A stretch of DNA of 64,000 bases from Microbacterium caowuchunii (GTDB taxonomy: Bacteria; Actinomycetota; Actinomycetes; Actinomycetales; Microbacteriaceae), in NCBI RefSeq assembly GCF_008727755.1, contig NZ_CP044231.1, forward strand, positions 806,001-870,000, written 5' to 3'. Shown here piece by piece: positions 1 to 64,000 of the stretch. Position 1 is the first letter of the stretch. Each line of letters begins with the position of its first letter. The position numbers and the translations under genes were made by a program. The notes under the pieces are model-generated. The model was not told where the DNA came from, did not search any database, and saw only the letters and a list, made by a program, of their open reading frames with translations.

Positions 1-533
1 TGCAGCGCTCCCGACGCGGTCTGCGCGCCGACGGGCATGGCCATGCCCTCTGCGTAGTACGCCTCCGCGAGGTGCTGAACCGCGATGCTGTGCGCCGGAG
101 CGATGTGCCGGAAGACCCAGTCGACGGCACCGGCCAAGCTGTCCCCGGGGTAGCCGAACGTGTGCAGCGCCGTCTCGCGGTCGGCGATGGCTTTGACGGC
201 CCAGCCGACTCCGGCTGCCTGCACCGGGTCGGTGGTCTGCCCGTACGTGCTGATGAGCATGTTGATCGCCGTGAGACGCTGGGGATCCAGTCCCGCCGCG
301 TCCGTGCTGATGCCGTGGTCCTGGCTCTCGCCCGTGGGCAGGGGGAGTCCGGGGAAGATGCAGTAGGTGTGGATCCCGTCGACGTTCATCGACCCGTGCC
401 AGCCGAATCGGGTGGACGGACCCCACTCACCGAAGCCGCTGCCGGGGGAGGCCGCCTGGGCCGGCCGGGTGGCGACGAGCCCGGCCACCACGAGGGCCGC
501 GATGATCAGGAGGGCGGGGAGCACGCGTTTCAT
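1..533 (-). CDS. Secreted protein, possible thioester-type surface domain (3' end outside window)
   Basis: An open frame starts at ATG 533 and runs off the left edge, giving 177 visible residues. The N-terminus is a clear Sec signal peptide: Lys-Arg, then a long hydrophobic run, then an AQA cleavage site near residue 27. The mature part has a Tyr-Cys motif (HTYCIFPG, Cys58) and later DPVQAAGVGWAVKAI (Gln105). This Cys plus Gln-Ala-Ala layout recalls actinobacterial Cys-Gln thioester surface domains, but the match is weak and I infer it from pattern only. It lies downstream of the metallophosphoesterase on the same strand with a ~100-base gap. The function is unknown. Confidence 0.6.
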   Translation of the reverse strand, partial: MKRVLPALLIIAALVVAGLVATRPAQAASPGSGFGEWGPSTRFGWHGSMNVDGIHTYCIFPGLPLPTGESQDHGISTDAAGLDPQRLTAINMLISTYGQTTDPVQAAGVGWAVKAIADRETALHTFGYPGDSLAGAVDWVFRHIAPAHSIAVQHLAEAYYAEGMAMPVGAQTASGAL

Positions 534-634
534 GCCTCCAGCGTCGGCCGCGCGCGGCCCGATCACCGGCCGGGCCGTGCGAATGTGTGCCGAACGCGGG
601 CTGGGCGTGCCTGTGGAGGAGGTGTTGTGGCGCG

Positions 635-1570
635 TCAGTCCCGCGGCAGGAGCGTGAGGAGCGTGACCTCCGGGCGGCATCCGAATCGCACCGGGGCGTA
701 GATGGAGTGTCCGATCCCCGCGCTGACGTTCAGCGGGACGTCGCGTCCGCCGTGCGACCACGTGCTGAGCCCACGGGCCTGATCCAGGGGGATGTCGCAG
801 TTCGCGACGAGTGCCTTCGACGAGAGGGGAATGCGGACCTGACCGCCGTGGGTGTGCCCCGCCAGGAGCAGATCCGCGCCAAGATCCGTGAACCTGTCCA
901 GCACCCGGCGGTACGGGGCGTGCGTGACGCCCAGGACCAGGTCGGCGGATCCGGCGTCGCGCTGTTGCACGCGCAACGGCGGCAGCGCATCCAGGTCGTC
1001 CCAGTCACGGTGTGCGTCGTCCACCCCGAAGGCGTCGATGCGCAGGCCCGCCACGTCCAACGTGGCTGCGGTGTTGTCGATCCCGGTCCAGCCGAGCTCA
1101 TCGCTCAGGTAGCGGTCGAGGGAACCGGTATCCATCTGCGGGACCGTGGGATCCTTCTCCGAAGGTCCCATGAAGTACCGCAACGGGTTGCGCGGTGTCG
1201 GAGCGTAACGATCGTTCGATCCGTGTACGTAGACACCCGGGATGCCGCGCAGACCGTCGAAGGCGTGCCGGAGACCCGCCAGGCCGTCGGCATGGCCCAG
1301 GTTGTCGCCGGTGTTCACGACGAGATCCGGCTCCAGGGCGGCGAGCGTCGCCATCCACTCCTGCTTGCGGTGCTGCCAGGGCGCCATGTGGGCGTCGGAG
1401 ACGTGCAGGACGCGCAGGGGGCGGGAGCCGGGCGGCAGGACGCGCACGTCGTGCTCACGGACGGTGAACAGGTACCGTTCGATCCCCACGCCCCAGACAG
1501 CGGCTCCGAGGCCCGCCGCCCCCACCGCCGTCACGGCGGCGAGGGCGGCGCGGGAGGCGCCCGGCGTCAC
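635..1570 (-). CDS. Membrane-anchored metallophosphoesterase (calcineurin-like)
   Basis: A 311-residue protein with an N-terminal membrane segment at about residues 8-28, followed by a calcineurin-like phosphoesterase domain. Metal-binding motifs are visible: HVSDAH (D59, H61), NTGDN (D89, N90), GSND where the family usually has GNHD, a THAP histidine, and GHTHGGQ near residue 246. The catalytic face should be outside the membrane. The substrate is not known; YkuE/YaeI relatives act on lipid A-type or nucleotide phosphates. I chose the GTG at 1570 because it overlaps the stop of the upstream PBP as GTGA, which implies translational coupling. A PBP-metallophosphoesterase pair suggests a cell-envelope role (inference). 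Confidence 0.9.
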   Translation of the reverse strand: MTPGASRAALAAVTAVGAAGLGAAVWGVGIERYLFTVREHDVRVLPPGSRPLRVLHVSDAHMAPWQHRKQEWMATLAALEPDLVVNTGDNLGHADGLAGLRHAFDGLRGIPGVYVHGSNDRYAPTPRNPLRYFMGPSEKDPTVPQMDTGSLDRYLSDELGWTGIDNTAATLDVAGLRIDAFGVDDAHRDWDDLDALPPLRVQQRDAGSADLVLGVTHAPYRRVLDRFTDLGADLLLAGHTHGGQVRIPLSSKALVANCDIPLDQARGLSTWSHGGRDVPLNVSAGIGHSIYAPVRFGCRPEVTLLTLLPRD

Positions 1571-4122
1571 GGTGCGCAGGTGTCTCTGGCGTAGTCCACC
1601 GTGATCTGCGCGCCCTTGTTGGCGGCGGTTCCGGCGGCGGGACTCGTGCCCAGCACCTTCGTCTCGTTCGGCTTCAGGTCCTTGTCCTCCGTGCAGGCGC
1701 CCAGCCCCACGTTGGTGAACCCTGCGGCGGCGAGTTGCTGCTGCGCGTTCTGCACGGTGCCACTCACGGACGGGATCGTGCCGCCCTGGCCGTTGCTGGG
1801 GTTGATCGTGATGGTCGATCCGCCGGCGGCCTGCCCGGACGGGTTCTGCGCGGCCACGACGTCGGTGGCGGCATCGGAATCGACCGGCTCGCCCACAGTG
1901 ACGGTGAATCCGGCGTCCTCGAGTCGGGCCTGCGCCTCCTCGACGTTCATGCCGACGACGTTCGGGACATCGCGCAGCACGGTCTTGGTGAGGTTGCCTG
2001 CCGGTGCAGGGAAGGCGTTGCCGCCGTACAGGTCGTTCGCCGCGCCCTGGATGTTCCGGGCGATGGCGTAGCGCATGTTCGAGAGCTGGTACCCGTTCGC
2101 GGACCGGTTGAACAAGCTGACCTCGCCGGTCGAATTGCCGACCCAGACGGCGGTCGCGACGGCCGTGCTGGACTCGATCATCCAGGACTGCCATCCCTCG
2201 TGCGTTCCGGTCTTGCCGATCACGGGGACGCCGTCGTACGGGTTCGCCCCGGCACCGGTTCCGCCGTTCATCACGCCGCGGAGGGCGTAGGCGGCCGTGG
2301 CCGCGACCTCGGGGGTGAGGACCTGCTCGCAGGTGCGCTCCGGCTTGGGAAGCTCGTTGCCGTTCGCATCGGTCACGCGGTCGATGACCTGCGGCTGGCA
2401 GTAGATGCCGTTGTTGGCGACCGTGGCGTATGCACCGGCCATCGCCATCGGCGACACGTTGTCGGATCCGATGACCTCGTTGGCGACAGTCATCGGGATC
2501 GGCTGACCATTGCCGAGCGTCACGCCCATCTTGCTGGCCACCTTGCCGATGTCGCAGAGGTCCAGCTGCTCGGCCATGGCGAGGTATCCGGAGTTCAGGG
2601 ACGCGGAGGTGAACTGCATCGGGGTGCCGGTGTAGCCGCCGACGTTCCCGAAGTTGCCGATCCGGTCACCGCCGTAGTTCACCCAGTCGCCGGAGCACGA
2701 GTTGGTCATGCGCGGGAAGACACGGTTGCGGCCGTTGAGCACCTCGTTGACGGAGCGGCCCTGCTCGAGCCAGTCGACGAGAGTGAAGATCTTGAACGTG
2801 GATCCGGCGTTGAACCCGCCCGACTTCCCGAACTTCTGGTCGCCCGCGTACACGAGGGCCGAGTAGTTGGGGTCCGACGCGAGGGAGGCGTCCTCACTGA
2901 ACTGGGTGTTCTGCGCGATGGAGAGCACGCGTCCCGTGGACGCCTCGATGTTCACCGCGGAGGCGCCGAAGGACATGCCCTCCATGGAGCTGGGTGCGAT
3001 GTCGGCCATCGTGGCGGCTGCGGCGTCCTGGAGGCGCCAGTCCAGCGTGGTGTACACCTTGAGGCCGCCGCGGCGCAGCGCGAGCTGCCGGTCCTCGCTC
3101 GTCTCGCCGAAGGCCGGGTCGTTCTTGATGACCTCGACCACGTACTGGCAGAAGTACGGGGCGATGGTGCCGGCGCACCCCTGCGCCGGGTTCGTGATGT
3201 TGGGGGTGATCGGCTCGGCGACGGCGGCGTCGTGCTGCTCCTGCGTGATCTTCCCGTCATCCAGCATGCGGTTCAGCACATACGTCTGCCGCTTCTTGGT
3301 GAGCGCGTAGCCGTCCGCGGCCCCGTTGACCTCGTTGTTCGGCTGATCGATGCGGTACGTGTTGGGATTCTGGACGATGCCGGCCAGCACGGCGGCCTGA
3401 CTCAGGCTGAGGTCGCTCGCGGGGACGCCGAAGTAGTGGCGCGCCGCGGCGTCGATGCCGTAGGTGATGCCGCCGAAGTTGGCGATGTTGAGGTAGCCCA
3501 GCAGGATGTCGTTCTTCGAGTACTCCTGCTCGAGCTGGACGGCGTAGCGCATCTCCTGGAGCTTGCGCTCGATGCCCTCCGTGCCGCTGGAGTTGGTGGC
3601 CTCGATGAAGCAGGCCTGCTTCTCCTCTTCGCCGACGGCGTCCCACTCGCACTTCTGGATGAGGATGTTCTTCACGTACTGCTGGCTGATCGACGACCCG
3701 CCCTGCGTGCTCGCGCCGCCCTGCAGGTTCGACAGCACGGCACGGGTCGTGCCGATCAGGTCGACGCCGCCGTGCTCGTAGTAGCGCGGGTCCTCGCTGG
3801 AGAGGATGGCGTCGTACATGACCGTCGCGACCTGGTCGAAGCCGACCGGTGAGCGGTTCTGGTCGTAGAACGACGCCATCTCGACGTACTCGCCGGTGTT
3901 CGGGTCGTTGACCAGGAGGGTGGTCGGCTCCATCAGATCCGAGATCTCGAGATAGCTCGGCATGTTGTCGAACATCGTGATCGCGCTCGAGGCTGCGGCT
4001 CCGGTCACGGCGATCGCCGGGGTCACGGTCGCGGTGATGAGAACACCGGCCACCGCGCTCAGACCGACGAGTCCGGCGAAGCCGGAGAGCACGCCGGTGG
4101 CTGTGCGTTTGGTATCGGGCAT
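1567..4122 (-). CDS. Class A penicillin-binding protein with two PASTA domains
   Basis: An 851-residue bifunctional peptidoglycan synthase (PonA-like). It has one N-terminal transmembrane anchor (about 12-45), then a GT51 glycosyltransferase domain with the catalytic EDPRYYEHGG motif (Glu110) and GGSSISQQ. The transpeptidase domain shows STFK (Ser441, Lys444), SLN (Ser508) and KTG (Lys637). Two PASTA domains follow at about 717-782 and 783-848. It polymerises lipid II and cross-links stem peptides on the outer membrane face. A TACGAT hexamer ends exactly seven bases before the ATG and no Shine-Dalgarno is evident, so the message is probably leaderless. The stop overlaps the metallophosphoesterase start. 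Confidence 0.96.
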   Translation of the reverse strand: MPDTKRTATGVLSGFAGLVGLSAVAGVLITATVTPAIAVTGAAASSAITMFDNMPSYLEISDLMEPTTLLVNDPNTGEYVEMASFYDQNRSPVGFDQVATVMYDAILSSEDPRYYEHGGVDLIGTTRAVLSNLQGGASTQGGSSISQQYVKNILIQKCEWDAVGEEEKQACFIEATNSSGTEGIERKLQEMRYAVQLEQEYSKNDILLGYLNIANFGGITYGIDAAARHYFGVPASDLSLSQAAVLAGIVQNPNTYRIDQPNNEVNGAADGYALTKKRQTYVLNRMLDDGKITQEQHDAAVAEPITPNITNPAQGCAGTIAPYFCQYVVEVIKNDPAFGETSEDRQLALRRGGLKVYTTLDWRLQDAAAATMADIAPSSMEGMSFGASAVNIEASTGRVLSIAQNTQFSEDASLASDPNYSALVYAGDQKFGKSGGFNAGSTFKIFTLVDWLEQGRSVNEVLNGRNRVFPRMTNSCSGDWVNYGGDRIGNFGNVGGYTGTPMQFTSASLNSGYLAMAEQLDLCDIGKVASKMGVTLGNGQPIPMTVANEVIGSDNVSPMAMAGAYATVANNGIYCQPQVIDRVTDANGNELPKPERTCEQVLTPEVAATAAYALRGVMNGGTGAGANPYDGVPVIGKTGTHEGWQSWMIESSTAVATAVWVGNSTGEVSLFNRSANGYQLSNMRYAIARNIQGAANDLYGGNAFPAPAGNLTKTVLRDVPNVVGMNVEEAQARLEDAGFTVTVGEPVDSDAATDVVAAQNPSGQAAGGSTITINPSNGQGGTIPSVSGTVQNAQQQLAAAGFTNVGLGACTEDKDLKPNETKVLGTSPAAGTAANKGAQITVDYARDTCAP

Positions 4123-4128
4123 AGGGTG

Positions 4129-4134
4129 ATCGTA
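4129..4134 (-). promoter_or_regulatory. -10 hexamer of the PBP gene, leaderless
   Basis: TACGAT on the minus strand. Its last base is seven positions before the A of ATG 4122, so transcription would begin at or next to the start codon. The same spacing recurs at eight other genes in the window. Confidence 0.5.
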
Positions 4135-4229
4135 AGCCAGGATGCTGGGGGATCACCCGACATGCCCCGGTTCGTCTGGTATCCGCACGGGCGGGGGACC
4201 GCCCACGATCCACCTGACCGGGAGTCGCA

Positions 4230-4454
4230 ATGACGACGTGGGAATACCTCACCACACCTCTTCTCATCCACAACACCGCCGCCATCCTGAACAACTGGGG
4301 CAAGCAGGGGTGGGAGCTCGTGCAGGTCGTCACCGGCCCGGAGGGCGGTCTCGTGGCGTACCTGAAACGACCCGTCGACGCCGATTCGTCCGCGAACGCG
4401 GGACTGGCCGCGGCAGCGGTCGCCGCGAAGCAGTTCGAGGGGGAGCGGTCGTGA
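4230..4454 (+). CDS. Small DUF4177-like protein
   Basis: A 74-residue soluble protein. The core (WEYLTTPLL, then WGKQGWELVQVV, then a hydrophobic strand LVAYLKRP) is the compact DUF4177-type fold: strand, helix with a G-WELV motif, strand. The tail is Ala-rich and probably disordered. GGGAG lies just upstream of the ATG. Its stop overlaps the GTG of the RidA gene as GTGA, so the two are translationally coupled. The role of this family is unknown. Neighbouring RidA suggests a housekeeping association only. Confidence 0.82.
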   Translation: MTTWEYLTTPLLIHNTAAILNNWGKQGWELVQVVTGPEGGLVAYLKRPVDADSSANAGLAAAAVAAKQFEGERS

Positions 4455-4921
4455 CCTCGCCGCAGGAGCGCCTCGCCGCGCTCGGTCTGGAGCTGCCCGA
4501 GGTGGCACCCCCCGTGGCCGCATATGTCCCCGCGAAGGTGCACGGGGACCTGGTCTACACGGCGGGTCAGCTGCCGTTCGTCTCGGGCGCCCTGCCGGCC
4601 ACGGGCAAGGTGGGTGAAGGTCACGGACTGGTGACTGCCGCCGACGCCTACGAGTACGCGCGCCGCAGCGCACTGAACGCCATCGCCGCCGCGGCCGCCG
4701 CTGTGGGGGGCGTCGACCGGCTCACGGGAGTGTTGAAGGTGACCGGGTTCGTCGCGTCGGTTCCCGAGTTCACCGGGCAGCCGGGTGTCATCAACGGCGC
4801 CAGCGAGCTGCTCGCCGAGGTCTTCGGCGACGACGGCCGCCATGCGCGTTCCGCCGTGGGCGTGCCGGTGCTGCCTCTGGACAGCCCCGTCGAGGTGGAG
4901 GTCGTCTTCACCGTCGCCTGA
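4451..4921 (+). CDS. RidA-family (YjgF/YER057c/UK114) protein
   Basis: A 156-residue protein of the RidA superfamily, which deaminates reactive enamine/imine intermediates from PLP enzymes. The sequence VHGDLVYTAGQLPFVSG and later GVLKVTGFVASVPEF are typical RidA strands. It is longer than the ~130-residue archetype and matches the ~155-residue YjgF-like subgroup, in which the catalytic arginine is often absent, so its activity is uncertain. The start is the GTG overlapping the stop of the upstream small gene. It is convergent with acs, separated by a strong hairpin. Confidence 0.9.
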   Translation: MTSPQERLAALGLELPEVAPPVAAYVPAKVHGDLVYTAGQLPFVSGALPATGKVGEGHGLVTAADAYEYARRSALNAIAAAAAAVGGVDRLTGVLKVTGFVASVPEFTGQPGVINGASELLAEVFGDDGRHARSAVGVPVLPLDSPVEVEVVFTVA

Positions 4922-4938
4922 GCCGCGCACGGACGACG

Positions 4939-4984
4939 AAGCCGAGGTCAGGACGCATCCTCCGGGATGTCCTGACCTCGGCTT
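4939..4984. terminator. Bidirectional terminator between the RidA gene and acs
   Basis: A perfect 16-bp stem (4939-4954 with 4969-4984) with a 14-base loop that can itself pair ATCC/GGAT. The stem begins with AA and ends with TT, so it can act in both directions. It sits between two convergent genes. Confidence 0.85.
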
Positions 4985-4999
4985 TACCGTCGGATGCGG

Positions 5000-6970
5000 C
5001 TACTTCACCTGAGCGGAGATGACCGACATCACCGCCGTGTCGGCGAGCGTCGTGGTGTCGCCGACCTCGCGCCCCTCCGCGACGTCGCGGAGGAGGCGTC
5101 GCATGATCTTGCCGGAACGCGTCTTGGGCAGTTCGCCGACGATGTACACGTCGCGGGGACGGGCGATCGGGCCGATCTGCTCGCCCACCCACGCGCGCAG
5201 GGTCTGGGCGAGTCCCTCGGGGGAATGCGCCTTGAGGTAGCTCTCCTTGATGATGACGAAGGCAACGACCGCCTGGCCGGTGGTCTCGTCGCTGGCCCCC
5301 ACCACCGCCGCCTCGGCGACCGCTTCGTTCCCGACCAGGGCCGACTCGATCTCGGCGGTGGAGAGCCGGTGCCCGGAGACGTTCATGACGTCGTCCACCC
5401 GGCCGAGCAGCCAGACGTCCCCGTCGTCGTCGAGCCGGGCACCGTCCCCGGCGAAGTAGAAGCCCTGCTCGGCGAACTTGTCCCAGTAGGTCTCGACGAA
5501 GCGGTCGGGGTCCCCCCAGATGCCGCGGAGCATCGCCGGCCACGGCTCCGTGATGACCAGGAGGCCCCCGTTGCCGTTCCCGACCTCCTGGCCGGCGTCG
5601 TCGACGACGTCCACGGTGATGCCGGGCAGCGGCACCTGCGCCGACCCGGGCTTCGTCTCGGTCACCCCGGGAAGGGCGGAGATCATCATCGCGCCGGTCT
5701 CGGTCTGCCACCAGGTGTCGATGATCGGGGCCCGGTCGCCGCCGATCACCGAGCGGTACCACATCCATGCCTCCGGGTTGATGGGTTCGCCGACGGAGCC
5801 GAGCAGCCGGAGGCTGGACAGGTCGAACTGCTGCGCGACCTGGCGGCCGATCTTCATGAAGGAGCGGATGGCGGTGGGGGCGGTGTACAGGATGGTGACG
5901 CCGTACTTCTCCACCAGCTCCCACCAGCGGCCCGGATGCGGGGTGTCCGGCGTCCCTTCGTACATCACCTGGGTGGCACCGTTCGCCAGCGGCCCGTACG
6001 TCACGTAGGTGTGTCCGGTGATCCAGCCGACGTCCGCGGTGCACCAATACACGTCGGACTCCGGGTGGATGTCGTGCACGACCCGGTTGGTGAAGGCGGC
6101 CTGCGTCAGGTAGCCGCCCGAGGTGTGCAGGATGCCCTTGGGCTTACCGGTCGTGCCGGAGGTGTACAGGATGAACAGCGGGTTCTCCGCCGGGAAAGCC
6201 TCCGCCACGTGCTCGGCGGATGCGGCCGGCACCACCTCGTGCCACCACAGATCCCGTCCCGGCGTCCAATCCACGTCGTTCTCGCCGCGTCGCACGACCA
6301 GTACGTGCTCGACCGTCTCCTGGACGCCCGAGCCGTTGCGGTCGGCGAGCGCGAGGTCGACGGCGGGCTTGAGCGCGGAGACCCGGCCCTTGCGGTATCC
6401 GCCGTCCGCCGTGATGACGAGCTTGGCCCCGGCGTCGTCGATGCGCGCCCGCAGGCTGTCGGCGGAGAACCCGCCGAACACGACGGAATGGACCGCGCCG
6501 ACCCGTGCGACCGCGAGCATCGCCGCGACCGCCTCGGGGATCATCGGGAGGTACACGGCCACCCGGTCTCCGCGGCCGATGCCGAGCTCGGTCAGGACGT
6601 TGGCGAGGCGTTTCACCTCGTCTGTGAGTTCGGCGTAGGTCACGCGCCGCTCGTCGCCCGGCTCGCCCTCCCAGAGCAGGGCGACCCGGTCGCCGTTGCC
6701 GGCCTCCACATGGCGGTCGAGGCAGTTGTACGCGACGTTCAGCTCTCCGTCCTCGAACCAGGTGGCGAAGGGCGGGTTGCTCCAGTCCAGCACCTTGGTG
6801 AACGGCGTCTGCCAGTGCAGCAGCTCGCGCGCGCGGTCGGCCCAGAAGCCCTCGCGATCGGTCGCGGCCTGGTGGTAGAGGTCCGCGGTGCCCACGGCGG
6901 CCGCGGCGAAGTCCTCGCTCGGCGCGAATCGGCGGTCCTCGTTGAGGAGATGGTCGATCTGGCTGCTCAT
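5000..6970 (-). CDS. acs: Acetyl-CoA synthetase (acetate-CoA ligase)
   Basis: A 656-residue AMP-forming ligase that converts acetate, ATP and CoA to acetyl-CoA via acetyl-AMP. Adenylation motifs are visible: the P-loop ILYTSGTTGKPKG, the TWWQTETG nucleotide-binding motif, GRVDDVMNVSGHR at the hinge, and the C-terminal PKTRSGKIMRR, whose lysine (GKI) is the residue acetylated in regulated Acs enzymes. The start ATG at 6970 has AAAGGAG nine bases upstream and gives the usual family length; the open frame extends 5' but without family homology. The gene is monocistronic, with a terminator after its stop. Confidence 0.97.
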   Translation of the reverse strand: MSSQIDHLLNEDRRFAPSEDFAAAAVGTADLYHQAATDREGFWADRARELLHWQTPFTKVLDWSNPPFATWFEDGELNVAYNCLDRHVEAGNGDRVALLWEGEPGDERRVTYAELTDEVKRLANVLTELGIGRGDRVAVYLPMIPEAVAAMLAVARVGAVHSVVFGGFSADSLRARIDDAGAKLVITADGGYRKGRVSALKPAVDLALADRNGSGVQETVEHVLVVRRGENDVDWTPGRDLWWHEVVPAASAEHVAEAFPAENPLFILYTSGTTGKPKGILHTSGGYLTQAAFTNRVVHDIHPESDVYWCTADVGWITGHTYVTYGPLANGATQVMYEGTPDTPHPGRWWELVEKYGVTILYTAPTAIRSFMKIGRQVAQQFDLSSLRLLGSVGEPINPEAWMWYRSVIGGDRAPIIDTWWQTETGAMMISALPGVTETKPGSAQVPLPGITVDVVDDAGQEVGNGNGGLLVITEPWPAMLRGIWGDPDRFVETYWDKFAEQGFYFAGDGARLDDDGDVWLLGRVDDVMNVSGHRLSTAEIESALVGNEAVAEAAVVGASDETTGQAVVAFVIIKESYLKAHSPEGLAQTLRAWVGEQIGPIARPRDVYIVGELPKTRSGKIMRRLLRDVAEGREVGDTTTLADTAVMSVISAQVK

Positions 6971-7342
6971 CTGTGCTCGCTCCTTTGCGGCTCGCCGTGA
7001 CGGCGGGGGTGACACGGGGCGCAGAGACTGGCCCGCCTCCATTTTCCGGGGACGTCGGGGGGCGTCGCCACCCCCGTTAGTTGGTGCCCACGCACCGCCG
7101 CGCCGCGAGGGTTTGGCACCCGTCTCCGACCTTGCGTAGGCTCGATACGCCCGTCTTCGGACGGGGTGCGCGGCCGTCCTCACCCCCCAGTTCGAGGGGC
7201 CGCCACGGCGGCATCCCTACCCCCCAACGGGATGCCGCCCCTTCTTCTTCTTGGCTTCTCCCCAGCCGTGGGGGACGGCCCTTCCTCCACCGCTCGCCGC
7301 GGACGCGACCGGCTCGCCCGGAGCGAGCCCTAGCGTCGGGGC
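6971..7342. other. Divergent intergenic region acs/tadA with a GC hairpin
   Basis: No convincing gene. A perfect 11-bp stem (7207-7217 with 7229-7239, loop of 11) is followed on the plus strand by a CCTTCTTCTTCTT tract, so it looks like a terminator or attenuator although no plus-strand gene precedes it. G-runs at 7049-7075 could also fold. A TAGCGT -10 hexamer for tadA is at 7331-7336. The acs ribosome-binding site is at the left end. Confidence 0.5.
7331..7336 (+). promoter_or_regulatory. -10 hexamer of tadA, leaderless
   Basis: TAGCGT, ending seven bases before the A of ATG 7343. No Shine-Dalgarno is seen before that ATG, so a leaderless transcript is likely. Confidence 0.5.
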
Positions 7343-8362
7343 ATGCCGCATCCGTTCGTCGTCGCCCCGCGCGGTGGTGCGCCGGTTGCGGCGGCGGTCC
7401 CCGGCGATCGACGGCCGCGGGAATCACCGCTCGATGGCCTGCCGGAGATCCTGCGTCGCCACGTCGACGACCCGGATGTGACGGACGTGTTCCTCAACGG
7501 CGCGTCCGGGTTGTTCGTCGACCGCGGCGACGGGGCTCGGCCGGTGACGGGGTGGCGTGCCGACGAAGAGGAGGTGCGGGACCTCGCGGTGACGCTCATC
7601 GCGTTGGGTGGCCGTCACATCGACGACGCCACCCCTTGTGTCGATGTGCGGCTCGCCGGCGGCATCCGCGTGCACGCGGTGCTCCCGCCGGTCTGCGCCG
7701 ATGGAACGACGATCTCCCTCCGCGTGCCTCGTCGGACGCTCGCCGGGTTGGCGGATCTCGAGCGCGCGGGGATGTTCGACCACCGGGGTGGGGAGCGTCT
7801 CGCGGGACTGGTGGCGGACCGGGCGAATCTGCTCGTCACCGGCGCGGCGGGGACCGGCAAGACCACTCTGCTGGCGGCGCTGCTCGGCGCTGCCCGCCCG
7901 GAGGAGCGGATCGTGACGATCGAGGATGTCGCCGAACTCCGGATCGACCACCCGCACCATGTGCGCCTGGAGGCGCGGCAACCGAATCTCGAGGGTGCCG
8001 GCGGAATCGACCTGGCACGGCTCGTGCGGGAGGCTCTGCGGATGCGACCGGACCGGCTGGTGGTCGGGGAGTGTCGCGGGGCGGAGGTGCGTGAGCTGCT
8101 GTCGGCGCTCAACACCGGACACGACGGCGGGGCGGGCACGTTGCACGCGAACGGTCTGGCGGACGTGCCGGCTCGGCTCGAGGCGCTGGGCGCGCTGGCC
8201 GGGCTCGGCGACGGGGCGCTCGCCCGTCAGGTGGTCAGCGCCATCGGCTGGATCGTCCATCTCTCCCGGGGTGCGGACGGCCGGCGGCACGTCGCGGGAC
8301 TGGGGCGACCACGGCTGGAGGACGGCCGGCTCGGGGTGGAGGTGCTCCCGTGGCCGGGCTGA
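7343..8362 (+). CDS. tadA: TadA/CpaF-type secretion ATPase
   Basis: A 339-residue hexameric ATPase that powers assembly of Flp-type (tad) pili. It shows the N-terminal CpaF region (DDPDVTDVFLNG), Walker A GAAGTGKTTL, the Asp-box TIEDVAELRI, Walker B DRLVVGECRGAE, and the His-box GHDGGAGTLHAN. The lack of a long N-terminal domain fits the actinobacterial form. It is the first gene of a tightly packed cluster and overlaps the next gene by 13 bases. A CpaE/Ssd-type partner, often upstream in mycobacteria, is not present here. Confidence 0.94.
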   Translation: MPHPFVVAPRGGAPVAAAVPGDRRPRESPLDGLPEILRRHVDDPDVTDVFLNGASGLFVDRGDGARPVTGWRADEEEVRDLAVTLIALGGRHIDDATPCVDVRLAGGIRVHAVLPPVCADGTTISLRVPRRTLAGLADLERAGMFDHRGGERLAGLVADRANLLVTGAAGTGKTTLLAALLGAARPEERIVTIEDVAELRIDHPHHVRLEARQPNLEGAGGIDLARLVREALRMRPDRLVVGECRGAEVRELLSALNTGHDGGAGTLHANGLADVPARLEALGALAGLGDGALARQVVSAIGWIVHLSRGADGRRHVAGLGRPRLEDGRLGVEVLPWPG

Positions 8363-9279
8363 TCCCGCGACGCCGCACCCACGCCGACCGGACGCCGGAG
8401 GTCGCGCTGCGTCTGGCCGTGCTGCTGCAGGCGGGTGTCGCCCCGGCGCCGGCCTGGCGCTTCCTGGCCGACTCGGGGGAGCGGGACGCGGCGGAGATCC
8501 TCGACGCCCACGCGGCGGGTGCGGACCTGGGAGCCGCGATCGGCTCCCAGGGCGTCCGGTGGCAGGCGGTGGGTGCGGCCTGGCAGGTGGCCACATCCGT
8601 CGGTGCGCCCCTCGCCGACGCGCTCCGCGCGGTCGCGTCCGCCTTGCGGGATGCGGACGACTGCCGTGACGAGGTGCGGGTGGCGCTGGCGGAACCCGCC
8701 TCTACGGCGCGCCTGATGAGCTGGCTGCCGCTGGTCGCGGTGCTGCTGGGGTTGGCGCTCGGCTTCGACACGCTGGGCGTGCTCACCGGAACCCCCGGGG
8801 GAGTGACGTGCCTCGTGGTCGGCGTGGTGCTGACGGTGCTCGCGCGCCGGTGGAACGCGCGTCTGGTCCGGTCGGCGGGTCCGCCGCCCGGCGTGCCGGG
8901 GCTGCGTGCCGAACTCACCGCCATCGCGCTCAGCGGGGGCGTCTCGCTCGAGCGCGCTCGCCGGCTCGCCGCCGATGCGCTCGGCACGGCGGACGAGCGC
9001 CCGGTGCGCGCCGCGGCCGCTCCCGACACGTCGGAGGATGCGGACCTGGAGCGCATCCTCGGGCTCTCCCGAGACGCCGGCGTCCCGGCGGCGGAGTTGC
9101 TGCGGGCGGCCGCCGCGATCGCCCGGCACCGCGCGCGGACGGACGGCCGGATGCGGGCCGCACGCCTCGCCGCGTCCCTCCTGCTGCCGCTCGGCGTGTG
9201 CGTCCTGCCCGCGTTCATCGTGCTGGGCGTGGCCCCGATGCTGATCAGCATCCTGTCCTCCACATCCCTCGGACTGTGA
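8350..9279 (+). CDS. TadB-TadC-like membrane protein (two T2SSF-like halves in one chain)
   Basis: A 309-residue inner-membrane platform protein for the tad pilus. The chain has two similar halves. Residues ~15-125 are helical and cytoplasmic, followed by hydrophobic segments at ~128-175; residues ~190-270 form a second helical domain, followed by a final membrane segment near 277-305. Most actinobacteria encode TadB and TadC as separate ~250-300-residue proteins, so this looks like a compact fused or reduced version (inference). The GTG at 8350 lies inside the end of tadA, giving a 13-base overlap and likely coupling. Confidence 0.82.
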   Translation: MAGLIPRRRTHADRTPEVALRLAVLLQAGVAPAPAWRFLADSGERDAAEILDAHAAGADLGAAIGSQGVRWQAVGAAWQVATSVGAPLADALRAVASALRDADDCRDEVRVALAEPASTARLMSWLPLVAVLLGLALGFDTLGVLTGTPGGVTCLVVGVVLTVLARRWNARLVRSAGPPPGVPGLRAELTAIALSGGVSLERARRLAADALGTADERPVRAAAAPDTSEDADLERILGLSRDAGVPAAELLRAAAAIARHRARTDGRMRAARLAASLLLPLGVCVLPAFIVLGVAPMLISILSSTSLGL

Positions 9280-9340
9280 CGCCGTGACCGTCCGTGCTGT
9301 CCGTGCCCACCATCCGTGCCCCGAACCGAAAGGAAGATCC

Positions 9341-9583
9341 ATGTCCCCGACTCCCCGTGCGCGCCGCATCCGCAGACGGCCCCACGTCACCCCGCTCCCG
9401 CCCCTCGGCACCGCCCGGGCGAGGTCCCTGTTCGCCGATGAGAGCGGCGCCGCGACCGCCGAATACGCGATCGCCACGATGGCGGCGGTCGCGTTCGCCG
9501 GCATGCTCGTCGTCATCATGCGCTCCGACGCGGTGCGGGGGATCCTCGAGGACCTCGTGCGCCGCGCCCTGACGGTCGAATGA
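9341..9583 (+). CDS. DUF4244 Flp-pilin-like protein
   Basis: An 80-residue small pilin-like protein. After a basic, Pro/Arg-rich leader comes DESGAATAEYAIATMAAV, the DUF4244/Flp signature with a Gly/Glu prepilin-like processing region and a hydrophobic helix. It is the probable major subunit of the pilus. I chose the ATG at 9341 over upstream alternatives because AAAGGAAG precedes it at good spacing. Its stop overlaps the start of the TadE gene as ATGA. Confidence 0.9.
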   Translation: MSPTPRARRIRRRPHVTPLPPLGTARARSLFADESGAATAEYAIATMAAVAFAGMLVVIMRSDAVRGILEDLVRRALTVE

Positions 9584-9918
9584 GAGGCCGGCTCGGCGAC
9601 CGCGGCTCGGTCAGCGCCGAGTTCGCGGTCGCCCTGCCGGCGATCGTCCTGCTCGTCGCCCTGTGCGTGGGCGCGTTGTCGACGGCGTCCCGGCAGGTGC
9701 GCCTCCAGGACGCGACGGCGGACGCCGCGCGGCTGGTCGCTCGCGGCGACGACGAGGGCCGCGCCTTCGCCCTCGTGGCAGGCTCGGTCGGCGGTGCGCG
9801 CAGCACCCTCGCCCGCGAGGACGACCTCGTGTGCGTGGTGGCCTCCGCCCCGGCCGGTCCGGTGCTCCCGGGGGTCCGCGTCCACGCGCGATCCTGCGCG
9901 CTCGACGGGGGACGCTGA
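9580..9918 (+). CDS. TadE-like minor pilin
   Basis: A 112-residue pseudopilin. The N-terminus RGSVSAEFAVALPAIVLLVA is the TadE signature: a Gly-Ser processing zone, Glu at +5 and a hydrophobic helix. Two cysteines in the C-terminal part (CVVASAP and ARSCALDGG) could form a disulfide outside the cell. It overlaps the upstream gene (ATGA) and the downstream gene (TGATG), so the whole set is translationally coupled. Confidence 0.88.
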   Translation: MRGRLGDRGSVSAEFAVALPAIVLLVALCVGALSTASRQVRLQDATADAARLVARGDDEGRAFALVAGSVGGARSTLAREDDLVCVVASAPAGPVLPGVRVHARSCALDGGR

Positions 9919-10259
9919 TGCCGGGCGCGGCCACCTCGGCGGGCATGCTCGCCGTCCTCGCGACCGTGACGGTCGGGCTCGCCGCGGTCGGCGCGGGGGC
10001 CGTGCACGCGCAGCGTCTCTCCGCCGCGGTGGACGCTGCCGCGCTCGCTGCGGCCGACGCCGCGTCCGGGGCGATCTCGGGCGTCCCGTGCGACCGCGCC
10101 GGCCGGATCGCAGCCGAGGGGGCGTTCGACGTCGTATCCTGCGAGGTAGAGGGAATCACCGCAACGGTCCGGATCAGTGGCTCGTTCGGTCCGTTCCCCG
10201 CCATGGCCGTCGCGCGAGCGGGGCCGCCACCCGGCCAGACGATCGTCGTCGGCCGATGA
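9918..10259 (+). CDS. TadE-like protein of the Rv3654c type
   Basis: A 113-residue secreted or membrane-anchored protein with one N-terminal hydrophobic helix (TSAGMLAVLATVTVGLAAVG) followed by AQRLSAAVDAAALAAADAAS, the pattern of the TadE-like proteins that end the tad cluster next to topA in actinobacteria. Two cysteines follow (VPCDRA, VSCEVEG). The ATG at 9918 overlaps the previous stop. The cluster position resembles mycobacterial Rv3654c-Rv3660c near topA; that comparison is from known gene order. Confidence 0.82.
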   Translation: MPGAATSAGMLAVLATVTVGLAAVGAGAVHAQRLSAAVDAAALAAADAASGAISGVPCDRAGRIAAEGAFDVVSCEVEGITATVRISGSFGPFPAMAVARAGPPPGQTIVVGR

Positions 10260-10321
10260 TGCCTCCCAGCAGCCTGCCTTGCGCGAGTGTGTATGGTGTG
10301 CAAACGACGAAAGGACCTCTG

Positions 10322-13042
10322 TTGGCACAGGGCGCGAAGACGAAGACCGGTCAGGGCAAGAAGCTCGTGATCGTCGAGTCGCCGACGAAGATGACCTCCA
10401 TCCAGGGGTACCTGGGTGACGGCTACGAGGTCCTCAGCTCCGTCGGCCACATCCGCGACCTCGCGAGCAAGAAGGACATCCCGGCCGAGAAGAAGGCCGC
10501 GTACGGCAAGTACTCGATCGACGTCGACAACGGCTTCGAGCCCTACTACGTGATCAACGATCGGAAGACCAAGACGGTCACCGAACTGAAGCGCGCGCTG
10601 AAGGACGCCGACGAGGTCCTGCTCGCCACCGATGAGGACCGTGAGGGCGAGGCGATCGCCTGGCACCTGCTCGAGGTACTCAAGCCCAAGGTCCCGGTCA
10701 AGCGCATGGTCTTCCACGAGATCACCAAGGACGCCATCCGCGCCGCCGCGGAGAACACGCGCGAGCTGGACCTCGCGCTCGTCGACGCGCAGGAGACCCG
10801 CCGTGTGCTGGACCGCCTGTACGGGTGGGACGTGTCCCCGGTGCTGTGGCGGAAGGTCGGCAGCGGCCGCGAGGGTACGGCGCTGAGCGCCGGGCGCGTG
10901 CAGTCCGCCGCGACCCGCATGGTCGTGGAACGCGAGCGCGAGCGCATGGCGTTCGTCTCGGCCGACTACTGGGGCATCGAGACCCTCGCCGTCAAGGACG
11001 GCACCGGCTTCACTGCGCGCCTGGCACGCATCGATGGAGCGCCGCTCGCACGAGGAACCGACTTCGACGACCGCGGCAAGCTGAAGAAGGCCGTCATCGT
11101 GCTGTCCGAGAAGGACGCCCGCGAACTGGCCGCCGCGATCGAGCAGGTCGGCGAGGTCACGGTCTCCAACCTCGAGGCCAAGCCCGGTACCCGCAGCCCC
11201 AAGGCGCCGTTCACCACCTCCACCCTGCAGCAGGAGGCCGGTCGCAAGCTCTCGATGAGCGCGAAGCACGCCATGAGCGTCGCCCAGCGTCTCTACGAGA
11301 AGGGGTACATCACCTATATGCGCACCGACTCGACCTCGCTGTCGAGCCAGGCCATCCAGGCCGCTCGCGAGCAGGCGGTCGCGCTCTACGGCGACCGGGC
11401 CGTGCCCGCCAACCCGCGCACCTACGCGAGCAAGAGCAAGAACGCGCAGGAGGCGCACGAGGCGATCCGCCCGTCCGGGGAGAACTTCCGGACCCCCGCC
11501 TCCGTGGCCGGGCAGCTGGATCGCGACGAGCAGCGCGTGTACGAGCTCATCTGGAAGCGCACGGTCGCGAGCCAGATGTCCGACGCGAAGTACGAGACCA
11601 CCACGACCACGCTGTCGCTGACCGCCGGCGGCAAGTCGGTGGAGTTCACCGCATCCGGCACCGTCTACACCTTCAAGGGCTTCCTGGAGGCGTACGAGGA
11701 GGGTCGCGACGAGAAGCGCGGCGACGCGGACAAGGCCGACGACCAGGCGCTGCCCGCGCTCGCCGTCGGCGATGTGCTGGCCGCACGGGACGTCGAGCCC
11801 AAGGGACACAGCACGAACCCGAAGCCGCGGTACACCGAGGCGAGCCTGGTGAAGGCGCTCGAGGAGCGCGGCATCGGCCGTCCCTCGACCTTCGCCAGCA
11901 TCATCGACGTCATCCTGGACCGCGGTTACGTGAGCAAGCGCGGACAGGCGCTCGTCCCCAGCTGGCTGGCGTTCAGCGTCGTGCGGTTGCTGGAGGAGCA
12001 CTTCGCCGACCTCGTCGACTACGACTTCACCGCGGCGCTCGAGGACGACCTGGATGCCATCGCCCGCGGCGAGCAGCGGCGCGAGCAGTGGTTGCGGGAC
12101 TTCTACTTCGGTTCGGAGAACCACGCCGGGCTCCGCAACATCGTGGACAACCTCGGTGACATCGACGCGCGCGAACTGAACTCCACGCGCATCACCGACA
12201 CCGCCACGCTGCGCTTCGGCAAGTACGGCCCGTACCTGGAGGTCGTCGAATCGGACGACCCGGAGGCGAAGCCCCGCATCGTCAACGTCCCCGAGGACCT
12301 CGCCCCCGACGAGCTCACCCCGGAGAAGGCGCAGGAGCTCATCGACGCGCCGGTGGCGGGCGACCGTGTGCTGGGGGAGAACCCCGAGAACGGCAAACTC
12401 GTCGTCGTCAAGGACGGCCGGTTCGGACCCTACGTGCAGGAGGTCGAGCCGACCGATCCGGAGGATGCGGACGCGTCCACCGGGGAGGTTGTCGAGGCGC
12501 CGAAGAAGCGCGGGGCGAAGAAGGTCGCCGCGCCGAAGCCCCGCACGGCATCCCTGTTCAAGAGCATGTCGGTCGACACGATCGACCTCGAGACCGCGCT
12601 GAAGCTGCTGGACCTGCCGCGCGTGGTCGGGGTCGACCCCGCCACGGACGAGCAGATCACCGCGCAGAACGGCCGGTACGGTCCCTACCTGAAGAAGGGC
12701 GCCGACTCCCGGACGCTCGAGAACGAGCAACTCATCTTCGACGTGACGCTCGAGCAGGCGCTGGAGATCTACGCACAGCCGAAGTACGGTGCCCGGCGTG
12801 CGTCCAGCGCGCTCAAGGAGTTCGACGCGGATCCGGTCAGCGGCAAGCCGATCAAGGTGAAGGACGGCCGCTTCGGCCCGTACGTCACCGACGGCGAGAC
12901 CAACGCCACGATCCCGCGCGGCGAGACCGTGGAGGACGTCGACTTCGAGCGCGCGAAGCAGTTGCTCGCCGACAAGCGTGCGAAGGGACCGGCCCCCAAG
13001 CGCAAGGCGACGACCCGCAAGCCCGCCGCGAAGAAGAAGTGA
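10322..13042 (+). CDS. topA: DNA topoisomerase I
   Basis: A 906-residue type IA topoisomerase that relaxes negative supercoils. The Toprim domain has KLVIVESPTK and LLATDEDREGEA; the active-site tyrosine is in GYITYMRTDS (Tyr332). The C-terminal region carries four FGKYGPYL/GRFGPYV-type repeats (from about residues 635, 695, 780 and 845) and a Lys-rich tail, as in actinobacterial TopA, rather than zinc fingers. I chose TTG 10322 because AAAGGA lies seven bases upstream and the protein begins just before the Toprim domain. The stop overlaps the tmk start (GTGA). Confidence 0.96.
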   Translation: MAQGAKTKTGQGKKLVIVESPTKMTSIQGYLGDGYEVLSSVGHIRDLASKKDIPAEKKAAYGKYSIDVDNGFEPYYVINDRKTKTVTELKRALKDADEVLLATDEDREGEAIAWHLLEVLKPKVPVKRMVFHEITKDAIRAAAENTRELDLALVDAQETRRVLDRLYGWDVSPVLWRKVGSGREGTALSAGRVQSAATRMVVERERERMAFVSADYWGIETLAVKDGTGFTARLARIDGAPLARGTDFDDRGKLKKAVIVLSEKDARELAAAIEQVGEVTVSNLEAKPGTRSPKAPFTTSTLQQEAGRKLSMSAKHAMSVAQRLYEKGYITYMRTDSTSLSSQAIQAAREQAVALYGDRAVPANPRTYASKSKNAQEAHEAIRPSGENFRTPASVAGQLDRDEQRVYELIWKRTVASQMSDAKYETTTTTLSLTAGGKSVEFTASGTVYTFKGFLEAYEEGRDEKRGDADKADDQALPALAVGDVLAARDVEPKGHSTNPKPRYTEASLVKALEERGIGRPSTFASIIDVILDRGYVSKRGQALVPSWLAFSVVRLLEEHFADLVDYDFTAALEDDLDAIARGEQRREQWLRDFYFGSENHAGLRNIVDNLGDIDARELNSTRITDTATLRFGKYGPYLEVVESDDPEAKPRIVNVPEDLAPDELTPEKAQELIDAPVAGDRVLGENPENGKLVVVKDGRFGPYVQEVEPTDPEDADASTGEVVEAPKKRGAKKVAAPKPRTASLFKSMSVDTIDLETALKLLDLPRVVGVDPATDEQITAQNGRYGPYLKKGADSRTLENEQLIFDVTLEQALEIYAQPKYGARRASSALKEFDADPVSGKPIKVKDGRFGPYVTDGETNATIPRGETVEDVDFERAKQLLADKRAKGPAPKRKATTRKPAAKKK

Positions 13043-13668
13043 GCGGGCACGCGCCCGGTCTCTGGGTGACCTTCGAGGGCGGCGACGGCTCGGGCAAGAC
13101 CACGCAGGCCGCGCTGCTCGAGGAGTGGCTCAGCGGGCTGGGGCGGACGGTGCTGCGCACGCGCGAACCGGGCGGCACCGAGGTGGGCGTGCTCGTGCGC
13201 GACATCGTGCTGCACCACCGCGGGGAGATCTCCCCGCGCGCCGAGGCGTTGCTCTACGCGGCCGATCGTGCGCAGCACATCGACACGCTCGTGCGTCCGG
13301 CGCTCGCCCGGGGCGAGGTGGTGATCCAGGACAGGTATCTGGACTCCTCCGTGGCCTACCAGGGTGCGGGCCGGGTCCTGGACGCGACCGAGGTCCGGGA
13401 CCTCTCGCTGTGGGCGACGGGCGGTGTCCTTCCCGACGTGACGGTGCTGCTGGACCTCGATCCGGACACCGCGCGGCGGCGGCTGGATGCGGCGGACAAG
13501 CCGTTCGACCGGCTTGAGGCGGAGCGGGCGGACTTCCACGAGCGGGTGCGCGCGGCGTACCTGGATCTCGCCGCAGCGGAGCCCGGACGGTTCGTGGTGG
13601 TCGATGCCGGGCGTCCTCCCGCCGAGATCGCCGCGGCGATCCGGGACCGCATCGCCGCCCTGCTGTAA
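13039..13668 (+). CDS. tmk: Thymidylate kinase (dTMP kinase)
   Basis: A 209-residue enzyme phosphorylating dTMP to dTDP. The P-loop GGDGSGKTT is at residues 14-22, the REPGGT motif at about 40-45, and the DRY motif (QDRYLDSSVAYQG) near 97. The lid region is RRRLDAADKPFDRLE. The GTG start overlaps the topA stop. The order topA-tmk-holB is conserved in actinobacteria, and the three genes supply DNA replication functions. Confidence 0.95.
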   Translation: MSGHAPGLWVTFEGGDGSGKTTQAALLEEWLSGLGRTVLRTREPGGTEVGVLVRDIVLHHRGEISPRAEALLYAADRAQHIDTLVRPALARGEVVIQDRYLDSSVAYQGAGRVLDATEVRDLSLWATGGVLPDVTVLLDLDPDTARRRLDAADKPFDRLEAERADFHERVRAAYLDLAAAEPGRFVVVDAGRPPAEIAAAIRDRIAALL

Positions 13669-13716
13669 CTGTGCACGGAAGCGGTCGGCGGGCCCGTGCG
13701 GGTCGCTGCTCGCAGT

Positions 13717-13722
13717 TAGGGT
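13717..13722 (+). promoter_or_regulatory. -10 hexamer of holB, leaderless
   Basis: TAGGGT, ending seven bases before ATG 13729, in the 60-base tmk-holB gap. It suggests holB has its own promoter as well as read-through from topA-tmk. Confidence 0.45.
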
Positions 13723-13728
13723 GAATGC

Positions 13729-14883
13729 ATGCAGTCTGCGTCCGCCACCATCCCCTGGGGCGAGGTCTGGGGCCAGGACGAGGCGGTCGGGATGCTGCGT
13801 TCCGCGGCCGAGGATCCGGCCCAGATGACCCATGCCTGGCTGATCACGGGGCCCCCCGGTTCCGGTCGGTCCACCCTCGCCTACGCCTTCGCCGCCGCTC
13901 TCATCGCGGAGCCCGGCGACACCTCCGCGATGCAGCAGGTGCTGTCCGGGACGCATCCCGACCTCACGGCGCTCCGCACCGAGCAGGTCATCATCCGGAT
14001 CGAGGAGGCGCGGAAACTCGTCGAACGCGCCTATTTCTCCCCCTCGCTCGGACGCTACCGGGTGATCGTGGTCGAAGACGCCGATCGGATGGCCGAACGC
14101 ACTTCCAACGTGCTCCTGAAGGCCCTCGAGGAACCGCCCGAGCGCACCGTCTGGGTACTCTGCGCGCCCAGCGACGCGGACCTGCTGCCGACGATCCGCT
14201 CCCGGGTGCGGACCGTGCGCCTGCACGAACCCGATGTCGACGACGTCGCCCGACTGATCGTCCAGCGCACCGGCACGGATCCGGCGATCGCCGCGCAGTC
14301 GGCGCGTCACGCCCAGCGGCACATCGGCATGGCGCAGCGGCTGGCGACGGACGCGGACGCGCGGACACGCCGGGACGCCACACTCCGTGCGGTGCTCGCC
14401 GTGCGCAGCGTCGGCGACGCCGTGGAAGCGGCGGCGCGGATCGTGCAGGCCGCGACCGAGGACGCCAAGGCCCTCACCCTCGAACGCGATGAAGCCGAGC
14501 GGGCGCAGTTGCTGCGCACGGTGGGCATCGCCGAGGGGGCAGCCGTGCCGCCCGCGGTGCGGTCCCAGCTGAACGCCCTCGCGGACGAGCAGAAGCGACG
14601 GGCGACCCGGAGCCTGCGCGACGGGATCGACCGCGTGCTCACCGATCTCCAGTCGATGTTCCGCGACGTGGTGATGCTGCAATTCGGGCGTGAGGAGGGG
14701 CTCATCAACCTCGAGCTCGCCCAGGAACTACGCTCCCTCGCCGAGATCTGGGCTCCCCCCCGCACGCTGCTCGTCCTGGACGAGATCGCCCTCACCCGCC
14801 GGAACGTGGAGCGCAACGCCGCTCCGACCCTGGCGCTGGAGAGCCTGCTCGTCGCCGTCGTCACCGGAAGGTCCGCTTCATGA
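13729..14883 (+). CDS. holB: DNA polymerase III delta' subunit, without zinc-site cysteines
   Basis: A 384-residue clamp-loader subunit. The AAA+ module begins IPWGEVWGQDEAVGML, with a degenerate Walker A GPPGSGRST (Arg47 replacing Lys), followed by GTHPDL and RVIVVEDADRM, then ALEEPPERTVWVLCAP. Delta' is normally ATP-silent, so the altered P-loop fits. The four-cysteine zinc module normally before THPD is replaced by GDTSAMQQ, and the SRC motif reads RSRVR, so both the zinc site and the conserved Cys are gone. The stop overlaps the next gene (ATGA). Confidence 0.93.
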   Translation: MQSASATIPWGEVWGQDEAVGMLRSAAEDPAQMTHAWLITGPPGSGRSTLAYAFAAALIAEPGDTSAMQQVLSGTHPDLTALRTEQVIIRIEEARKLVERAYFSPSLGRYRVIVVEDADRMAERTSNVLLKALEEPPERTVWVLCAPSDADLLPTIRSRVRTVRLHEPDVDDVARLIVQRTGTDPAIAAQSARHAQRHIGMAQRLATDADARTRRDATLRAVLAVRSVGDAVEAAARIVQAATEDAKALTLERDEAERAQLLRTVGIAEGAAVPPAVRSQLNALADEQKRRATRSLRDGIDRVLTDLQSMFRDVVMLQFGREEGLINLELAQELRSLAEIWAPPRTLLVLDEIALTRRNVERNAAPTLALESLLVAVVTGRSAS

Positions 14884-16418
14884 GAACCCCTGCCCGGGCG
14901 CTGCGCCGCGCCGCCGTCGCGACGATCGCCGTGGCGGCCCTGCTGTTGTCGGGGTGCTCGTTCCTGCCCGACCCGCCGGCGCCCTCCCGCAGCGCGACGC
15001 CGGACGTGTCCGGCGTCGACGAGGACCTGGTGCCGTTCTACTCCCAGGAGCTCGCGTGGGAGGACTGCGGCACGGGCTTCGACTGCACCACCGTGCGGGC
15101 TCCGCTCGACTGGACGGATCCGGACCTCGGCGAGATCGGCCTGGCGATCATCCGGCAGCGCGCGACCGACGGCGACCCGCTGGGATCCCTCCTGGTCAAC
15201 CCGGGCGGCCCCGGCGCGAGCGGGGTGGAGCTCATCCGCGACAGCATCGGCTTCGCCACCGGCGAAGCGCTGCAGCAGCACTACGACGTGATCGGCTTCG
15301 ACCCCCGCGGCGTCGGCGAGTCCACCGCGGTGCGCTGTCTGGACGCGGCCGGCATGGACGCGTACCTCTACGACGTGCCTGCGGCTCCGCGCGGCACGCA
15401 GGAGTGGACGGACGAGCTGAACGCCCGCAACGAGGCGTTCGCCGCGGCCTGCGACGCGAACAGCGACGGCATCCTGCCCTACGTCACAACCGTCCAGGCG
15501 GCGCGCGACATGGACCTCCTGCGCGCCGTGCTGGGCGACGAGACGCTGAATCTGCTCGGGTACTCGTACGGAACGTTCCTCGGCGCCACCTACGCGGAGC
15601 TCTACCCGGAGCGGGTGGGCCGCTTCGTCCTCGACGGCGCGATCGACCCGCAGACGTCCGAGCTGGAGGTCTCCACCACGCAGGCGATCGGTTTCGAGTC
15701 GGCCCTGCGCGCCTACATGGCGTCGTGCCTGCGCACGAGCGACTGCCCGTTCGCGGGCACCGTCGACGACGGTATGGCCGACATCGGGACGCTGCTGGCG
15801 AGTGTGGATCGCGCACCGCTCGCGGGCGCCGACGGACGGCGTCTCGGCGCCGACACGCTCCTCACCGCCATCATCGCCGCGCTCTACAACCAGGGGAACT
15901 GGCCGACGCTGACCACGGCGTTGCGGGAGACCCTCCAGGGGAACCCGGCGACCGCGTTCCTGCTCGCCGATTTCTACTACGCCCGCAGCGACGGACGCTA
16001 CACGGACAACTCCACGGAGGCGTTCCTCGCGTACAACTGCATGGACTACCCGGATGCGCCGACCCCTGAGCAGGAGGAGGCGGCCCGGGCGGTGCTCGCC
16101 GAGAAGGCGCCGACCGTCGCACCGTACTGGGACGGCGTGGATCTGTGCGAGGTGTGGCCGTACGAGCCGACCGGCACCCGCGACGCACTGACCGCCCGGG
16201 GGGCCGCACCCATCGTCGTCATCGGCACCACGAACGACCCGGCCACGCCCTACGAATGGTCGGTCGCCCTGGCCGACCAGCTCGCCTCGGCCGTGCTCAT
16301 CACACGGGTGGGGGAGGGCCACACCGGGTACCTCAAGGGCAACGAGTGCGTCGACGAGGCGGTCGAGGCCTACTTCATCGACGGAACCGTGCCCCGGGAC
16401 GGGCTGCGCTGCGAGTGA
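14880..16418 (+). CDS. Lipoprotein alpha/beta hydrolase, tripeptidyl-aminopeptidase type
   Basis: A 512-residue predicted lipoprotein with lipobox LLLSGC near residue 26. An alpha/beta hydrolase fold follows: LLVNPGGPGASG (oxyanion loop), FDPRGVGES, the nucleophile elbow LGYSYGTFLG, the acid in GTTNDPATPY and the histidine in VGEGHTGY. The C-terminal TAP-like domain contains paired cysteines (CLRTSDCPF, YNCMDY). Relatives release N-terminal peptides outside the cell (Streptomyces Tap/SlpD) or act as esterases; the substrate here is unknown. ATGA overlap with holB. It is convergent with metI, with three bases between them. Confidence 0.9.
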   Translation: MRTPARALRRAAVATIAVAALLLSGCSFLPDPPAPSRSATPDVSGVDEDLVPFYSQELAWEDCGTGFDCTTVRAPLDWTDPDLGEIGLAIIRQRATDGDPLGSLLVNPGGPGASGVELIRDSIGFATGEALQQHYDVIGFDPRGVGESTAVRCLDAAGMDAYLYDVPAAPRGTQEWTDELNARNEAFAAACDANSDGILPYVTTVQAARDMDLLRAVLGDETLNLLGYSYGTFLGATYAELYPERVGRFVLDGAIDPQTSELEVSTTQAIGFESALRAYMASCLRTSDCPFAGTVDDGMADIGTLLASVDRAPLAGADGRRLGADTLLTAIIAALYNQGNWPTLTTALRETLQGNPATAFLLADFYYARSDGRYTDNSTEAFLAYNCMDYPDAPTPEQEEAARAVLAEKAPTVAPYWDGVDLCEVWPYEPTGTRDALTARGAAPIVVIGTTNDPATPYEWSVALADQLASAVLITRVGEGHTGYLKGNECVDEAVEAYFIDGTVPRDGLRCE

Positions 16419-16421
16419 CCC

Positions 16422-17081
16422 TCAGCGGCGCAGGACGCGCCGCGCGAGGGCGTTCCCGAAGAACTGCACGCCCTGCACGATGATCACGATCACGACGACG
16501 GCCGACCAGGTCACCCACGGGTTGAACTGCTTGAAGCCGTAGACGATGGCGAAGTCGCCGAGGCCGCCCGCGGCGACGGCGCCGGCCATCGCGGTCATAT
16601 CGACCAGCGCGACGACGATGAACGTGTAGCCCAGGATGAGGGGCCCGAGCGCCTCGCGGGGGATCAGGCGGAACAGGATGCGGCTGCGGCTCGCTCCGGC
16701 CGCCCGGGCGGCCTCGATCACCCCCGGGCGGACCGTCAGCAGGTTCTGCTCCACGATCCGGCTGATGGCGAACAGCGAGGCGATCGAGATCACGAAGACG
16801 CCGAAGTTCGTGCCGATGCCGGGGATGCCGACGCCGCGCGCGAACGGCTGCAGGGCGGTGAGCAGGATCACGAAGGGGATCGGCCGGACCGTGTTGACGA
16901 TGACGTTCAGCACGCCGAAGACGGCACGGTGGGGGAACAGGCTGCCGGCGCGTGTGGCGTACAGCGCCACCCCCAGGATCAGGCCGCCGATGCCGCCGAG
17001 CACGAGGCTGGCGGTCACCATGTACAGCGTCTCCGCCGTGGCCTCCCAGAGGTTCGGCAGCAGGTCGACGAGCCTATCCAC
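16422..17081 (-). CDS. metI: Methionine ABC transporter permease
   Basis: A 219-residue integral membrane protein with about five hydrophobic segments and the EAA motif EAARAAGASRSRILFRLIPRE that couples it to MetN. The text VNTVRPIPFVILL and MAGAVAAGGLGDFAI is characteristic of MetI. It is the last gene of metQ-metN-metI, overlapping metN by 8 bases. It imports D/L-methionine with MetN and MetQ. Confidence 0.95.
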   Translation of the reverse strand: MDRLVDLLPNLWEATAETLYMVTASLVLGGIGGLILGVALYATRAGSLFPHRAVFGVLNVIVNTVRPIPFVILLTALQPFARGVGIPGIGTNFGVFVISIASLFAISRIVEQNLLTVRPGVIEAARAAGASRSRILFRLIPREALGPLILGYTFIVVALVDMTAMAGAVAAGGLGDFAIVYGFKQFNPWVTWSAVVVIVIIVQGVQFFGNALARRVLRR

Positions 17082-18111
17082 GGATCTCCTCCTCGATCAG
17101 CGGCGCGAACGCCGCGGCCGCGGTGATCGCGCGGGCGACCGCATCCGGGTCTCCGGTGAGCGCGAGCGTCAGATGGCCGAAGACGCGGCCGCCGATGTCG
17201 TTGATGCCGCCGTGGATCAGCTCGAACCGGACGCCGTGCGACGACAGCGCGGTGAACACGTCCGCCTGATCGACGTCGCCGTCGCGGATGGTGAACGTGA
17301 CGATGCGCCCGGGGTGGCGTCCCCGCAGCGTGCGCAGCTGCTCGCCGGAGGGGACCTCGTCGATGATGCTGCCCACGAACCGACGGGTCGCGCGCTCTCT
17401 GGGGGCGGAGAGCACATCGAACACGCTGCCCGTCTCGATGACCCGGCCCTGCTCCATGACGACCACGCGGTCGGCGATGGAGCGGACCACCTCCATCTCG
17501 TGGGTTATCACCACGATCGTGACCCCGAGCTCCCGGTTCACCCGGCGCAGGAGCGCCAGTACCTCCTGCGTGGTGTCCGGGTCGAGGGCGCTCGTGGCCT
17601 CGTCGGCCAGCAGGATGCGGGGGCTGGTGGCAAGAGCGCGCGCGATGCCCACGCGCTGCTTCTGCCCGCCGGAGAGCTGCTCCGGATGGTTCCGTGCCTT
17701 CGCGGTGAGCCCGACGAACTCCAGGAGCTCGGCCACCCGTGTGGAGATCTCCGCTCGGGACCTCCCCGCCACCTCCAGCGGGTAGGCGACGTTGCCGGCC
17801 ACGGTGCGGGATTCGAAGAGGTTGAACTGCTGGAAGATCATCCCGATGTCGCTGCGGAGGGTGCGGAGGTCTTTCTCCCGCAGTCGCGTGATGTCCCTGC
17901 CGTCGATCTCCACCGTCCCGCTCGTCGGGGTCTCGAGCGCGTTGATGAGGCGCAGCACCGTGCTCTTGCCGGCGCCGGAATAGCCGATGATGCCGCAGAC
18001 CTCGCCCGCAGCCACATCCAGATCGACGTCGTCGACGGCCACGATCGGCGCGGCGTCCTTCGTGGGGGCGGGGAAGGTCTTGCCGACGCCGCGGAGACGG
18101 ATGAGCGTCAT
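17074..18111 (-). CDS. metN: Methionine ABC transporter ATP-binding protein
   Basis: A 345-residue ATPase. Walker A GYSGAGKST, signature LSGGQKQRVGIARAL, Walker B ILLADEATSALDP and the H-loop ITHE are all present. The C-terminal ~75 residues (RIVTFTIRDGDVDQADVF onward) form the NIL regulatory domain, which binds methionine and trans-inhibits transport in characterised MetN. The ATG at 18111 is preceded by AGGAG; a longer in-frame start exists but lacks homology. A GC-rich hairpin lies between metQ and this gene. Confidence 0.96.
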   Translation of the reverse strand: MTLIRLRGVGKTFPAPTKDAAPIVAVDDVDLDVAAGEVCGIIGYSGAGKSTVLRLINALETPTSGTVEIDGRDITRLREKDLRTLRSDIGMIFQQFNLFESRTVAGNVAYPLEVAGRSRAEISTRVAELLEFVGLTAKARNHPEQLSGGQKQRVGIARALATSPRILLADEATSALDPDTTQEVLALLRRVNRELGVTIVVITHEMEVVRSIADRVVVMEQGRVIETGSVFDVLSAPRERATRRFVGSIIDEVPSGEQLRTLRGRHPGRIVTFTIRDGDVDQADVFTALSSHGVRFELIHGGINDIGGRVFGHLTLALTGDPDAVARAITAAAAFAPLIEEEIRG

Positions 18112-18134
18112 GGTGCTCCTCAGGGGGACGGGGT

Positions 18135-18172
18135 GAGCGTGCGGCCCGTCCTCGAGGACGGACCGCACGCTC
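18135..18172 (-). terminator. Hairpin between metQ and metN
   Basis: A 16-bp stem with one C/A mismatch (18135-18151 with 18156-18172) closed by a TCGA tetraloop. It starts 9 bases after the metQ stop. No U-tract follows, so it more likely stabilises the metQ message end or partly attenuates metNI than stops transcription fully. This would give more binding protein than transporter (inference). Confidence 0.7.
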
Positions 18173-18181
18173 GGGGCACTG

Positions 18182-19063
18182 CTACTGCTGGGCGCGGATG
18201 TCCGCTTCCACGTCCTGCAGGGAGGTCAGCAGATCGGCGGTCGGGGTCTTCAGCAGCACGGCGGTGTCACCGGATGCGGCCTGGACGCCGTCCTGGACGG
18301 CCACCGTGTCCTGGTAGATCTCGACGAGCTTCAGGTAGGTCTCATCGTCGGTGTCCTCGGCGCGCGCGGCAAAGATGTTCACGTACGGGAGGGCGTTGGG
18401 GTCTGACGGGTCGTCCTGTGCGATCGCGTCGGCGAAGCTCAGGCCGGCGTCCTCCACGAAGTCGTTGTTGATGATCGCGGCGGCGACATCTGGCAGCGAC
18501 GTCGCCGTCAGCGCGGCGTCGAGCGCCTGCACCTTCACCTTCGACTCCGGCAGCACGTCGGCGACGGTGGAGAAGATGGAGCCGCCGTCCTCGAGCTCGA
18601 TGAGTCCGGCCGACTGCAGCACGAGCAGTCCGCGGGCCTGGTTGCTCTCGTCGTTGGAGACCGCGACGGTCTCGCCGGCGGGGATGTCCTCGACCGAGTC
18701 GTACTTGCTCGAGTACAGGCCGAGCGGGTAGATCGCGGTGGAGCCGATCGGCACCAGATCCTCGTCGCTCGCGACGTTGTAAGTGGCCAGGTAGACGATG
18801 TGCTGGAACTGGTTGAGGTCGAGCTCGCCCGCGGTCAGAGCGGGGTTCGGCTGGGTGTACTCACTGAAGTCGACCAGCTCGACCTCGATGCCCTCCGCCG
18901 CGGCGGCGTCGACGTAGGTCTCCCAGTACGGGTCGCCGGCGCCGACCACGCCGATCCGGACGGGACCGTCGGACGCGCCGTCGGCGGAGGTCCCGGCGCA
19001 GGCGCCGAGCATGAGGGCGAGGGGGAGGACGAGTGCTGCGGCGGTGAGGTGCTTCTTGGACAT
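18182..19063 (-). CDS. metQ: Methionine-binding lipoprotein (NlpA/MetQ family)
   Basis: A 293-residue substrate-binding lipoprotein with signal peptide and lipobox LMLGAC (Cys22). The mature chain has the NlpA pattern: VRIGVVGAGDPYWE, VELVDFSEYTQPNPALTAGELDLNQFQH and YPLGLYS. It captures methionine outside the membrane and delivers it to MetNI. AGGAG lies upstream of the ATG, directly against the base of a predicted leader hairpin. It heads the met operon. Confidence 0.95.
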   Translation of the reverse strand: MSKKHLTAAALVLPLALMLGACAGTSADGASDGPVRIGVVGAGDPYWETYVDAAAAEGIEVELVDFSEYTQPNPALTAGELDLNQFQHIVYLATYNVASDEDLVPIGSTAIYPLGLYSSKYDSVEDIPAGETVAVSNDESNQARGLLVLQSAGLIELEDGGSIFSTVADVLPESKVKVQALDAALTATSLPDVAAAIINNDFVEDAGLSFADAIAQDDPSDPNALPYVNIFAARAEDTDDETYLKLVEIYQDTVAVQDGVQAASGDTAVLLKTPTADLLTSLQDVEADIRAQQ

Positions 19064-19077
19064 GGGGGTCTCCTGAC

Positions 19078-19135
19078 GGTCTCGACAGCACCGCGGGGAC
19101 GACGGCCCTGACCGCGTCGCGTGCTCTCGGAGACC
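19078..19135 (-). promoter_or_regulatory. Structured 5' leader upstream of metQ
   Basis: An imperfect hairpin: GGTCTC/GAGACC (6 bp), then AGCAC/GTGCT and CGCGG/CCGCG stacked with a TCGC bulge. Its base ends three bases before the metQ AGGAG. It does not match the SAM-I or SAM-IV consensus that I know. A direct repeat CGTCACA (19200-19206 and 19210-19216) lies further upstream and could be an operator. Type unknown. Confidence 0.4.
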
Positions 19136-19297
19136 ACGCTCGCCTCGTCGCGGTGCCGGATTCGACGGTAGGTGCAGTCCGCGCGGGGGACGATTCGGTC
19201 GTCACACATCGTCACAGCCCGCTCCGCGCGGCCGTGGTGCACGGAGCCCGGCGCAACCATGTAAGATCGATCATCGTGCAACGCGTAAGCGCGGCGC

Positions 19298-19370
19298 GCC
19301 ACCTTAGCTCAGACGGCAGAGCGATTCACTCGTAATGAATAGGTCAAGGGTTCGATTCCCTTAGGTGGCT
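19298..19370 (+). tRNA. tRNA-Thr (anticodon CGU)
   Basis: A 73-nt cloverleaf: acceptor GCCACCT/AGGTGGC, D-arm GCTC/GAGC, anticodon stem ATTCA/TGAAT with loop CTCGTAA giving anticodon CGT (reads ACG), T-arm AAGGG/CCCTT with TTCGATT. CCA is not encoded. A TAAGAT -10 at 19262-19267 probably drives it. Confidence 0.97.
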
Positions 19371-19378
19371 CCGACACG

Positions 19379-19404
19379 AAGCGGGGCCCGCTCGGGCCCC
19401 GCTT
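19379..19404 (+). terminator. Terminator after tRNA-Thr
   Basis: An 11-bp GC-rich stem (19379-19389 with 19394-19404, loop GCTC), its 3' arm ending in CTT and followed by TCGTAT, nine bases after the tRNA. Confidence 0.85.
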
Positions 19405-19427
19405 TCGTATCCCTGAGGCGGGGGCGC

Positions 19428-19820
19428 ATGGGAAGCACACTCGACATCCTCCTCGAGGTCTTCACCTGGGTGGGCCTCGGCGCCGGGGTGGTCTTCGCCG
19501 GAGTCACCCTGACCGTCGTGCTGGCCGACGGCACGTGGCTGCCCGCATCCGCCGTCGTGGAGACGACACCGAGCGGAAGGGTCGTCCGCTGGTTCGCGGC
19601 GGACGGGGGCGTGGGGGAGGCCGTCCTGTCCCCGAGTGACGACGAGCACGTCGGCTGGGCCGACACGGTTGATCTGTTCTACCGGCTCGGTTCGAACCGG
19701 ATCCGCTTCTCGCGCCGTGCCCCGGCCATCCGCCCGGCACTGTGGCTGGCCATCGGATGCGCGGCGGTCGGAGTGCTCTCGGCGGTCGCCTCGATCGTGC
19801 TGATGTTCGTCGAGGGGTGA
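19428..19820 (+). CDS. Hypothetical membrane protein
   Basis: A 130-residue protein with hydrophobic segments at about 5-30 (LLEVFTWVGLGAGVVFAGVT) and 103-128. Between them lies a soluble ~70-residue domain (WLPASAVVETTPSGRVVRWF, YRLGSNRIRF) that looks like a small beta-rich fold, probably extracytoplasmic or cytoplasmic-facing depending on topology. The ATG at 19428 follows a G-rich stretch that can act as ribosome-binding site. I do not recognise the family. It precedes the MMPL gene by 54 bases. Confidence 0.7.
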   Translation: MGSTLDILLEVFTWVGLGAGVVFAGVTLTVVLADGTWLPASAVVETTPSGRVVRWFAADGGVGEAVLSPSDDEHVGWADTVDLFYRLGSNRIRFSRRAPAIRPALWLAIGCAAVGVLSAVASIVLMFVEG

Positions 19821-19854
19821 GCGGTGGTCGCGCAGGGATTAGCGCGAATGGAGA

Positions 19855-19869
19855 TAGCTAGATAAGCTA
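19855..19869 (+). promoter_or_regulatory. Palindrome and -10 directly upstream of the MMPL gene
   Basis: TAGCT-AGATA-AGCTA inverted repeat in an AT-rich patch that stands out from the GC-rich surroundings. TAAGCT (19863-19868) ends seven bases before ATG 19875, so the operator overlaps the -10 of a leaderless promoter. The dyad resembles sites of MarR-type repressors, but no such regulator gene is adjacent. Confidence 0.5.
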
Positions 19870-19874
19870 GTTAC

Positions 19875-22163
19875 ATGCGGACGAAACACTCACGCGGCTC
19901 GAAGCCGTCCGGTTGGCTGCGGATCGGGATTCCGGTACTGCTCGTTCTGATCTGGGTCGCCGGCGGCGCCATCGGCGGGCCGTACTTCGGCAAGGTCAGC
20001 GAGGTCGCGACGAACGACCAGTCGACCTTCCTCCCGCAGAGCGCGGCGGCCACGCAGGTCAACGAGCGTCTGACCGACTTCCTGGGGGATGAGAGCATCC
20101 CCGCGGTCGTCGTGGTCGCCAGCGACAGCGAGCTCACCGAGGAGCAGATCGCCGACGTGCAGACCGTGGCGGACGACGTCGCGGAGCTGGACGGCGTGCT
20201 CGAAGGGGTCTCGCCGCCGGTCGTGTCCGATGACGGACAGGCCGTGCAGATCTTCGTCCCGATCGACTCGTCCGGCGAGGTCCGTGACGTCGTCGAGGAG
20301 GTCCGCGATGTGCTGGCCGAGGACCTCCCCGCCGGGGTGGAAGCCTGGGTGACCGGTCCGGCCGGATTCACGGCCGACCTCGCCGAGGGCTTCCTCGGCA
20401 TCGACGGTCTGCTGCTCATCGTGGCGCTGGCCGCCGTCTTCGTGATCCTCATCATCGTGTACCGCTCTCCGCTGCTGCCGGTGCTCGTGCTGATGACCTC
20501 GGTGTTCGCGCTGTGCGTCGCGCTCCTGACGGTCTGGTGGCTCGCGAAGGCGGACATCTTCATCCTGAACGGTCAGGTGCAGGGCATCCTGTTCATCCTG
20601 GTGATCGGCGCCGCGACGGACTACGCGCTGCTGTACGTCGCCCGCTTCCGCGAGGTCGTCGCCGAAGGCGCGGGCCGCTGGGAAGCGGTGACCCGGGCGT
20701 GGCGAGGCGCGTGGGAGCCCATCCTCGCCTCCGGTGGCACGGTCATCGCGGGCCTGCTCTGCCTCCTCCTGTCGGATCTCGCGAGCAACCGTGCCCTGGG
20801 GCCCATCGCCTCGATCGGCATCGCCTTCGCGATGCTCTCCGCCCTGACCTTCTTGCCCGCGCTCCTGGCCCTCGTCGGCCGTGCGGCGTTCTGGCCCTTC
20901 ATCCCCAAGGAACGCCCCGCCGAGATCTCCGACGACCTGTCCCAGCCCGTCCGCGGGCTGTGGGCGAAGGTCGCCCGGTACGTGGCGCGCCACGCCCGCC
21001 CGGTGTGGATCATCAGCACCGTCGTCCTCCTCGTCGGCGCCGCCGGTATCACGCAGCTGAAGGCGGACGGCGTGCCCACCAGCGACTTCGTGCTGGGGTA
21101 CTCCGAGTCGCGCGACGGCCAGGTGGCCCTGTCCGAGCACTTCCCGGCCGGTTCCGGCAGCCCGGCATACGTCCTGGTCGCCGAGGACGACGCCGTGGAC
21201 GCGGTCACCGTCCTCGACGAATCCGACGGCATCGACAGCGTCTCGATCGTCTCGGCGGACTCCCCGTCCGGTCAGGCGCCGGTCGAACTGCAGAACGGCG
21301 AGCTCGTCCTCACCGCGTTCGGACCCCCCGGCACGCCCGCTCCCGAGCCCACGGTCTCCTCCGGCGAGGTCCTGCTGGTCGCGACGTTGACGGATGCGGC
21401 CGATTCGATCGCCGCCGAGGACACCGTCCGCGAGCTGCGCACGAGCCTGGATGACGCGCTCGGCGAAGGCACGGCACTCGTCGGTGGCCAGACCGCGATC
21501 GACGTGGACACGAACGACACGTCCATCCGCGACCGCACGGTCATCATCCCGGTGATCCTCGTGGTCGTGCTGCTGATCCTGATGGTCCTGCTGCGCTCGA
21601 TCCTGGCCCCGGTACTGCTGATCCTCAGCACCGTGATCTCCTTCGCCACGGCACTGGGGGTGAGCGCGCTGGTGTTCAACTACGTGTTCGACTTCCCGGG
21701 AGCCGACCCGGCGGTCCCGCTGTACGGGTTCGTGTTCCTCGTGGCGCTCGGCATCGACTACAACATCTTCCTGATGTCCCGGGTCCGCGAGGAGTCGCTC
21801 AAGCACGGCACGCGCTCCGGTATCCGGCGCGGTCTCGTGTCCACGGGCGGTGTGATCACCTCGGCGGGGCTGGTGCTCGCGGCCACCTTCGCGGCGCTCG
21901 GTGTCATCCCGATCCTGTTCCTCGCCCAGCTGGCCTTCATCGTCGCGTTCGGTGTGCTGCTGGACACCTTCGTGGTGCGTTCGCTGCTCGTCCCGGCCCT
22001 CGGATACGATCTCGGCCGGGTCATCTGGTGGCCCTCCAAGCTGTGGCGGGAGGGGCCGGAGACGCGTCCCACCGGCGGCGCCGAGACCCGGGTCGAGGCA
22101 GAGGGAACGGTTGACCCGGACACGATGACGAGGGGCGAGTACCGGCGTACGCTCGAGTCATGA
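19875..22163 (+). CDS. MMPL-family (RND-type) exporter
   Basis: A 762-residue membrane transporter with the typical duplicated layout: TM1 (18-38), a large external domain, a TM2-6 block (~175-345), TM7 (~375), a second external domain, then a TM8-12 block (~555-720). The motifs GAATDYALLYVARFRE and VALGIDYNIFLMSRVRE carry the Asp-Tyr pair of MMPL/RND proton relay helices. Such proteins export lipids, siderophores or drugs in actinobacteria; the substrate is unknown. No Shine-Dalgarno: leaderless start at ATG 19875. It ends overlapping pncA (ATGA). Confidence 0.95.
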   Translation: MRTKHSRGSKPSGWLRIGIPVLLVLIWVAGGAIGGPYFGKVSEVATNDQSTFLPQSAAATQVNERLTDFLGDESIPAVVVVASDSELTEEQIADVQTVADDVAELDGVLEGVSPPVVSDDGQAVQIFVPIDSSGEVRDVVEEVRDVLAEDLPAGVEAWVTGPAGFTADLAEGFLGIDGLLLIVALAAVFVILIIVYRSPLLPVLVLMTSVFALCVALLTVWWLAKADIFILNGQVQGILFILVIGAATDYALLYVARFREVVAEGAGRWEAVTRAWRGAWEPILASGGTVIAGLLCLLLSDLASNRALGPIASIGIAFAMLSALTFLPALLALVGRAAFWPFIPKERPAEISDDLSQPVRGLWAKVARYVARHARPVWIISTVVLLVGAAGITQLKADGVPTSDFVLGYSESRDGQVALSEHFPAGSGSPAYVLVAEDDAVDAVTVLDESDGIDSVSIVSADSPSGQAPVELQNGELVLTAFGPPGTPAPEPTVSSGEVLLVATLTDAADSIAAEDTVRELRTSLDDALGEGTALVGGQTAIDVDTNDTSIRDRTVIIPVILVVVLLILMVLLRSILAPVLLILSTVISFATALGVSALVFNYVFDFPGADPAVPLYGFVFLVALGIDYNIFLMSRVREESLKHGTRSGIRRGLVSTGGVITSAGLVLAATFAALGVIPILFLAQLAFIVAFGVLLDTFVVRSLLVPALGYDLGRVIWWPSKLWREGPETRPTGGAETRVEAEGTVDPDTMTRGEYRRTLES

Positions 22164-22738
22164 GCAAAGCGCTGTTCATCGTCGACGTCCAGAACGACTT
22201 CACCGAGCGCGGCGCGCTGGGAGTGGTCGGGGGCGACGAGGTGGCGGGACGCATATCCCGCTACCTCGCCGCCCACGCGGACGACTACGACCTCATCGTC
22301 GCCTCCCGCGACTGGCATGATGCGGAAGGCGACAACGGCGGACACTTCTCGCCGGAACCCGACTTCGTCGACACCTGGCCGGTGCACTGCGTCGCCGGCA
22401 CCTACGGCGCGGAGTACGACGAGGTCTTCGACGCGTCCCGCGTGACGCATCACCTCAAGAAGGGGCAGGGGAGACCCGCCTACTCGCTCTTCGAAGGCCA
22501 TGCGGACGACGGACGGACCGCCACCGAGTTGCTCGACGAGCACGGCATCCTCGACGTCGACATCGCCGGCCTGGCGACCGACTACTGCGTTCGCGCGTCG
22601 GCCCTCGACGCGATCGATGCGGGGCGCCGGGTGCGGGTGTTCACGGATCTGGTGGCCGGGGTGCACGCCGATTCCAGTGAGCGGGCGCTCGCCGAGATCG
22701 CGCATGCCGGTGGTCGTCTGGCCGCGTCGACGGACTGA
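22160..22738 (+). CDS. pncA: Nicotinamidase (isochorismatase family)
   Basis: A 192-residue amidase converting nicotinamide to nicotinate in NAD salvage. The catalytic triad is visible: Asp9 (FIVDVQNDF), Lys100/101 (HHLKKGQ) and Cys143 (ATDYCVRASA). Metal ligands are likely Asp51, His53, His62 and His76, in the same spacing as mycobacterial PncA. The ATG overlaps the MMPL stop. It converges tail to tail with nhaA, one base apart. Confidence 0.94.
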   Translation: MSKALFIVDVQNDFTERGALGVVGGDEVAGRISRYLAAHADDYDLIVASRDWHDAEGDNGGHFSPEPDFVDTWPVHCVAGTYGAEYDEVFDASRVTHHLKKGQGRPAYSLFEGHADDGRTATELLDEHGILDVDIAGLATDYCVRASALDAIDAGRRVRVFTDLVAGVHADSSERALAEIAHAGGRLAASTD

Positions 22739-22739
22739 G

Positions 22740-24560
22740 TCACCCCGCGGTGTCCGTCCGGCGCGACGCTTCCAGCGCGCGGATCAGGCTCGCCGAGTCG
22801 TACGGTCCCTTGTGCCTGCGGTCTCCGATGAAGAACGTGGGGGTGGAGTTCAGGTCCATCAGCTCGGCATCCAGGCGATCGTCCTGGATACGGCGGAGCG
22901 TCGCGACGGACCCGAAATCCGCGGCGAAGCGCTCCTGATCCAGGCCCAGCTCGGCGGCGTACCGGAACAGGTCCTCCGTCTCCAGGCGCTCAGCGTTGGC
23001 GAACAGGGTCCGCGCCATCGGGTAGAACCGGTCCTGCCGGCCCGCGGCCTCGGCCGCCTGCGCGGCCTGCTGTGCGTGCGGATGCGGCTGATCGAGCGGC
23101 AGATGCCGCCACACCCACCGGACCCGATCGCCGAAGTAGGTGAACACCTCGTCGATCGAACCGGTGGCGCGGCCGCAGAAGGGGCACTCGAAGTCGCCGT
23201 ACTCGACGATGGTGAACTCCGCGTCGACCGGCCCCTTGATGTGGTCGCGGGCCGGGTCGACGGGCCGGTTCAGTTGCGCACCGACCGCCTGCGGCGACCA
23301 GACGCGATCGCCGATCTTGAGGATCGCCCATCCGAGTACGAAGGCGATCACCGAGGCGCTGAGCACACCCACACGGGCGAGGTCCTGTGCCTCCGGGTCC
23401 GAGAGGGCGATCGGGACGAGGAAGAGCGAGATGGTGAAGCCGATCCCGGAGAGTGCAGCCCCTCCCGCGATCCGGTGCATGCCGAGGCCGGGGGCGAGCT
23501 GTCCGCGCCCGGCGGCCCGCAGCAGCCATGTGGCTCCGGTGATGCCGACGAACTTGCCGAGCACGAGCGCGATGACGACGCCCCAGGTGATCGGGGAGGT
23601 CACCGCATCGCGCAGCGTCGCGACGTTCAGATGCACTCCCGCGTTCGCGAGGGCGAAGACGGGGAGGACGATGAAGGACACGTACGGTCGCCATGCGGCG
23701 TCGGTGCGCTCGTTGATCGAGATCGCTGCGTCGACGCTGCGGCGCAGGGCCGTCGCGTAGGCGGTGTTCGGCGACTCGCGGAACGCACGGGAGAGCTCCT
23801 CGGTCTGTTCCACTTGGGTGCGCCGGGGCGCGAACACCGGGATGAGCAGCGCCACGGCGACTCCGGCGAGGGTCGGATGGATGCCGGCCTCCGAGGTCGC
23901 CGCCCACAGCGCGATGCCGAGCGCCGTGTAGGCGAAGCCGCGCCCGAACGGCAGGAAGCGCACGAGGGCGAGCGCGCCCATCAGGGCGAGCGCGATCACG
24001 AGCGGGATCACCGCCAGCCCGTCGCTGTAGAAGAGGCCGATGACCAGCAGCGCTCCGATGTCGTCGACGACGGCCAGGGTGAGCAGGAACAGCCGCAGCC
24101 GCGCGGGGAACTTGGGCCCGATGACGGCCAGCGCGCCGAGGAGGAAGGCGGTGTCGGTCGAGATGACGATGCCCCAGGCGTGTGCGGCTCCGGAGCCGGC
24201 CGTGATGAGCACGAAGATCAGGGCGGGCACGCCGAGCCCCGCGATGGCGGCCGTGATGGGGACGATGGCGCGGGCGCGATCGGTCAGGTCGCCGATCGTG
24301 AGCTCGCGTTTGACCTCGAGCCCGACGAGGAAGAAGAACAGGGTCATGAGCCCGTCGTTCACGAGGGCGTGCAGGGTGAAGGTGATCCGGATGTCGCCGA
24401 CGCCCACGATCAGCGGGGTGGCCCAGACGTCCTCATAGGCGGCTCCCCACGGGGAGTTCGCCCAGAGGATCGCCGCGACGGTGGCGGTGAGCATGAGGCC
24501 GGCGGAGAGCCGGTCCGGGTCCGGTCGTCGCCGATCGCGCTGCACCGTCACCTGTGCCAT
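22740..24560 (-). CDS. nhaA: NhaA Na+/H+ antiporter fused to a DsbA-like thioredoxin domain
   Basis: A 606-residue fusion. Residues ~1-420 are NhaA with about 12 membrane segments and the paired aspartates in LAVVDDIGALL that carry Na+ and H+. Residues ~430-606 are a DsbA/thioredoxin-like domain with CPFC (Cys459, Cys462) and a cis-Pro loop STPTFF. NhaA-DsbA fusions occur in actinobacteria, but the role of the redox domain is not settled. GGAAGGAATCGG precedes the ATG. It follows the M23 gene by ~96 bases and may be cotranscribed. Confidence 0.95.
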   Translation of the reverse strand: MAQVTVQRDRRRPDPDRLSAGLMLTATVAAILWANSPWGAAYEDVWATPLIVGVGDIRITFTLHALVNDGLMTLFFFLVGLEVKRELTIGDLTDRARAIVPITAAIAGLGVPALIFVLITAGSGAAHAWGIVISTDTAFLLGALAVIGPKFPARLRLFLLTLAVVDDIGALLVIGLFYSDGLAVIPLVIALALMGALALVRFLPFGRGFAYTALGIALWAATSEAGIHPTLAGVAVALLIPVFAPRRTQVEQTEELSRAFRESPNTAYATALRRSVDAAISINERTDAAWRPYVSFIVLPVFALANAGVHLNVATLRDAVTSPITWGVVIALVLGKFVGITGATWLLRAAGRGQLAPGLGMHRIAGGAALSGIGFTISLFLVPIALSDPEAQDLARVGVLSASVIAFVLGWAILKIGDRVWSPQAVGAQLNRPVDPARDHIKGPVDAEFTIVEYGDFECPFCGRATGSIDEVFTYFGDRVRWVWRHLPLDQPHPHAQQAAQAAEAAGRQDRFYPMARTLFANAERLETEDLFRYAAELGLDQERFAADFGSVATLRRIQDDRLDAELMDLNSTPTFFIGDRRHKGPYDSASLIRALEASRRTDTAG

Positions 24561-24656
24561 CCGATTCCTTCCGGGCCGTCCCCGCGGGTACGGTCCGATC
24601 CTGGCGTCAGGGAAGGGACGGCGTCCAGACCTTCACCGCGCTGGTCTCCTCGACGC

Positions 24657-25958
24657 TCAGCCGAAGTCGACGATCGCCAGGTTGAGCGGAAGTTGGTTCT
24701 TGCGGGGTTCCGCCTTGACGAGCTTGCCCTCCAGGAACGTCCCGCTCAGGTAGTCGTCGGCATCCGCGATGAGCTTCGGGTCCACCTGACCGTCGTAATC
24801 GAAACCCTTGAGCTCGTAGGGGAGGGAGTCGGCCTCGAGCAGGCTCGGTCCGTCCATGAGCTGGAAGTGCAGGTGCGAGGCGTTCGCATTGCCGGTGTTC
24901 CCGAGCTTCCCGATGACCTGGCCCTCGGTGACCGTGTCGCCCTTCTTCACGGTGACCGACCCGGAGATCATGTGGGCGTACATCGCGTACACGCCCCCAC
25001 CCAGGTCCAGGACGACGTGGTTGCCGTCCACGTTCTCGACGGTCAGCTTGGCCGCCAGTTCCGGGTTCTCAGCCGGAAGGACACCCGGTGCGTTGGCCGC
25101 CATGCCGTCGAGGATCGAGACGACGGTGGCGTCGGCCACGGCGAGGATATCGGTACCGTAATCGGCGTAGCTCTCGTTGCTCGTCTTGTCTCCCGAGTAG
25201 AACTCGCCCGCCTCGTTGGTGCGCTTCCAGTCGATGGCGAACCGCTGACTGTTGTTGAGCTTGCCGTTGACCGACATGATCGAGCTCCGGTGCGGGAACC
25301 CCGGCTCGCAGCACCCGTTCAGAGCGACCCAGTTGTCCCCGCGCACCGGGGGCGCGATCACCGGCACTTTCTGGGTCGAGAAGGCGACGGGGGTCGTGAG
25401 GTAGTCGATCGGTCCCGGTTCGCCGAACGCCGGGGAGGCCGCGCCGGTCCCGTAGAGGTGGTGGAGAAGGGCCTTCGGGGCGTCGTCGAGCGAGTCGAGG
25501 GCGAAGTCGATGAACACGACGCGCGTCTCCTGCGGGGGGATCCCGGTGCTGTCGATGTAACCGGCGGGGAGATCGCGCAGACGGTTGCAGTCGCCGTAGC
25601 TGCAGTCGGTGTCGACGAGCGAGGTTCCGGAGAAGCTGGCGATGATCTTCTTCGGGTCCGAGGCATCGACGACGTCGATCTTCTCCAGCGTCGCCGGGAC
25701 CTTCGTGGCGTTGGTGAGTTGCAGGTCGTACGCGACGTGGTACTTGCCGTCCGTCCCGCGGAACGGGAGCGGCGGGTTGCCGATCGGGATGAGCGTCAGT
25801 GCGGTGAAGGCGTCCGGAACGGTGACCCCGGCGACGGAGTCGACGGGAGGCGCCGCGGTGTCGGCGGGCTCCGAGGCGGATCCGGCCGTGCAGCCGGTCG
25901 CGAGAAGCGCGACGGCTGCGACCAGCGAGACGAGGAATGTGGGCACGCGTCGGGTCAC
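24657..25958 (-). CDS. M23-family peptidase-like lipoprotein
   Basis: A 433-residue lipoprotein with lipobox LLATGC near residue 23. The N-terminal ~200 residues are a beta-rich domain with paired cysteines (DCSYGDC, NGCCEPG). The C-terminal M23 domain shows FAIDWKR (Asp ligand), YGTDILAVADATV, NHVVLDLGGGVYAMYAHM and HLHFQLMDGP (His ligand). Relatives cleave or bind peptidoglycan cross-bridges. I prefer GTG 25958, which gives a clean signal peptide and has CGGAG upstream; GTG 25988 is the alternative, but it lies inside a palindrome that looks regulatory. Confidence 0.88.
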   Translation of the reverse strand: MTRRVPTFLVSLVAAVALLATGCTAGSASEPADTAAPPVDSVAGVTVPDAFTALTLIPIGNPPLPFRGTDGKYHVAYDLQLTNATKVPATLEKIDVVDASDPKKIIASFSGTSLVDTDCSYGDCNRLRDLPAGYIDSTGIPPQETRVVFIDFALDSLDDAPKALLHHLYGTGAASPAFGEPGPIDYLTTPVAFSTQKVPVIAPPVRGDNWVALNGCCEPGFPHRSSIMSVNGKLNNSQRFAIDWKRTNEAGEFYSGDKTSNESYADYGTDILAVADATVVSILDGMAANAPGVLPAENPELAAKLTVENVDGNHVVLDLGGGVYAMYAHMISGSVTVKKGDTVTEGQVIGKLGNTGNANASHLHFQLMDGPSLLEADSLPYELKGFDYDGQVDPKLIADADDYLSGTFLEGKLVKAEPRKNQLPLNLAIVDFG

Positions 25959-25977
25959 GCTGGGGCTCCGTTTCTGC

Positions 25978-25993
25978 AGTTTGTCCACAAACT
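25978..25993 (-). promoter_or_regulatory. Perfect palindrome upstream of the M23 gene
   Basis: AGTTTGT-CC-ACAAACT, two perfect 7-base arms. On the minus strand it contains TAGTTT (25994-25989), a candidate -10. It is a likely repressor operator. The cognate regulator is unknown. Confidence 0.45.
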
Positions 25994-26179
25994 AGCAGTC
26001 CCGGACGGTGCCCTCCGTCCTGTCGCCGGGCGCGGTTCCCGCTGGGCGGCGGTCAGCGCCCAGTCGGGGGAAGCTTGTCGACGCCGTGACGGTTGGGTTC
26101 CGGGGGTTCTGCGGCCGTCGTCGGCGAGACGCGGGACTCATCGGCCGGGACCGGCCGGGGCCGTGAAGGGCTGAGCGAT

Positions 26180-26569
26180 TCAGCGGCCGAGCGCGCGCCG
26201 GGTGGAGAGGAGCTCCCAGCTGTGCGGTCTCCGCTGTGCCTCGTGGATGCGCCGCTGGGCGCGCAGTCGCTCGGCCAGCTCGCGCAACTCCGTCGTCGCC
26301 GCGCGTACCGTGACGTGGCGGCTCTCGACCTGGGCGATGATGCGGCGGATCCGCACCCGTGCCTCGGCGGAGAATCCGCGGATGCGGCGGGGGAGGGCAT
26401 CGAGGGCATGCTGTGCGTTCAGTCGCGCATGCAGTGCCGAGGGTGACCAGGTGAACGGCGTGCTCGAGCGGTTCTGGGTGCCCGCACGTTCCGCGCCGTC
26501 CGGGGGCTGCACCGCCGCGGAGGCGCCACTGCGCATGGGTCGGTGTCTGCGGGATCTTTCGGTGGGCAT
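26180..26569 (-). CDS. Hypothetical basic helical protein
   Basis: A 129-residue protein. The first ~45 residues are Arg/Pro-rich and probably disordered. The remainder is strongly helical and Arg/Ala/Glu-rich (RIRRIIAQVESRHVTVRAATTELRELAERLRAQ), compatible with a coiled coil or nucleic-acid binding. AGGAGG lies five bases before the ATG, which supports this frame over the overlapping open frames on the other strand. No family recognised. Confidence 0.6.
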   Translation of the reverse strand: MPTERSRRHRPMRSGASAAVQPPDGAERAGTQNRSSTPFTWSPSALHARLNAQHALDALPRRIRGFSAEARVRIRRIIAQVESRHVTVRAATTELRELAERLRAQRRIHEAQRRPHSWELLSTRRALGR

Positions 26570-26813
26570 GGCTGCCTCCTCCAGGTGCGGGACGCGCTGC
26601 GGACGCGACGCGTCGGGGATGCGTGAAGCACCGCCGGGGACATGCCTCACCCTAGACGGGAACCAAAAAAAGGCAAGTCCGCGGGCTTTTCGACGCCATC
26701 GGCGGTCGAAGCCACGGCACCGCGCGGTGGCGGCCGCGGACGAATTGACTTCCTGCGCGGGGCCGCTATGGTCAGTGGTTCACCCGCCAGCCGAGAAGGG
26801 GAAGCGAGTTCCG

Positions 26814-26948
26814 ATGTCTGGAAAATCACCGCAGTCGAACGGGGCCAAGAAGGCTCCGCAGCAGACGATCAAGGAGAAGCGAGCGGCCAAGCGCGCCGCA
26901 CGGGAACCGGCCACGTTCATCAAGCCGCGCAAGGGTGCAGGCAAGTGA
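26814..26948 (+). CDS. Small basic protein (44 aa)
   Basis: A 44-residue Lys/Ala-rich protein (QQTIKEKRAAKRAAREPA, ending in FIKPRKGAGK). The pattern matches small lysine-rich proteins I recall from Microbacteriaceae. It has a GAAGGGGAAG ribosome-binding region and is followed by a strong hairpin, both signs of a real gene. A TATGGT -10-like hexamer is near 26768. Function unknown; its charge suggests nucleic-acid or ribosome contact. Confidence 0.72.
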   Translation: MSGKSPQSNGAKKAPQQTIKEKRAAKRAAREPATFIKPRKGAGK

Positions 26949-26968
26949 TCCGCGGCTAGGCCGGACCG

Positions 26969-27010
26969 GCAGCGGGCGCGCGGGGGAGTACCTCTCGGCG
27001 CGCCCGCTGC
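26969..27010 (+). terminator. Hairpin after the 44-aa gene
   Basis: A perfect 13-bp GC-rich stem (26969-26981 with 26998-27010), 20 bases after the stop. No T-tract. It marks the end of core-like sequence; base composition drops to its right. Confidence 0.65.
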
Positions 27011-27181
27011 ACGGGACCGACCGTCTCAGTGCTGCAATCCCGAAGCGCGACAACGCCCGCTGGCCCAACGGCGGTATGTCGGAGAAGAAGGTCCGCTCTA
27101 TCGGAAACTCGGCCGCACTGTCGTTGTACGCGCTCCACGGGGCTGAGGAGTGCAGCGAGGTCTCCGGGCGACAGGGAACAG

Positions 27182-27611
27182 TCAACATCTGAAGGGGCGC
27201 GTCCCGAGCCCGCTGATGGGTGGAACTCCGGCGGGTCCCATAGCGACCCGCTGGATACCGGACATTACCGCGATGCGTCGGTGTGTGTGCGATGCACTTG
27301 GCCGGGCGTGGGCTCGATACTCCTCGTACAGGCGCTTTTGCTGGAGGGAGGAGTAGAGATCGGAATCCTGCGAATCTACGTTCCAGGTCTCAATGAGCGC
27401 GCGGGCGCCCTCAAGATCTTCGCGCCGGGTGTCGCTCGCCGGATCGAGGATTGTCTCTTTGGACGGCCACGCTGATGTATGTGCACGCGACAACCTTGAG
27501 AGCCAGTAGCGCGCGTTCCGCGCTGTTCAGTGGGAGATCTGCCTGGCCGGTGGTCCACTCATCGACAGCTTCCCGCACGGCTGAGTATCCCGGCCGATCC
27601 TTGATGTGCAT
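27182..27611 (-). pseudogene. Frameshifted hypothetical gene
   Basis: Starting at ATG 27611 the frame reads MHIKDRPGYSAVREAVDEW and on to LLALKVVACTYISVA, then drops into an Arg-rich nonsense tail. A one-step frame change near 27470 restores a protein-like reading (WPSKETILDPASD, then REDLEGARALIETWNVD) that runs to 27182. The simplest view is one ~140-residue gene broken by a single indel; a sequencing error is the alternative. I do not recognise the family. The surrounding 27.0-28.2 kb is visibly less GC-rich than the rest of the window and looks acquired. Confidence 0.5.
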
Positions 27612-27618
27612 GATCAGC

Positions 27619-28194
27619 CTAAAGGCAAGACGTGTGCTCGGGGTGGAAGTGGGAGGTCGTGCGCTGGCCTTCGCTCGAGGTCGAACGCTCGCTCGATCTC
27701 TGTTTCTGACAGTGCGTAAAGCTGCCTAAGTCGGACAAGCAATCTACGAGCGTGGCGGTCTCGACTCCTGCCCGCTCGGCCTTGTTTCGTCGGTTGAGCT
27801 GCATCAGGATCTCGGAGCGAACTCTGCGTTCGATGCGCTCTCTTTGGTGTTCGGGGAGTCCTGGCGAACGAGAGTACTTGAGCGTGGTGGAAACGATACG
27901 AGGGAGCTTGGCCCAGGACTTACTCGTGGGGAGCCTGATTAGGTAACGAAGGCAAAGTCGAGATCGATAGGAGGCTGCTAGTCGTGCGACGGTGGTGTCG
28001 CTCGATCTCGAGCGGGCCTGTACCGATCGGACGACGCCGATGGCCGCTAGTGCTCGCCGAAGCGTGCGGATCCATGGCGCTTCTGGGTTTTCCCCAGTGA
28101 ATCCTCCGGGCCGTAGGCCCCGGTCAGGGCCAAAGGACCCTGAATCGGAGTTTGTCCTTCCGCATGGGAAAGCATGGTGACAGAGTGTCGACAT
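27619..28194 (-). CDS. Doubtful open frame in the low-GC stretch
   Basis: A 191-codon open frame from ATG 28194. Its C-terminal half (RERIERRVRSEILMQLNRRN) looks protein-like and helical; the N-terminal half does not. There is no clear ribosome-binding site and no recognised domain. It may be a remnant of the gene whose frameshifted neighbour lies just downstream. Nothing else convincing is seen between 27011 and 28281 apart from a GTGTCG/CGACAC dyad at 28185-28205. Confidence 0.25.
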   Translation of the reverse strand: MSTLCHHAFPCGRTNSDSGSFGPDRGLRPGGFTGENPEAPWIRTLRRALAAIGVVRSVQARSRSSDTTVARLAASYRSRLCLRYLIRLPTSKSWAKLPRIVSTTLKYSRSPGLPEHQRERIERRVRSEILMQLNRRNKAERAGVETATLVDCLSDLGSFTHCQKQRSSERSTSSEGQRTTSHFHPEHTSCL

Positions 28195-28281
28195 GATTCC
28201 GACACTGAGTGTGAAAAGCCTTTGCTGGAAAGACGAGCGACGTGCTTGTAGGGGGGGCGCACCTGGACGGGAGGGACCCCC

Positions 28282-29010
28282 ATGATCGGACAATCGGTAG
28301 CCGCACCTGCGGCGGTCCGGCAACGTGTTGTCAGCCAAGAATCGATACCCATCAAGATTTTCCTGGTTCATTCCCACGAGATATTCCGACGAGGTCTGCG
28401 AGATCTCATCGGTGCGGCGCCCGACCTGGTGGTCGTCGGCGAATCCGGCTCGGTGCATGAGAGTGCCCGGCGGATCCCGGTGATCCTGCCCGATGTCGTG
28501 ATCATCGATGCGGTGCTCCCCGACGGCCACGGGAGCGAGCTGACTCGCAGGATCCGTGCGAAGAATCGCCGTGCGCGCTGCTTGATTCTGGGCCGGTCCG
28601 GGCGAGAGGAGGTGCGCGGGTGTGCGGTGGCTGCCGGAGCCCACGGGTACCTTCCCGACGATGTGCAGGCCCGCGTCCTGCTCGGTGCGATCCGCCGGGT
28701 GGCGCGGGGCGAGCAGGTCGCCGCGCGCATCGCCGTGACGCCCCGGCGCGAGCCGGACGCGACGCGGGTTGACGGTGAAGGCGAACACGACCCCCACCTG
28801 GCGATGCGGGAGCGTCAGGTGCTGCGCCTCGTCGCCCTGGGCATGAGCAACCGGCAGATCGGCCAGCAGCTTGGGCTGGCGGAGAAGACCGTGAAGAATT
28901 ATGTGTCCACGCTGCTGGCGAAGCTGCAGGTGCAGTCGCGTGTTCAGGCGGCGATCTACGAGATGACCCACAAGCCGGGCCTGGACGCGGATCCGGTCCG
29001 CACCACGTGA
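28282..29010 (+). CDS. Orphan LuxR/NarL-type response regulator with degenerate receiver
   Basis: A 242-residue regulator. The receiver (~22-140) keeps the phosphoacceptor-like Asp76 (VVIIDAVLPDG), but the acidic pocket normally LVDDHE reads LVHSHE (His30-Ser31), and the conserved Lys before Asp is Pro125 (GYLPDDV). So phosphorylation as usual is doubtful. The C-terminal LuxR HTH is intact (MRERQVLRLVALGMSNRQI, AEKTVKNYVSTLLAKL). No histidine kinase is adjacent. GGGAGGG precedes the ATG, and a dyad at 28185-28205 lies in the upstream region. A strong terminator follows. Confidence 0.85.
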   Translation: MIGQSVAAPAAVRQRVVSQESIPIKIFLVHSHEIFRRGLRDLIGAAPDLVVVGESGSVHESARRIPVILPDVVIIDAVLPDGHGSELTRRIRAKNRRARCLILGRSGREEVRGCAVAAGAHGYLPDDVQARVLLGAIRRVARGEQVAARIAVTPRREPDATRVDGEGEHDPHLAMRERQVLRLVALGMSNRQIGQQLGLAEKTVKNYVSTLLAKLQVQSRVQAAIYEMTHKPGLDADPVRTT

Positions 29011-29016
29011 GCAAAG

Positions 29017-29054
29017 GGGTCGGTGGCGAGACTTGAACGACCCGCCACCGACCC
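29017..29054 (+). terminator. Terminator after the orphan regulator
   Basis: A 12-bp perfect stem (29017-29028 with 29043-29054), loop of 14, starting 6 bases after the stop codon. Confidence 0.75.
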
Positions 29055-29072
29055 GGTCTCACAGGACCGGGT

Positions 29073-29194
29073 TGACCCCCGGGTCAGCGCGATCCGCGCG
29101 CCCCAGACGTAGCTGACCTCATCGGAGGCGAGCAAGACGTAGACGGACCCGAGTTCCGTCGGCGCGTTACTAAACCGGCCGTACTCGCGCCTGT
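29073..29194 (-). pseudogene. Fossil C-terminus of a short-chain dehydrogenase
   Basis: One minus-strand frame reads GRFSNAPTELGSVYVLLASD, then EVSYVWGARIALTRG. This is close to the C-terminal SDR pattern GRF..PEE....LASD..SY.TG....TGG. Only about 40 codons remain, with no start, and the frame continues into nonsense on both sides. A gene fragment, not functional. Confidence 0.5.
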
Positions 29195-29220
29195 CGAGGG
29201 CGCGCGCTAGCGTCGGGAGC

Positions 29221-29290
29221 GTGACGCACCGCCTCGCGCTCGACCAGGCCCGGCGCATCGTCGTGGGGGTACAGCTGCTGGATGCCGGGA
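29221..29290 (+). pseudogene. Truncated N-terminus of a YcaQ-like winged-helix protein
   Basis: GTG 29221 begins (M)THRLALDQARRIVVGVQLLD, which resembles the start of YcaQ/winged-helix DNA glycosylase-like proteins (LT.DQARRIA..AQ.LD). Homology stops after about 22 codons, where unrelated sequence and the att-like repeat begin. A TAGCGT -10 hexamer at 29208-29213 is still present. The rest of 29055-29402 shows nothing else convincing. Confidence 0.4.
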
Positions 29291-29402
29291 GTCGGCATGG
29301 CGAATCCACGTGCAGTCGAAGTGAGGTAACCGGCCGGTTGGATCTCTTGGACACTCCGGACGATCTTGATGCTGTTTCAGATGCACTCGATCGGGCCGCG
29401 GC

Positions 29403-29520
29403 GTTGTCAAGTGTTGTGACGGGCCCCATCCAGGGAATGACCGAAGCCCCGGGATCCCAGTGTTCACAAGGGATCGAGCGGAGGAAGTGTGAGTGGGACC
29501 CCGTGGGGCTCGAACCCACG
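29403..29520. repeat. Direct repeat copy A: att-like region with tRNA-Lys 3' end
   Basis: About 118 bp related to 33819-33935. It begins with a GTTGTCA pair (29403, with variant GTTGTGA at 29413), shares GATCCCAGTGTT and AAGGGATCG, and ends in a 22-bp identity with the tRNA-Lys T-arm/acceptor (29499-29520). Only the 3' part of the tRNA is present, as expected for an integration scar. A further GTTGTCA pair follows at 29622-29639. The remainder of 29521-29819 holds no gene I can support. Confidence 0.75.
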
Positions 29521-29819
29521 CAGCCGCGCTTTTCGGTGTCGAAGATTGCTGAGATTCGTTGATTTTCCGCGGTTTTAGCCAACCGCGAGCGACAGTCGCA
29601 AACATCGAAACGCGTACGGATGTTGTCAAATTGTTGTCACGCGCGGGCCACGCGCGGTTGATGGCACGTCTGCGCGTACCGGGCTGGGTTGAGATCAGGT
29701 CGCTGGGGCGATGGACGATCTCGATCTCGATGGCGACCAGCTGGGCTCCGTCGAAGCGAGGCACATCCGCCGCGTGGAGTGGCTGCGTCGGCCGGTTCGG
29801 GGTGCCACGTCGACAGGCC

Positions 29820-30194
29820 TCAGGGGAGGGGGAATCCTGGAATCCAGGCGACCGACAGATACGAGACGAGGGGTGCGATGGCAAGCAGGACGACGCCCGC
29901 GATCACCAGCGGGCGCCTGCCGTGGGTTCCGACGAATGCCAGCAGCATCGTCGCGATGTAGATGACGAGCACGACGATTGTCGCAACGAGTCCGGTCCCA
30001 GCGCGGTCGGAGGTGAAGCAGTTGCGGGGCGCGGGGTAGATTGCGGGGCAGACGATTGGCCCCAAGGGCACTGCGGCGAGCCAGACGAGCGCGATCGTTC
30101 CGGCCGTGAGTAACGTCGCCGCGACAACGAGCCCCCACATAGTGGGCGCGCGGTCGGCTTTAGACTCCACCGCAGTGTGGGTCTCGGTAATCAC
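29820..30194 (-). CDS. Hypothetical membrane protein
   Basis: A 124-residue protein with three hydrophobic stretches (~20-48, ~68-92, ~95-115) and a short external loop containing two cysteines (VCPAIYPAPRNCFTSD). The GTG at 30194 gives a short polar N-terminus; a later ATG (MWGLVV) is possible. No ribosome-binding site stands out. It lies inside the tRNA-Lys island. Family not recognised. Confidence 0.6.
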   Translation of the reverse strand: MITETHTAVESKADRAPTMWGLVVAATLLTAGTIALVWLAAVPLGPIVCPAIYPAPRNCFTSDRAGTGLVATIVVLVIYIATMLLAFVGTHGRRPLVIAGVVLLAIAPLVSYLSVAWIPGFPLP

Positions 30195-30524
30195 TTGAGA
30201 CTACGAGAAGGAACGCATTGTGGGGATTGTGTGCCCCGTTCCGACGCCGAGAGTGTAGCGGCCGTTGACGGCTCCGTTCCCTCCGTTCGCTCTTTGCAGA
30301 CTCCGCTCTCCGCTTCGCGTCGTGCTGCGCTTAGCAGCCGCTCTCTGCGGGCACTGCGCCACCCCCACCCGCTCGATCGCTGATTGTCGGAGCGAGGGCG
30401 AAGACTGCGGTGAGCTCGCGATGGATCTGCCGGAAATGTAGCGCGTGATGATGCGGCGAGTCTCGCCCTGGGTTGCGCCGTTCGCCTAGCTTCCCGGCCA
30501 GCAAACGGATCCGCTTGCGGGCGC
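30195..30524. other. 330 bases without a supported gene
   Basis: Short open frames exist but none has a ribosome-binding site or recognisable protein pattern. Composition is mixed, with CT-rich runs at 30280-30370. It probably represents decayed sequence within the island. Confidence 0.5.
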
Positions 30525-30782
30525 TCAGCGGTCGTAGACGTCGCGGCGGTGGCCGAGTGTGATCACGGCGACGATGAGGACGTTGTCGTCGACGGTGTAG
30601 ATGACGCGATAGTCCCCGATGCGGACTCGGAGGCCGGGGCGTCCCTGGAGCGCTGTGGCTGCTGGTGGCCGTGGGTCCTCGCCCAGAAGTGCGATCGCCC
30701 CGTGAATGCGGTCGCGGTCCTGGTGGTCAATTTGCTTCAACGCGCGGACCGCGGCGGGACGCAGTTCGATCTGGTAGGTCAC
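30525..30782 (-). CDS. RelE/ParE-type toxin
   Basis: An 85-residue toxin of the RelE superfamily. The text VTYQIELRPAAVRALKQID, then RVRIGDYRVIYTVDDN, then VIRLGHR-type ending (ITLGHRRDVYDR) is the RelE core, with Arg/Tyr residues that in RelE cleave mRNA on the ribosome. The GTG at 30782 overlaps the antitoxin stop as GTGA, the usual antitoxin-toxin coupling. A toxin-antitoxin pair fits an island stabilisation role. Confidence 0.93.
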   Translation of the reverse strand: MTYQIELRPAAVRALKQIDHQDRDRIHGAIALLGEDPRPPAATALQGRPGLRVRIGDYRVIYTVDDNVLIVAVITLGHRRDVYDR

Positions 30783-31042
30783 TTCCAGCCCAGGTCGGCT
30801 TTCACCTGAGCCCACGGGATGTTGGGGCCTTCCTCTGCCATGGCCTCGTCGAACGCGGCGACATCTTCGGCGTCTTCGAGTGCCTCAAGCATCCGCTCGT
30901 ACTGCTCAGGACTGACGACAACGGCGGCGCGCTGACCACGACGCTCAATGAACACCGGTTCGCTCTTCGAGCGATCAATGACATCGGAAAGGTGGTTGCG
31001 CGCGTTGGCGGTCGTAGAGGGATCCGTATACGGGCATCGCAC
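30779..31042 (-). CDS. Phd/YefM-type antitoxin
   Basis: An 87-residue antitoxin. The N-terminal DNA-binding part (NARNHLSDVIDRSKSEPVFI, then RRGQRAAVVVSPEQYERM) matches the Phd/YefM fold; the C-terminal part (DVAAFDEAMAEEGPNIPWAQ) is the toxin-wrapping tail. It probably autoregulates the operon with the toxin. The GTG at 31042 is the start that keeps the whole N-terminal domain; it has no strong ribosome-binding site, so the exact start is less sure. Confidence 0.9.
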   Translation of the reverse strand: MRCPYTDPSTTANARNHLSDVIDRSKSEPVFIERRGQRAAVVVSPEQYERMLEALEDAEDVAAFDEAMAEEGPNIPWAQVKADLGWK

Positions 31043-31103
31043 GCGGGCGGCGCCGTCGCGTGCACAGTCGATCCCTCACCGTATGGTCTTCGCTGACGCG
31101 GGT

Positions 31104-31430
31104 TCAGAAGATGTGTGCTTCGCAGGTGGCAAGGAATGTCACCCGGCGGCGCTGCAGTTCGCGGTAGACCGGGGCACGGGACACATTGAAAAGCTCAGCG
31201 ATCTCGGTCTGGGTGTACTCGCCGCGATCTTGCACGCCGAACAGGAGCTTGCGTTGCGTGGTCGAAAGCTTTGGGTTGCTTGCCGTTCTAGTGGCCCTTG
31301 GCGCGGGCGACCGCCATCCCGAGCTTGGTGACCACGAAGGTGTCGCCTTCACGGGCGGCTGCGAGCGCCGTCGGCGATGTCGCGGGCGTCTTTCACCGAT
31401 CGGGCGAGCCGATCGCGAGCGCACCGACCC
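31104..31430 (-). pseudogene. Fossil serine recombinase (resolvase/invertase)
   Basis: Pieces of a resolvase are spread over all three minus-strand frames. One frame reads RDRLARSVKDARDIAD, a second GDTFVVTKLGMAVARAKGH followed by a stop and NGKQPK, and a third STTQRKLLFGVQ, then EYTQTEIAELFNVSRAPVYR (the C-terminal HTH). Several frameshifts and an internal stop make it dead. Block order also looks altered relative to a normal resolvase, where VVTKL directly precedes DRLARS. No supported gene is seen in 31431-31678. Confidence 0.65.
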
Positions 31431-31678
31431 GGTCGGACGACTGCTGCCACCGGGGCCGGCCGCGAGCATCTGCACGGACACTGCCTCCGCTGCGGCGAGG
31501 TCGTCGTCCTGCCGCCGGACACGCTCGACCGGGGTGGGTCCGCGCGTCCTGGAGGGCGCCGGCTTCCGGCTGGACGCGGCAGAGCGGGCTGGTCGGACTG
31601 TGCGCCGGATGTGCCGGGTCGGGCATCGCGCCCGCGACGGACGCCGACGCCGCCGCGCAGTGACCGCGTCGCCGCTCC

Positions 31679-32518
31679 CTAGCTGCGTGAGGCCAGGATG
31701 CCGCGGCGATACGTGGTGGGCGTCATCCCCAGTCGCGCGGTGAACAGCGCCCGCATGTTGGCCAGGCGGGAGAAGCCCGACGAGGAGGCGACATCGGTCA
31801 GCGGCTTGGAGGGGTCCTCGCCGATCAGCCGCATCGCCGTGGACAGCCGATGCTCCGCGATGAGGGCGGCAACCCCGGCCTCGCCCGTCACCCGCCGGTA
31901 GAGCTGACGGCGGCTGAAGGCCAGTTCCCGCGCGATCGTGCCCACGTCGAACTCCGGATCCGGATGCCGGTCGGCGATCAACGCCCACACCCGATGCTCC
32001 ACCTCGTCGCCATCCCCGGCGTCGATCATCGCGGGCCGCTGCTCACGCAGGATGCCGCGGACCATCGCGACGACCACGTCTTCGGTTGCCGCCGCCGAGT
32101 CCCCGCCGGCGGAGACCGCAGCCACGGAGAAGAGGACGCCCACCACCGCACGCGAGGCCCGCACCAAGGCGGTCTCGGCGAGCGGGACAGCAGCGGCCGT
32201 GATGGAATGCGGCGGAAGCATACGATCCGGCACGGCGACGGCGCGGAGATCTCCACGCATTCCGATCAGGGCATCCAGCGCGGTGTCCGCGCACACGATA
32301 CGGGAGTGCGACGTGCCGTTCTCGCCGGCGTGGACCAGCACCGTGTAGCGCCGTTCGTCCTCCGCAGTCCGGCGCGGATCCGTGGGCAGGCAGATGCCGC
32401 TGACCGTCGTGAACAGCACGACATGGCCGAGGCGCAGCTGCGCCATCCCCTGCCGCGGACCCGCTGCGGACCCGTGCGAGGACGCGTTGAGTGCCCGTTG
32501 TCCTGCAATGTCTCGCAT
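31679..32518 (-). CDS. AraC-family transcriptional regulator
   Basis: A 279-residue regulator. The C-terminal ~100 residues form the AraC double HTH (FDVGTIARELAFSRRQLYRR, then PLTDVASSSGFSRLANMRAL and GMTPTTYRRG). The N-terminal part (~1-165) is an effector/oligomerisation domain of unknown ligand, beginning after a Gly-rich stretch. AAGGGAG lies just upstream of ATG 32518. It is divergent from the truncated cbiM; whether they were once functionally linked is unknown. Confidence 0.88.
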   Translation of the reverse strand: MRDIAGQRALNASSHGSAAGPRQGMAQLRLGHVVLFTTVSGICLPTDPRRTAEDERRYTVLVHAGENGTSHSRIVCADTALDALIGMRGDLRAVAVPDRMLPPHSITAAAVPLAETALVRASRAVVGVLFSVAAVSAGGDSAAATEDVVVAMVRGILREQRPAMIDAGDGDEVEHRVWALIADRHPDPEFDVGTIARELAFSRRQLYRRVTGEAGVAALIAEHRLSTAMRLIGEDPSKPLTDVASSSGFSRLANMRALFTARLGMTPTTYRRGILASRS

Positions 32519-32774
32519 CCTGACTCCCTTCGCCCCCGAATGAACGATGGCCGGTCCTGCGAGGACCGTGGTTTTCCGTGCAGCGCGCATGCGCGCCGAC
32601 GCGACCTCGGGTTGATTGTGACCCGCGCATTCCGATCCGGCCAGGGACCATGGTCCGGTGAAGACAGACTCGTGCCGTCTTCGCCAGGAGCCTGGTGAGG
32701 GCACCGAGCGCGGGGCTACATTGGCGGCACTGCGACACCGTCGCATCTCGGCAGACAGAGCGGAGTGGACTCGG

Positions 32775-33161
32775 ATGCATGTTCCCGACGGATTCCTCAC
32801 GCTGCCGACCTCGATCGGGACCGGAGTGGTCGCGGTCGCTGGGATCGCCCTGGCGTTGCCCCGGGCCCGCCGCGAGGGGACGGACGACCGCAAGGCGCCG
32901 ATGGTCGGCATCGTCGCGACGGTCGTCTTCGCGGCGCAGATGATCAACTTCCCCGTCGGGGTGGGGACAAGCGGCCAACTGATGGGCGGAGCGCTCGCCG
33001 CCGTCCTGGTCGGCCCGGCAACAGCGGTTCTGTGCCTCAGCGTGGTGCTGATCGTCCAGGCGCTGCTCTTCGCCGACGGCGGCATCGATCGCAGTTCGCG
33101 CTTTCTTACAGCGCGTCCGCGCTTGCGGCGAGCGTCCGTAGTACCGCGATGTGGCCCTTGA
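32775..33161 (+). pseudogene. cbiM: Truncated cobalt/nickel ECF component CbiM
   Basis: ATG 32775 starts the classic CbiM N-terminus MHVPDGFLTLPTS, and homology continues through APMVGIVATVVFAAQMINFP and GTSGQLMGGALAAVL to LLFADGGID. After about 106 residues it turns into an Arg-rich non-homologous tail and stops at 33161. Normal CbiM is over 200 residues, so the permease is broken. The 3' end overlaps the winged-helix gene on the other strand, marking a recombination junction near 33090. Confidence 0.85.
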
Positions 33162-33402
33162 AGGCCACGCGGCCCTCTTTCGTGAGTCCGGCCCATGTGC
33201 GGGTGCGCGTCGCGACCGTTCCCTTTCTCAGTTCGATATAGCGGGCGTCTTCAAGGACTTTCAGGTGCTTGCTCAGCACGGAGTCACTGAGGGCCAGCGC
33301 ATCACGCAGAGTCCCGAACTCTGCCTCATGTACTTCGGCGAGGATCGAGCAGATGCGCAACCGGTTCGGCGCGTGGATGATTTCGTCGAAATCGTCGGCC
33401 AC
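33106..33402 (-). CDS. Winged-helix transcriptional regulator
   Basis: A 98-residue DNA-binding protein (HTH_34/MarR-like). It begins MADDFDEIIHAPNRLRICSI, a start typical of this group, then AEFGTLRDALALSDSVLSKH (recognition region), LKVLEDARYIELRKG and a wing with Arg/Thr repeats. It is complete. The GTG start overlaps the stop of the upstream membrane fragment by one base, as regulator/membrane-protein pairs of this kind usually do. Confidence 0.85.
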   Translation of the reverse strand: MADDFDEIIHAPNRLRICSILAEVHEAEFGTLRDALALSDSVLSKHLKVLEDARYIELRKGTVATRTRTWAGLTKEGRVAFKGHIAVLRTLAASADAL

Positions 33403-33572
33403 TACGCGCCCGCCCGCAGGGCACGCTCAAGGCGTGCGTCCATTACTGGACCCATGGCAACGGTGAGGACGAACAACACCACCGCGGCTATGTACACGAT
33501 CCAGTCAGCAGCGACTAAAGCGTTGATCACTAGGGTGGCGGCGATGACCAGGCCGAACACACACCGCCGCAT
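33402..33572 (-). CDS. Short membrane protein, probably 5'-truncated
   Basis: A 56-residue chain with two hydrophobic segments (CVFGLVIAATLVINALVAAD and WIVYIAAVVLFVLTVAMG) and a basic end. It is translationally linked to the winged-helix gene. Its 5' side runs into the integrase fossil on the opposite strand, so the original gene was probably longer and cut by recombination. ATG 33572 is the first usable start. No ribosome-binding site is evident. Confidence 0.5.
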   Translation of the reverse strand: MRRCVFGLVIAATLVINALVAADWIVYIAAVVLFVLTVAMGPVMDARLERALRAGA

Positions 33573-33763
33573 CACTCGCGATATCGGTGGGCGCCCACGT
33601 GAAGGCAGTGCAGCGGATGCTCGGCCACGCGTCCGCGGTGATGACTCTGGACACGTATGCCGACCTCTTCGACGACGACCTCGACCTGGTGTCCGAGGCG
33701 CTCGGCTCGGCCGCGGCGTCGTCCGACGTGCTCGAGGTTCTGTCGCGCGGCGAGGACACGTGA
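33559..33763 (+). pseudogene. Fossil C-terminus of a tyrosine integrase
   Basis: The frame reads HTAASLAISVGAHVKAVQ, then RMLGHASAVMTLDTYADLFD and on to SRGEDT and a stop. This is the typical actinophage/ICE integrase end, with the HTAAS box, the LGH histidine and the catalytic Tyr in TLDTYADLF. Only ~65 codons survive; the catalytic arginine and everything N-terminal are gone. It lies beside tRNA-Lys, its expected target, and is followed by repeated TGACAAC/GTTGTCA heptamers. Confidence 0.88.
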
Positions 33764-33818
33764 CAACGGCTCGTGACAACAATCGACGGCGTTCCGCGTC
33801 ACAAAACTGCGCTCAGAT

Positions 33819-33935
33819 GTTGTCAAAGTGTTGTCACGGAGCAATTCTGGTGAGTGTCCGCGAGTCGCGATCCCAGTGTTTAAAAGGGATCGCGAGGAGT
33901 GGAAGCGAGTGGGCCCCGTGGGGCTCGAACCCACG
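33819..33935. repeat. Direct repeat copy B: att-like region at tRNA-Lys
   Basis: Counterpart of 29403-29520. It starts with a GTTGTCA pair (33819 and 33830, 11 bp apart) and ends inside tRNA-Lys, where 33914-33935 is identical to 29499-29520. Two opposite-orientation TGACAAC heptamers precede it (33761 and 33774). It is the probable attachment junction on the tRNA side. Confidence 0.75.
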
Positions 33936-33982
33936 ACCCGCGGATTAAAAGTCCGATGCTCTACCGACTGAGCTAGAGGCCC
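33910..33982 (-). tRNA. tRNA-Lys (anticodon UUU)
   Basis: A 73-nt cloverleaf on the minus strand: acceptor GGGCCTC/GGGGCCC (one G-T pair), D-arm GCTC/GAGC, anticodon loop CTTTTAA giving TTT, and T-arm with TTCGAGC. CCA is not encoded. The 3' half is duplicated at 29499-29520, so this gene served as an integration target. Confidence 0.97.
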
Positions 33983-34040
33983 TCGGTTCCCAGCCTACTG
34001 GCCCGGCGCGGGTGATGACGTCCGCATCCGCATCCGGAAA

Positions 34041-34085
34041 CACGGATCGGCCGCCGCGGGCGAACCCGTCGACGGCCGATCCGTG
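34041..34085 (-). terminator. Terminator of the FAS1 gene
   Basis: A perfect 13-bp stem (34041-34053 with 34073-34085) 11 bases after the FAS1 stop codon on the minus strand. Confidence 0.8.
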
Positions 34086-34096
34086 GAAGTAGCGGA

Positions 34097-34747
34097 TCAA
34101 GCCGGGGGCATCAGCACCTCGTCGATCAGGTAGACCGTGGCGTTGGAGGTCTGCACGCCGCCGCAGATGACGCTCGCGGAGCCGTTCACCATGATCGCGT
34201 CGCCGCTGCCGGTGACTTCCACATCCTGACCCTCGACGGTCGTGTGCGTTCCGTCGATCTCGTCCGGGCTCACCTGACCGGGCACCACGTGGTAGGTGAG
34301 GATCTTCGTCAGCAGCTCGGCGTCGGTGGAAAGCGTGTCGAGCGTCGCCTGGTCGAGGAGGGCGAAGGCGTCGTCCACGGGGGCGAAGACGGTGAACTCG
34401 CCGCCGTTGAGCGTGTCGACGAGGTTGACCTCGGGGTTCAGCTGACCGCTGACAGCTGCCGTGAGCGTGGTCAGGAGCGGGTTGTTGGCGGCAGCCGTGG
34501 CGACCGGGTCCATGGCCATTCCCTCGACCGAGCCCGCGCCATCCGGCACCTCTTCGGCGTAGGCCGCGCAACCGGGGCCGACGAGGTCGCCCATGGCCGA
34601 TTCGGTCTCCATGGTCTCCGACTCGGACGCCATGGGCGCCGAGGACGTCTCGGTCGTCTCGGCCGAACCGCTACAGCCCGCGAGCGCGAGCGCACCCACG
34701 AAAGCGAGAGAGATACCGGCTGTGATCTTCTTCTTGGTGGTGAGCAT
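34097..34747 (-). CDS. Fasciclin (FAS1) domain lipoprotein
   Basis: A 216-residue lipoprotein. Signal peptide with lipobox ALAGC (Cys near 25), then a Ser/Thr/Glu-rich linker (~26-50) and one FAS1 domain (~75-215) with the H1 box [14 protein letters not shown] and the YH motif [14 protein letters not shown]1 proteins mediate adhesion. It is divergent from sigK-rskA; in M. tuberculosis the FAS1 proteins MPT70/MPT83 are the main SigK targets, so co-regulation is likely. GGAGGAAG precedes the ATG. Confidence 0.93.
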
Positions 34748-34836
34748 GACTTCCTCCGATGTACCGACCCCGAGAGGTCCTCTGTACGGATGGGGCGGTG
34801 CGTCCCATCCCGCCGCGACCGCGACGTTCACGAGGC

Positions 34837-34863
34837 ATTCGGGGAGCGATCGAGATCGGATTG
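34837..34863 (-). promoter_or_regulatory. Candidate SigK-type promoter for the FAS1 gene
   Basis: CAATCC (34863-34858), 15-base spacer, CCGAAT (34842-34837) on the minus strand. It resembles the mycobacterial SigK consensus CCATCC / CCGAAT, with one mismatch and a slightly short spacer. It would leave a ~90-base 5' leader. Confidence 0.35.
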
Positions 34864-34933
34864 CACGGAACGGGTAAATCGTTCCCGCGCAAGGGTCCCG
34901 GTCCGGTCGGGGCGCGTGGGGCATGCTGGACCA

Positions 34934-35524
34934 ATGGTGATCGACGGCATCGACGTCCCGGATGACGGGAGCGGGTCGGTCGACCACGTCGGTGAGCTGA
35001 TCCAGCGGGTCGCCGGTGGGGACCAGAACGCGTTCGCCCGCCTGTACGACATGCTCTCGCCCCGCGTGTTCGGACTCATCCTCCGTGTGCTCGTGGATCG
35101 GGCCCAGAGCGAGGAGGTGCTGCAGGAGGTCTTCCTCGAAGTGTGGCAATCCGCCGCCCGGTTCGTTCCGAATAGGGGACAGGGAAGGTCGTGGGTGCTC
35201 ACGATGGCGCACCGACGTGCGGTGGACCGCGTCCGCGCCGCGCAGTCGAGGGCCGATCGGGACGTGCGTGTGGGCTTCCGTGACCTGGAGGTCCCGCATG
35301 ATGGCGTGGCCGAGCAGGTGGAGTTGAGAATAGAGGGGAAGCGGGTGGCCCAGGCCCTTGCGGAGCTGCCCGAGGCTCAGCGCGAGGCGATCACCCTCGC
35401 GTACTACGGCGGCTACTCTCAGAGCGAGATCGCGGCTCTGCTGGGGTCACCGCTCGGGACCGTGAAGACCAGGATGCGGGACGGCCTGTCCCGACTGAGG
35501 AGCAGCATGGGGGTGACGCCATGA
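34934..35524 (+). CDS. sigK: ECF sigma factor SigK
   Basis: A 196-residue ECF sigma factor. Region 2 ([20 protein letters not shown], then [15 protein letters not shown]) binds the -10 and core polymerase. Region 4 ([20 protein letters not shown], then [20 protein letters not shown]) binds the -35. The short unique N-terminus is normal for SigK. Its stop overlaps rskA (ATGA), the standard sigma/anti-sigma arrangement. CATGCT ends seven bases before the ATG, a weak leaderless match. Confidence 0.93.
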
Positions 35525-36429
35525 GTGAACGGGATTTCGACGAACTGTCGGCGGGTGACGCCCTGCACGCGCTGACCCCCGACGACGAGCGGGCTCTGCG
35601 TGACACCCTCGCGACCGAGCCCGCACTCCAGGAGCGTCTCGACGCCGACCGGGAGGCCGCATCCCTCCTCGCCGAGCGGGTCCCCGAGGTCGTTCCTCCC
35701 GCGGGGATCCGTGACGCCCTCCTCGCCCGGATCGCCGTGACCCCGCAGGATGCCCCGCCGCCGCGGGACGCGCCGTCGCAGGAGGGCGCCCGCCCGCACT
35801 CGAAGGCCGGGGACGAGCGCCCGCATTCGGCGGACGGGGATGCCCGCCCGCATTCGGCCGACGCGCGCGCGCACTCGGGCCCGGAGACCGGGGGCGCCAG
35901 CCCGCATTCGGCCCCGGAGGACACCCGCCCGCATTCCGCCGGCGGAAGCACCCCTTCCGATGCGCCGCGACGGGGATGGGGCACGCGTGCGTGGTTCGCG
36001 CTCGCCGCCTGCCTGGTGCTGATCATCGGCATCGGAGGTGCGGTCGCGGTGGTCTCGCAGCAACTGAACCGGCCCGAACCGGTCGTCGCTCTGGAACGGA
36101 TCGAGAGCGCCGCGGACGCACAGTCCGCAGCGGCGACGGTGGACGGCGGAGGGGAAGCCGTCCTGCACTGGTCGCCCAGCCTCGGCGAGGCCGTCCTGGT
36201 GTCGGACGACCTACCCACCATCCCCGAGGACAAGACCTACGAGCTCTGGTACCTCCGGGATGGTGAACCGATCTCGGCCGGTGTCTTCGCCGTGGACGAC
36301 GGTGACGCCACCGCGATCCTCGGCGGGGAGATGCACGAGGGCGACACGATCGCGATCACGGTGGAACCGTCGGGCGGGGCGCCCGGCGGAATCCCCACAG
36401 GTAGCCCGATCGTCGCGATCGCCACGTAG
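35521..36429 (+). CDS. rskA: Anti-sigma-K factor RskA with His-rich repeat linker
   Basis: A 302-residue single-pass membrane anti-sigma factor. Residues ~1-75 are the cytoplasmic anti-sigma domain (FDELSAGDALHALTPDDERA). One transmembrane helix (~154-176, FALAACLVLIIGIGGAVAVV) follows, then the extracytoplasmic RskA domain (KTYELWYLRDGEPISAGVF). It holds SigK inactive until regulated proteolysis releases it. Unusually, the linker between the anti-sigma domain and the membrane (~88-141) is a run of six (R/A/S)(P/A)HS units, lengthening the protein well beyond the usual ~240 residues. Confidence 0.93.
   Translation: MSERDFDELSAGDALHALTPDDERALRDTLATEPALQERLDADREAASLLAERVPEVVPPAGIRDALLARIAVTPQDAPPPRDAPSQEGARPHSKAGDERPHSADGDARPHSADARAHSGPETGGASPHSAPEDTRPHSAGGSTPSDAPRRGWGTRAWFALAACLVLIIGIGGAVAVVSQQLNRPEPVVALERIESAADAQSAAATVDGGGEAVLHWSPSLGEAVLVSDDLPTIPEDKTYELWYLRDGEPISAGVFAVDDGDATAILGGEMHEGDTIAITVEPSGGAPGGIPTGSPIVAIAT
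35782..35943 (+). repeat. Coding minisatellite in rskA
   Basis: Six imperfect repeats built on CGCCCGCATTCGG-like units, spaced mostly 27-30 bases, encode RPHS-type tetrapeptides separated by acidic residues. The count is likely to vary between strains. Confidence 0.8.
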
Positions 36430-36439
36430 CCTGGTAGGG

Positions 36440-37078
36440 ATGACCGACGACGCCACACGCTTCCACAAACCCGTCCGCCGCCCCGCGGAACTGTTCGACC
36501 GGATCTTCCCCGCCGAGGACCCGGCCGAGGTGTCCCGTGTCGCCCACACCACCGCATCCGCCCTGCTGACGCGGGTGCGTGCGGATCCGGATGCGGGCAC
36601 CGTCGACCGCCTCGTGGCGTTCACCGACGACCACGGCATCGACGACATCGCCGAGCTGTGGTCGCGTGCGCCGGCGCGCTCGCTGCCGGGTGCCCTGTGG
36701 CGGCTGTACCTGCTGCAGGTGATGATCCACGACGACCCGCGCACCGCCGCCTTCCTCTACGAGCGCGGCCGCGGGGAGCTCGCGTCCGCCGACGTGATCG
36801 TCGCGGGGGCTCCCGCGCCGGCCGGGCCGGAAGAACTCGTGGCGTTGATCGACACGATCATGCGGGGCCTGTTCCAGGGGGATTTCGCGGTCGCCCTGGA
36901 GCGCGCCGCGGCCTTCTGCCGCGTCGTCGCCTCCGGCTCGACACATCTCGCGGACGACTACGAAGCGACCGAACCGCAGCGGGGGTCGGCCCTGACGACG
37001 CGTGCCCTCCGGCTGGCCACCTACGCCGAGGACCTCTCCGCCTGCGCCGCGCTCTGGCGTCGGGACTCCCTGACCTGA
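36440..37078 (+). CDS. Conserved hypothetical protein
   Basis: A 212-residue soluble, helix-rich protein beginning MTDDATRFHKPVRRPAELFD, then RIFPAEDPAEVSRVAHTTAS. The repeated helices (TVDRLVAFTDDHGIDDIAEL, LPGALWRLYLLQVMIHDD) look like a TPR/HEAT-like all-alpha scaffold. I see no catalytic motif. I recall similar actinobacterial proteins of this length without experimental function. A TAGCCT hexamer lies eight bases before the ATG, so it may have its own near-leaderless promoter just after rskA. Confidence 0.85.
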   Translation: MTDDATRFHKPVRRPAELFDRIFPAEDPAEVSRVAHTTASALLTRVRADPDAGTVDRLVAFTDDHGIDDIAELWSRAPARSLPGALWRLYLLQVMIHDDPRTAAFLYERGRGELASADVIVAGAPAPAGPEELVALIDTIMRGLFQGDFAVALERAAAFCRVVASGSTHLADDYEATEPQRGSALTTRALRLATYAEDLSACAALWRRDSLT

Positions 37079-37165
37079 GCGGGCCGGGATCTGCCTGGCC
37101 TGAGCGGACGGATCTGCCTGGCTTGAGCGGACGGATCTGCCTGGCTTGAGCGGGCCCGCCTGGCC
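37076..37165. repeat. 23-bp tandem repeat after the hypothetical gene
   Basis: Units starting TGAGCGG and containing GGATCTGCCTGGC recur at 37076 (25 bp), 37101 (23 bp), 37124 (23 bp) and, partially, 37147. The first unit starts on the stop codon of the upstream gene. The rest of the 362-base gap to 37440 has GC-rich inverted stretches but no gene. Confidence 0.85.
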
Positions 37166-37428
37166 GCGGCGGGATCTGCCGGGAGCGGTGGGTAGTCGTC
37201 AGCGTCGGCGGCGGGGGCTCGCGGATCCGGGCGGGCGTGCTCAGCATGGCCTCGGCGGCAGGATCCGGCCCCGGGCAACGGCGCGAAGCGCCCGGGAAAA
37301 GGAAGCGCCAGGCCGCAGAAACGCCTCTCGGCGCAAGGCCGCTCGCAGCGGCAGATTTTGGAGCCCGGGGTTACTGCGGCCCGGCTGTTCCAGTGTAACG
37401 GCACGGCGCCCCCGCGCATTCCCCCGAC

Positions 37429-37434
37429 TAGGCT
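37429..37434 (+). promoter_or_regulatory. -10 hexamer of the PabC-like gene, leaderless
   Basis: TAGGCT, ending seven bases before ATG 37441. The sequence between is CTGGGG, too close to act as a ribosome-binding site. Confidence 0.5.
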
Positions 37435-37440
37435 CTGGGG

Positions 37441-38325
37441 ATGGCCTGGCGTTTCGCGCTCCTGATCGAGCCCGCAGCATCCGACGAGTCCCGTGCGGAT
37501 TTCGCCGACACGCTCACTCCCATCGATCCGTCCGCTCCGGCGCTGAGTATCGGCGAGCTGAGCACGCAGCGTGGCGACGGGATCTTCGAGTCGATCGGTG
37601 TCGTGGACGCGCACCCACAGGAGGTGCAGGCGCATCTGGAGCGGCTCGCGCACTCCGCGCGCGTGTGCGACCTGCCCGCGCCGAATCTCGCGCAGTGGGC
37701 GCAGGCCGTGTCGGTGGCCGCGGCGCAGTGCCCGCCGGGGGAGTGCGTGATCAAGCTCATCCTCAGCCGCGGGGTCGAGCACGGACCCGCACCGACCGCG
37801 TGGGTGACGGTCGCCTCGGCCGCCGACAACACGGCTGCCCGCGAGAACGGCGTGCGCGTGGTCGTCCTGGACCGCGGGTTCGACAGCGGCGCGCCGGCAC
37901 GGGCGCCGTGGCTCCTGCTCGGAGCGAAGACCCTCTCGTATGCGCCGAACATGGCCGCGCTTCGCGAGGCCCGCCGTCGCGGGGCGGATGACGCCGTCTT
38001 CGTCTCGAGCGACGGCGTCCTCCTCGAAGGACCGACGTCGTCCCTCGTCCTGCGGCAGGGCGACCGCTTCGTCACCCCCGCGCCGGGTGCCGGCATCCTG
38101 CACGGGACGACCCAGCTGAGTCTGTTCGCCCACCTCGAGGATCGCGGTTTCGAGACCGCGTACGAGACGCTGCCGACGGCGGCGCTGTTCGAGGCGGATG
38201 CGGCATGGCTCGTCTCCAGCGTCAGGCTCGCGGCCGGCATCACCGCCGTCGACGACGCGCCGCTGCCGTACGACGCCGCCTTCACGCGGGAGCTGAACGA
38301 CTACCTGCTCTCGCCCAGGTCCTGA
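37441..38325 (+). CDS. pabC: Aminotransferase class IV, probable 4-amino-4-deoxychorismate lyase
   Basis: A 294-residue fold-type IV PLP enzyme. The Schiff-base lysine is in LLGAKTLSYAPNM, and the phosphate/carboxylate region is LLEGPTSSLVL. The start GDGIFESIGV matches PabC/IlvE-type N-termini. PabC makes 4-aminobenzoate for folate; D-amino-acid or branched-chain aminotransferases share the fold, so the substrate is inferred from length and overall pattern. Leaderless start. Confidence 0.8.
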   Translation: MAWRFALLIEPAASDESRADFADTLTPIDPSAPALSIGELSTQRGDGIFESIGVVDAHPQEVQAHLERLAHSARVCDLPAPNLAQWAQAVSVAAAQCPPGECVIKLILSRGVEHGPAPTAWVTVASAADNTAARENGVRVVVLDRGFDSGAPARAPWLLLGAKTLSYAPNMAALREARRRGADDAVFVSSDGVLLEGPTSSLVLRQGDRFVTPAPGAGILHGTTQLSLFAHLEDRGFETAYETLPTAALFEADAAWLVSSVRLAAGITAVDDAPLPYDAAFTRELNDYLLSPRS

Positions 38326-38364
38326 CCCGTCCGCATCCGCGCTTCGTGGATCGGGTCGCGCCAT

Positions 38365-38436
38365 CCCGTTCGGTTCAGTGCACCCCGTCCCGTTCGGTCC
38401 CGTGCACAACGGCCCGTTCGGTCCCGTGCACAACGG
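38365..38436. repeat. Three 24-bp tandem repeats
   Basis: Units at 38365-38388, 38389-38412 and 38413-38436, each starting CCCGTTCGGT; the last two are identical and end in GCACAACGG. That end is also the left arm of the 82-bp element beginning at 38428, so the tandem array and the element merge. Confidence 0.85.
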
Positions 38437-38509
38437 CGGGGATCTCCCGCGCCACGCCGGTCCGGGATGCTGTGGCACGGGGTGTCGGTCATGATCTCCG
38501 CCGTTGTGC
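38428..38509 (+). repeat. 82-bp inverted-repeat element, copy 1
   Basis: Ends GCACAACGGCGGGGATC and GATCTCCGCCGTTGTGC are near-perfect inverted repeats. Next to the right end is GGGGTGTCGGTCAT. The centre has TCCGGGATG. Same length and orientation as the copies at 39138 and 40294. Confidence 0.85.
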
Positions 38510-38596
38510 GCCCGTGAATCCGCGCCGCGCCGCGCCGCACCGCGCCCAGCGATCGTAGCCACCGCGCCCACCGCCCGCGTCCGCCGGTCCGCAGCT

Positions 38597-39097
38597 TCAC
38601 ACGGTCATGCTCAAGACGATGCGGCGTGAACGGCCCGCCGTGCGATCGTCCTCGACGCGCTGCATCCCGATCTTGGTGGCGACGCGCTCAGATGCCCGAT
38701 TCTCCGGGTGGATGATGGCGATCAGCTCCCGCACGTCGAGTTCCTCGGCGACGAGGTCGCGGCATGCCGCAGCCGCCTCTGTCGCGATGCCCCGCCCCTG
38801 CCATTCCGGGACGACGTGGTACCCCACTTCGAGCCGGTGGAACCCGTTGACGTCCTGCCAGGTGAGGCCGCAATCCCCGATGAAGGCGCCCGTGTGCGTC
38901 TCGATGATCCAGAGTCCGTACCCGTGCTCGGAGTAGTTGCGCTCGTTCCATGCGATCCACGCAGCTGCTTCTTCGCGGGTCTTGGGCGCGGGGTAGTAAT
39001 GCATGACGTCCGGGTCGCCGAGGAGACGAGCCATCGCGTCCAGGTCGGACGGCCCCATCCGGCGGAAGCGGAGTCTGGCGGTATCCCGGGGAAGCAC
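38597..39097 (-). CDS. GNAT-family N-acetyltransferase (RimJ/RimL type)
   Basis: A 166-residue acetyltransferase. The chain begins LPRDTARLRFRRMGPSDLDA, then YGLWIIETHTGAFIGDCGLT, VGYHVVPEWQGRGIATEAA (the acetyl-CoA pyrophosphate loop, Q-G-R-G-I-A) and IHPENRASERVATKIGM. RimJ/RimL relatives acetylate protein N-termini, antibiotics or small amines; the acceptor is unknown. I chose GTG 39097 because TATCTT (39109-39104) ends exactly seven bases before it; a longer start has no homology and would overlap the 82-bp element. Confidence 0.9.
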   Translation of the reverse strand: MLPRDTARLRFRRMGPSDLDAMARLLGDPDVMHYYPAPKTREEAAAWIAWNERNYSEHGYGLWIIETHTGAFIGDCGLTWQDVNGFHRLEVGYHVVPEWQGRGIATEAAAACRDLVAEELDVRELIAIIHPENRASERVATKIGMQRVEDDRTAGRSRRIVLSMTV

Positions 39098-39103
39098 CTC
39101 AGC

Positions 39104-39109
39104 AAGATA
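39104..39109 (-). promoter_or_regulatory. -10 hexamer of the GNAT gene, leaderless
   Basis: TATCTT on the minus strand, with the same seven-base distance to GTG 39097 as seen at eight other genes. Confidence 0.5.
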
Positions 39110-39137
39110 TCGGACGGCCGCGCGCGCCACCTGTGAC

Positions 39138-39219
39138 GCACAACTGCGGAGACCGCCAGTGCCCTCCCGCTTCCGGATGGAGGTGCGCGGGGTGTCGCTC
39201 ATGATCTCCGCCGTTGTGC
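39138..39219 (+). repeat. 82-bp inverted-repeat element, copy 2
   Basis: Left end GCACAACTGCGGAGAC, right end GATCTCCGCCGTTGTGC, with GGGGTGTCGCTCAT before the right arm and TTCCGGATGG in the middle. It lies upstream of the GNAT gene. Confidence 0.85.
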
Positions 39220-39301
39220 GCCGGTGCCGGGCATGTCACCGGCCCCGCGCCGGTCGTGCGGCGGGCGTGCGGCGGGCGCCGTCCCGACCCCGGGGCGACG
39301 A

Positions 39302-40141
39302 TCAGCGGTGGTGCCCGGCGTGGACCGCGCCGAGGATCGCGCGTTCGACCAGGTCCCAGTCGTGCACGATCATCGCGTAGTCGAACCTCAGGGTGACGTA
39401 GCCCCAGGCGGCGGCGTTGGCATCCCGGACGAGATCCTTGTGACGCAGGGGCGCGGATGCGTGATTCAGCCCGCCATCGGCCTCCACGAGCAGCCGATCG
39501 CCGATGAGCAGGTCGACGATCCCGACGGACGGGATCCGGGCCTGGGTCCTCACCTGGAGCCCATGATCGCGCAGCCGCCAGCGCAGCAGCGACTCGATTC
39601 CGCTGTCGGCATCCGTCCGGGCGAAGGCGATCGCCGTCCGTCCCGCCTCGTTCGTATTGCAGCGCAGCCAGGTGAGATCGGCCGAACTGAGCATGCCCTG
39701 TCGAAGTGCCGACTCGAGCGAGACGAAGAAGTGCTCGGTGCCGCGGCACATCAGAAGCTGACGCAGCAGGCGCGCGACGGATGGGATGTCGAATCGATCG
39801 CCGCTCGCGGCGTCCCAGTGCGCGATGCAGGCGCACCCGGGCACCCCCGCCGTGGACGACGGATGCTGCCGATGCGCCCCCGGCAGCATCCACACGTGCA
39901 GGTCCGGGGCGTCATCGAGCACCCACACGCCGCGGTGGCGCAGCCCGGAGACGCAGGCGAGCGACCCGCCGTGGGTCGCCGCGGCGCGCACGTCGACGCA
40001 CGTGCCGCTCACCGCGTACACACCCCGGCGGAGTCGGATGAGGCTTCCGATGTCGAGCTGGGACTCCAGCTGGGAGCGGGACAACCCGCCGGCCCGCAGC
40101 TGCGCATACGTCTGGATCACCGGTCCCGTCGTCGCGCACAT
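39302..40141 (-). CDS. AbiEi-like N-terminal domain plus DUF559 endonuclease-like domain
   Basis: A 279-residue protein. The N-terminal ~60 residues (LRAGGLSRSQLESQLDIGSL, then IRLRRGVYAV) are the winged-helix domain found in AbiEi type IV antitoxins. The C-terminal ~110 residues match DUF559, a very-short-patch-repair/PD-(D/E)XK fold: VDLLIGDRLLVEADGG, then RDANAAAWGYVTLRFDY. Such proteins are common in actinobacteria, and no toxin partner is adjacent, so an abortive-infection role is not shown. It is flanked by copies 2 and 3 of the 82-bp element. Confidence 0.85.
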   Translation of the reverse strand: MCATTGPVIQTYAQLRAGGLSRSQLESQLDIGSLIRLRRGVYAVSGTCVDVRAAATHGGSLACVSGLRHRGVWVLDDAPDLHVWMLPGAHRQHPSSTAGVPGCACIAHWDAASGDRFDIPSVARLLRQLLMCRGTEHFFVSLESALRQGMLSSADLTWLRCNTNEAGRTAIAFARTDADSGIESLLRWRLRDHGLQVRTQARIPSVGIVDLLIGDRLLVEADGGLNHASAPLRHKDLVRDANAAAWGYVTLRFDYAMIVHDWDLVERAILGAVHAGHHR

Positions 40142-40293
40142 GTCTCCAGGCTGGCCGGCACCGCATCCCGTCGCCGTGCCGTGGCCGAACCCGTGAACAG
40201 ATGGCGCGGGTCACCGCCTGGGGAGGAAGCATCCCCCCTGCGCGGCGTCCGGGGTGGGTCCCGGGGTCCCGGGAACCGTGCCGCCGAATCCGC

Positions 40294-40375
40294 GCACAGT
40301 GGCGGAGATGGGTGGCGACACGCCGTGTCCGGATGCGGGTGGCCGGGGTGTCGGTCGGGATCTGTGCCGTTGTGC
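40294..40375 (+). repeat. 82-bp inverted-repeat element, copy 3
   Basis: Left end GCACAGTGGCGGAGAT, right end GATCTGTGCCGTTGTGC, more diverged, with GGGGTGTCGGTC before the right arm and TGTCCGGATGC in the middle. It lies between the DUF559 gene and pstB. Confidence 0.8.
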
Positions 40376-40380
40376 CGGGG

Positions 40381-40437
40381 TGGGCCAGCCCGGGCCAGCC
40401 CGGGCCAGCCCGGCGCCCGAGGCCGGCGCCCGAGGCG
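40381..40437. repeat. Short tandem repeats near the pstB 3' end
   Basis: Three 10-bp units (C/T)GGGCCAGCC (40381-40410) are followed by two ~13-bp units GGCGCCCGAGGCC. These palindromic, GC-rich units may help terminate the pst message, whose last gene ends at 40456. Confidence 0.75.
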
Positions 40438-40455
40438 CCAACCCCCGCGGCGAGC

Positions 40456-41235
40456 TCAGCCGAAGCGGCCGGAGACGTAGTCCTCGGTGGCCTGAACGGA
40501 GGGGGTGGTGAAGATGGTCGAGGTGTTGTCGTACTCGATGAGCTTGCCCGGCTTGCCGGTGCCGGCGATGTTGAAGAAGGCCGTCTTGTCCGAGACGCGG
40601 CTGGCCTGCTGCATGTTGTGCGTCACGATCACGATCGTGTACTCGCTCTTCAGCTCGTCGATCAGCTCCTCGATCGCATAGGTCGAGATCGGGTCGAGCG
40701 CCGAACACGGCTCGTCCATGAGGAGGACGTCGGGGGAGACGGCGATGGCCCGGGCGATGCACAGGCGCTGCTGCTGGCCGCCGGAGAGTCCCGAGCCGGG
40801 CTTCTCGAGCCGGTCCTTGACCTCGTTCCAGAGGTTCGCCCCGCGCAGCGACGTCTCGACCAGGGCGTCGGCGTCCGACTTCGAGATGCGTTTGTTGTTG
40901 AGCTTCACCCCGGCCAGGACGTTCTCACGGATCGACATCGTCGGGAAGGGGTTCGGCCGCTGGAAGACCATGCCGATCTGGCGGCGCACCAGCACGGGGT
41001 CGATGCCCGGTCCGTACAGGTCGTCGCCGTCGAGCAGCACCTCGCCCTCGACGCGGGCGCCCGGGATGACCTCGTGCATGCGGTTGAGCGTGCGCAGGAA
41101 GGTGGACTTGCCGCATCCGGACGGCCCGATGAACGCGGTGACGCTGCGCGGCTCGATCTGCAGGGAGACGCCCTCCACGGCGAGGAAATCACCGTAGTAG
41201 ACGTTGAGGTCGTTGACTTCGATGCTCTTGGACAC
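40456..41235 (-). CDS. pstB: Phosphate ABC transporter ATP-binding protein
   Basis: A 259-residue ATPase with Walker [10 protein letters not shown], signature [16 protein letters not shown], Walker [14 protein letters not shown] and the H-loop VTHN. The text [13 protein letters not shown] and [18 protein letters not shown] are PstB hallmarks. It energises phosphate import with PstA and PstC. It is the last gene of pstSCAB; in other bacteria PstB also signals phosphate status to PhoU. Confidence 0.97.
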
Positions 41236-41253
41236 GAGGTTCCTTCGGTGTGA

Positions 41254-42351
41254 TCAGCGGCCGGTCTTCGGCGCGAAGACCTTCGCGACGGTCCGGGCGA
41301 CGAGGTTGAGCAGCATGACGATGACGATGAGGGTGAGGGCGGCGGCCCAGGCCCGGCCGATGTACGCCTCGGGCGGGATCCCCTGGTTCATGTACTGCGT
41401 GTAGGTGAACACGGGCAGGGTCTGCATCCGCCCGTTGAAGAGGTCGTAGTTCATGGATGCGGTGAAGCCGGCCGTGATCAGCAGCGGTGCGGTCTCGCCG
41501 ATGACCCGGGAGATGGAGAGCATCACCCCGGTCGTGATGCCGGCGATCGAGGTGGGGAGGACCACCTTGAGGATGGTGAGCCACTTGGGCACACCGAGCG
41601 CGTACGCCGCCTCACGCAGCTCGTTGGGAACCAGGCGGAGCATCTCCTCGGTGGAACGCACGACGACCGGGATCATCAGCACAGCCAGCGCGACGGCGCC
41701 GATGATGCCGAGACGGACACCCGGACCGAGGAAGAGGGCGAACAGGGCGTAGGCGAAGAGCCCGGCCACGATGGAGGGGATGCCGGTCATCACGTCCACC
41801 AGGAAGGTGATGCCGCGTGCCAGGCGCTTGCCCGCCCCGTACTCGATCAGGTAGATCGCCGTGAACAGTCCGATCGGGATGGAGATCACAGCGGCCGACA
41901 GCGTGATCAGGACGGTGCCGACGACCGCGTGCAGGGCGCCGCCGCCCTCGCCGACGATGTTGCGCATCGAGTTCGAGAAGAACTCGGCGCTCCAGTTCGG
42001 GGCGCCGAGGGTGACGACCGTGAAGGCGACCGAGATGAGCGGGACCATCGCCAGGACGAACGCGGCCGAGACGATCCCGGTGACCAGGCGGTCCAGCGCC
42101 TTCCTGTGACCCTCGATGATCGCGGACAGGACGTAGATGAGGACGAGGTAGACGATCGCCGAGCAGACCATCCAGCCGGCAACGTTCACCGCATCCCCGC
42201 CTGCGGCGGCGACGATGAGGAAAAGCGCGAAGACGACCAGCAGCGTCGCGCCGAGGAGCGTCCAGGGCGCCCACTTGGGCAGCCGGCCGTTGGTGAGCCG
42301 GGTGGTCGTGCCGCCCATGGTGGTGCGCGGGGGAGTGAGGGTCGCGGTCAT
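41254..42351 (-). CDS. pstA: Phosphate ABC transporter permease PstA
   Basis: A 365-residue membrane protein. An N-terminal extension with two extra hydrophobic segments (~28-90) precedes the core permease, which has six segments and the EAA-type loop REAAYALGVPKWLTILKVVL. GIPSIVAGLFAYALF is typical for PstA. The ATG overlaps the pstC stop by one base. Eighteen bases separate it from pstB. Confidence 0.96.
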   Translation of the reverse strand: MTATLTPPRTTMGGTTTRLTNGRLPKWAPWTLLGATLLVVFALFLIVAAAGGDAVNVAGWMVCSAIVYLVLIYVLSAIIEGHRKALDRLVTGIVSAAFVLAMVPLISVAFTVVTLGAPNWSAEFFSNSMRNIVGEGGGALHAVVGTVLITLSAAVISIPIGLFTAIYLIEYGAGKRLARGITFLVDVMTGIPSIVAGLFAYALFALFLGPGVRLGIIGAVALAVLMIPVVVRSTEEMLRLVPNELREAAYALGVPKWLTILKVVLPTSIAGITTGVMLSISRVIGETAPLLITAGFTASMNYDLFNGRMQTLPVFTYTQYMNQGIPPEAYIGRAWAAALTLIVIVMLLNLVARTVAKVFAPKTGR

Positions 42352-43304
42352 CAGTTTGCCCCCGAGAATTCCTTGCGCCGGCTCACGATGTAGCGGGCGA
42401 CGGCGTTGACGGCGAAGGTCACGACGAACAGGATGAGGCCCGTGGCGATGAGGACGTTGATGTTCGTCCCGTACGCCTCGGGGAAGCTCAGCGCGATGTT
42501 CGCCGCGATCGTGTTGGGGTTGTCGGGGGTGAAGAGTTTGAAGGAGATCCCGCCGGAGACCGACAGCACCATGGCGACGGCCATGGTCTCACCCAGCGCG
42601 CGGCCGAGCCCCAGCATCGCGGCCGACACGATTCCGCTGCGGCCGAACGGGAGCACCGCCATCCGCACCATCTCCCAGCGCGTGGCGCCGAGGGCGAGGG
42701 CCGCCTCTTCGTGGAGCACGGGGGTCTGCAGGAAGATCTCACGGCAGATCGCCGTGATGATCGGCGTGACCATGACCGCGAGCACCATCGCCGCGGTGAA
42801 GATCGTGCGCCCGGTGCTCGAGACCGGGCCGTTGAACAGCGGGAACCACCCGACGTTGTCGACGAACCACGTGTAGATCGGCTGCACCGCGGGGGCGAGC
42901 ACACCGATGCCCCAGAGACCGAAGACGACCGACGGGACGGCCGCCAGCAGGTCGACGACGTATCCGAGCGCCTGAGAGAGCCGGCGCGGCGCGTAGTGCG
43001 AGATGAACAGTGCGACGCCGAGCGAGAGCGGCACGGCCATCACGAGGGCGAGAGCGGCGGCCCACACCGTCCCGAAGACGAGGGGCCAGACGTAGTCCCA
43101 GAAGTTCGTCGGGAGGATCGAGGCATCCTCGTTCGTCGCGAACAGCGCCGGGAGCGACTGCACGATGAGGAAGATAGCGACGGCGGCGAGCGTCACGAGG
43201 ATCATCGAGCCGGCCGCCAGCGCCGTCGCGGAGAACCAGCGGTCGCCGGGACGCTGCTTCCCCTTCAGATTCGCGGTGCGCGGCTCCGCGGTTGTCGTGG
43301 TCAT
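42351..43304 (-). CDS. pstC: Phosphate ABC transporter permease PstC
   Basis: A 317-residue membrane protein with about six transmembrane segments. AAVPSVVFGLWGIGVLAP and the EAA loop EEAALALGATRWEMVRMAVL identify PstC. It forms the channel with PstA. It lies 81 bases after pstS, the gap containing a strong hairpin. Confidence 0.96.
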   Translation of the reverse strand: MTTTTAEPRTANLKGKQRPGDRWFSATALAAGSMILVTLAAVAIFLIVQSLPALFATNEDASILPTNFWDYVWPLVFGTVWAAALALVMAVPLSLGVALFISHYAPRRLSQALGYVVDLLAAVPSVVFGLWGIGVLAPAVQPIYTWFVDNVGWFPLFNGPVSSTGRTIFTAAMVLAVMVTPIITAICREIFLQTPVLHEEAALALGATRWEMVRMAVLPFGRSGIVSAAMLGLGRALGETMAVAMVLSVSGGISFKLFTPDNPNTIAANIALSFPEAYGTNINVLIATGLILFVVTFAVNAVARYIVSRRKEFSGAN

Positions 43305-43343
43305 GGGCTCGATTCTCTCGCTGGCAGAGGATGGTCATAAGGG

Positions 43344-43377
43344 TGCCCGGTCCCGACATGCGCGTCGGGACCGGGCA
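43344..43377 (-). terminator. Hairpin between pstS and pstC
   Basis: A perfect 14-bp stem (43344-43357 with 43364-43377), loop ATGCGC, starting 8 bases after the pstS stop. No U-tract. Its position matches the metQ-metN hairpin, which suggests a shared way to raise binding-protein expression above permease expression. Confidence 0.75.
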
Positions 43378-43385
43378 CCGGGCGA

Positions 43386-44480
43386 TCACTCGATCGTGGC
43401 GACGGCGGTGTTGATCTGCTCGCGCAGCGTCTGGGAGATGGGTGCGCTGCCGGCCGCGTCCGCCGCAGCGGTCTGGCCCTGCTCGCTCGCCGCGTACTCG
43501 AAGAAGCCCTTCACGAGCTCCCCGGTCTCGGCGTCGGCGTACTGCGCGCAGCCGATGAGGTAGCTGACGAGCACGAGCGGGTAGGTACCCGCTTCCGTCG
43601 TGGTGCGGTCCAGCTTGATCGCGATGTCGGTCGCGGCGCGGCCCTCCTCCTCGGGGGAGACGTCGACGCTGGCCGCGGCGGCCTCGGGCGAGTACGAGAC
43701 GAACTCGTCGCCGACCTTGATGGCCGCGGTACCCAGGTTGCCGGCGCGCGAGGCGTCGGCGTAGCCGATCGTGCCCTGTCCGCCCTCGACCGCGGAGACG
43801 ACGCCCGAGGTGCCCTGTGCGGCCTCGCCGCCGGACACCGGCCACTCCTCGACGGAGCCGTAGGTCCAGACGGACCCGGCGTTGGCGCTCAGGTAGTCGG
43901 TGAAGTTCCCCGTGGTGCCCGACTTGTCGGAGCGGTGCACGGGGTTGATGTTCGTCGCCGGCAGCGCCACCCCCTCGTTGAGCGCCACGATGGCCGGGTC
44001 GTTCCAGGTGGTGATCGTGCCGGCGAAGATCCCGGCCAGCGTGGGCGCGTCGAGGTTGAGCGACTCGATGCCGTCCAGGTTGAAGATCACCGCGATGGGG
44101 GAGATGTAGGTCGGGATCTCGACGAGGTCCGAGCCTTCGGCGCAGCCGTCGAACGGTCCGGCCTCGATCTCATCCAGCGTGAAGGGGCGGTCGGATCCGG
44201 CGAAGGCGATGGCGCCGGCCTGGAAGGCCTCGCGACCGGTGCCGGAGCCGGACGGATCGTAGTCGACCGTGATCCCGGGGTTCGTGGCCTGCAGGCCGGC
44301 GGTCCAGGCCTGGACGGCGACCTCCTGCGAGGACGCGCCGCCGCCGACGAGGTTGCCGGACAGGGCGCCCTCGGGCGCTTCGGTGGCCGGGCCACCGCGT
44401 TCGTTCGCGGCACAGCCGGCGAGAGTGAGCGCGGCGACGGCGGCGAGGGCGCCCACCTGGGCGATACGGGTGATCTTCAC
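43386..44480 (-). CDS. pstS: Phosphate-binding lipoprotein PstS
   Basis: A 364-residue substrate-binding lipoprotein with lipobox LTLAGC (Cys23). Phosphate-site motifs are visible: GGGASSQEVAVQAW, YDPSGSGTGREAF, FAGSDRPFT, HRSDKSGTTGNFTDYL and GQGTIGYADASR. I chose GTG 44480 because AAGGA lies nine bases upstream and the signal peptide then starts with VKITR; an in-frame start 30 bases upstream adds a non-signal stretch. A PHO box lies ~90 bases upstream. Confidence 0.95.
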   Translation of the reverse strand: MKITRIAQVGALAAVAALTLAGCAANERGGPATEAPEGALSGNLVGGGASSQEVAVQAWTAGLQATNPGITVDYDPSGSGTGREAFQAGAIAFAGSDRPFTLDEIEAGPFDGCAEGSDLVEIPTYISPIAVIFNLDGIESLNLDAPTLAGIFAGTITTWNDPAIVALNEGVALPATNINPVHRSDKSGTTGNFTDYLSANAGSVWTYGSVEEWPVSGGEAAQGTSGVVSAVEGGQGTIGYADASRAGNLGTAAIKVGDEFVSYSPEAAAASVDVSPEEEGRAATDIAIKLDRTTTEAGTYPLVLVSYLIGCAQYADAETGELVKGFFEYAASEQGQTAAADAAGSAPISQTLREQINTAVATIE

Positions 44481-44568
44481 AACGACATCCTTCACATGTT
44501 CGGGAGACAAGCCCGGTGCGGGGCCACCCAGAAACTAAGTGCGTGCGTTGACCAGAATGCGCTGTGCG

Positions 44569-44586
44569 GGTGAACGCCAGGTGAAC
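44569..44586 (-). promoter_or_regulatory. PHO box upstream of pstS
   Basis: Two GTTCACC direct repeats exactly 11 bases apart on the minus strand (44586-44580 and 44575-44569). This is the classic actinobacterial PHO box bound by PhoP/RegX3-type regulators. SenX3-RegX3 is encoded 9 kb away in this window. Confidence 0.85.
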
Positions 44587-44706
44587 GGATCCAGGCGGAA
44601 CCGTGCGTACGGTATCGCCGCATCACCATCCGTTCACGCGGCGTACCGATCGCGGATGCCCAGGACGTGCCGAGGACACCGCCGAGGGCGGTCGTGGCGG
44701 CGCGGA

Positions 44707-45645
44707 TCAGGGCTTCGGCAGATGCGTCTCGATCGCCGCGATGCCGGAGCCCGGGTTGGTCAGGGACAGATGGACGACCGAGAACGCCGCCACCTCGAGC
44801 GCCGATGCGCTCCCGAGATAGGAGCCGCGGAGCGTGCCCGTGGCGAGAGCCAGTTCGTTCAGCAGGTCGGGAAGGACCGGTCCGTGGCTGCAGATCACCG
44901 CGGGCTTCCGGGCGCGGACGCGTTTGCCGATGACCTTGCGTGCATCCGTCGTACCGTCCTCCCACGCGTCCTGGCTGATCAGCGGCGTGGTACGGATGTC
45001 GCGGCGCAGCGCCTTCGCGAGCGGCTGCACCGTCGCGACGCAGCGGACCGCGTCGCTGGAGACGATCCGGCGCACGCCGAAGCTGCGGAGGGGGCCGACG
45101 ATCGCGTCGGCCTGCTTGCGGCCGCGGGGGCTGAGCGGCCGGGCGGCGTCGGGGCCGTCCCAGTCGTCTCGGGAGAGGGCCTTGGCGTGGCGGAGCACGA
45201 TGAGCGGGAACGTCTCCAGCACCCCGTCGTCGACGAAGCGGAGGAAGTTCTCCAGGATCTCCACGTCGACCGGGTAACTCAGGTAACCGAGCGCCCGTTT
45301 GGGCGTGACCCACTCCAGTGCGGCGATCTCCTTGTTCGGCACGAACGCCGAGTCACGGATCGCTCCCTCCGTCGCCTGCGCCGACCAGTAGTGCACGATC
45401 TTGGTGCGCTTGCTCGGGAGGCGGTAGCGGGAGACACCCACCGGCAGCCCCAGGTGCACCCGGATGCCGGTCTCCTCGAAGATCTCGCGGACGGCCGTCT
45501 CGGCGAGCGCCTCGCCGGGATCGACCTTCCCCTTGGGCAGCGTGACGTCCCGGTAGCGGGTGCGGTGGATGAGCAGGACGTGGAGCTTGCCCTCCACCCG
45601 GCGCCAGACGACTCCGCCGGCGGCGTACACGGCCGTCTCGGTCAT
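44707..45645 (-). CDS. Nudix hydrolase fused to histidine phosphatase (MutT1-like)
   Basis: A 312-residue two-domain enzyme. The N-terminal Nudix domain (~1-135) has the box [20 protein letters not shown] and then TGI. The C-terminal domain (~145-310) is a histidine phosphatase with the catalytic LRHAKA motif and [11 protein letters not shown]. Mycobacterial MutT1 has this architecture and removes 8-oxo-dGTP and diadenosine polyphosphates. ATGA overlap with ppk1 links it to polyphosphate metabolism. Confidence 0.93.
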
Positions 45646-47810
45646 CGCACCGCGCGGGAGCGGCGGCGCCGCTGCACCATCGCCATCGTCTTGTCCTGGA
45701 TGTCGGTCAGCGGCGCGCCGTCGGCATCCGCGGAATGCCGGGTCCAGACGCCGTCCTCACCGAGCCACCACGAGCTGGTCTCGTCGCTCATGGCCAGGGC
45801 GAAGAGGTCGTTGAGCTCGGCCACCTGCTCGGGTGCGGCGATGCGCACGAGCGCTTCGACCCGGCGGTCCAGGTTCCGGTGCATCATGTCGGCGCTGCCG
45901 ATGTAGGCCTGCGGGTCGCCGTCGTTGCGGAAGGCGAAGATCCGCGAGTGCTCGAGGTACCGCCCGAGGATCGAGCGCACCGTGATGTTCTCGCTCATCC
46001 CCGGGACACCCGGGCGGATGCTGCAGATGCCGCGCACCCAGATCTGAATCGGCACCCCGGCCTGACTCGCCCGGTAGAGCGCGTCGATGATCTGCTCATC
46101 GACCATCGAGTTGACCTTGATGCGGATGCCGGCGAGCTTGCCGCTCTCGGCGTTCCGACGCTCCCGGTCGATCAGCCGGATGAGGCCCTTGCGCAGGTGC
46201 AGCGGGGCGACCAGGAGGCGCTTGAACTTCTTCTCGATGGCGTAGCCGCTGAGTTCGTTGAAGAGCCGGGTCAGATCGCGGCCGACATCCGGGTCGACCG
46301 TGAACAGGCCGAGGTCCTCGTAGATTCGGCTGGTCTTCGGGTTGTAGTTGCCCGTGCCGACGTGGCTGTAACTGCGCAGCACGCCGCCCTCCTGGCGGAT
46401 GACGAGTGCGAGCTTGCAGTGGGTCTTCAGCCCGACGAGGCCGTAGACCACGTGGACGCCGGCCTTCTCGAGCTTGCGTGCCCAGACGATGTTGTTCGCC
46501 TCGTCGAAGCGTGCCTTCACCTCGACGAGCGCGAGCACCTGCTTGCCCGCCTCGGCGGCGTCGATGAGCGCCTGCACGATCGGGCTGTCGCCGGAGGTGC
46601 GGTAGAGGGTCTGCTTGATGGCCAGGACGTGGGGATCCTTCGCCGCCTGCTCCAGGAACGCCTGCACACTGGTCGCGAACGACTCGTACGGGTGGTGGAC
46701 GAGCACGTCCCCCTTGCGGATCGCCGCGAAGATGTCGGGGCGTTCGTTGTTGTCGCCCGGCTGGAACGCCACCGCGGTGGTGGGCACGTGCGGCGGGAAG
46801 TGCAGGTCGGGGCGGTCGATGCGGGACAGGTCGAACAGCCCACGCAGGTCGAGCGGGCCGGGGAGCCGGTAGACCTCCTGCTCGGTGATGTCGAGCTCCT
46901 TCAGGAGCAGGTCGAGCGTCAGGTCGTCCATGTCGTCGGTGATCTCGAGCCGGATCGGGGGACCGAACCGCCGGCGCAGCAGCTCCGCCTCTAGCGCCTG
47001 GATGAGGTTCTCGGTCTCGTCCTCCTCGATCACGACGTCCTCGTTGCGGGTGAGCCGGAACGCGTGGTGGTCGAGGATCTCCATCCCGGGGAAGAGGTCC
47101 CCGAGGTGGTTGGAGATGAGGTCCTCCAACGGCAGGTAGCGGGCGTGGTCGCCGTCGCGGGAGACCCGCACGAAGCGGGGCAGCATCGGCGGCACCTTGA
47201 GCCGGGCGAACTCCTGGCGGCCGGTCTTGGCGTTGCGCACCCGGATCGCGAGGTTGAGGGAGAGCCCGGAGATGTAGGGGAAGGGGTGGGCCGGATCGAC
47301 CGCGAGCGGCATGAGCACGGGGAAGACCTGCGCCTGGAAGTAGTCGTGCAGCGTCTCGCGGTCGGTCTCGTCGAGGTCGCCCCATCCAATGACCTCGATG
47401 CCGGCGTCCGCCAGCGCGGGCTTGACCAGGCTCTGCCACGCCTCGGCGTGCCGCAGCTGCAGCGCGTGCGCATCGCGGGAGATGTCGGCGAGCACGTCCT
47501 GCGCCGCGCGCCCGACGTTGGAGGGGAGTGCGAGCCCGGTGATGATGCGGCGTTTGAGCCCGGCGACGCGGACCATGAAGAACTCGTCGAGGTTGCTGCC
47601 GAAGATCGCGAGGAAGTTGGCACGTTCGAGCGCCGGGACCCGCGGGTCCTCGCCCAGTTCCAGCACGCGCTGGTTGAACGAGAGCCAGCTCAGCTCGCGG
47701 TCGAGATAGCGGTGGTCGGGCAGTTCGGCATCCGCGATGCCTACGGCCGAGTCGAAGTCGTCGTCATCCGCGTCGCCGAGCCCGGAGTCGAGCATCTCGT
47801 CAGGAATCAT
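45642..47810 (-). CDS. ppk1: Polyphosphate kinase 1
   Basis: A 722-residue enzyme that reversibly makes polyphosphate from ATP. The N-terminal domain has [20 protein letters not shown] and [20 protein letters not shown]; the autophosphorylated histidine lies in [19 protein letters not shown]; further phospholipase D-like motifs are [13 protein letters not shown] and [13 protein letters not shown]. Its stop overlaps the Nudix gene, and it starts 44 bases after the glnR end, so glnR-ppk1-Nudix may form one operon. Confidence 0.97.
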
Positions 47811-47854
47811 CTCCTCATCATTGCAGGATGAGGTGGCCGCCGCGCCGGTTTCGA

Positions 47855-48550
47855 TCAGGCGTCGGAGCGGTCCTTCGTGGCCGGGACCTGGTCGTCCTCG
47901 TACACGTTGAACCGGTAGCCGACGTTGCGCACGGTGCCGATGAGCTGTTCGAGATCACCGAGCTTCGCGCGCAGGCGCCGGACGTGCACATCGACCGTCC
48001 GTGTCCCGCCGAAGTAGTCGTAGCCCCACACCTCGCTGAGCAGCTGCTCGCGCGTGAATACGCGCGAGGGATGCGTGGCGAAGAAGTGCAGCAGCTGGAA
48101 CTCCTTGTAAGTGAGATCCAGCGGCTTGCCGTGCACCTTCGCGGCGTAGGAGGACTCGTCGATCGTGATGCCGGAGGTCTGGATGCGGGTCGAGACCTGC
48201 TCCTTCGACATCCGTCCGACGGCCAGGCGGATGCGGGCGTCCACCTCCGCGGGGCCGGCGGTCACGAGGATCACGTCGTCCACGCCCCAGTCGGCCGACA
48301 CGGCGGTCAGTCCGCCCTCGGTGACGATCAGGACGAGCGGGGCGTCGAGTCCGGTCGTGGTGAGGATCTTGCACAGCGACTTCGCCCCGACGAGGTCCAT
48401 CCGGGCGTCCAGGAAGATGACGTCGGCGGAGGGGGCGTTGACCAGCTGGGCGGGTTCCGCCGGGATCTGACGCACCCGATGACTCAGCAGTTCGAGGGCA
48501 GGCAGTGCAGGCGCGCCACCGGCGGAGCTCAGAACGAGAAGCTGTGCCAC
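47855..48550 (-). CDS. glnR: GlnR-type orphan OmpR-family regulator
   Basis: A 231-residue regulator. The receiver-like N-terminus ([20 protein letters not shown], then [20 protein letters not shown], with Asp48) closely follows actinobacterial GlnR, which works without a kinase. The C-terminal winged helix is [20 protein letters not shown], then [20 protein letters not shown] and [12 protein letters not shown]. GlnR controls nitrogen assimilation genes. Its neighbourhood with ppk1, pst and phoU resembles the mycobacterial glnR-mshD-pst region. Confidence 0.9.
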
Positions 48551-48672
48551 GGGAGAAACCCTTCCGGCCGGGTCGGCGTATCGGCCTCATCTTATGCCGT
48601 GTCAGGACCATCGGAACTCGCACCCGGTCCGCCGTGTGCACGGTTCGGGCGCGCGTGCGGGACAATGATCGT

Positions 48673-48969
48673 ATGTCGACCACCGAACTCGTGCCACGCC
48701 GGCCCATCGGCGGCATCGTCGCCGTGTGGATCGTCGCACTGCTCGCCGGTCTCGCGATCGGGATCTTCGTGAGCCCCGACGCCCGCCTCACCTGGATGTC
48801 GATCGCCATGGGCGGATGCCTCATCATGGCGTTCGGGGTCCAGCTCGCCTACGGACGGGCGCAGCGCTTCATCCACCGCGTCGCGCTCAGCACCCTCGGG
48901 GCGCTCCTGGTGCTCGGCGTGATCAGCGCCGCATTCGGGCTCGCCGCGCTCATGACCGCCGTCGTCTGA
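48673..48969 (+). CDS. Hypothetical membrane protein (98 aa)
   Basis: A 98-residue protein with three hydrophobic segments (~13-30, ~41-58, ~72-95). MSIAMGGCLIMAFGVQLAYG is conserved-looking. No domain recognised. GACAAT (48661-48666) ends seven bases before the ATG, a weaker case of the leaderless spacing. It is divergent from glnR. Confidence 0.75.
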   Translation: MSTTELVPRRPIGGIVAVWIVALLAGLAIGIFVSPDARLTWMSIAMGGCLIMAFGVQLAYGRAQRFIHRVALSTLGALLVLGVISAAFGLAALMTAVV

Positions 48970-49008
48970 GTCGCCCGGCCCGCCTGTCGTGGCGCTACAG
49001 TAGAACGC

Positions 49009-49122
49009 ATGGACCTCGTCGCTCTCGAACTGTTCTTCGTGGGACTTCTGGCCCTCGCCTCGGTCGCGATCGTGTTCGTGTCCGGGGTCGTGGTCAAGAA
49101 CCTGTATCGCGGACAGCGATAA
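49009..49122 (+). CDS. Small single-span membrane protein (37 aa)
   Basis: A 37-residue protein: acidic start MDLVALE, one hydrophobic helix (LFFVGLLALASVAIVFVSGV), then the basic end KNLYRGQR. The polarity implies the C-terminus is cytoplasmic. A TACAGT -10 lies eight bases before the ATG, and the nitrobindin-like gene starts 10 bases after its stop. It looks like a genuine small membrane protein; the function is unknown. Confidence 0.7.
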   Translation: MDLVALELFFVGLLALASVAIVFVSGVVVKNLYRGQR

Positions 49123-49132
49123 CGGACGGGCC

Positions 49133-49732
49133 GTGATCGAGCTCCCTACCGATCTGCCCGCAGACCTCGCGCCGCTCTCGTGGCTGCTCGGGGTGTGGGA
49201 GGGGACCGGAGTCATCGACTACACGGCCGGCGAACACCACTTCACCGGCGAGTTCGCCCACCGCGTCAGCTTCAGCCGCGACAGCGGCCCCGTCCTCAGC
49301 TACTCGGCATCCGCGTGGCTCATCGACGGCGAGGAGCGCACGCCGCTCGTGTCCGAGGTGGGCTTCTGGCGTCTCGTGCGCCCCGCGACGGCCGCCGAAC
49401 CCGGCCCGGGGCTGCTCCCCGGAATCGGGGTCGCGCCCGTGCGCACGGCCGATGACGTCGAGGCCCTGCGCACCGCAGAGGGCGGCTTCGAGATCGAGGC
49501 GTCGATCGTGCATGCCGACGGCGTGAGCGAGCTCTACCTCGGCCAGATCCGCGGGCCCCGCATCGACCTCGCGACCGACGCCGTCGTGCGCTCGGCCAGC
49601 GCGAAGCCGTATGCGGCCGCCACGCGGATGTACGGTCTCGTCGAAGGGCACCTGCTCTGGGCCTGGGACATCGCGGCTCTCGGTGCGGACCTCGCCTCGC
49701 ACGCCTCCGCGCGACTCGCGAAGGCGGAATGA
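49133..49732 (+). CDS. FABP-like/nitrobindin-family protein
   Basis: A 199-residue beta-barrel protein. LSWLLGVWEGTGVIDY holds the G-x-W-x-G-x-G nitrobindin motif, and the C-terminal MYGLVEGHLLWAWDIAA is the final strand, with a histidine in the place of the heme ligand region. Nitrobindins bind heme b and may handle NO or peroxynitrite. The GTG 49133 start is close behind the small membrane protein. Its stop overlaps ygfZ (ATGA). Confidence 0.92.
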   Translation: MIELPTDLPADLAPLSWLLGVWEGTGVIDYTAGEHHFTGEFAHRVSFSRDSGPVLSYSASAWLIDGEERTPLVSEVGFWRLVRPATAAEPGPGLLPGIGVAPVRTADDVEALRTAEGGFEIEASIVHADGVSELYLGQIRGPRIDLATDAVVRSASAKPYAAATRMYGLVEGHLLWAWDIAALGADLASHASARLAKAE

Positions 49733-50847
49733 TGGATGCCGATCTCGGCCGGGTACCCGGCGCCGTCCTGGCTGCGGGCGTGCTCCAGCACGCCGGCGGG
49801 CCGCTGATCGAGCAGCGCGCTCTCGTACGCGGGACGGCCGTCGCGCCGCGCGCGGACCGCCGCGTGCTCGCCGTCACCGGGGAGGACCGCCTGTCATGGC
49901 TGGACTCGGTGACCTCGCAGGCTCTCACCCGGCTCGAGCCGGGCCGCTCGACCGAACTCCTCGTGCTGGACCCGCAGGGAAGGGTGGAGCACGCCGCCGC
50001 CGTCCTCGACGACGGCGAGACGACATGGCTGATCGTCGACCGTGACGACGCCGATGCGCTGCTCGCCTGGCTCCTGCGCATGCGGTTCCGGCTGCGCGTC
50101 GCCCCGCGCGACGCGAGCGACGAACTGGCCGTCGTCGGCGTGACCGACGCCGGGCTCGGACTCGTCGTCCCCGCGGCGCCCCACGAGGTGCCCCTGGTCT
50201 GGAAGGACCCGTGGCCGGAGATCGGTCCCGGAGGTGTGGGCTACGCGCCCGAAGCGGATCACCCGGGTTACGCGGTGCGGTGGAACGAGGTCCTGGTCAC
50301 CGAGGCGGAGCTCCAGCGGCTGATCGACGCGGCGGTGTCGGGCGACCTGGCCCTCGCCGGAGCCCTGGCGGTCGAAGCGCTCCGGGTGGCGGCCTGGCGT
50401 CCGCGGTGGTCGGCGGAGGTCGACGAACGCACCATCCCGCACGAACTCGACTGGATGCGCACCGCGGTGCACATGGACAAGGGGTGCTATCGCGGCCAGG
50501 AGACGGTCGCGAAGGTGCACAACCTCGGCCACCCGCCTCGCCGGGTGATCGCCCTGCAACTGGACGGCAGCGACGACATCCTGCCCACTCCCGGCGATCC
50601 GCTCCGGGTGGGGGAGACGGAGATCGGCCGGATCACGTCGGTCGCCCGTCACCACGAGGACGGCCCCATCGCGCTGGCCGTCGTCAAGCGGTCCGCCGCC
50701 GTGGACGGGGACGGACTCGTCGTCTCCACGGCCGAGGGCGATGTCACCGCGACGGCGACGACGGTGGTGCCCCCGGATGCCGGTGCAGCTGCCGCCGTGC
50801 CCCGGATGCCGCGGTTGTCCCGGCGTCCTGTCGCCACCCAGCCCTGA
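49729..50847 (+). CDS. ygfZ: YgfZ/GcvT-like folate-binding Fe-S protein
   Basis: A 372-residue tetrahydrofolate-dependent protein that supports Fe-S enzyme maturation. The YgfZ signature K-G-C-Y-x-G-Q-E is clear in MDKGCYRGQETVAKVHNLGH. The N-terminal GcvT-like fold includes VLAVTGEDRLSWLDSVTSQA and LVLDPQGRVEHAA. ATG 49729 overlaps the previous stop; ATG 49732 is also possible. Convergent with the methyltransferase. Confidence 0.93.
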   Translation: MMDADLGRVPGAVLAAGVLQHAGGPLIEQRALVRGTAVAPRADRRVLAVTGEDRLSWLDSVTSQALTRLEPGRSTELLVLDPQGRVEHAAAVLDDGETTWLIVDRDDADALLAWLLRMRFRLRVAPRDASDELAVVGVTDAGLGLVVPAAPHEVPLVWKDPWPEIGPGGVGYAPEADHPGYAVRWNEVLVTEAELQRLIDAAVSGDLALAGALAVEALRVAAWRPRWSAEVDERTIPHELDWMRTAVHMDKGCYRGQETVAKVHNLGHPPRRVIALQLDGSDDILPTPGDPLRVGETEIGRITSVARHHEDGPIALAVVKRSAAVDGDGLVVSTAEGDVTATATTVVPPDAGAAAAVPRMPRLSRRPVATQP

Positions 50848-51663
50848 TCAGCGCGGGGCGACCCGCTCCCAGGGGACGGTCACCTCACCCAGCCGCCAAC
50901 GCCCGCGCTGACGCAGCGGCCAGCCGGCGTCGGTCATCGCCTGCAGCGTCGCGCGCCACCGCTGCACCGGCCCGAACGCCGACACGGGCGCTGCCCGATC
51001 CCACTCGCGATCGAGCGTCAGGAGGAAGTCGTGCACGCCCTCCCCGGGGACGTTCCGGTGGATGAGCGCTTTCGGCAGCCGCTCGGCGGCGATGGACGGC
51101 CGCTCCAGCTCGGCCAGCCGCAGCGAGACGGTGAGCGTGCGCGGCACGGCATCCGCCCCGACCTCCACCCACGTCGCGACCCGCCCCACCTCGTTGCACG
51201 TGCCCTCGACGAGGATGCCGTCGGTCGCGAGTCGTGACGTCATCCGTGCCCAGGCGTCCGGGACGTCGGCCTCGTCGTACTGCCGCAGCACATTGAGGGC
51301 ACGGATGATCGTGGGACGCCGGGCCGAGGGGACCTCGAATCCGCCCCGGTCGAACCCCACCCGCGCGTCCGTCCGGAACGCGGTGGCACCCGCGCGCACC
51401 CGCTCCAGCTGCGTCCGCGCGGTGCGGACCCGTTCCGGATCGATCTCGAGCCCGCGGACCTCGACATCGGTCCGCGCCGCGTGCAGCCGGGCCTCGAGCT
51501 CGAGGGCGGTGACGCCGCTCGCGCCGTACCCGAGATCCACGACGAGCGGATCCGCAGCCGCCCTCCGCAGCACCGGGTGGCGTGCGATCCAGCGGTCGAT
51601 CCGGCGCAGGCGGTTCGTGCCGGTGGTGCCCCGTGTGATGCGTCCCACCGGTGCAGAGGCCAT
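50848..51663 (-). CDS. SAM-dependent methyltransferase-like protein
   Basis: A 271-residue Rossmann-fold protein. [20 protein letters not shown] is the SAM-binding glycine loop, [17 protein letters not shown] the acidic second strand. The C-terminal ~100 residues ([20 protein letters not shown]) are not typical of known methyltransferases. The acceptor is unknown. CATCAT ends seven bases before ATG 51663 (weak leaderless match). It is divergent from gpmA by 51 bases. Confidence 0.82.
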
Positions 51664-51702
51664 GCATCCATGATGCCAGCGGTTCCCGCGCGGCCCGGTC
51701 GA

Positions 51703-51708
51703 TATCAT
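51703..51708 (+). promoter_or_regulatory. -10 hexamer of gpmA, leaderless
   Basis: TATCAT, ending seven bases before ATG 51715. An earlier ATG overlapping the hexamer gives only a three-codon frame. Confidence 0.55.
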
Positions 51709-51714
51709 GGGCCC

Positions 51715-52461
51715 ATGACCTCCCCACACACCCTGATTCTGCTCCGGCACGGCCAGAGCCAGTGGAACGAGCTGAACCTGTTCACCGGCTGGGTCGACGT
51801 GCGACTCACCGAGCAGGGCAAGGCCGAAGCCCGGCGCGGCGGCGAGCTGCTCGCTGAGGCGGGCCTGCTGCCCGACGTGGTGCACACCTCGTTGCTCAGC
51901 CGCGCCATCCAGACCGCGGACATCGCCCTCGATGCGGCCGACCGTCTCTGGATCCCGGTGACCCGGTCGTGGCGACTCAACGAGCGCCACTACGGTGCGC
52001 TGCAGGGTAAGGACAAAGCCGAGACGCTGGCGGAGTTCGGCCAGGAGCAGTTCATGCTGTGGCGCCGGTCGTTCGACGTGCCGCCGCCGCCGCTCGACGA
52101 CGCCTCCGAGTTCAGCCAGGTCGGCGACGTGCGCTACGCCGGGATCGACGGTGAGGTGCCGCGCACGGAGTCGCTCAAGCTCGTCATCGACCGCCTCCTG
52201 CCGTACTGGAACGACGCGATCGTCCCGGACCTCACCGCGGGCAAGACGGTGCTGGTCGCCGCGCACGGCAACTCGCTGCGCGGACTGGTGAAGCACCTCG
52301 AGGGCATCGGCGACGACGAGATCGCCGGCCTGAACATCCCCACCGGCATCCCGCTGGTCTACCGCCTCGACGAGAATCTCGTGCCGCTCGGTCCGGGCGA
52401 GTACCTCGACCCGGAGGCCGCCGCCGCCGGCGCCGCTGCGGTCGCGAACCAGGGCAAGTAA
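51715..52461 (+). CDS. gpmA: 2,3-bisphosphoglycerate-dependent phosphoglycerate mutase
   Basis: A 248-residue glycolytic enzyme interconverting 3- and 2-phosphoglycerate. The phosphohistidine motif [10 protein letters not shown] (His12), the second-site [12 protein letters not shown] and the second histidine in [15 protein letters not shown] are all present. Length is normal. It has its own apparently leaderless promoter and ends at a very strong bidirectional terminator. Confidence 0.96.
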
Positions 52462-52466
52462 CTCCA

Positions 52467-52514
52467 CGAACGAGGGCGGGACGGATGCGTCGGCATCCGT
52501 CCCGCCCTCGTTCG
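52467..52514. terminator. Bidirectional terminator gpmA/phoU
   Basis: A perfect 22-bp stem (52467-52488 with 52493-52514) with loop GTCG, between two convergent genes. Confidence 0.9.
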
Positions 52515-52528
52515 CGCGATGACCGGGA

Positions 52529-53194
52529 TCAGTCGTACTCGGTCTCCGACGCCGGGACCCAGTCTCCGGTGGCGAGGTAGACGATCTTCTTGGCGACCGA
52601 GACGGCATGGTCGCCGAAGCGCTCGTGGTAGCGGCTCGCGAGGGTGGCGTCGACCGTGGCGGACGCTTCGCCCTGCCAGGACTCGCTCAGCACCTTCTCG
52701 AAGACGCTCACGTGCAGCTCGTCGAGCTTGTCGTCGGCGTTGCGGATCTCCTCGGCCAGCTCCAGATCGCGGGTTTTGAGCAGCTCGGTGAGCTTGCGTG
52801 CGAGCTCGACGTCGATCTGTCCCATCTTGGTGAACGTGCCCTTCAGGCCCTTGGGGATGGCCCGGTCTGGGAAGCGCATGCGGGTGAGCTGGGCGATGTG
52901 CTCGGCGATGTCGCCCATGCGCTCGAGGGACGCGCTGATGCGCAGCGCCGACACGACCGTGCGCAGGTCGCTCGCGACCGGCTGCTGGCGGGCGAGGATG
53001 TCGATGGCCAGCTCGTCCAGGGCGATCGTCTTGTCGTCGATCACCGGGTCGTTCTCGATGACCTCCTCGGCCAGCGCCACATCGCTCGTGCCGAAGGCGC
53101 GCGTCGCCTTTTCCATCGCCTCGGCGACGAGCTCGGAGATCTCGACGAGACGGACGCGCACTTCGTCGAGAGACTGCTGGAATACCTCGCGCAT
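52529..53194 (-). CDS. phoU: Phosphate transport regulator PhoU
   Basis: A 221-residue all-helical protein with two PhoU repeats: residues ~10-100 (LVAEAMEKATRAFGTSDVAL, ELAIDILARQQPVASDLRTV, ERMGDIAEHIAQL) and ~115-205 (DDKLDELHVSVFEKVL, RYHERFGDHAVSVAKKI). The E-R-x-x-D-x-A metal-binding motif occurs in both. PhoU links Pst activity to the two-component system. AGGAGG precedes the ATG. Divergent from senX3, a conserved actinobacterial layout. Confidence 0.96.
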   Translation of the reverse strand: MREVFQQSLDEVRVRLVEISELVAEAMEKATRAFGTSDVALAEEVIENDPVIDDKTIALDELAIDILARQQPVASDLRTVVSALRISASLERMGDIAEHIAQLTRMRFPDRAIPKGLKGTFTKMGQIDVELARKLTELLKTRDLELAEEIRNADDKLDELHVSVFEKVLSESWQGEASATVDATLASRYHERFGDHAVSVAKKIVYLATGDWVPASETEYD

Positions 53195-53346
53195 GGACAG
53201 ATGCCTCCTGGGATCGATGGGCGGAACAGCCGCATCCCGGCGATTGTCGCCGCCGAAGGTTAACGGATGGTGCCCGAGCAGTGAATATTATCCGTGCTGA
53301 CGGCGGGAAGGGGCCAACTGGCCGTTGTCGGTGTTCGTCGTCCCTC

Positions 53347-53352
53347 TACGCT
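53347..53352 (+). promoter_or_regulatory. -10 hexamer of senX3, leaderless
   Basis: TACGCT, ending seven bases before ATG 53359. The intergenic region also has an AT-rich patch at 53282-53292 (GAATATTATCC), possibly for phoU. Confidence 0.5.
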
Positions 53353-53358
53353 GGAGCC

Positions 53359-54663
53359 ATGAATTCGACGCAGCTCGCGCTGCTCGCCCTGGCGATGGGC
53401 CTTCTCGCGGGAGGCGGTGTCACCCTTCTCATCGTCGCCGCGGTGCGGGCCCGGGACCGGGTGGAGGCGCGCAGTTCCCGCGCCGTACCGGACGGGGTAT
53501 CCGACATGCTCGCCGCGATGGACGAGACCGCGCTCGTCGTGGACACGTCCGGAAACGTAAGAGCGGTCTCCGAGAGCGCGGCGGCGTTCGGTATCCACGT
53601 CGGGGAGACCCTCCCGGACGACCGCCTGCGGGATCTCTTCCGTAGCGCCCGATCGGGTGGGCGGGCGGCGCTCAGCCTGACGATGCGGCGGGCAGGATCG
53701 CCGGCGGAACCGAGGCTCGTTGCTGCGCGGGGGTCGCGGATCACGCCCACGCTCATCCTGATCGTCATCCGGGACATCACCGAGCGCGAGCGGGTCGAGC
53801 AGATGCGGCGCGACTTCGTGTCGAACACGTCGCACGAACTCAAGACACCGGTGGGTGCGATCATGCTGCTCTCCGAAGCCATCGAGTCCGCAGCAGACGA
53901 GCCGGACCGGGTGCGCGATTTCGCGCGGCGCCTGCACGGTGAGGCGGCGCGCCTGAGCAGCCTGACCTCGCGTGTCATGAGCCTCTCCCGCCTGCAGTCC
54001 GCCGACGAGCTCGCCGAAGTCCGGGACGTGTCCGTCGACGCAGTCGTGACGTCCGCGCTGGAGGCGTACGCGCTGACCGCGGAATCGGCCGGCGTCGCCC
54101 TCGTCCGCGGCGGGGCGCGGGGTCTCACCGTCCGCGGCGACCAGCAGATCCTCTCCGAGGCGCTCGGGAACCTCGTCTCGAACGCCGTGGCCTATTCGCC
54201 GCCTGGTGCGCAGGTGGGTATCGGCGTCAAGGAGGAGGCGGGGGTGGTGGAGATCGCGGTCACCGACCGCGGGATCGGGATCTCGGAGGAGGATCAGCAG
54301 CGCGTCTTCGAGCGCTTCTACCGCTCGGATCAGGCGCGCTCGCGCCGCACCGGCGGGACCGGACTCGGGCTCGCCATCGTCAAGCATGCCGTGCAGCGCC
54401 ACGGCGGGGAGGTGCGGCTCTGGTCCCGGCTGGGGCAGGGGTCCACGTTCACCATCCAGCTCCCGCTCGCCGCTGCGGACACCGGTGCGATCCATACGGA
54501 GCCGCGCGACAAGCGCCGGGCCAAGAATGCCAAGAAGAGGTCGCGGACGGACGCCACCGCGCCGGCCCCGGCCGTGCCGTCGGGCGGGCCCGTCGAATAC
54601 CCGCCCGCGTCTGCTGCACCACCACCCGCACCCGTGGAGCCGAGGGAGAGTGTCACCGAATGA
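53359..54663 (+). CDS. senX3: Sensor histidine kinase SenX3
   Basis: A 434-residue kinase. One membrane segment (~5-29), a PAS-like region (~50-140, DETALVVDTSGNVRAVSESA), the dimerisation/phosphoacceptor helix with His159 (DFVSNTSHELKTPVGAIMLL), and an ATPase domain with NLVSNAVAYSPPG, DRGIGI and GGTGLGLAIVKHAV. The C-terminal ~55 residues are a basic then Pro/Ala-rich tail. It phosphorylates RegX3 under phosphate limitation in mycobacteria. The ATG at 53359 fits the leaderless promoter. ATGA overlap with regX3. Confidence 0.94.
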   Translation: MNSTQLALLALAMGLLAGGGVTLLIVAAVRARDRVEARSSRAVPDGVSDMLAAMDETALVVDTSGNVRAVSESAAAFGIHVGETLPDDRLRDLFRSARSGGRAALSLTMRRAGSPAEPRLVAARGSRITPTLILIVIRDITERERVEQMRRDFVSNTSHELKTPVGAIMLLSEAIESAADEPDRVRDFARRLHGEAARLSSLTSRVMSLSRLQSADELAEVRDVSVDAVVTSALEAYALTAESAGVALVRGGARGLTVRGDQQILSEALGNLVSNAVAYSPPGAQVGIGVKEEAGVVEIAVTDRGIGISEEDQQRVFERFYRSDQARSRRTGGTGLGLAIVKHAVQRHGGEVRLWSRLGQGSTFTIQLPLAAADTGAIHTEPRDKRRAKNAKKRSRTDATAPAPAVPSGGPVEYPPASAAPPPAPVEPRESVTE

Positions 54664-55343
54664 CTCGCGTGCTGATCGTCGAGGACGAGCCGGATCTGGC
54701 CGATCCGCTGGCCTATCTGCTGCGCCGCGAGGGGTTCGAGGTAGAGGTCGCCGAGGACGGTCCCTCCGCGTTGAGCGCCTTCCGGGATCGCGGGGCGGAC
54801 ATCGTGCTGCTCGACCTGATGCTGCCGGGGATGCCGGGCAGTGAGGTGTCCCGGCACATCCGCGCGGAGTCGTCCGTCCCGATCATCATGCTGACGGCGA
54901 AGGACAGCGAGGTGGACATCGTGGTCGGCCTGGAGCTCGGCGCCGACGACTATGTGACGAAGCCCTACTCGTCACGGGAGCTCCTCGCCCGGATGCGTGC
55001 CGTCCTCCGGCGGTACGCGCAGAACGACGCCGACCTGGACGAGCGGGTCCTGACAGCGGGACGGGTCGTGCTCGACATCGATCGGCACACCGTCGCCGTC
55101 GACGGCGTGGAGATCGGGATGCCGCTGAAGGAGTTCGAGCTGCTCGAGCTGCTCATGCGCAACGCCGGGCGGGTCCTCACCCGCGGCCAGCTGATCGATC
55201 GGGTGTGGGGGAGCGACTACGTCGGGGACACGAAGACCCTCGACGTGCACATCAAGCGGATCCGGTCCCGGATCGAGGCGAATCCCGGCGAGCCGGTGAT
55301 GCTCGTCACCGTGCGTGGCCTCGGCTACCGTTTCGAACCCTGA
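54660..55343 (+). CDS. regX3: Response regulator RegX3
   Basis: A 227-residue OmpR-family regulator. The receiver has EDE at 8-10, phosphoacceptor Asp52 (IVLLDLMLPGMPG), Thr79 and Lys101 (DDYVTKPYSS). The winged helix shows LKEFELLELLMRNAGRVLTR, then GQLIDRVWGSDYVGDTKTLD and VHIKRIRSRIE. It probably binds the PHO box upstream of pstS. Translationally coupled to senX3. Confidence 0.95.
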   Translation: MTRVLIVEDEPDLADPLAYLLRREGFEVEVAEDGPSALSAFRDRGADIVLLDLMLPGMPGSEVSRHIRAESSVPIIMLTAKDSEVDIVVGLELGADDYVTKPYSSRELLARMRAVLRRYAQNDADLDERVLTAGRVVLDIDRHTVAVDGVEIGMPLKEFELLELLMRNAGRVLTRGQLIDRVWGSDYVGDTKTLDVHIKRIRSRIEANPGEPVMLVTVRGLGYRFEP

Positions 55344-55359
55344 CCGGCCGCATCAGCCG

Positions 55360-55406
55360 GTATACGAGGAAGGGGCACCCCGCCGGGGTGCCCCTTCCTC
55401 GTATAC
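55360..55406. terminator. Bidirectional terminator after regX3
   Basis: A perfect 22-bp stem (55360-55381 with 55385-55406) with a 3-base loop, between regX3 and the convergent lipoprotein gene. Confidence 0.9.
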
Positions 55407-55415
55407 GCCGAGTCG

Positions 55416-55892
55416 TTACGGGACGAGCGGCGCGAGGTATTCCAGGGTGCCGTCCAGGACGGGGATGTAGGTGCGGACGCCCTCACCGTCACCGGACTGG
55501 AAGTACATCGAGATCGTGGCGCCCGGCATCGTGTCGAGGTCCTCGATGAGCAGCGGTTCGGTCTCGCCGTCGCCGAGGCTCTTCGTGGTCCCGGCAGGTA
55601 CGCGGACGGTGAGCGGGATGGCGTCGGCGCCCTCGCCCACCTCGATGTTGAGCACCTCGGCCTTGTCGGTCGGGTTGACGATCGCGGCGACGAGGTTGCC
55701 CTCGCTGCCGTCCTCGTTGGCGACGATCAGGACGTTGCGCACATCGAGCGGGCCGCTGGAGTCGGGCACGTTCATGCCGTCGGACGGCGAGTACTGCAGC
55801 GTGGTGCTCTGCGGGGAGATCATGGCGCATCCGCTCGTTCCCAGGACGACGGCGGCGCCCACGGCGATAGACGTGATCAGGCGCGTTTTCAC
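55416..55892 (-). CDS. Conserved lipoprotein
   Basis: A 158-residue lipoprotein with lipobox GTSGC near residue 22. The mature part starts [20 protein letters not shown] and contains [20 protein letters not shown] and [12 protein letters not shown], an immunoglobulin-like all-beta pattern resembling periplasmic copper chaperone-like folds, but without the Met/His metal motif. Start is GTG 55892, preceded by GGAGGAA. It is divergent from carD, a pairing I recall from actinobacteria. Function unknown. Confidence 0.85.
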
Positions 55893-56080
55893 GGTTCCTC
55901 CCAGAGTGCAGACGGCTTCCCCAGCATTCTATGGGGTCCAGGAGACCCGTGTTGTCCCTCCGGCGCGCCCACCCGATCCGGGGTGTCGCCGGCGCGTGGG
56001 AGAATGGACCCTGTGAGGGCGCATACCTTAGCGCATCCTGCCCTGTGGTATCCTGGTCCTTGCCGAAAGGACATAACTCC

Positions 56081-56563
56081 ATGCTTTTTGAGGTTGGCGA
56101 AACGGTCGTCTACCCCCATCACGGGGCCGCGACGATCATCGAGGTCAAGGAACGCGTCATCAAGGGCGAGACCAAGAAGTACCTGAAGCTCAACGTCACT
56201 CAAGGCGATCTGGTGATCGAGGTCCCTGCGGACAACGTCGACCTGGTCGGCGTGCGCGACGTGATCGGCAAGGACGGTCTCGAGCGCGTGTTCGAGGTGC
56301 TGCGTGCCCCGTTCACCGAGGAGCCCACGAACTGGTCCCGCCGGTACAAGGCGAACCTCGAGAAGCTCGCCTCGGGCGATGTGATCAAGGTGAGCGAGGT
56401 CGTGCGCGATCTGTGGCGTCGCGATCAGGACCGCGGCCTGTCCGCCGGAGAGAAGCGGATGCTCGCGAAGGCGAAGCAGATCCTCGTCTCCGAGCTCGCG
56501 CTCGCCGAGAAGACCGACGAGGAGAAGGCAAGCACCCTCCTCGAAGAGGTCCTGGCCAGCTGA
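56081..56563 (+). CDS. carD: CarD-family transcriptional regulator
   Basis: A 160-residue RNA polymerase-binding factor. The N-terminal Tudor-like RID domain ([20 protein letters not shown], then [14 protein letters not shown]) contacts the beta subunit; the C-terminal helical domain ([20 protein letters not shown], then VVRDLWRRD) stabilises the open promoter complex. In mycobacteria CarD is essential and sets rRNA transcription. AAAGGA lies upstream of ATG 56081; a TATCCT -10 is at about 56049. ispDF follows by 15 bases. Confidence 0.96.
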
Positions 56564-56578
56564 CCCGCTGACATCGAC

Positions 56579-57784
56579 ATGATCGCGCCGGTCCCGCGCG
56601 TCGCCGTGATCGTCGTCGCCGGCGGTTCGGGGACGCGTCTCGGCCACGCCGTGCCCAAGGCGCTCGTCGGTCTCGACGAGCACACGATCCTGCGCCACGC
56701 GCTGGACGGCGTCTTCGCCGCTCTGGACGACGCGCAGGTCATCGTCGTCGCGCCCGCGGGGCGCGAGGGCGAGGCCCTCACGGATGCCTACGCCGCGGCG
56801 GGCGACCGACGGGACGTCGTGTCCGTCGTCGCCGGCGGCGCGACCCGGCAGGAGTCGGTCGTCGCGGGACTACGGGCCATGTGGGCCGACGTCGAGGTCG
56901 TGCTCGTCCACGATGCCGCGCGCGCTCTGACGCCGCCGGACGTCTACCGCAGGGTGCTGGCCGCGGTCGACGAGACGGGCTGGGGTGCCATCCCCGTCCT
57001 CCCGGTCATCGACACGATCAAGCGCGTGGGCGAGGGAGAGGTCCTCGGCATGGTCGACCGCACCGAGCTCGGCGCTGCACAGACGCCGCAGGGCTTCCGT
57101 CGCGACGTGCTCGTCACGGCGTATGCGGAGGCCGACACGGAGTTCACGGACGACGCCGCACTCGTGGCGGCGGCCGGTCACCGGGTCGCCGCTGTGGCGG
57201 GGGACCCGATGGCGTTCAAGATCACGACACCGGCGGACCTCGACCGGGCACGTTCCCTGATCGCGCCCACGCCGCATCGTCCGGTCTCCATCGAACGCCG
57301 GCTCCCTGTGCCTCGCGTCGGCGTAGGGACGGACGTGCACGCATTCTCGGGCGAGGGTGACCTCTGGCTCGCCGGGCTGCACTGGCCGGGTGAGCCCGCG
57401 CTCTCCGGTCACTCCGACGGCGATGCGGTGGCGCACGCCATCGTCGACGCCCTGCTCTCGGCCGCCGGACTCGGCGACATCGGCACCCATTTCGGCACGG
57501 ACCGGCCGGAGTACGCCGACGCGCACGCGGACGCGTTCCTCGCGCGCACCCATGCCCTGGTCGGAGAAGCCGGATGGCGCATCGGGAACGTCTCGGTGCA
57601 GGTGCAGGCCGCGCGCCCGCGGTTCTCGGCCCGACGGGCCGAAGCCGAGGCAGCCCTCTCGCAGGCGCTGGGCGGAGCGCCGGTGTCCGTGTCGGCCACG
57701 ACCACGGACGGGCTCGGATTCACCGGGCGCACCGAAGGCGTGTCGGCGTTCGCTGTCGCTCTCCTCCTCCCCGCTGCGGGCTGA
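56579..57784 (+). CDS. ispDF: Bifunctional IspD-IspF (MEP pathway)
   Basis: A 401-residue fusion. Residues ~1-235 are IspD (CDP-ME synthase): [32 protein letters not shown] and [11 protein letters not shown]. Residues ~242-401 are IspF (MEcPP synthase): [11 protein letters not shown] (Asp/His zinc ligands), [19 protein letters not shown] and [12 protein letters not shown]. The two steps are not consecutive (IspE acts between), but fusions are common in actinobacteria. The carD-ispDF-cysS-rlmB order is conserved, here interrupted by two minus-strand genes. Confidence 0.96.
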
Positions 57785-57825
57785 CCGGACCGACGCCGCG
57801 CGGGCCGCATGCCCGGACCGGCGGG

Positions 57826-58287
57826 TCAGAGCGTCCGGGTGAAGAAGAGCGAGAACGGGTCGACCGTGTAGTCACCGAACGGTTCGCACGGCACGAAGCC
57901 CTCACTGAGGTACAGACGCTGCGCGGGGCGGAACTCGGCGGTGCTCCCGGTCTCCAGCCAGAGGCTCGTGAGCCCTCGCTCGGACGCCTCGGACACGATG
58001 TGCCGCAGCATCCGCCGGCCGATGCCGGATCCCCGGAACGCATCCGCGACCCGCATGGACTTGATCTCGCCACGCTCCTCGTCCAGGGATTTCAGGGCGC
58101 CGATCCCTGCGAGCTCGCCGTCGACGAACGCGGACCAGAACCGCACGGCGGGATCGGACAGGGCCTGGATACCCAGCGCGTGCACGCTCTCCGGGGGTGA
58201 GAAACCCGCCATCTCGGTGAGATGAGCCAGGATCAGCTCGCGGGCGGGGGAGACCGACGGGTCGTCGGCGCGGATGACGATCGGCAT
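57826..58287 (-). CDS. GNAT-family N-acetyltransferase
   Basis: A 153-residue acetyltransferase: PARELILAHLTEMAGFSPPE, VHALGIQALSDPAVRFWSAF, IKSMRVADAFRGSGIGRRML (CoA loop R-G-S-G-I-G) and LYLSEGFVPCEPF. The latter pattern resembles YsnE/YafP-like acetyltransferases that act on small amino compounds. ATG 58287 overlaps the EamA stop by one base, so it is cotranscribed with the transporter, possibly acting on the same compound (inference). Confidence 0.92.
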   Translation of the reverse strand: MPIVIRADDPSVSPARELILAHLTEMAGFSPPESVHALGIQALSDPAVRFWSAFVDGELAGIGALKSLDEERGEIKSMRVADAFRGSGIGRRMLRHIVSEASERGLTSLWLETGSTAEFRPAQRLYLSEGFVPCEPFGDYTVDPFSLFFTRTL

Positions 58288-59210
58288 CAGCCCTCCACCG
58301 CGAACGGGCGCGCTGCGGCCCGCGAGCGGGAGCCGAGGGCGAGCAGCACCAGACCCGCCGACAGCACGACGAGGCCGACGACCGCCGGCGGACCGAGTCG
58401 CTCGCCGAGGACGAGGATGCCCAGGAGCGCGGCCGTGACCGGTTCGGCGAGCGTCAGCGTCGCCGCCGTGGAGGCCGTGAGACCTTGCAGCCCCCAGGTG
58501 AACAGGGCGTAGGCCAGCGCGATCGTCGCGATTCCCAGCCACAGGGCCATGACCGCCCCGGCGGGATCGGCGAGCCATCCCAGCGGGGCGAACGGCAGCA
58601 TCGGCAGCGCGGCGATCGCCGACCCGAGCCCCATCGCCCCGGCGACGGTGAACGGGTCCCAGTCGTCGTCCATGAGCCGGCGCTGGGCGTTCGCGAAGAC
58701 CGCGAACGCCGCGCCCGCGCCGAGCGCGCCCAGGATGCCGACCGGATCCGCCTCGCCGCCTCCGGTACCCGCCGATGCGAGCAGCACGACGCCGACGAGT
58801 GCGCACGCGGTCGCCGCCATCCAGGAGCGGCGGGGGATGCGGCGGGTGAGCGCCCACTCGAGCACCCCGGCCAGGACCGGCGCGGAGCCGAGGGCGATGA
58901 CCGTCCCCACCGCGACGCCGCTACGTTCGGTGCCGAGGAAGAACAGCGGCTGGTAGGCGGCGAGGCAGACGCCGGTGAGCGCCATCAGGGCGAACGCGCG
59001 ACGGGTGAGAGGCGGAGAGGGCGGCGTGAGCGTGTGCCGGCGCCGGCGGGCGGCCACCCCGAAACCGAGCGCCGCGAGGGCGACCCCGCCCACCACGAGC
59101 CGCATGGCACCGACACCCAGCGGAGTGGTGCCGTCAGGGCCGAGGGCCTGCGCCGTACCGGTCGTGCCGAAGAGGACGGCCGCGGCCACGACGGCGAGGG
59201 CGGGGAGCAT
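58287..59210 (-). CDS. EamA-family (DMT) transporter
   Basis: A 307-residue membrane protein with ten hydrophobic segments in two EamA repeats (~1-140 and ~150-295). The sequences LFGTTGTAQALG and TLAEPVTAALLGILVLGERL are typical. These exporters move amino acids or metabolites; the substrate is unknown. TACAAA ends seven bases before ATG 59210 (weak -10). Divergent from cysS. Confidence 0.92.
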   Translation of the reverse strand: MLPALAVVAAAVLFGTTGTAQALGPDGTTPLGVGAMRLVVGGVALAALGFGVAARRRRHTLTPPSPPLTRRAFALMALTGVCLAAYQPLFFLGTERSGVAVGTVIALGSAPVLAGVLEWALTRRIPRRSWMAATACALVGVVLLASAGTGGGEADPVGILGALGAGAAFAVFANAQRRLMDDDWDPFTVAGAMGLGSAIAALPMLPFAPLGWLADPAGAVMALWLGIATIALAYALFTWGLQGLTASTAATLTLAEPVTAALLGILVLGERLGPPAVVGLVVLSAGLVLLALGSRSRAAARPFAVEG

Positions 59211-59260
59211 GCCTCTTTTGTACCGGGTCGGTGTGACAGGTGTGTGACGGGCCTCGCGGG

Positions 59261-59266
59261 TAGGCT
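59261..59266 (+). promoter_or_regulatory. -10 hexamer of cysS, leaderless
   Basis: TAGGCT, identical to the hexamer of the PabC-like gene, ending seven bases before GTG 59273. Confidence 0.5.
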
Positions 59267-59272
59267 GGCACA

Positions 59273-60685
59273 GTGACGGTCCGGCTCTATGACTCCCAGG
59301 CGCAAGCGCTCCGCGACTTCACGCCCCTCGACCCGGAGAACGTCACCGTCTACGTGTGCGGTCCGACGGTGCAGTCCGGTCCGCACATCGGACACCTCCG
59401 GGCGGCGCTGAGCTTCGACATCCTGCGCCGCTGGCTCGCGCACCGCTACGGGCGCGTGACGTTCGTGCGCAACGTGACCGACATCGACGACAAGGTGCTG
59501 GCGAACGCGACCGAGCAGGAGCCGTGGTGGGCACTGGCGTACCGCATGGAGCTCGAGTTCTCGCGCGCCTACGCGGCGATCGGCATCGCATCGCCGACGT
59601 ACGAGCCGCGCGCCACGGCATCCATCCCGCAGATGGTCGAGCTCATCCAGGCCCTCATCGACCGCGGCCACGCCTATCCCGCACCGGACGGCTCCGGCGA
59701 CGTGTACTTCGACGTGCGCTCCTGGCCCGACTACGGCACGCTGACGCATCAGAGCATCGACGCGATGGAGGCCGCAGCGGATGCCGATCCGCGCGGCAAG
59801 CGCGACGCCCACGACTTCGCCCTCTGGAAGGGCGCCAAGCCCGGTGAACCCGCGGACGCCGTGTGGTCCGCCCCCTGGGGTGCGGGCCGGCCCGGGTGGC
59901 ACATCGAGTGCTCCGCGATGTCGCGACGGTACCTCGGACCGGAGTTCGACATCCACGGCGGCGGCCTCGACCTGCGGTTCCCGCACCACGAGAACGAGTT
60001 GGCGCAGTCCACCGCGGCGGGGGACGCCTTCGCCCGCTACTGGGTGCACAACGGCCTCGTGACCGTGGACGGGCAGAAGATGTCGAAGTCGCTCGGGAAT
60101 TTCGTGCTGGCCGCCGATGCCCTCGCCGTCCGGTCACCCCTCGTGGTGCGCTACGCGCTGGGCTCCGCCCACTACCGCTCGAGTCTCGACGTCTCGGACC
60201 GCGCCTTCGAGGAGGCCGAAGCGGCCCTCGAACGCATCCGCGGTTTCCTGGAACGCGCGCGTCGGTCCGCGGCCCCGGATGCGGGGGTGACCGCTGCCGG
60301 CGATCACCGGGAGCGGTTCGCGGCGGCCATGGACGACGACCTGAACGTGCCCGAGGCGCTCGCGGTGGTGCACGGTGCGGTCCGCGACGGCAACACCGCG
60401 CTCGACGCAGGCGACGCCGGCACGGCCGCGGCGCTGGCCCAGGAGGTCGGCGAGATGCTGCACCACCTCGGGCTCGACCCCCTCGACCCCGAGTGGACGC
60501 GGGCGGGCGGCGACGAGACCGCCGCGCTCGACGTACTCGTGCAGACGATGATCACCCAACGCGCCGACGCGCGCGCGGCGAAGGACTGGGCGGCGGCCGA
60601 CCGCATCCGCGACGCGATCGCGGCGGCCGGCATCACCCTCGAAGACACTCCCCACGGAACCCATTGGAGCATTCAGCATGGCTAA
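59273..60685 (+). CDS. cysS: Cysteinyl-tRNA synthetase
   Basis: A 470-residue class I synthetase. Signature HIGH at 38-41 (SGPHIGHLRA) with the zinc cysteine at 29 (VYVCGPTVQ), further zinc ligands in WHIECSAM and HHENE, and KMSKS in GQKMSKSLGNFVL. It charges tRNA-Cys. The GTG start follows a leaderless -10. The last 8 bases overlap rlmB. Confidence 0.97.
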   Translation: MTVRLYDSQAQALRDFTPLDPENVTVYVCGPTVQSGPHIGHLRAALSFDILRRWLAHRYGRVTFVRNVTDIDDKVLANATEQEPWWALAYRMELEFSRAYAAIGIASPTYEPRATASIPQMVELIQALIDRGHAYPAPDGSGDVYFDVRSWPDYGTLTHQSIDAMEAAADADPRGKRDAHDFALWKGAKPGEPADAVWSAPWGAGRPGWHIECSAMSRRYLGPEFDIHGGGLDLRFPHHENELAQSTAAGDAFARYWVHNGLVTVDGQKMSKSLGNFVLAADALAVRSPLVVRYALGSAHYRSSLDVSDRAFEEAEAALERIRGFLERARRSAAPDAGVTAAGDHRERFAAAMDDDLNVPEALAVVHGAVRDGNTALDAGDAGTAAALAQEVGEMLHHLGLDPLDPEWTRAGGDETAALDVLVQTMITQRADARAAKDWAAADRIRDAIAAAGITLEDTPHGTHWSIQHG

Positions 60686-61679
60686 GCCACCCCGTCCCGG
60701 CGCGAACCGGGGAAAGAAGAAGGGCCCTCTGAAGGGCACCGGCGGACACAGCCGCAAGGCGCTCGAAGGCCGGGGACCGACCCCCAAGGCCGAGGACCGC
60801 GGCTGGCACGTCGCCGGCAAGCGGAAGGCCGCGCAGGAGCGCTTCGCGGCGGCGGGCGGAACCGGCAAGCCGGGCCAGCGCCCGCAGGGCGGCGGTCAGC
60901 GCGGCGGGCGCGGGAAGCAGGACGACGACACCGAGACGGTCACCGGCCGCAACTCGGTGCTCGAGGCGCTGCGCACGAAGATCCCGGCGACCGCCTTCTA
61001 CATCGCCCAGCGCGTGGAGATGGACGACCGCGTCAAGGAGATGCTCTCGATCGCGACGCACCGCGGCATCCCCGTCCTGGAGGTGACCCGCCCCGAACTC
61101 GACCGGATGGCCGGTTTCGACGGCGTGCACCAGGGCGTGGCGCTCAAGGTGCCGCCGTACGAGTACGCGCACCCGCAGGACCTCCTCGAGCAGGTCATCG
61201 ACCGGGGGGAGACGCCGCTGTTCGTGGCGCTGGACGGGGTCACCGACCCCCGCAACCTCGGTGCGATCATCCGCTCCACCGCGGCGTTCGGCGGCCAGGG
61301 AATCATCATCCCGCAGCGTCGCAGCGCGGGGGTGAACTCGGCGGCCTGGAAGACGAGCGCCGGGGCGGCGGCCCGCATCCCGGTCGCGCTCGCCGCGAAC
61401 CTGACCGCGACGCTCAAGGAGTACAAGAAGCAGGGCGTCTTCGTCCTCGGACTCGATGGCGGGGGCGACGTGTCCCTGCCCGCGCTGGAGCTGGCCGACC
61501 GGCCCGTGCTCATCGTGGTCGGTTCCGAAGGCAAGGGGCTCTCGCGCCTGGTCACCGAGACGTGCGACCAGATCGTCTCGATCCCGATCTCGGCCGCGAC
61601 CGAGTCCCTCAACGCCGGCATCGCCGCATCCGTCGCCCTCTACCAGGTGTCGACGCTGCGTTCCGCGCCGCCGGAGTGA
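60678..61679 (+). CDS. rlmB: 23S rRNA 2'-O-methyltransferase RlmB (TrmH family)
   Basis: A 333-residue SpoU-type methyltransferase for G2251 of 23S rRNA. The first ~90 residues are a basic, Gly/Lys-rich extension (RPGANRGKKKGPLKG) usual in actinobacteria. The substrate-binding domain (~92-165) begins GRNSVLEALRT. The knotted catalytic domain has DGVTDPRNLGAIIRSTAAFG, VVGSEGKGLSRL and ATESLNAGIAASVAL. Overlap with cysS shows coupling. Confidence 0.95.
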   Translation: MAKPPRPGANRGKKKGPLKGTGGHSRKALEGRGPTPKAEDRGWHVAGKRKAAQERFAAAGGTGKPGQRPQGGGQRGGRGKQDDDTETVTGRNSVLEALRTKIPATAFYIAQRVEMDDRVKEMLSIATHRGIPVLEVTRPELDRMAGFDGVHQGVALKVPPYEYAHPQDLLEQVIDRGETPLFVALDGVTDPRNLGAIIRSTAAFGGQGIIIPQRRSAGVNSAAWKTSAGAAARIPVALAANLTATLKEYKKQGVFVLGLDGGGDVSLPALELADRPVLIVVGSEGKGLSRLVTETCDQIVSIPISAATESLNAGIAASVALYQVSTLRSAPPE

Positions 61680-61716
61680 TTCCGCACCATCATCTGATCC
61701 AACGAAGGAGTACAGA

Positions 61717-62358
61717 ATGACCCGTATCGCCGTCATCGGAGGCACCGGCTACGCCGGGAGCCACATCGTGGCCGAGGCCGTCCGCAGGGGGCACACCGTG
61801 CTCTCCGTGGCCCGCACGGCTCCCTCGGAACGAGTGGAGCACGCCACGTACATGGAGGCGACGCTGCTCGACGTTCCGACCCTGGTGAACGAACTGCAGG
61901 GCGTGGACGTCGTCGTCGGGACCGTCCCCGCGCGCGGCGACATGCTCGGCCTCGTCCGGCCCGCCATGGCCCAGCTGAACTCCGTCCTTCCCGAGGACGT
62001 GCGGCTCGGCGTCATCGGCGGGGCGGGCGGCAGTCTGATCGCGGAGGGCGGGCCGCGCCTGATCGACACCCCCGGGTTCACGGAGGAGTACAAGCCCGAG
62101 GCGCAGGAGGCCATCGACATCCTGGAGGACCTGCAGGCCGACGAGTCGGGGCGGGACTGGTTCTACGTGCACCCCGCCGGCGGGTTCGGCGTGTGGAACC
62201 CCGGTGAGCGCACCGGAACCTACCGGGACGGCGGAGACGTCCTGGTGACGGACGCGGACGGGGAGTCCTACATCTCGGGTGCCGACCTCGCCGTCGCCGT
62301 GCTCGACGAGATCGAGAACCCGCGGCACCACCGCGAGCGCTTCACCGTCGGTTACTGA
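61717..62358 (+). CDS. NAD(P)-binding oxidoreductase of the atypical SDR type
   Basis: A 213-residue Rossmann protein: MTRIAVIGGTGYAGSHIVAE is the nucleotide-binding loop (GGTGYAG). YMEATLLDVPTLVNELQGVD and VVVGTVPARGD follow, then LGVIGGAGGSLIAEGG. It belongs to the NmrA/BVR-like atypical SDRs, with no catalytic Tyr-Lys pair seen; substrate unknown. GAAGGAG lies upstream of the ATG. It ends at a hairpin that also covers the end of the convergent gene. Confidence 0.9.
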   Translation: MTRIAVIGGTGYAGSHIVAEAVRRGHTVLSVARTAPSERVEHATYMEATLLDVPTLVNELQGVDVVVGTVPARGDMLGLVRPAMAQLNSVLPEDVRLGVIGGAGGSLIAEGGPRLIDTPGFTEEYKPEAQEAIDILEDLQADESGRDWFYVHPAGGFGVWNPGERTGTYRDGGDVLVTDADGESYISGADLAVAVLDEIENPRHHRERFTVGY

Positions 62359-62368
62359 CGGATCCACC

Positions 62369-62402
62369 GACTGGCGCGGCCTCAGACGAGGTCGCGCCAG
62401 TC
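62369..62402. terminator. Terminator overlapping the DUF4032 stop codon
   Basis: A 10-bp perfect outer stem (62369-62378 with 62393-62402) and an inner CCTC/GAGG pairing. The stop codon of the convergent DUF4032 gene lies in the loop, so the terminator of the plus-strand gene doubles as coding sequence. Confidence 0.7.
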
Positions 62403-63686
62403 GACGTCTTCAGCGGCCTCGTCCGTCTCGGAGGGGGAGCGCAGGACCGGGATCGACATGGTCTCGGTGGGCGGTCCCATCACGGTGGCCTCGTCGCGAC
62501 GGTGGCGGAGGACATCGTCGATGTAGCTGGTGAGCACCTCGGCGAGGGGCACGGCGCGGCCACGGGCCTGTGACATGTACCAGCGGTGCTCGAGCACCTG
62601 GTGGAACACCTCGGCGGGCTCGAGCTTCGCGCGCAGGTCGAACGGGATCGCCTTCACGACCGGTTCGAACACGCGGGTCAGCCACTCGTGCGCGACCATC
62701 TCCTCGTCCGCGCCGGGACGGGAGACCCGCGCGCGGAACTCGTCCAGATCGTTCAGCAGTCGGCGGGCCTGGTTCTCCTCGACGTCGAGGCCGGTCAGGC
62801 GCAGGAGGCGTCGCTGATGGTGTCCGGCGTCGACGACCTTGGGCTGGATCGACACCGTGGTGCCGTCCGGTGTGGTCTGCATGGACATCTCGCCGATGTC
62901 GAAGCCGAGCGCGTTCAGCCGCTGCACGCGCTCGGTGATGCGCCAGGACTCGTCGACGGAGAACGTCTCCCGGTCGGTGAGGGCGCTCCACAGCGAATAG
63001 TAGGACGAGACGATGCCGTCGGCGATCTCGACCGCGTCGACGCCGCCTTCCAGCCGTCCACCCGCCTCGAGGTCCATGATCTCGCCGGCGATGTTGGTAC
63101 GGGCGATGTCGAGGTCGTGCTCGCGCTGGCCACGGGTGAGACCGGCATCGTGCAGTTCCCCCGTCTCGGCATCGACGAGGTAGGCGGCGAAAGCGCCCGC
63201 ATCCCGGCGGAAGAGGGTGTTCGAGAGGGAGACGTCGCCCCAGAAGAACCCGACGTTGTGGAGGCGCACGAGGAGGACAGCGAGGGCGTCGACGAGGCGC
63301 GCGGCCGTGTCGGGGCGCAGCACCTGGGTGAACAGGGCGCGGTAGGGCAGGGAGAACTTGAGATGCGCCGTCACGAGCACGGCGGGCAGCGGTTTGCCGT
63401 TCGCGTCCGTGCGCCCGCCGATGGCGGCGATCCGCTCCACGCACGGCACATCGAGGCGGGCCAGGTTGCCGAGCATGTCGTACTCGCGGCGGGCCATCTC
63501 CGTCGTCGTCTCCTTGACCGCGACCACGCGGCCGGACAACGTCGAGAAGCGGACGAGGTGACGTGAGATGCCCTTGGGCAGGTAGACGATGTCCGAGCTC
63601 GGCCAGTCGGCGAGCGGCGTCGACCACGGCAGGGCGAGGAGGGCCGGGTCCACGGAACTCGCCGTGATTCTCAGTGATTCGGACAT
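62382..63686 (-). CDS. DUF4032 kinase-like protein
   Basis: A 434-residue protein. The N-terminal ~230 residues have a protein/LPS-kinase-like fold: RVVAVKETTTEMARREYDML (lysine of strand 3), then VGFFWGDVSLSNTLFRRDAG (catalytic-loop Asp and Asn) and AYLVDAETGEL (metal-binding position). The C-terminal DUF4032 part (~250-434) is helical (FRARVSRPGADEEMVAHEWL). The substrate is unknown. GGAGGAAC precedes ATG 63686. It neighbours the end of a sugar ABC ATPase gene upstream. Confidence 0.9.
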   Translation of the reverse strand: MSESLRITASSVDPALLALPWSTPLADWPSSDIVYLPKGISRHLVRFSTLSGRVVAVKETTTEMARREYDMLGNLARLDVPCVERIAAIGGRTDANGKPLPAVLVTAHLKFSLPYRALFTQVLRPDTAARLVDALAVLLVRLHNVGFFWGDVSLSNTLFRRDAGAFAAYLVDAETGELHDAGLTRGQREHDLDIARTNIAGEIMDLEAGGRLEGGVDAVEIADGIVSSYYSLWSALTDRETFSVDESWRITERVQRLNALGFDIGEMSMQTTPDGTTVSIQPKVVDAGHHQRRLLRLTGLDVEENQARRLLNDLDEFRARVSRPGADEEMVAHEWLTRVFEPVVKAIPFDLRAKLEPAEVFHQVLEHRWYMSQARGRAVPLAEVLTSYIDDVLRHRRDEATVMGPPTETMSIPVLRSPSETDEAAEDVDWRDLV

Positions 63687-63703
63687 GTTCCTCCGGGAAC
63701 GCG

Positions 63704-63741
63704 ACGCGGCGCGGCGGATCCGAGGATCCGCCGCGCCGCGT
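63704..63741 (-). terminator. Terminator after the ABC ATPase gene
   Basis: A perfect 17-bp stem (63704-63720 with 63725-63741), loop CGAG, starting 12 bases after the ATPase stop and just before the DUF4032 start. Confidence 0.85.
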
Positions 63742-63753
63742 TCGAGCTTTCGA

Positions 63754-64000
63754 TCAGACGGATGCGATCGCCTTGTCGGTGAGACGGTCGCCCGTCTCCA
63801 CGTCGAACACGTGGACGTGCCCGGGAACGGGGGAGAGGGTGACCTTCTCGCCCGCGTTCGGGTGGTTGCGTCCGTCGACGCGCGCGACGATGTCGGTGCG
63901 CTTGCCGTTGATCTCGGTGTGGCCGTACAGGTAGCCGTCGGCGCCGAGCTCCTCGACGAGGTCCACGACGACCGGGAGGCCCTTGCCGTCCACCCCGCCG
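63754..64000 (-). CDS. Sugar ABC transporter ATP-binding protein, C-terminus only (MsmK/UgpC type)
   Basis: About 82 C-terminal residues are visible: LPVVVDLVEELGADGYLYGH, then NHPNAGEKVTLSPVPGHVHV and FDVETGDRLTD. This is the TOBE/OB-fold regulatory domain of MsmK/UgpC/MalK ATPases, which energise uptake of several sugars. The ATPase domain and start lie beyond the right edge. Confidence 0.85.
   Translation of the reverse strand, partial: GGVDGKGLPVVVDLVEELGADGYLYGHTEINGKRTDIVARVDGRNHPNAGEKVTLSPVPGHVHVFDVETGDRLTDKAIASV

Follow-up and report, generated by a model that had tools for sequence, protein, structure and literature searches.

The closest described counterpart of the locus reported here is the REP/REPIN-RAYT system, whose enzyme, the RAYT, is an IS200/IS605-like tyrosine transposase (PMC2817692, PMC3116915, PMC3733652). 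RAYT genes are described as flanked by two REPs with which they co-evolve, whereby the abundance of the cognate repeat follows the gene (PMC2817692). With these systems, as they are described, the present locus shares a gene flanked by its own palindromes, the co-evolution of gene and repeat, species-specific sequences and copies scattered over intergenic gaps of the tandem and convergent kind. It differs in the enzyme, which is a DUF559 protein (Vsr-type) here and a Y1 transposase there, in the repeat, which is 80-83 bp long with four mirrored boxes and 28 copies here whereas REPs measure 20-40 bp and carry a GTAG or CGTC tag, and in the flanking copies, which here tend to the same orientation while the REPs flanking RAYT genes are described as inverted. 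As the enzyme is not a Y1 transposase, the system is not a RAYT system by membership; by analogy, it is best read as one that may work like REPIN-RAYT with an unrelated enzyme.

CGTC-tagged REPs are likewise palindromic intergenic repeats without a RAYT and "apparently lack a dedicated transposase" (PMC3733652), whereas the repeats described here have a linked gene and are without the CGTC tag. Neither a GTAG nor a CGTC tag was found in the aligned copies, ends included, the outer flanks having been read by eye only. TIRtrons resemble the locus in that a gene is bracketed by repeats able to form families, but the genes are those of tyrosine transposases and the repeats are long inverted ones (PMC3733652). 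As to the protein, an N-terminal winged helix of the same type is present in the AbiEi antitoxin, which binds inverted repeats upstream of its own gene; AbiEi partners a DUF1814-type toxin (PMC7319586), whereas the protein described here ends in DUF559 and palindromes also occur downstream and at scattered sites. VsrA from Caulobacter crescentus shares the DUF559 domain, which its authors place in the PD-(D/E)XK superfamily, but is linked to cytosine methylation and DNA damage in a report whose main text is without a word beginning with palindrom (PMC12907096). Finally, a Vsr-type domain is named in another context for a Microbacterium testaceum protein, and the Pfam model named there matches 25 of 80 relatives of the protein described here (PMC3710099).

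The window locus and its bracketed gene

The window, by which the whole analysed stretch of 64,000 nt is meant, covers bases 806001-870000 of a genome that consists of one contig of 3,262,719 bp. Three copies of an 82-bp palindrome in one shared orientation had been reported for it by the initial annotation, and a direct sequence check bore out number, length, orientation and coordinates: P1 (38428..38509, + strand) resides between pabC and a GNAT gene, P2 (39138..39219, + strand) is located 82 bp 3' of the stop codon of a DUF559 gene and P3 (40294..40375, + strand) 152 bp 5' of its start codon. The common ends that had been described do not hold in sequence, as the left arms vary among the copies (GCACAACGGCGGGGATC, GCACAACTGCGGAGACC and GCACAGTGGCGGAGATG) and the right arm of P3 reads GATCTGTGCCGTTGTGC. 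The motif GGGGTGTCGGTCAT, said to be conserved by the right arm, is matched exactly in P1 only, and the supposed directional core TCCGGATG is found in P2 and P3, P1 having TCCGGGATG instead, and lacks conservation across an alignment of 24 copies. With up to 3 mismatches allowed, the 17-bp right arm matches six times in the window (0.64 expected), and six or more matches were obtained in 0/100 shuffles.

Integron attC sites, too, are palindromes of imperfect form that stand in one orientation between genes; their end boxes follow the consensus RYYYAAC / GTTRRRY. The palindromes described here resemble them in being imperfect, in lying between genes and in sharing one orientation, but their ends GCACAAC / GTTGTGC break this consensus, and other species have ends of unrelated sequence. 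An integron was rejected as the source, the integrase model TIGR02249 exceeding its cut-off in 0/38 genomes, while weaker tyrosine-recombinase matches occur in all 38 genomes and in all 14 controls.

Further repeats were observed in the window. A 19-nt unit (CCCGTTCGGTYCMGTGCAC) is present three times with 24-bp spacing at 38365-38431 and reaches into the left end of P1, and a short tandem repeat of GGGCCAGCCC (40384-40413) immediately adjoins P3. A palindrome scan furthermore identified strong hairpins of 38-60 bp at 4932-4991, 52467-52514, 55360-55406 and 63704-63741, which look terminator-like by eye. At Rfam gathering cut-offs, two tRNAs only were found in the window, and no promoter pattern was found at the palindrome locus.

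What the initial annotation overlooked is the DUF559 gene bracketed by two of the copies, an arrangement that proved a rule. The gene (39302..40141, - strand; identified from its ORF, Pfam matches and homologues) encodes a protein of 279 aa with a predicted AbiEi-like winged helix at the N-terminus, followed by a DUF559 Vsr-type nuclease-like domain. The latter (PF04480) scores 27.6 bits, above the cut-off of 20.6, and AbiEi_4 scores 22.5 bits at a cut-off of 25. Of 80 aligned proteins, comprising the window protein and 79 among the 120 listed of 733 homologues, 78 match DUF559 and 53 match AbiEi_4 at E 1e-3. The putative nuclease residues D209, E219, D221 and H226, as well as D235, R238 and D239 (numbered without the first Met), are invariant in all 80 sequences. 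A profile search against solved structures yielded no more than two matches, to 3hrl at E 0.068 and to an unrelated chain at E 0.44. Distant DUF559 homologues of 30-33% identity were also noticed on the Tsukamurella plasmids NZ_LR134454.1, NZ_LR134466.1 and NZ_LR134468.1.

The neighbours of the DUF559 gene are pstB and the GNAT gene. The host gene on the one side is the pstB-like ABC ATPase gene (40456..41235, - strand; named from its sequence and neighbours), which is present in 34/34 genomes searched, and its conserved neighbour on the other side is the pabC-like gene of a class IV aminotransferase (37441..38325, + strand). Between P2 and P1 resides the GNAT acetyltransferase ORF (38597..39202, - strand), whose true start is probably internal (39058 according to a codon-usage gene caller). 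The GNAT gene was found in 0/74 related loci at E 1e-15 and >45% identity and is, judged from sequence, probably a passenger or a chance neighbour.

In 13 of 21 own-genus genomes pabC lies directly beside pstB; in two others (G011, G012) the gap holds another gene, TetR-like by eye, and in six (G000, which is the genome under study, G001, G005, G014, G015 and G017) it holds a DUF559 gene. A boxed palindrome is present in five of these six occupied gaps, being degenerate in G014; an inverted repeat of another type, identified by eye, is found in the G001 gap. Among 74 named loci with a homologue, 50 are located at pstB/pabC and 24 elsewhere, from which it follows that the gene moves little and mostly stays while the arms change. 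Identity to the query is 46-61% for the DUF559 homologues and 87-97% for PstB.

A dispersed family of fixed length

A covariance model built from 24 copies was used to scan the genomes and identified 28 distinct copies in the genome under study, 27 with a length of 82 bp and one with 81 bp, whereby one further weak match (E 0.157) was left out of the count. The three copies had been taken for members of a REP-like family rather than for chance palindromes, and this view is supported by 28 copies genome-wide that are dispersed, of fixed length and intergenic; copies elsewhere, whose lack had been named as evidence against a family, do exist. Each copy consists of a 17-bp outer arm, 5 variable positions, a 10-bp inner box CGACACSCCG and 18 variable positions, followed by box and arm in mirrored order. 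The inner box, CGACACSCCG with its mirrored form CGGSGTGTCG, is conserved together with the spacing, whereas loops and inner spacers diverge in the 24-copy alignment. When the inner box was searched exactly with a free gap of 4-34 bases, 7/7 matches in the genome under study had a gap of 18; among the matches listed, gaps of 18 or 19 prevail in own-genus genomes (20 in G033, shorter in a few), G042 has 18 and G043 27-29, and the reversed control pattern matches in 1/58 genomes. All 28 copies are intergenic according to a simple codon-usage gene caller, by which 9 of the 20 occupied gaps are convergent, 11 tandem and none divergent. Some copies stand alone, and others form tandem groups of two to four.

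Copies located behind genes and able to fold would be expected if the palindromes acted in transcripts, ending or protecting messages at gene ends. This reading accounts neither for the fixed length and the boxes nor for the link to DUF559, and 0 terminator-like sites (a GC stem followed by a T run) were found at 38300-40500. Moreover, paired changes do not keep the pairing within the genome under study: pairing is less than in shuffled copies, variant arms stand opposite standard ones, and covariation is lower than in 499/500 shuffles, for which reason an RNA covarying within this genome was rejected. Variant arms opposite standard arms, as if the half-sites were read separately, favour a duplex binding site over an RNA, and a function as terminator or RNA hairpin is considered very improbable.

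Close homologues are bracketed by matching palindromes

A search with the window protein at E<=1e-60 gave homologues in 61 of the 149 genomes of the genus. A boxed palindrome lies within 400 bp in 25 of 30 fetched homologue loci (19/23 from new genomes, 6/7 from earlier ones), and shuffling of these loci gave 1 match in 113 kb. The 74 named loci, taken from GTDB contigs and overlapping with the genomes used earlier, yielded a boxed palindrome within 400 bp of the homologue in 65 cases (2 matches in 413 kb when shuffled), with the palindrome being upstream in 57, downstream in 54 and on both sides in 46. Here, the median distance is 126 bp before the start codon and 53 bp downstream. The box is absent from 9/74 named and 5/30 fetched loci.

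Arm identity between the two sides of one locus amounts to 22.3/26 as compared to 11.4 between loci; the cognate arm is best or tied-best in only 29 of 46 loci, one arm type being common to many species. Loop identity in 33 loci is higher in the same orientation in 22, higher in the opposite orientation in 5 and tied in 6, hence bracketing copies tend to one orientation. Protein and palindrome similarity are correlated across 54 loci (r=0.346, reached in 0/2000 permutations), which in part reflects common descent. The scattered copies, in turn, are most like the bracketing pair of their own genome in G000 (26 copies, 23.2/26), G029 (16 copies, 25.4) and G021 (5 copies, 23.2); the two scattered copies of G005 score 24.0 with their own pair and 23.0 with that of G029, and in G015 one of two is most like its own pair.

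Copy number goes along with the gene: a close homologue is present in 9/12 copy-rich genomes versus 1/11 copy-free ones (Fisher p=0.002), a test with cut-offs set after the data had been seen, which omits G016, G023 and G030 (outside the homologue search) and nine own-genus genomes with 1-8 model matches, of which G006 and G028 have a close homologue. Copies are found without a homologue at 1e-60 in G001, G011 and G024, G034 has a homologue and no copies, and G007 is copy-rich, yet no palindrome was found beside its closest homologue.

The main non-mobile rival explanation is an operator model, in which the DUF559 protein would bind DNA as an AbiEi-like regulator, with the upstream palindrome for its operator and further binding sites in the scattered copies, and nothing would be mobilised. 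AbiEi antitoxins do bind inverted repeats in their own promoter (PMC7319586), the N-terminus of the DUF559 protein matches AbiEi models, and the median position of the palindrome ahead of the start codon is consistent with such a role. However, a matching copy also stands behind the stop codon in 54/74 loci, and the lack of divergent gaps among the 20 occupied ones is a poor fit for promoter control. As the growth in copy number, the scattered copies and a nuclease-type domain with invariant putative active-site residues would be left unexplained, the operator model is regarded as unlikely.

Spread across genomes and divergence of the arms

The covariance model matches in 25 of 58 genomes, 22 of them among the 35 of the own genus (own genome included) and 3 from other families. 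G042 and G043 carry the inner box, whereas the G051 match is a different hairpin without a box, and the best matches in G008 and G025 are without a box at the standard place. Most other species of the genus have retained the inner box, and their outer arms are of different sequence yet still complementary. In a set of 33 copies, all 14 outer pairs were found to have changed on both sides, and outer-arm covariation reaches 0.461 as compared to 0.146 for shuffled copies (0/500 reach the observed value) and at most 0.101 with slid partners. This set was derived from 35 listed copies of a pairing-plus-box scan, mostly one per genome and G028 twice; its 91.9% of paired positions is inflated, since the scan itself demands pairing, which does not explain the variety of complementary letters.

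Where close relatives were seen to differ in their copies, part of a copy had been lost or a tandem copy gained, without a clean insertion: at L342 half a copy remains after a deletion, at L340 one of two tandem copies has collapsed, and one further comparison revealed no palindrome difference. Of the mobility marks that the initial annotation had suggested looking for, clean empty sites of solitary copies were not found among the close relatives compared.

These data also bear on the idea that a selfish DUF559 gene uses the palindrome as its homing site, whereby a solitary copy would be cut and repair from a palindrome-gene-palindrome donor would insert the gene, with later recombination between the two direct repeats deleting it and leaving a solitary palindrome behind. 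The shared orientation of bracketing copies (22 of 33 loci), the 24/74 genes away from pstB/pabC and the very existence of solitary copies agree with this idea. Homing alone would not, however, make 26 solitary copies at new places, most genes reside at one conserved site, and an unsystematic comparison matched no solitary copy to a palindrome-gene-palindrome arrangement at the same site in another species. The homing model is considered unlikely.

DUF559 genes of other subfamilies

The bracketing extends beyond the close homologues: in other DUF559 subfamilies the genes stand between repeats of a different sequence, which again match each other. A non-random set of 79 DUF559 genes from 24 genomes (76 of the genus, 3 of G043), chosen by genome among the matches listed, was subjected to a palindrome scan that makes no use of the box. 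A palindrome (score >=17) lies within 400 bp of 53 of these genes, and the palindromes cluster in two zones, one 50-150 bp upstream and the other beginning shortly before the stop codon and reaching 100 bp downstream, few being more distant. Controls gave 1 palindrome when 349 kb of loci were shuffled, 5 in the 64-kb window and 4 in 19 pstB loci, of which 15 are genus loci without DUF559 in the gap and 4 are from other families and unchecked for DUF559. Palindromes vary between loci, and those up- and downstream of one gene match, the cognate partner being the best of its row in 24 of 27 two-sided loci. A second, palindrome-blind test identified matching repeats that bracket 55/79 genes above the 99th percentile of non-cognate pairs, with 52 genes best of their row and a few non-cognate pairs reaching 193; far flanks (0/79) and pstB genes (0/30) gave no such pair. 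Either test is positive for 65/79 genes and neither for 14, including L195 and L198 of the genome under study.

The palindrome type goes with the DUF559 subfamily. A second family of 62-65 bp with GTTGAGTGTCC arms, when both strands are counted, matches 62, 52, 45 and 38 times in G007, G009, G020 and G006, respectively, less often in six other genomes, and adjoins other DUF559 genes in G006, G007 and G020. One copy of the GTTGAGTGTCC type was observed in the genome under study outside the window (G000:C1:67132-67194). A third family is represented by L249 of G029, where 84-bp palindromes with the box GACGATCCCCCGA (1955-2039 and 3033-3117) bracket a DUF559 gene, and occurs at three further places in this genome. 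Among 32 order- and phylum-level loci, for which the ORF choice was crude, matching palindromes on both sides were found in G043 (already among the 79), G072 and G142, and one-sided ones in G039, G051, G089, G126, G148 and G183; 20 loci are without a palindrome and two have one only inside the ORF. Clusters of TGTTTCACGTGAAACA, a putative parS site, flank a small DUF559 gene in L281 of G190, and this pair was left out of the bracketing count.

The link to DUF559 in 65/74 loci, together with a palindrome type that follows the DUF559 subfamily, is difficult to reconcile with a MITE of an unrelated transposon that came to lie beside DUF559 genes by chance. Scattered and also tandem copies would suit a MITE; the divergence of loops and inner spacers with persisting boxes would not. 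Target-site duplications, suggested by the initial annotation as a further mark, were not found for the 28 copies: exact ones of 3-5 bp flank 0/28, 6 bp with one mismatch 1/28 (0.37 expected) and 7-10 bp none. With Y1_Tnp as the sole transposase model searched, no parent IS was found, and a chance association of this kind is held to be extremely improbable. The REP-associated TnpA that had likewise been suggested was not found in the own genus, Y1_Tnp (PF01797) matching in 0/35 of its genomes; a RAYT/TnpA as partner was rejected, the model matching in 2/58 genomes overall.

The proposed two-component system and its meaning

We consider it probable, on sequence evidence, that the 82-bp palindromes are the recognition sites and at the same time the non-autonomous members of a two-component repeat system, whose resident enzyme would be the AbiEi-winged-helix/DUF559 protein. 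The proposal builds on the observed bracketing, the matching arms, the two-sided changes, the scattering, the intergenic placement and the absence of a RAYT, and assigns binding, cutting and copying to the DUF559 protein. Here, the protein, probably as a dimer or a dimer of dimers, would bind the mirrored boxes of its own palindrome and, when bound, would nick or cut it. Through repair or copying, the palindrome would then reach further intergenic sites, most of them behind genes. Enzyme and arms would change jointly in each lineage, which would give rise to species-specific arms in the bracketing pair as well as in the scattered copies.

In the literature, with thin coverage of subscription papers and preprints, no report of such a DUF559-palindrome pairing was found, which points to an enzyme-repeat partnership so far undescribed; even without confirmed movement, it would be a new enzyme-repeat association. 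Neither the enzyme nor the repeat was found to have anything in common with the nearest known system. We lean towards the wider view that AbiEi-DUF559 proteins of the Actinomycetota are second, independently evolved creators and maintainers of palindrome families, a counterpart of REPIN-RAYT with a Vsr-type nuclease in place of the HUH transposase, existing in many subfamilies that would each read their own palindrome. Repeat families without a transposase may also have their missing partner in such proteins.

DUF559 is a widespread domain whose function is unknown according to Pfam, and the pairing provides a candidate DNA target that can be read beside each gene. Enzyme and substrate can hence be tested pair by pair, the arms of other species providing an inherent control of specificity. 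Should the palindromes indeed be spread by the enzyme, resident systems that make palindromes would have arisen at least twice in bacteria. The matched pairs would also form a natural collection of DNA-reading specificities.
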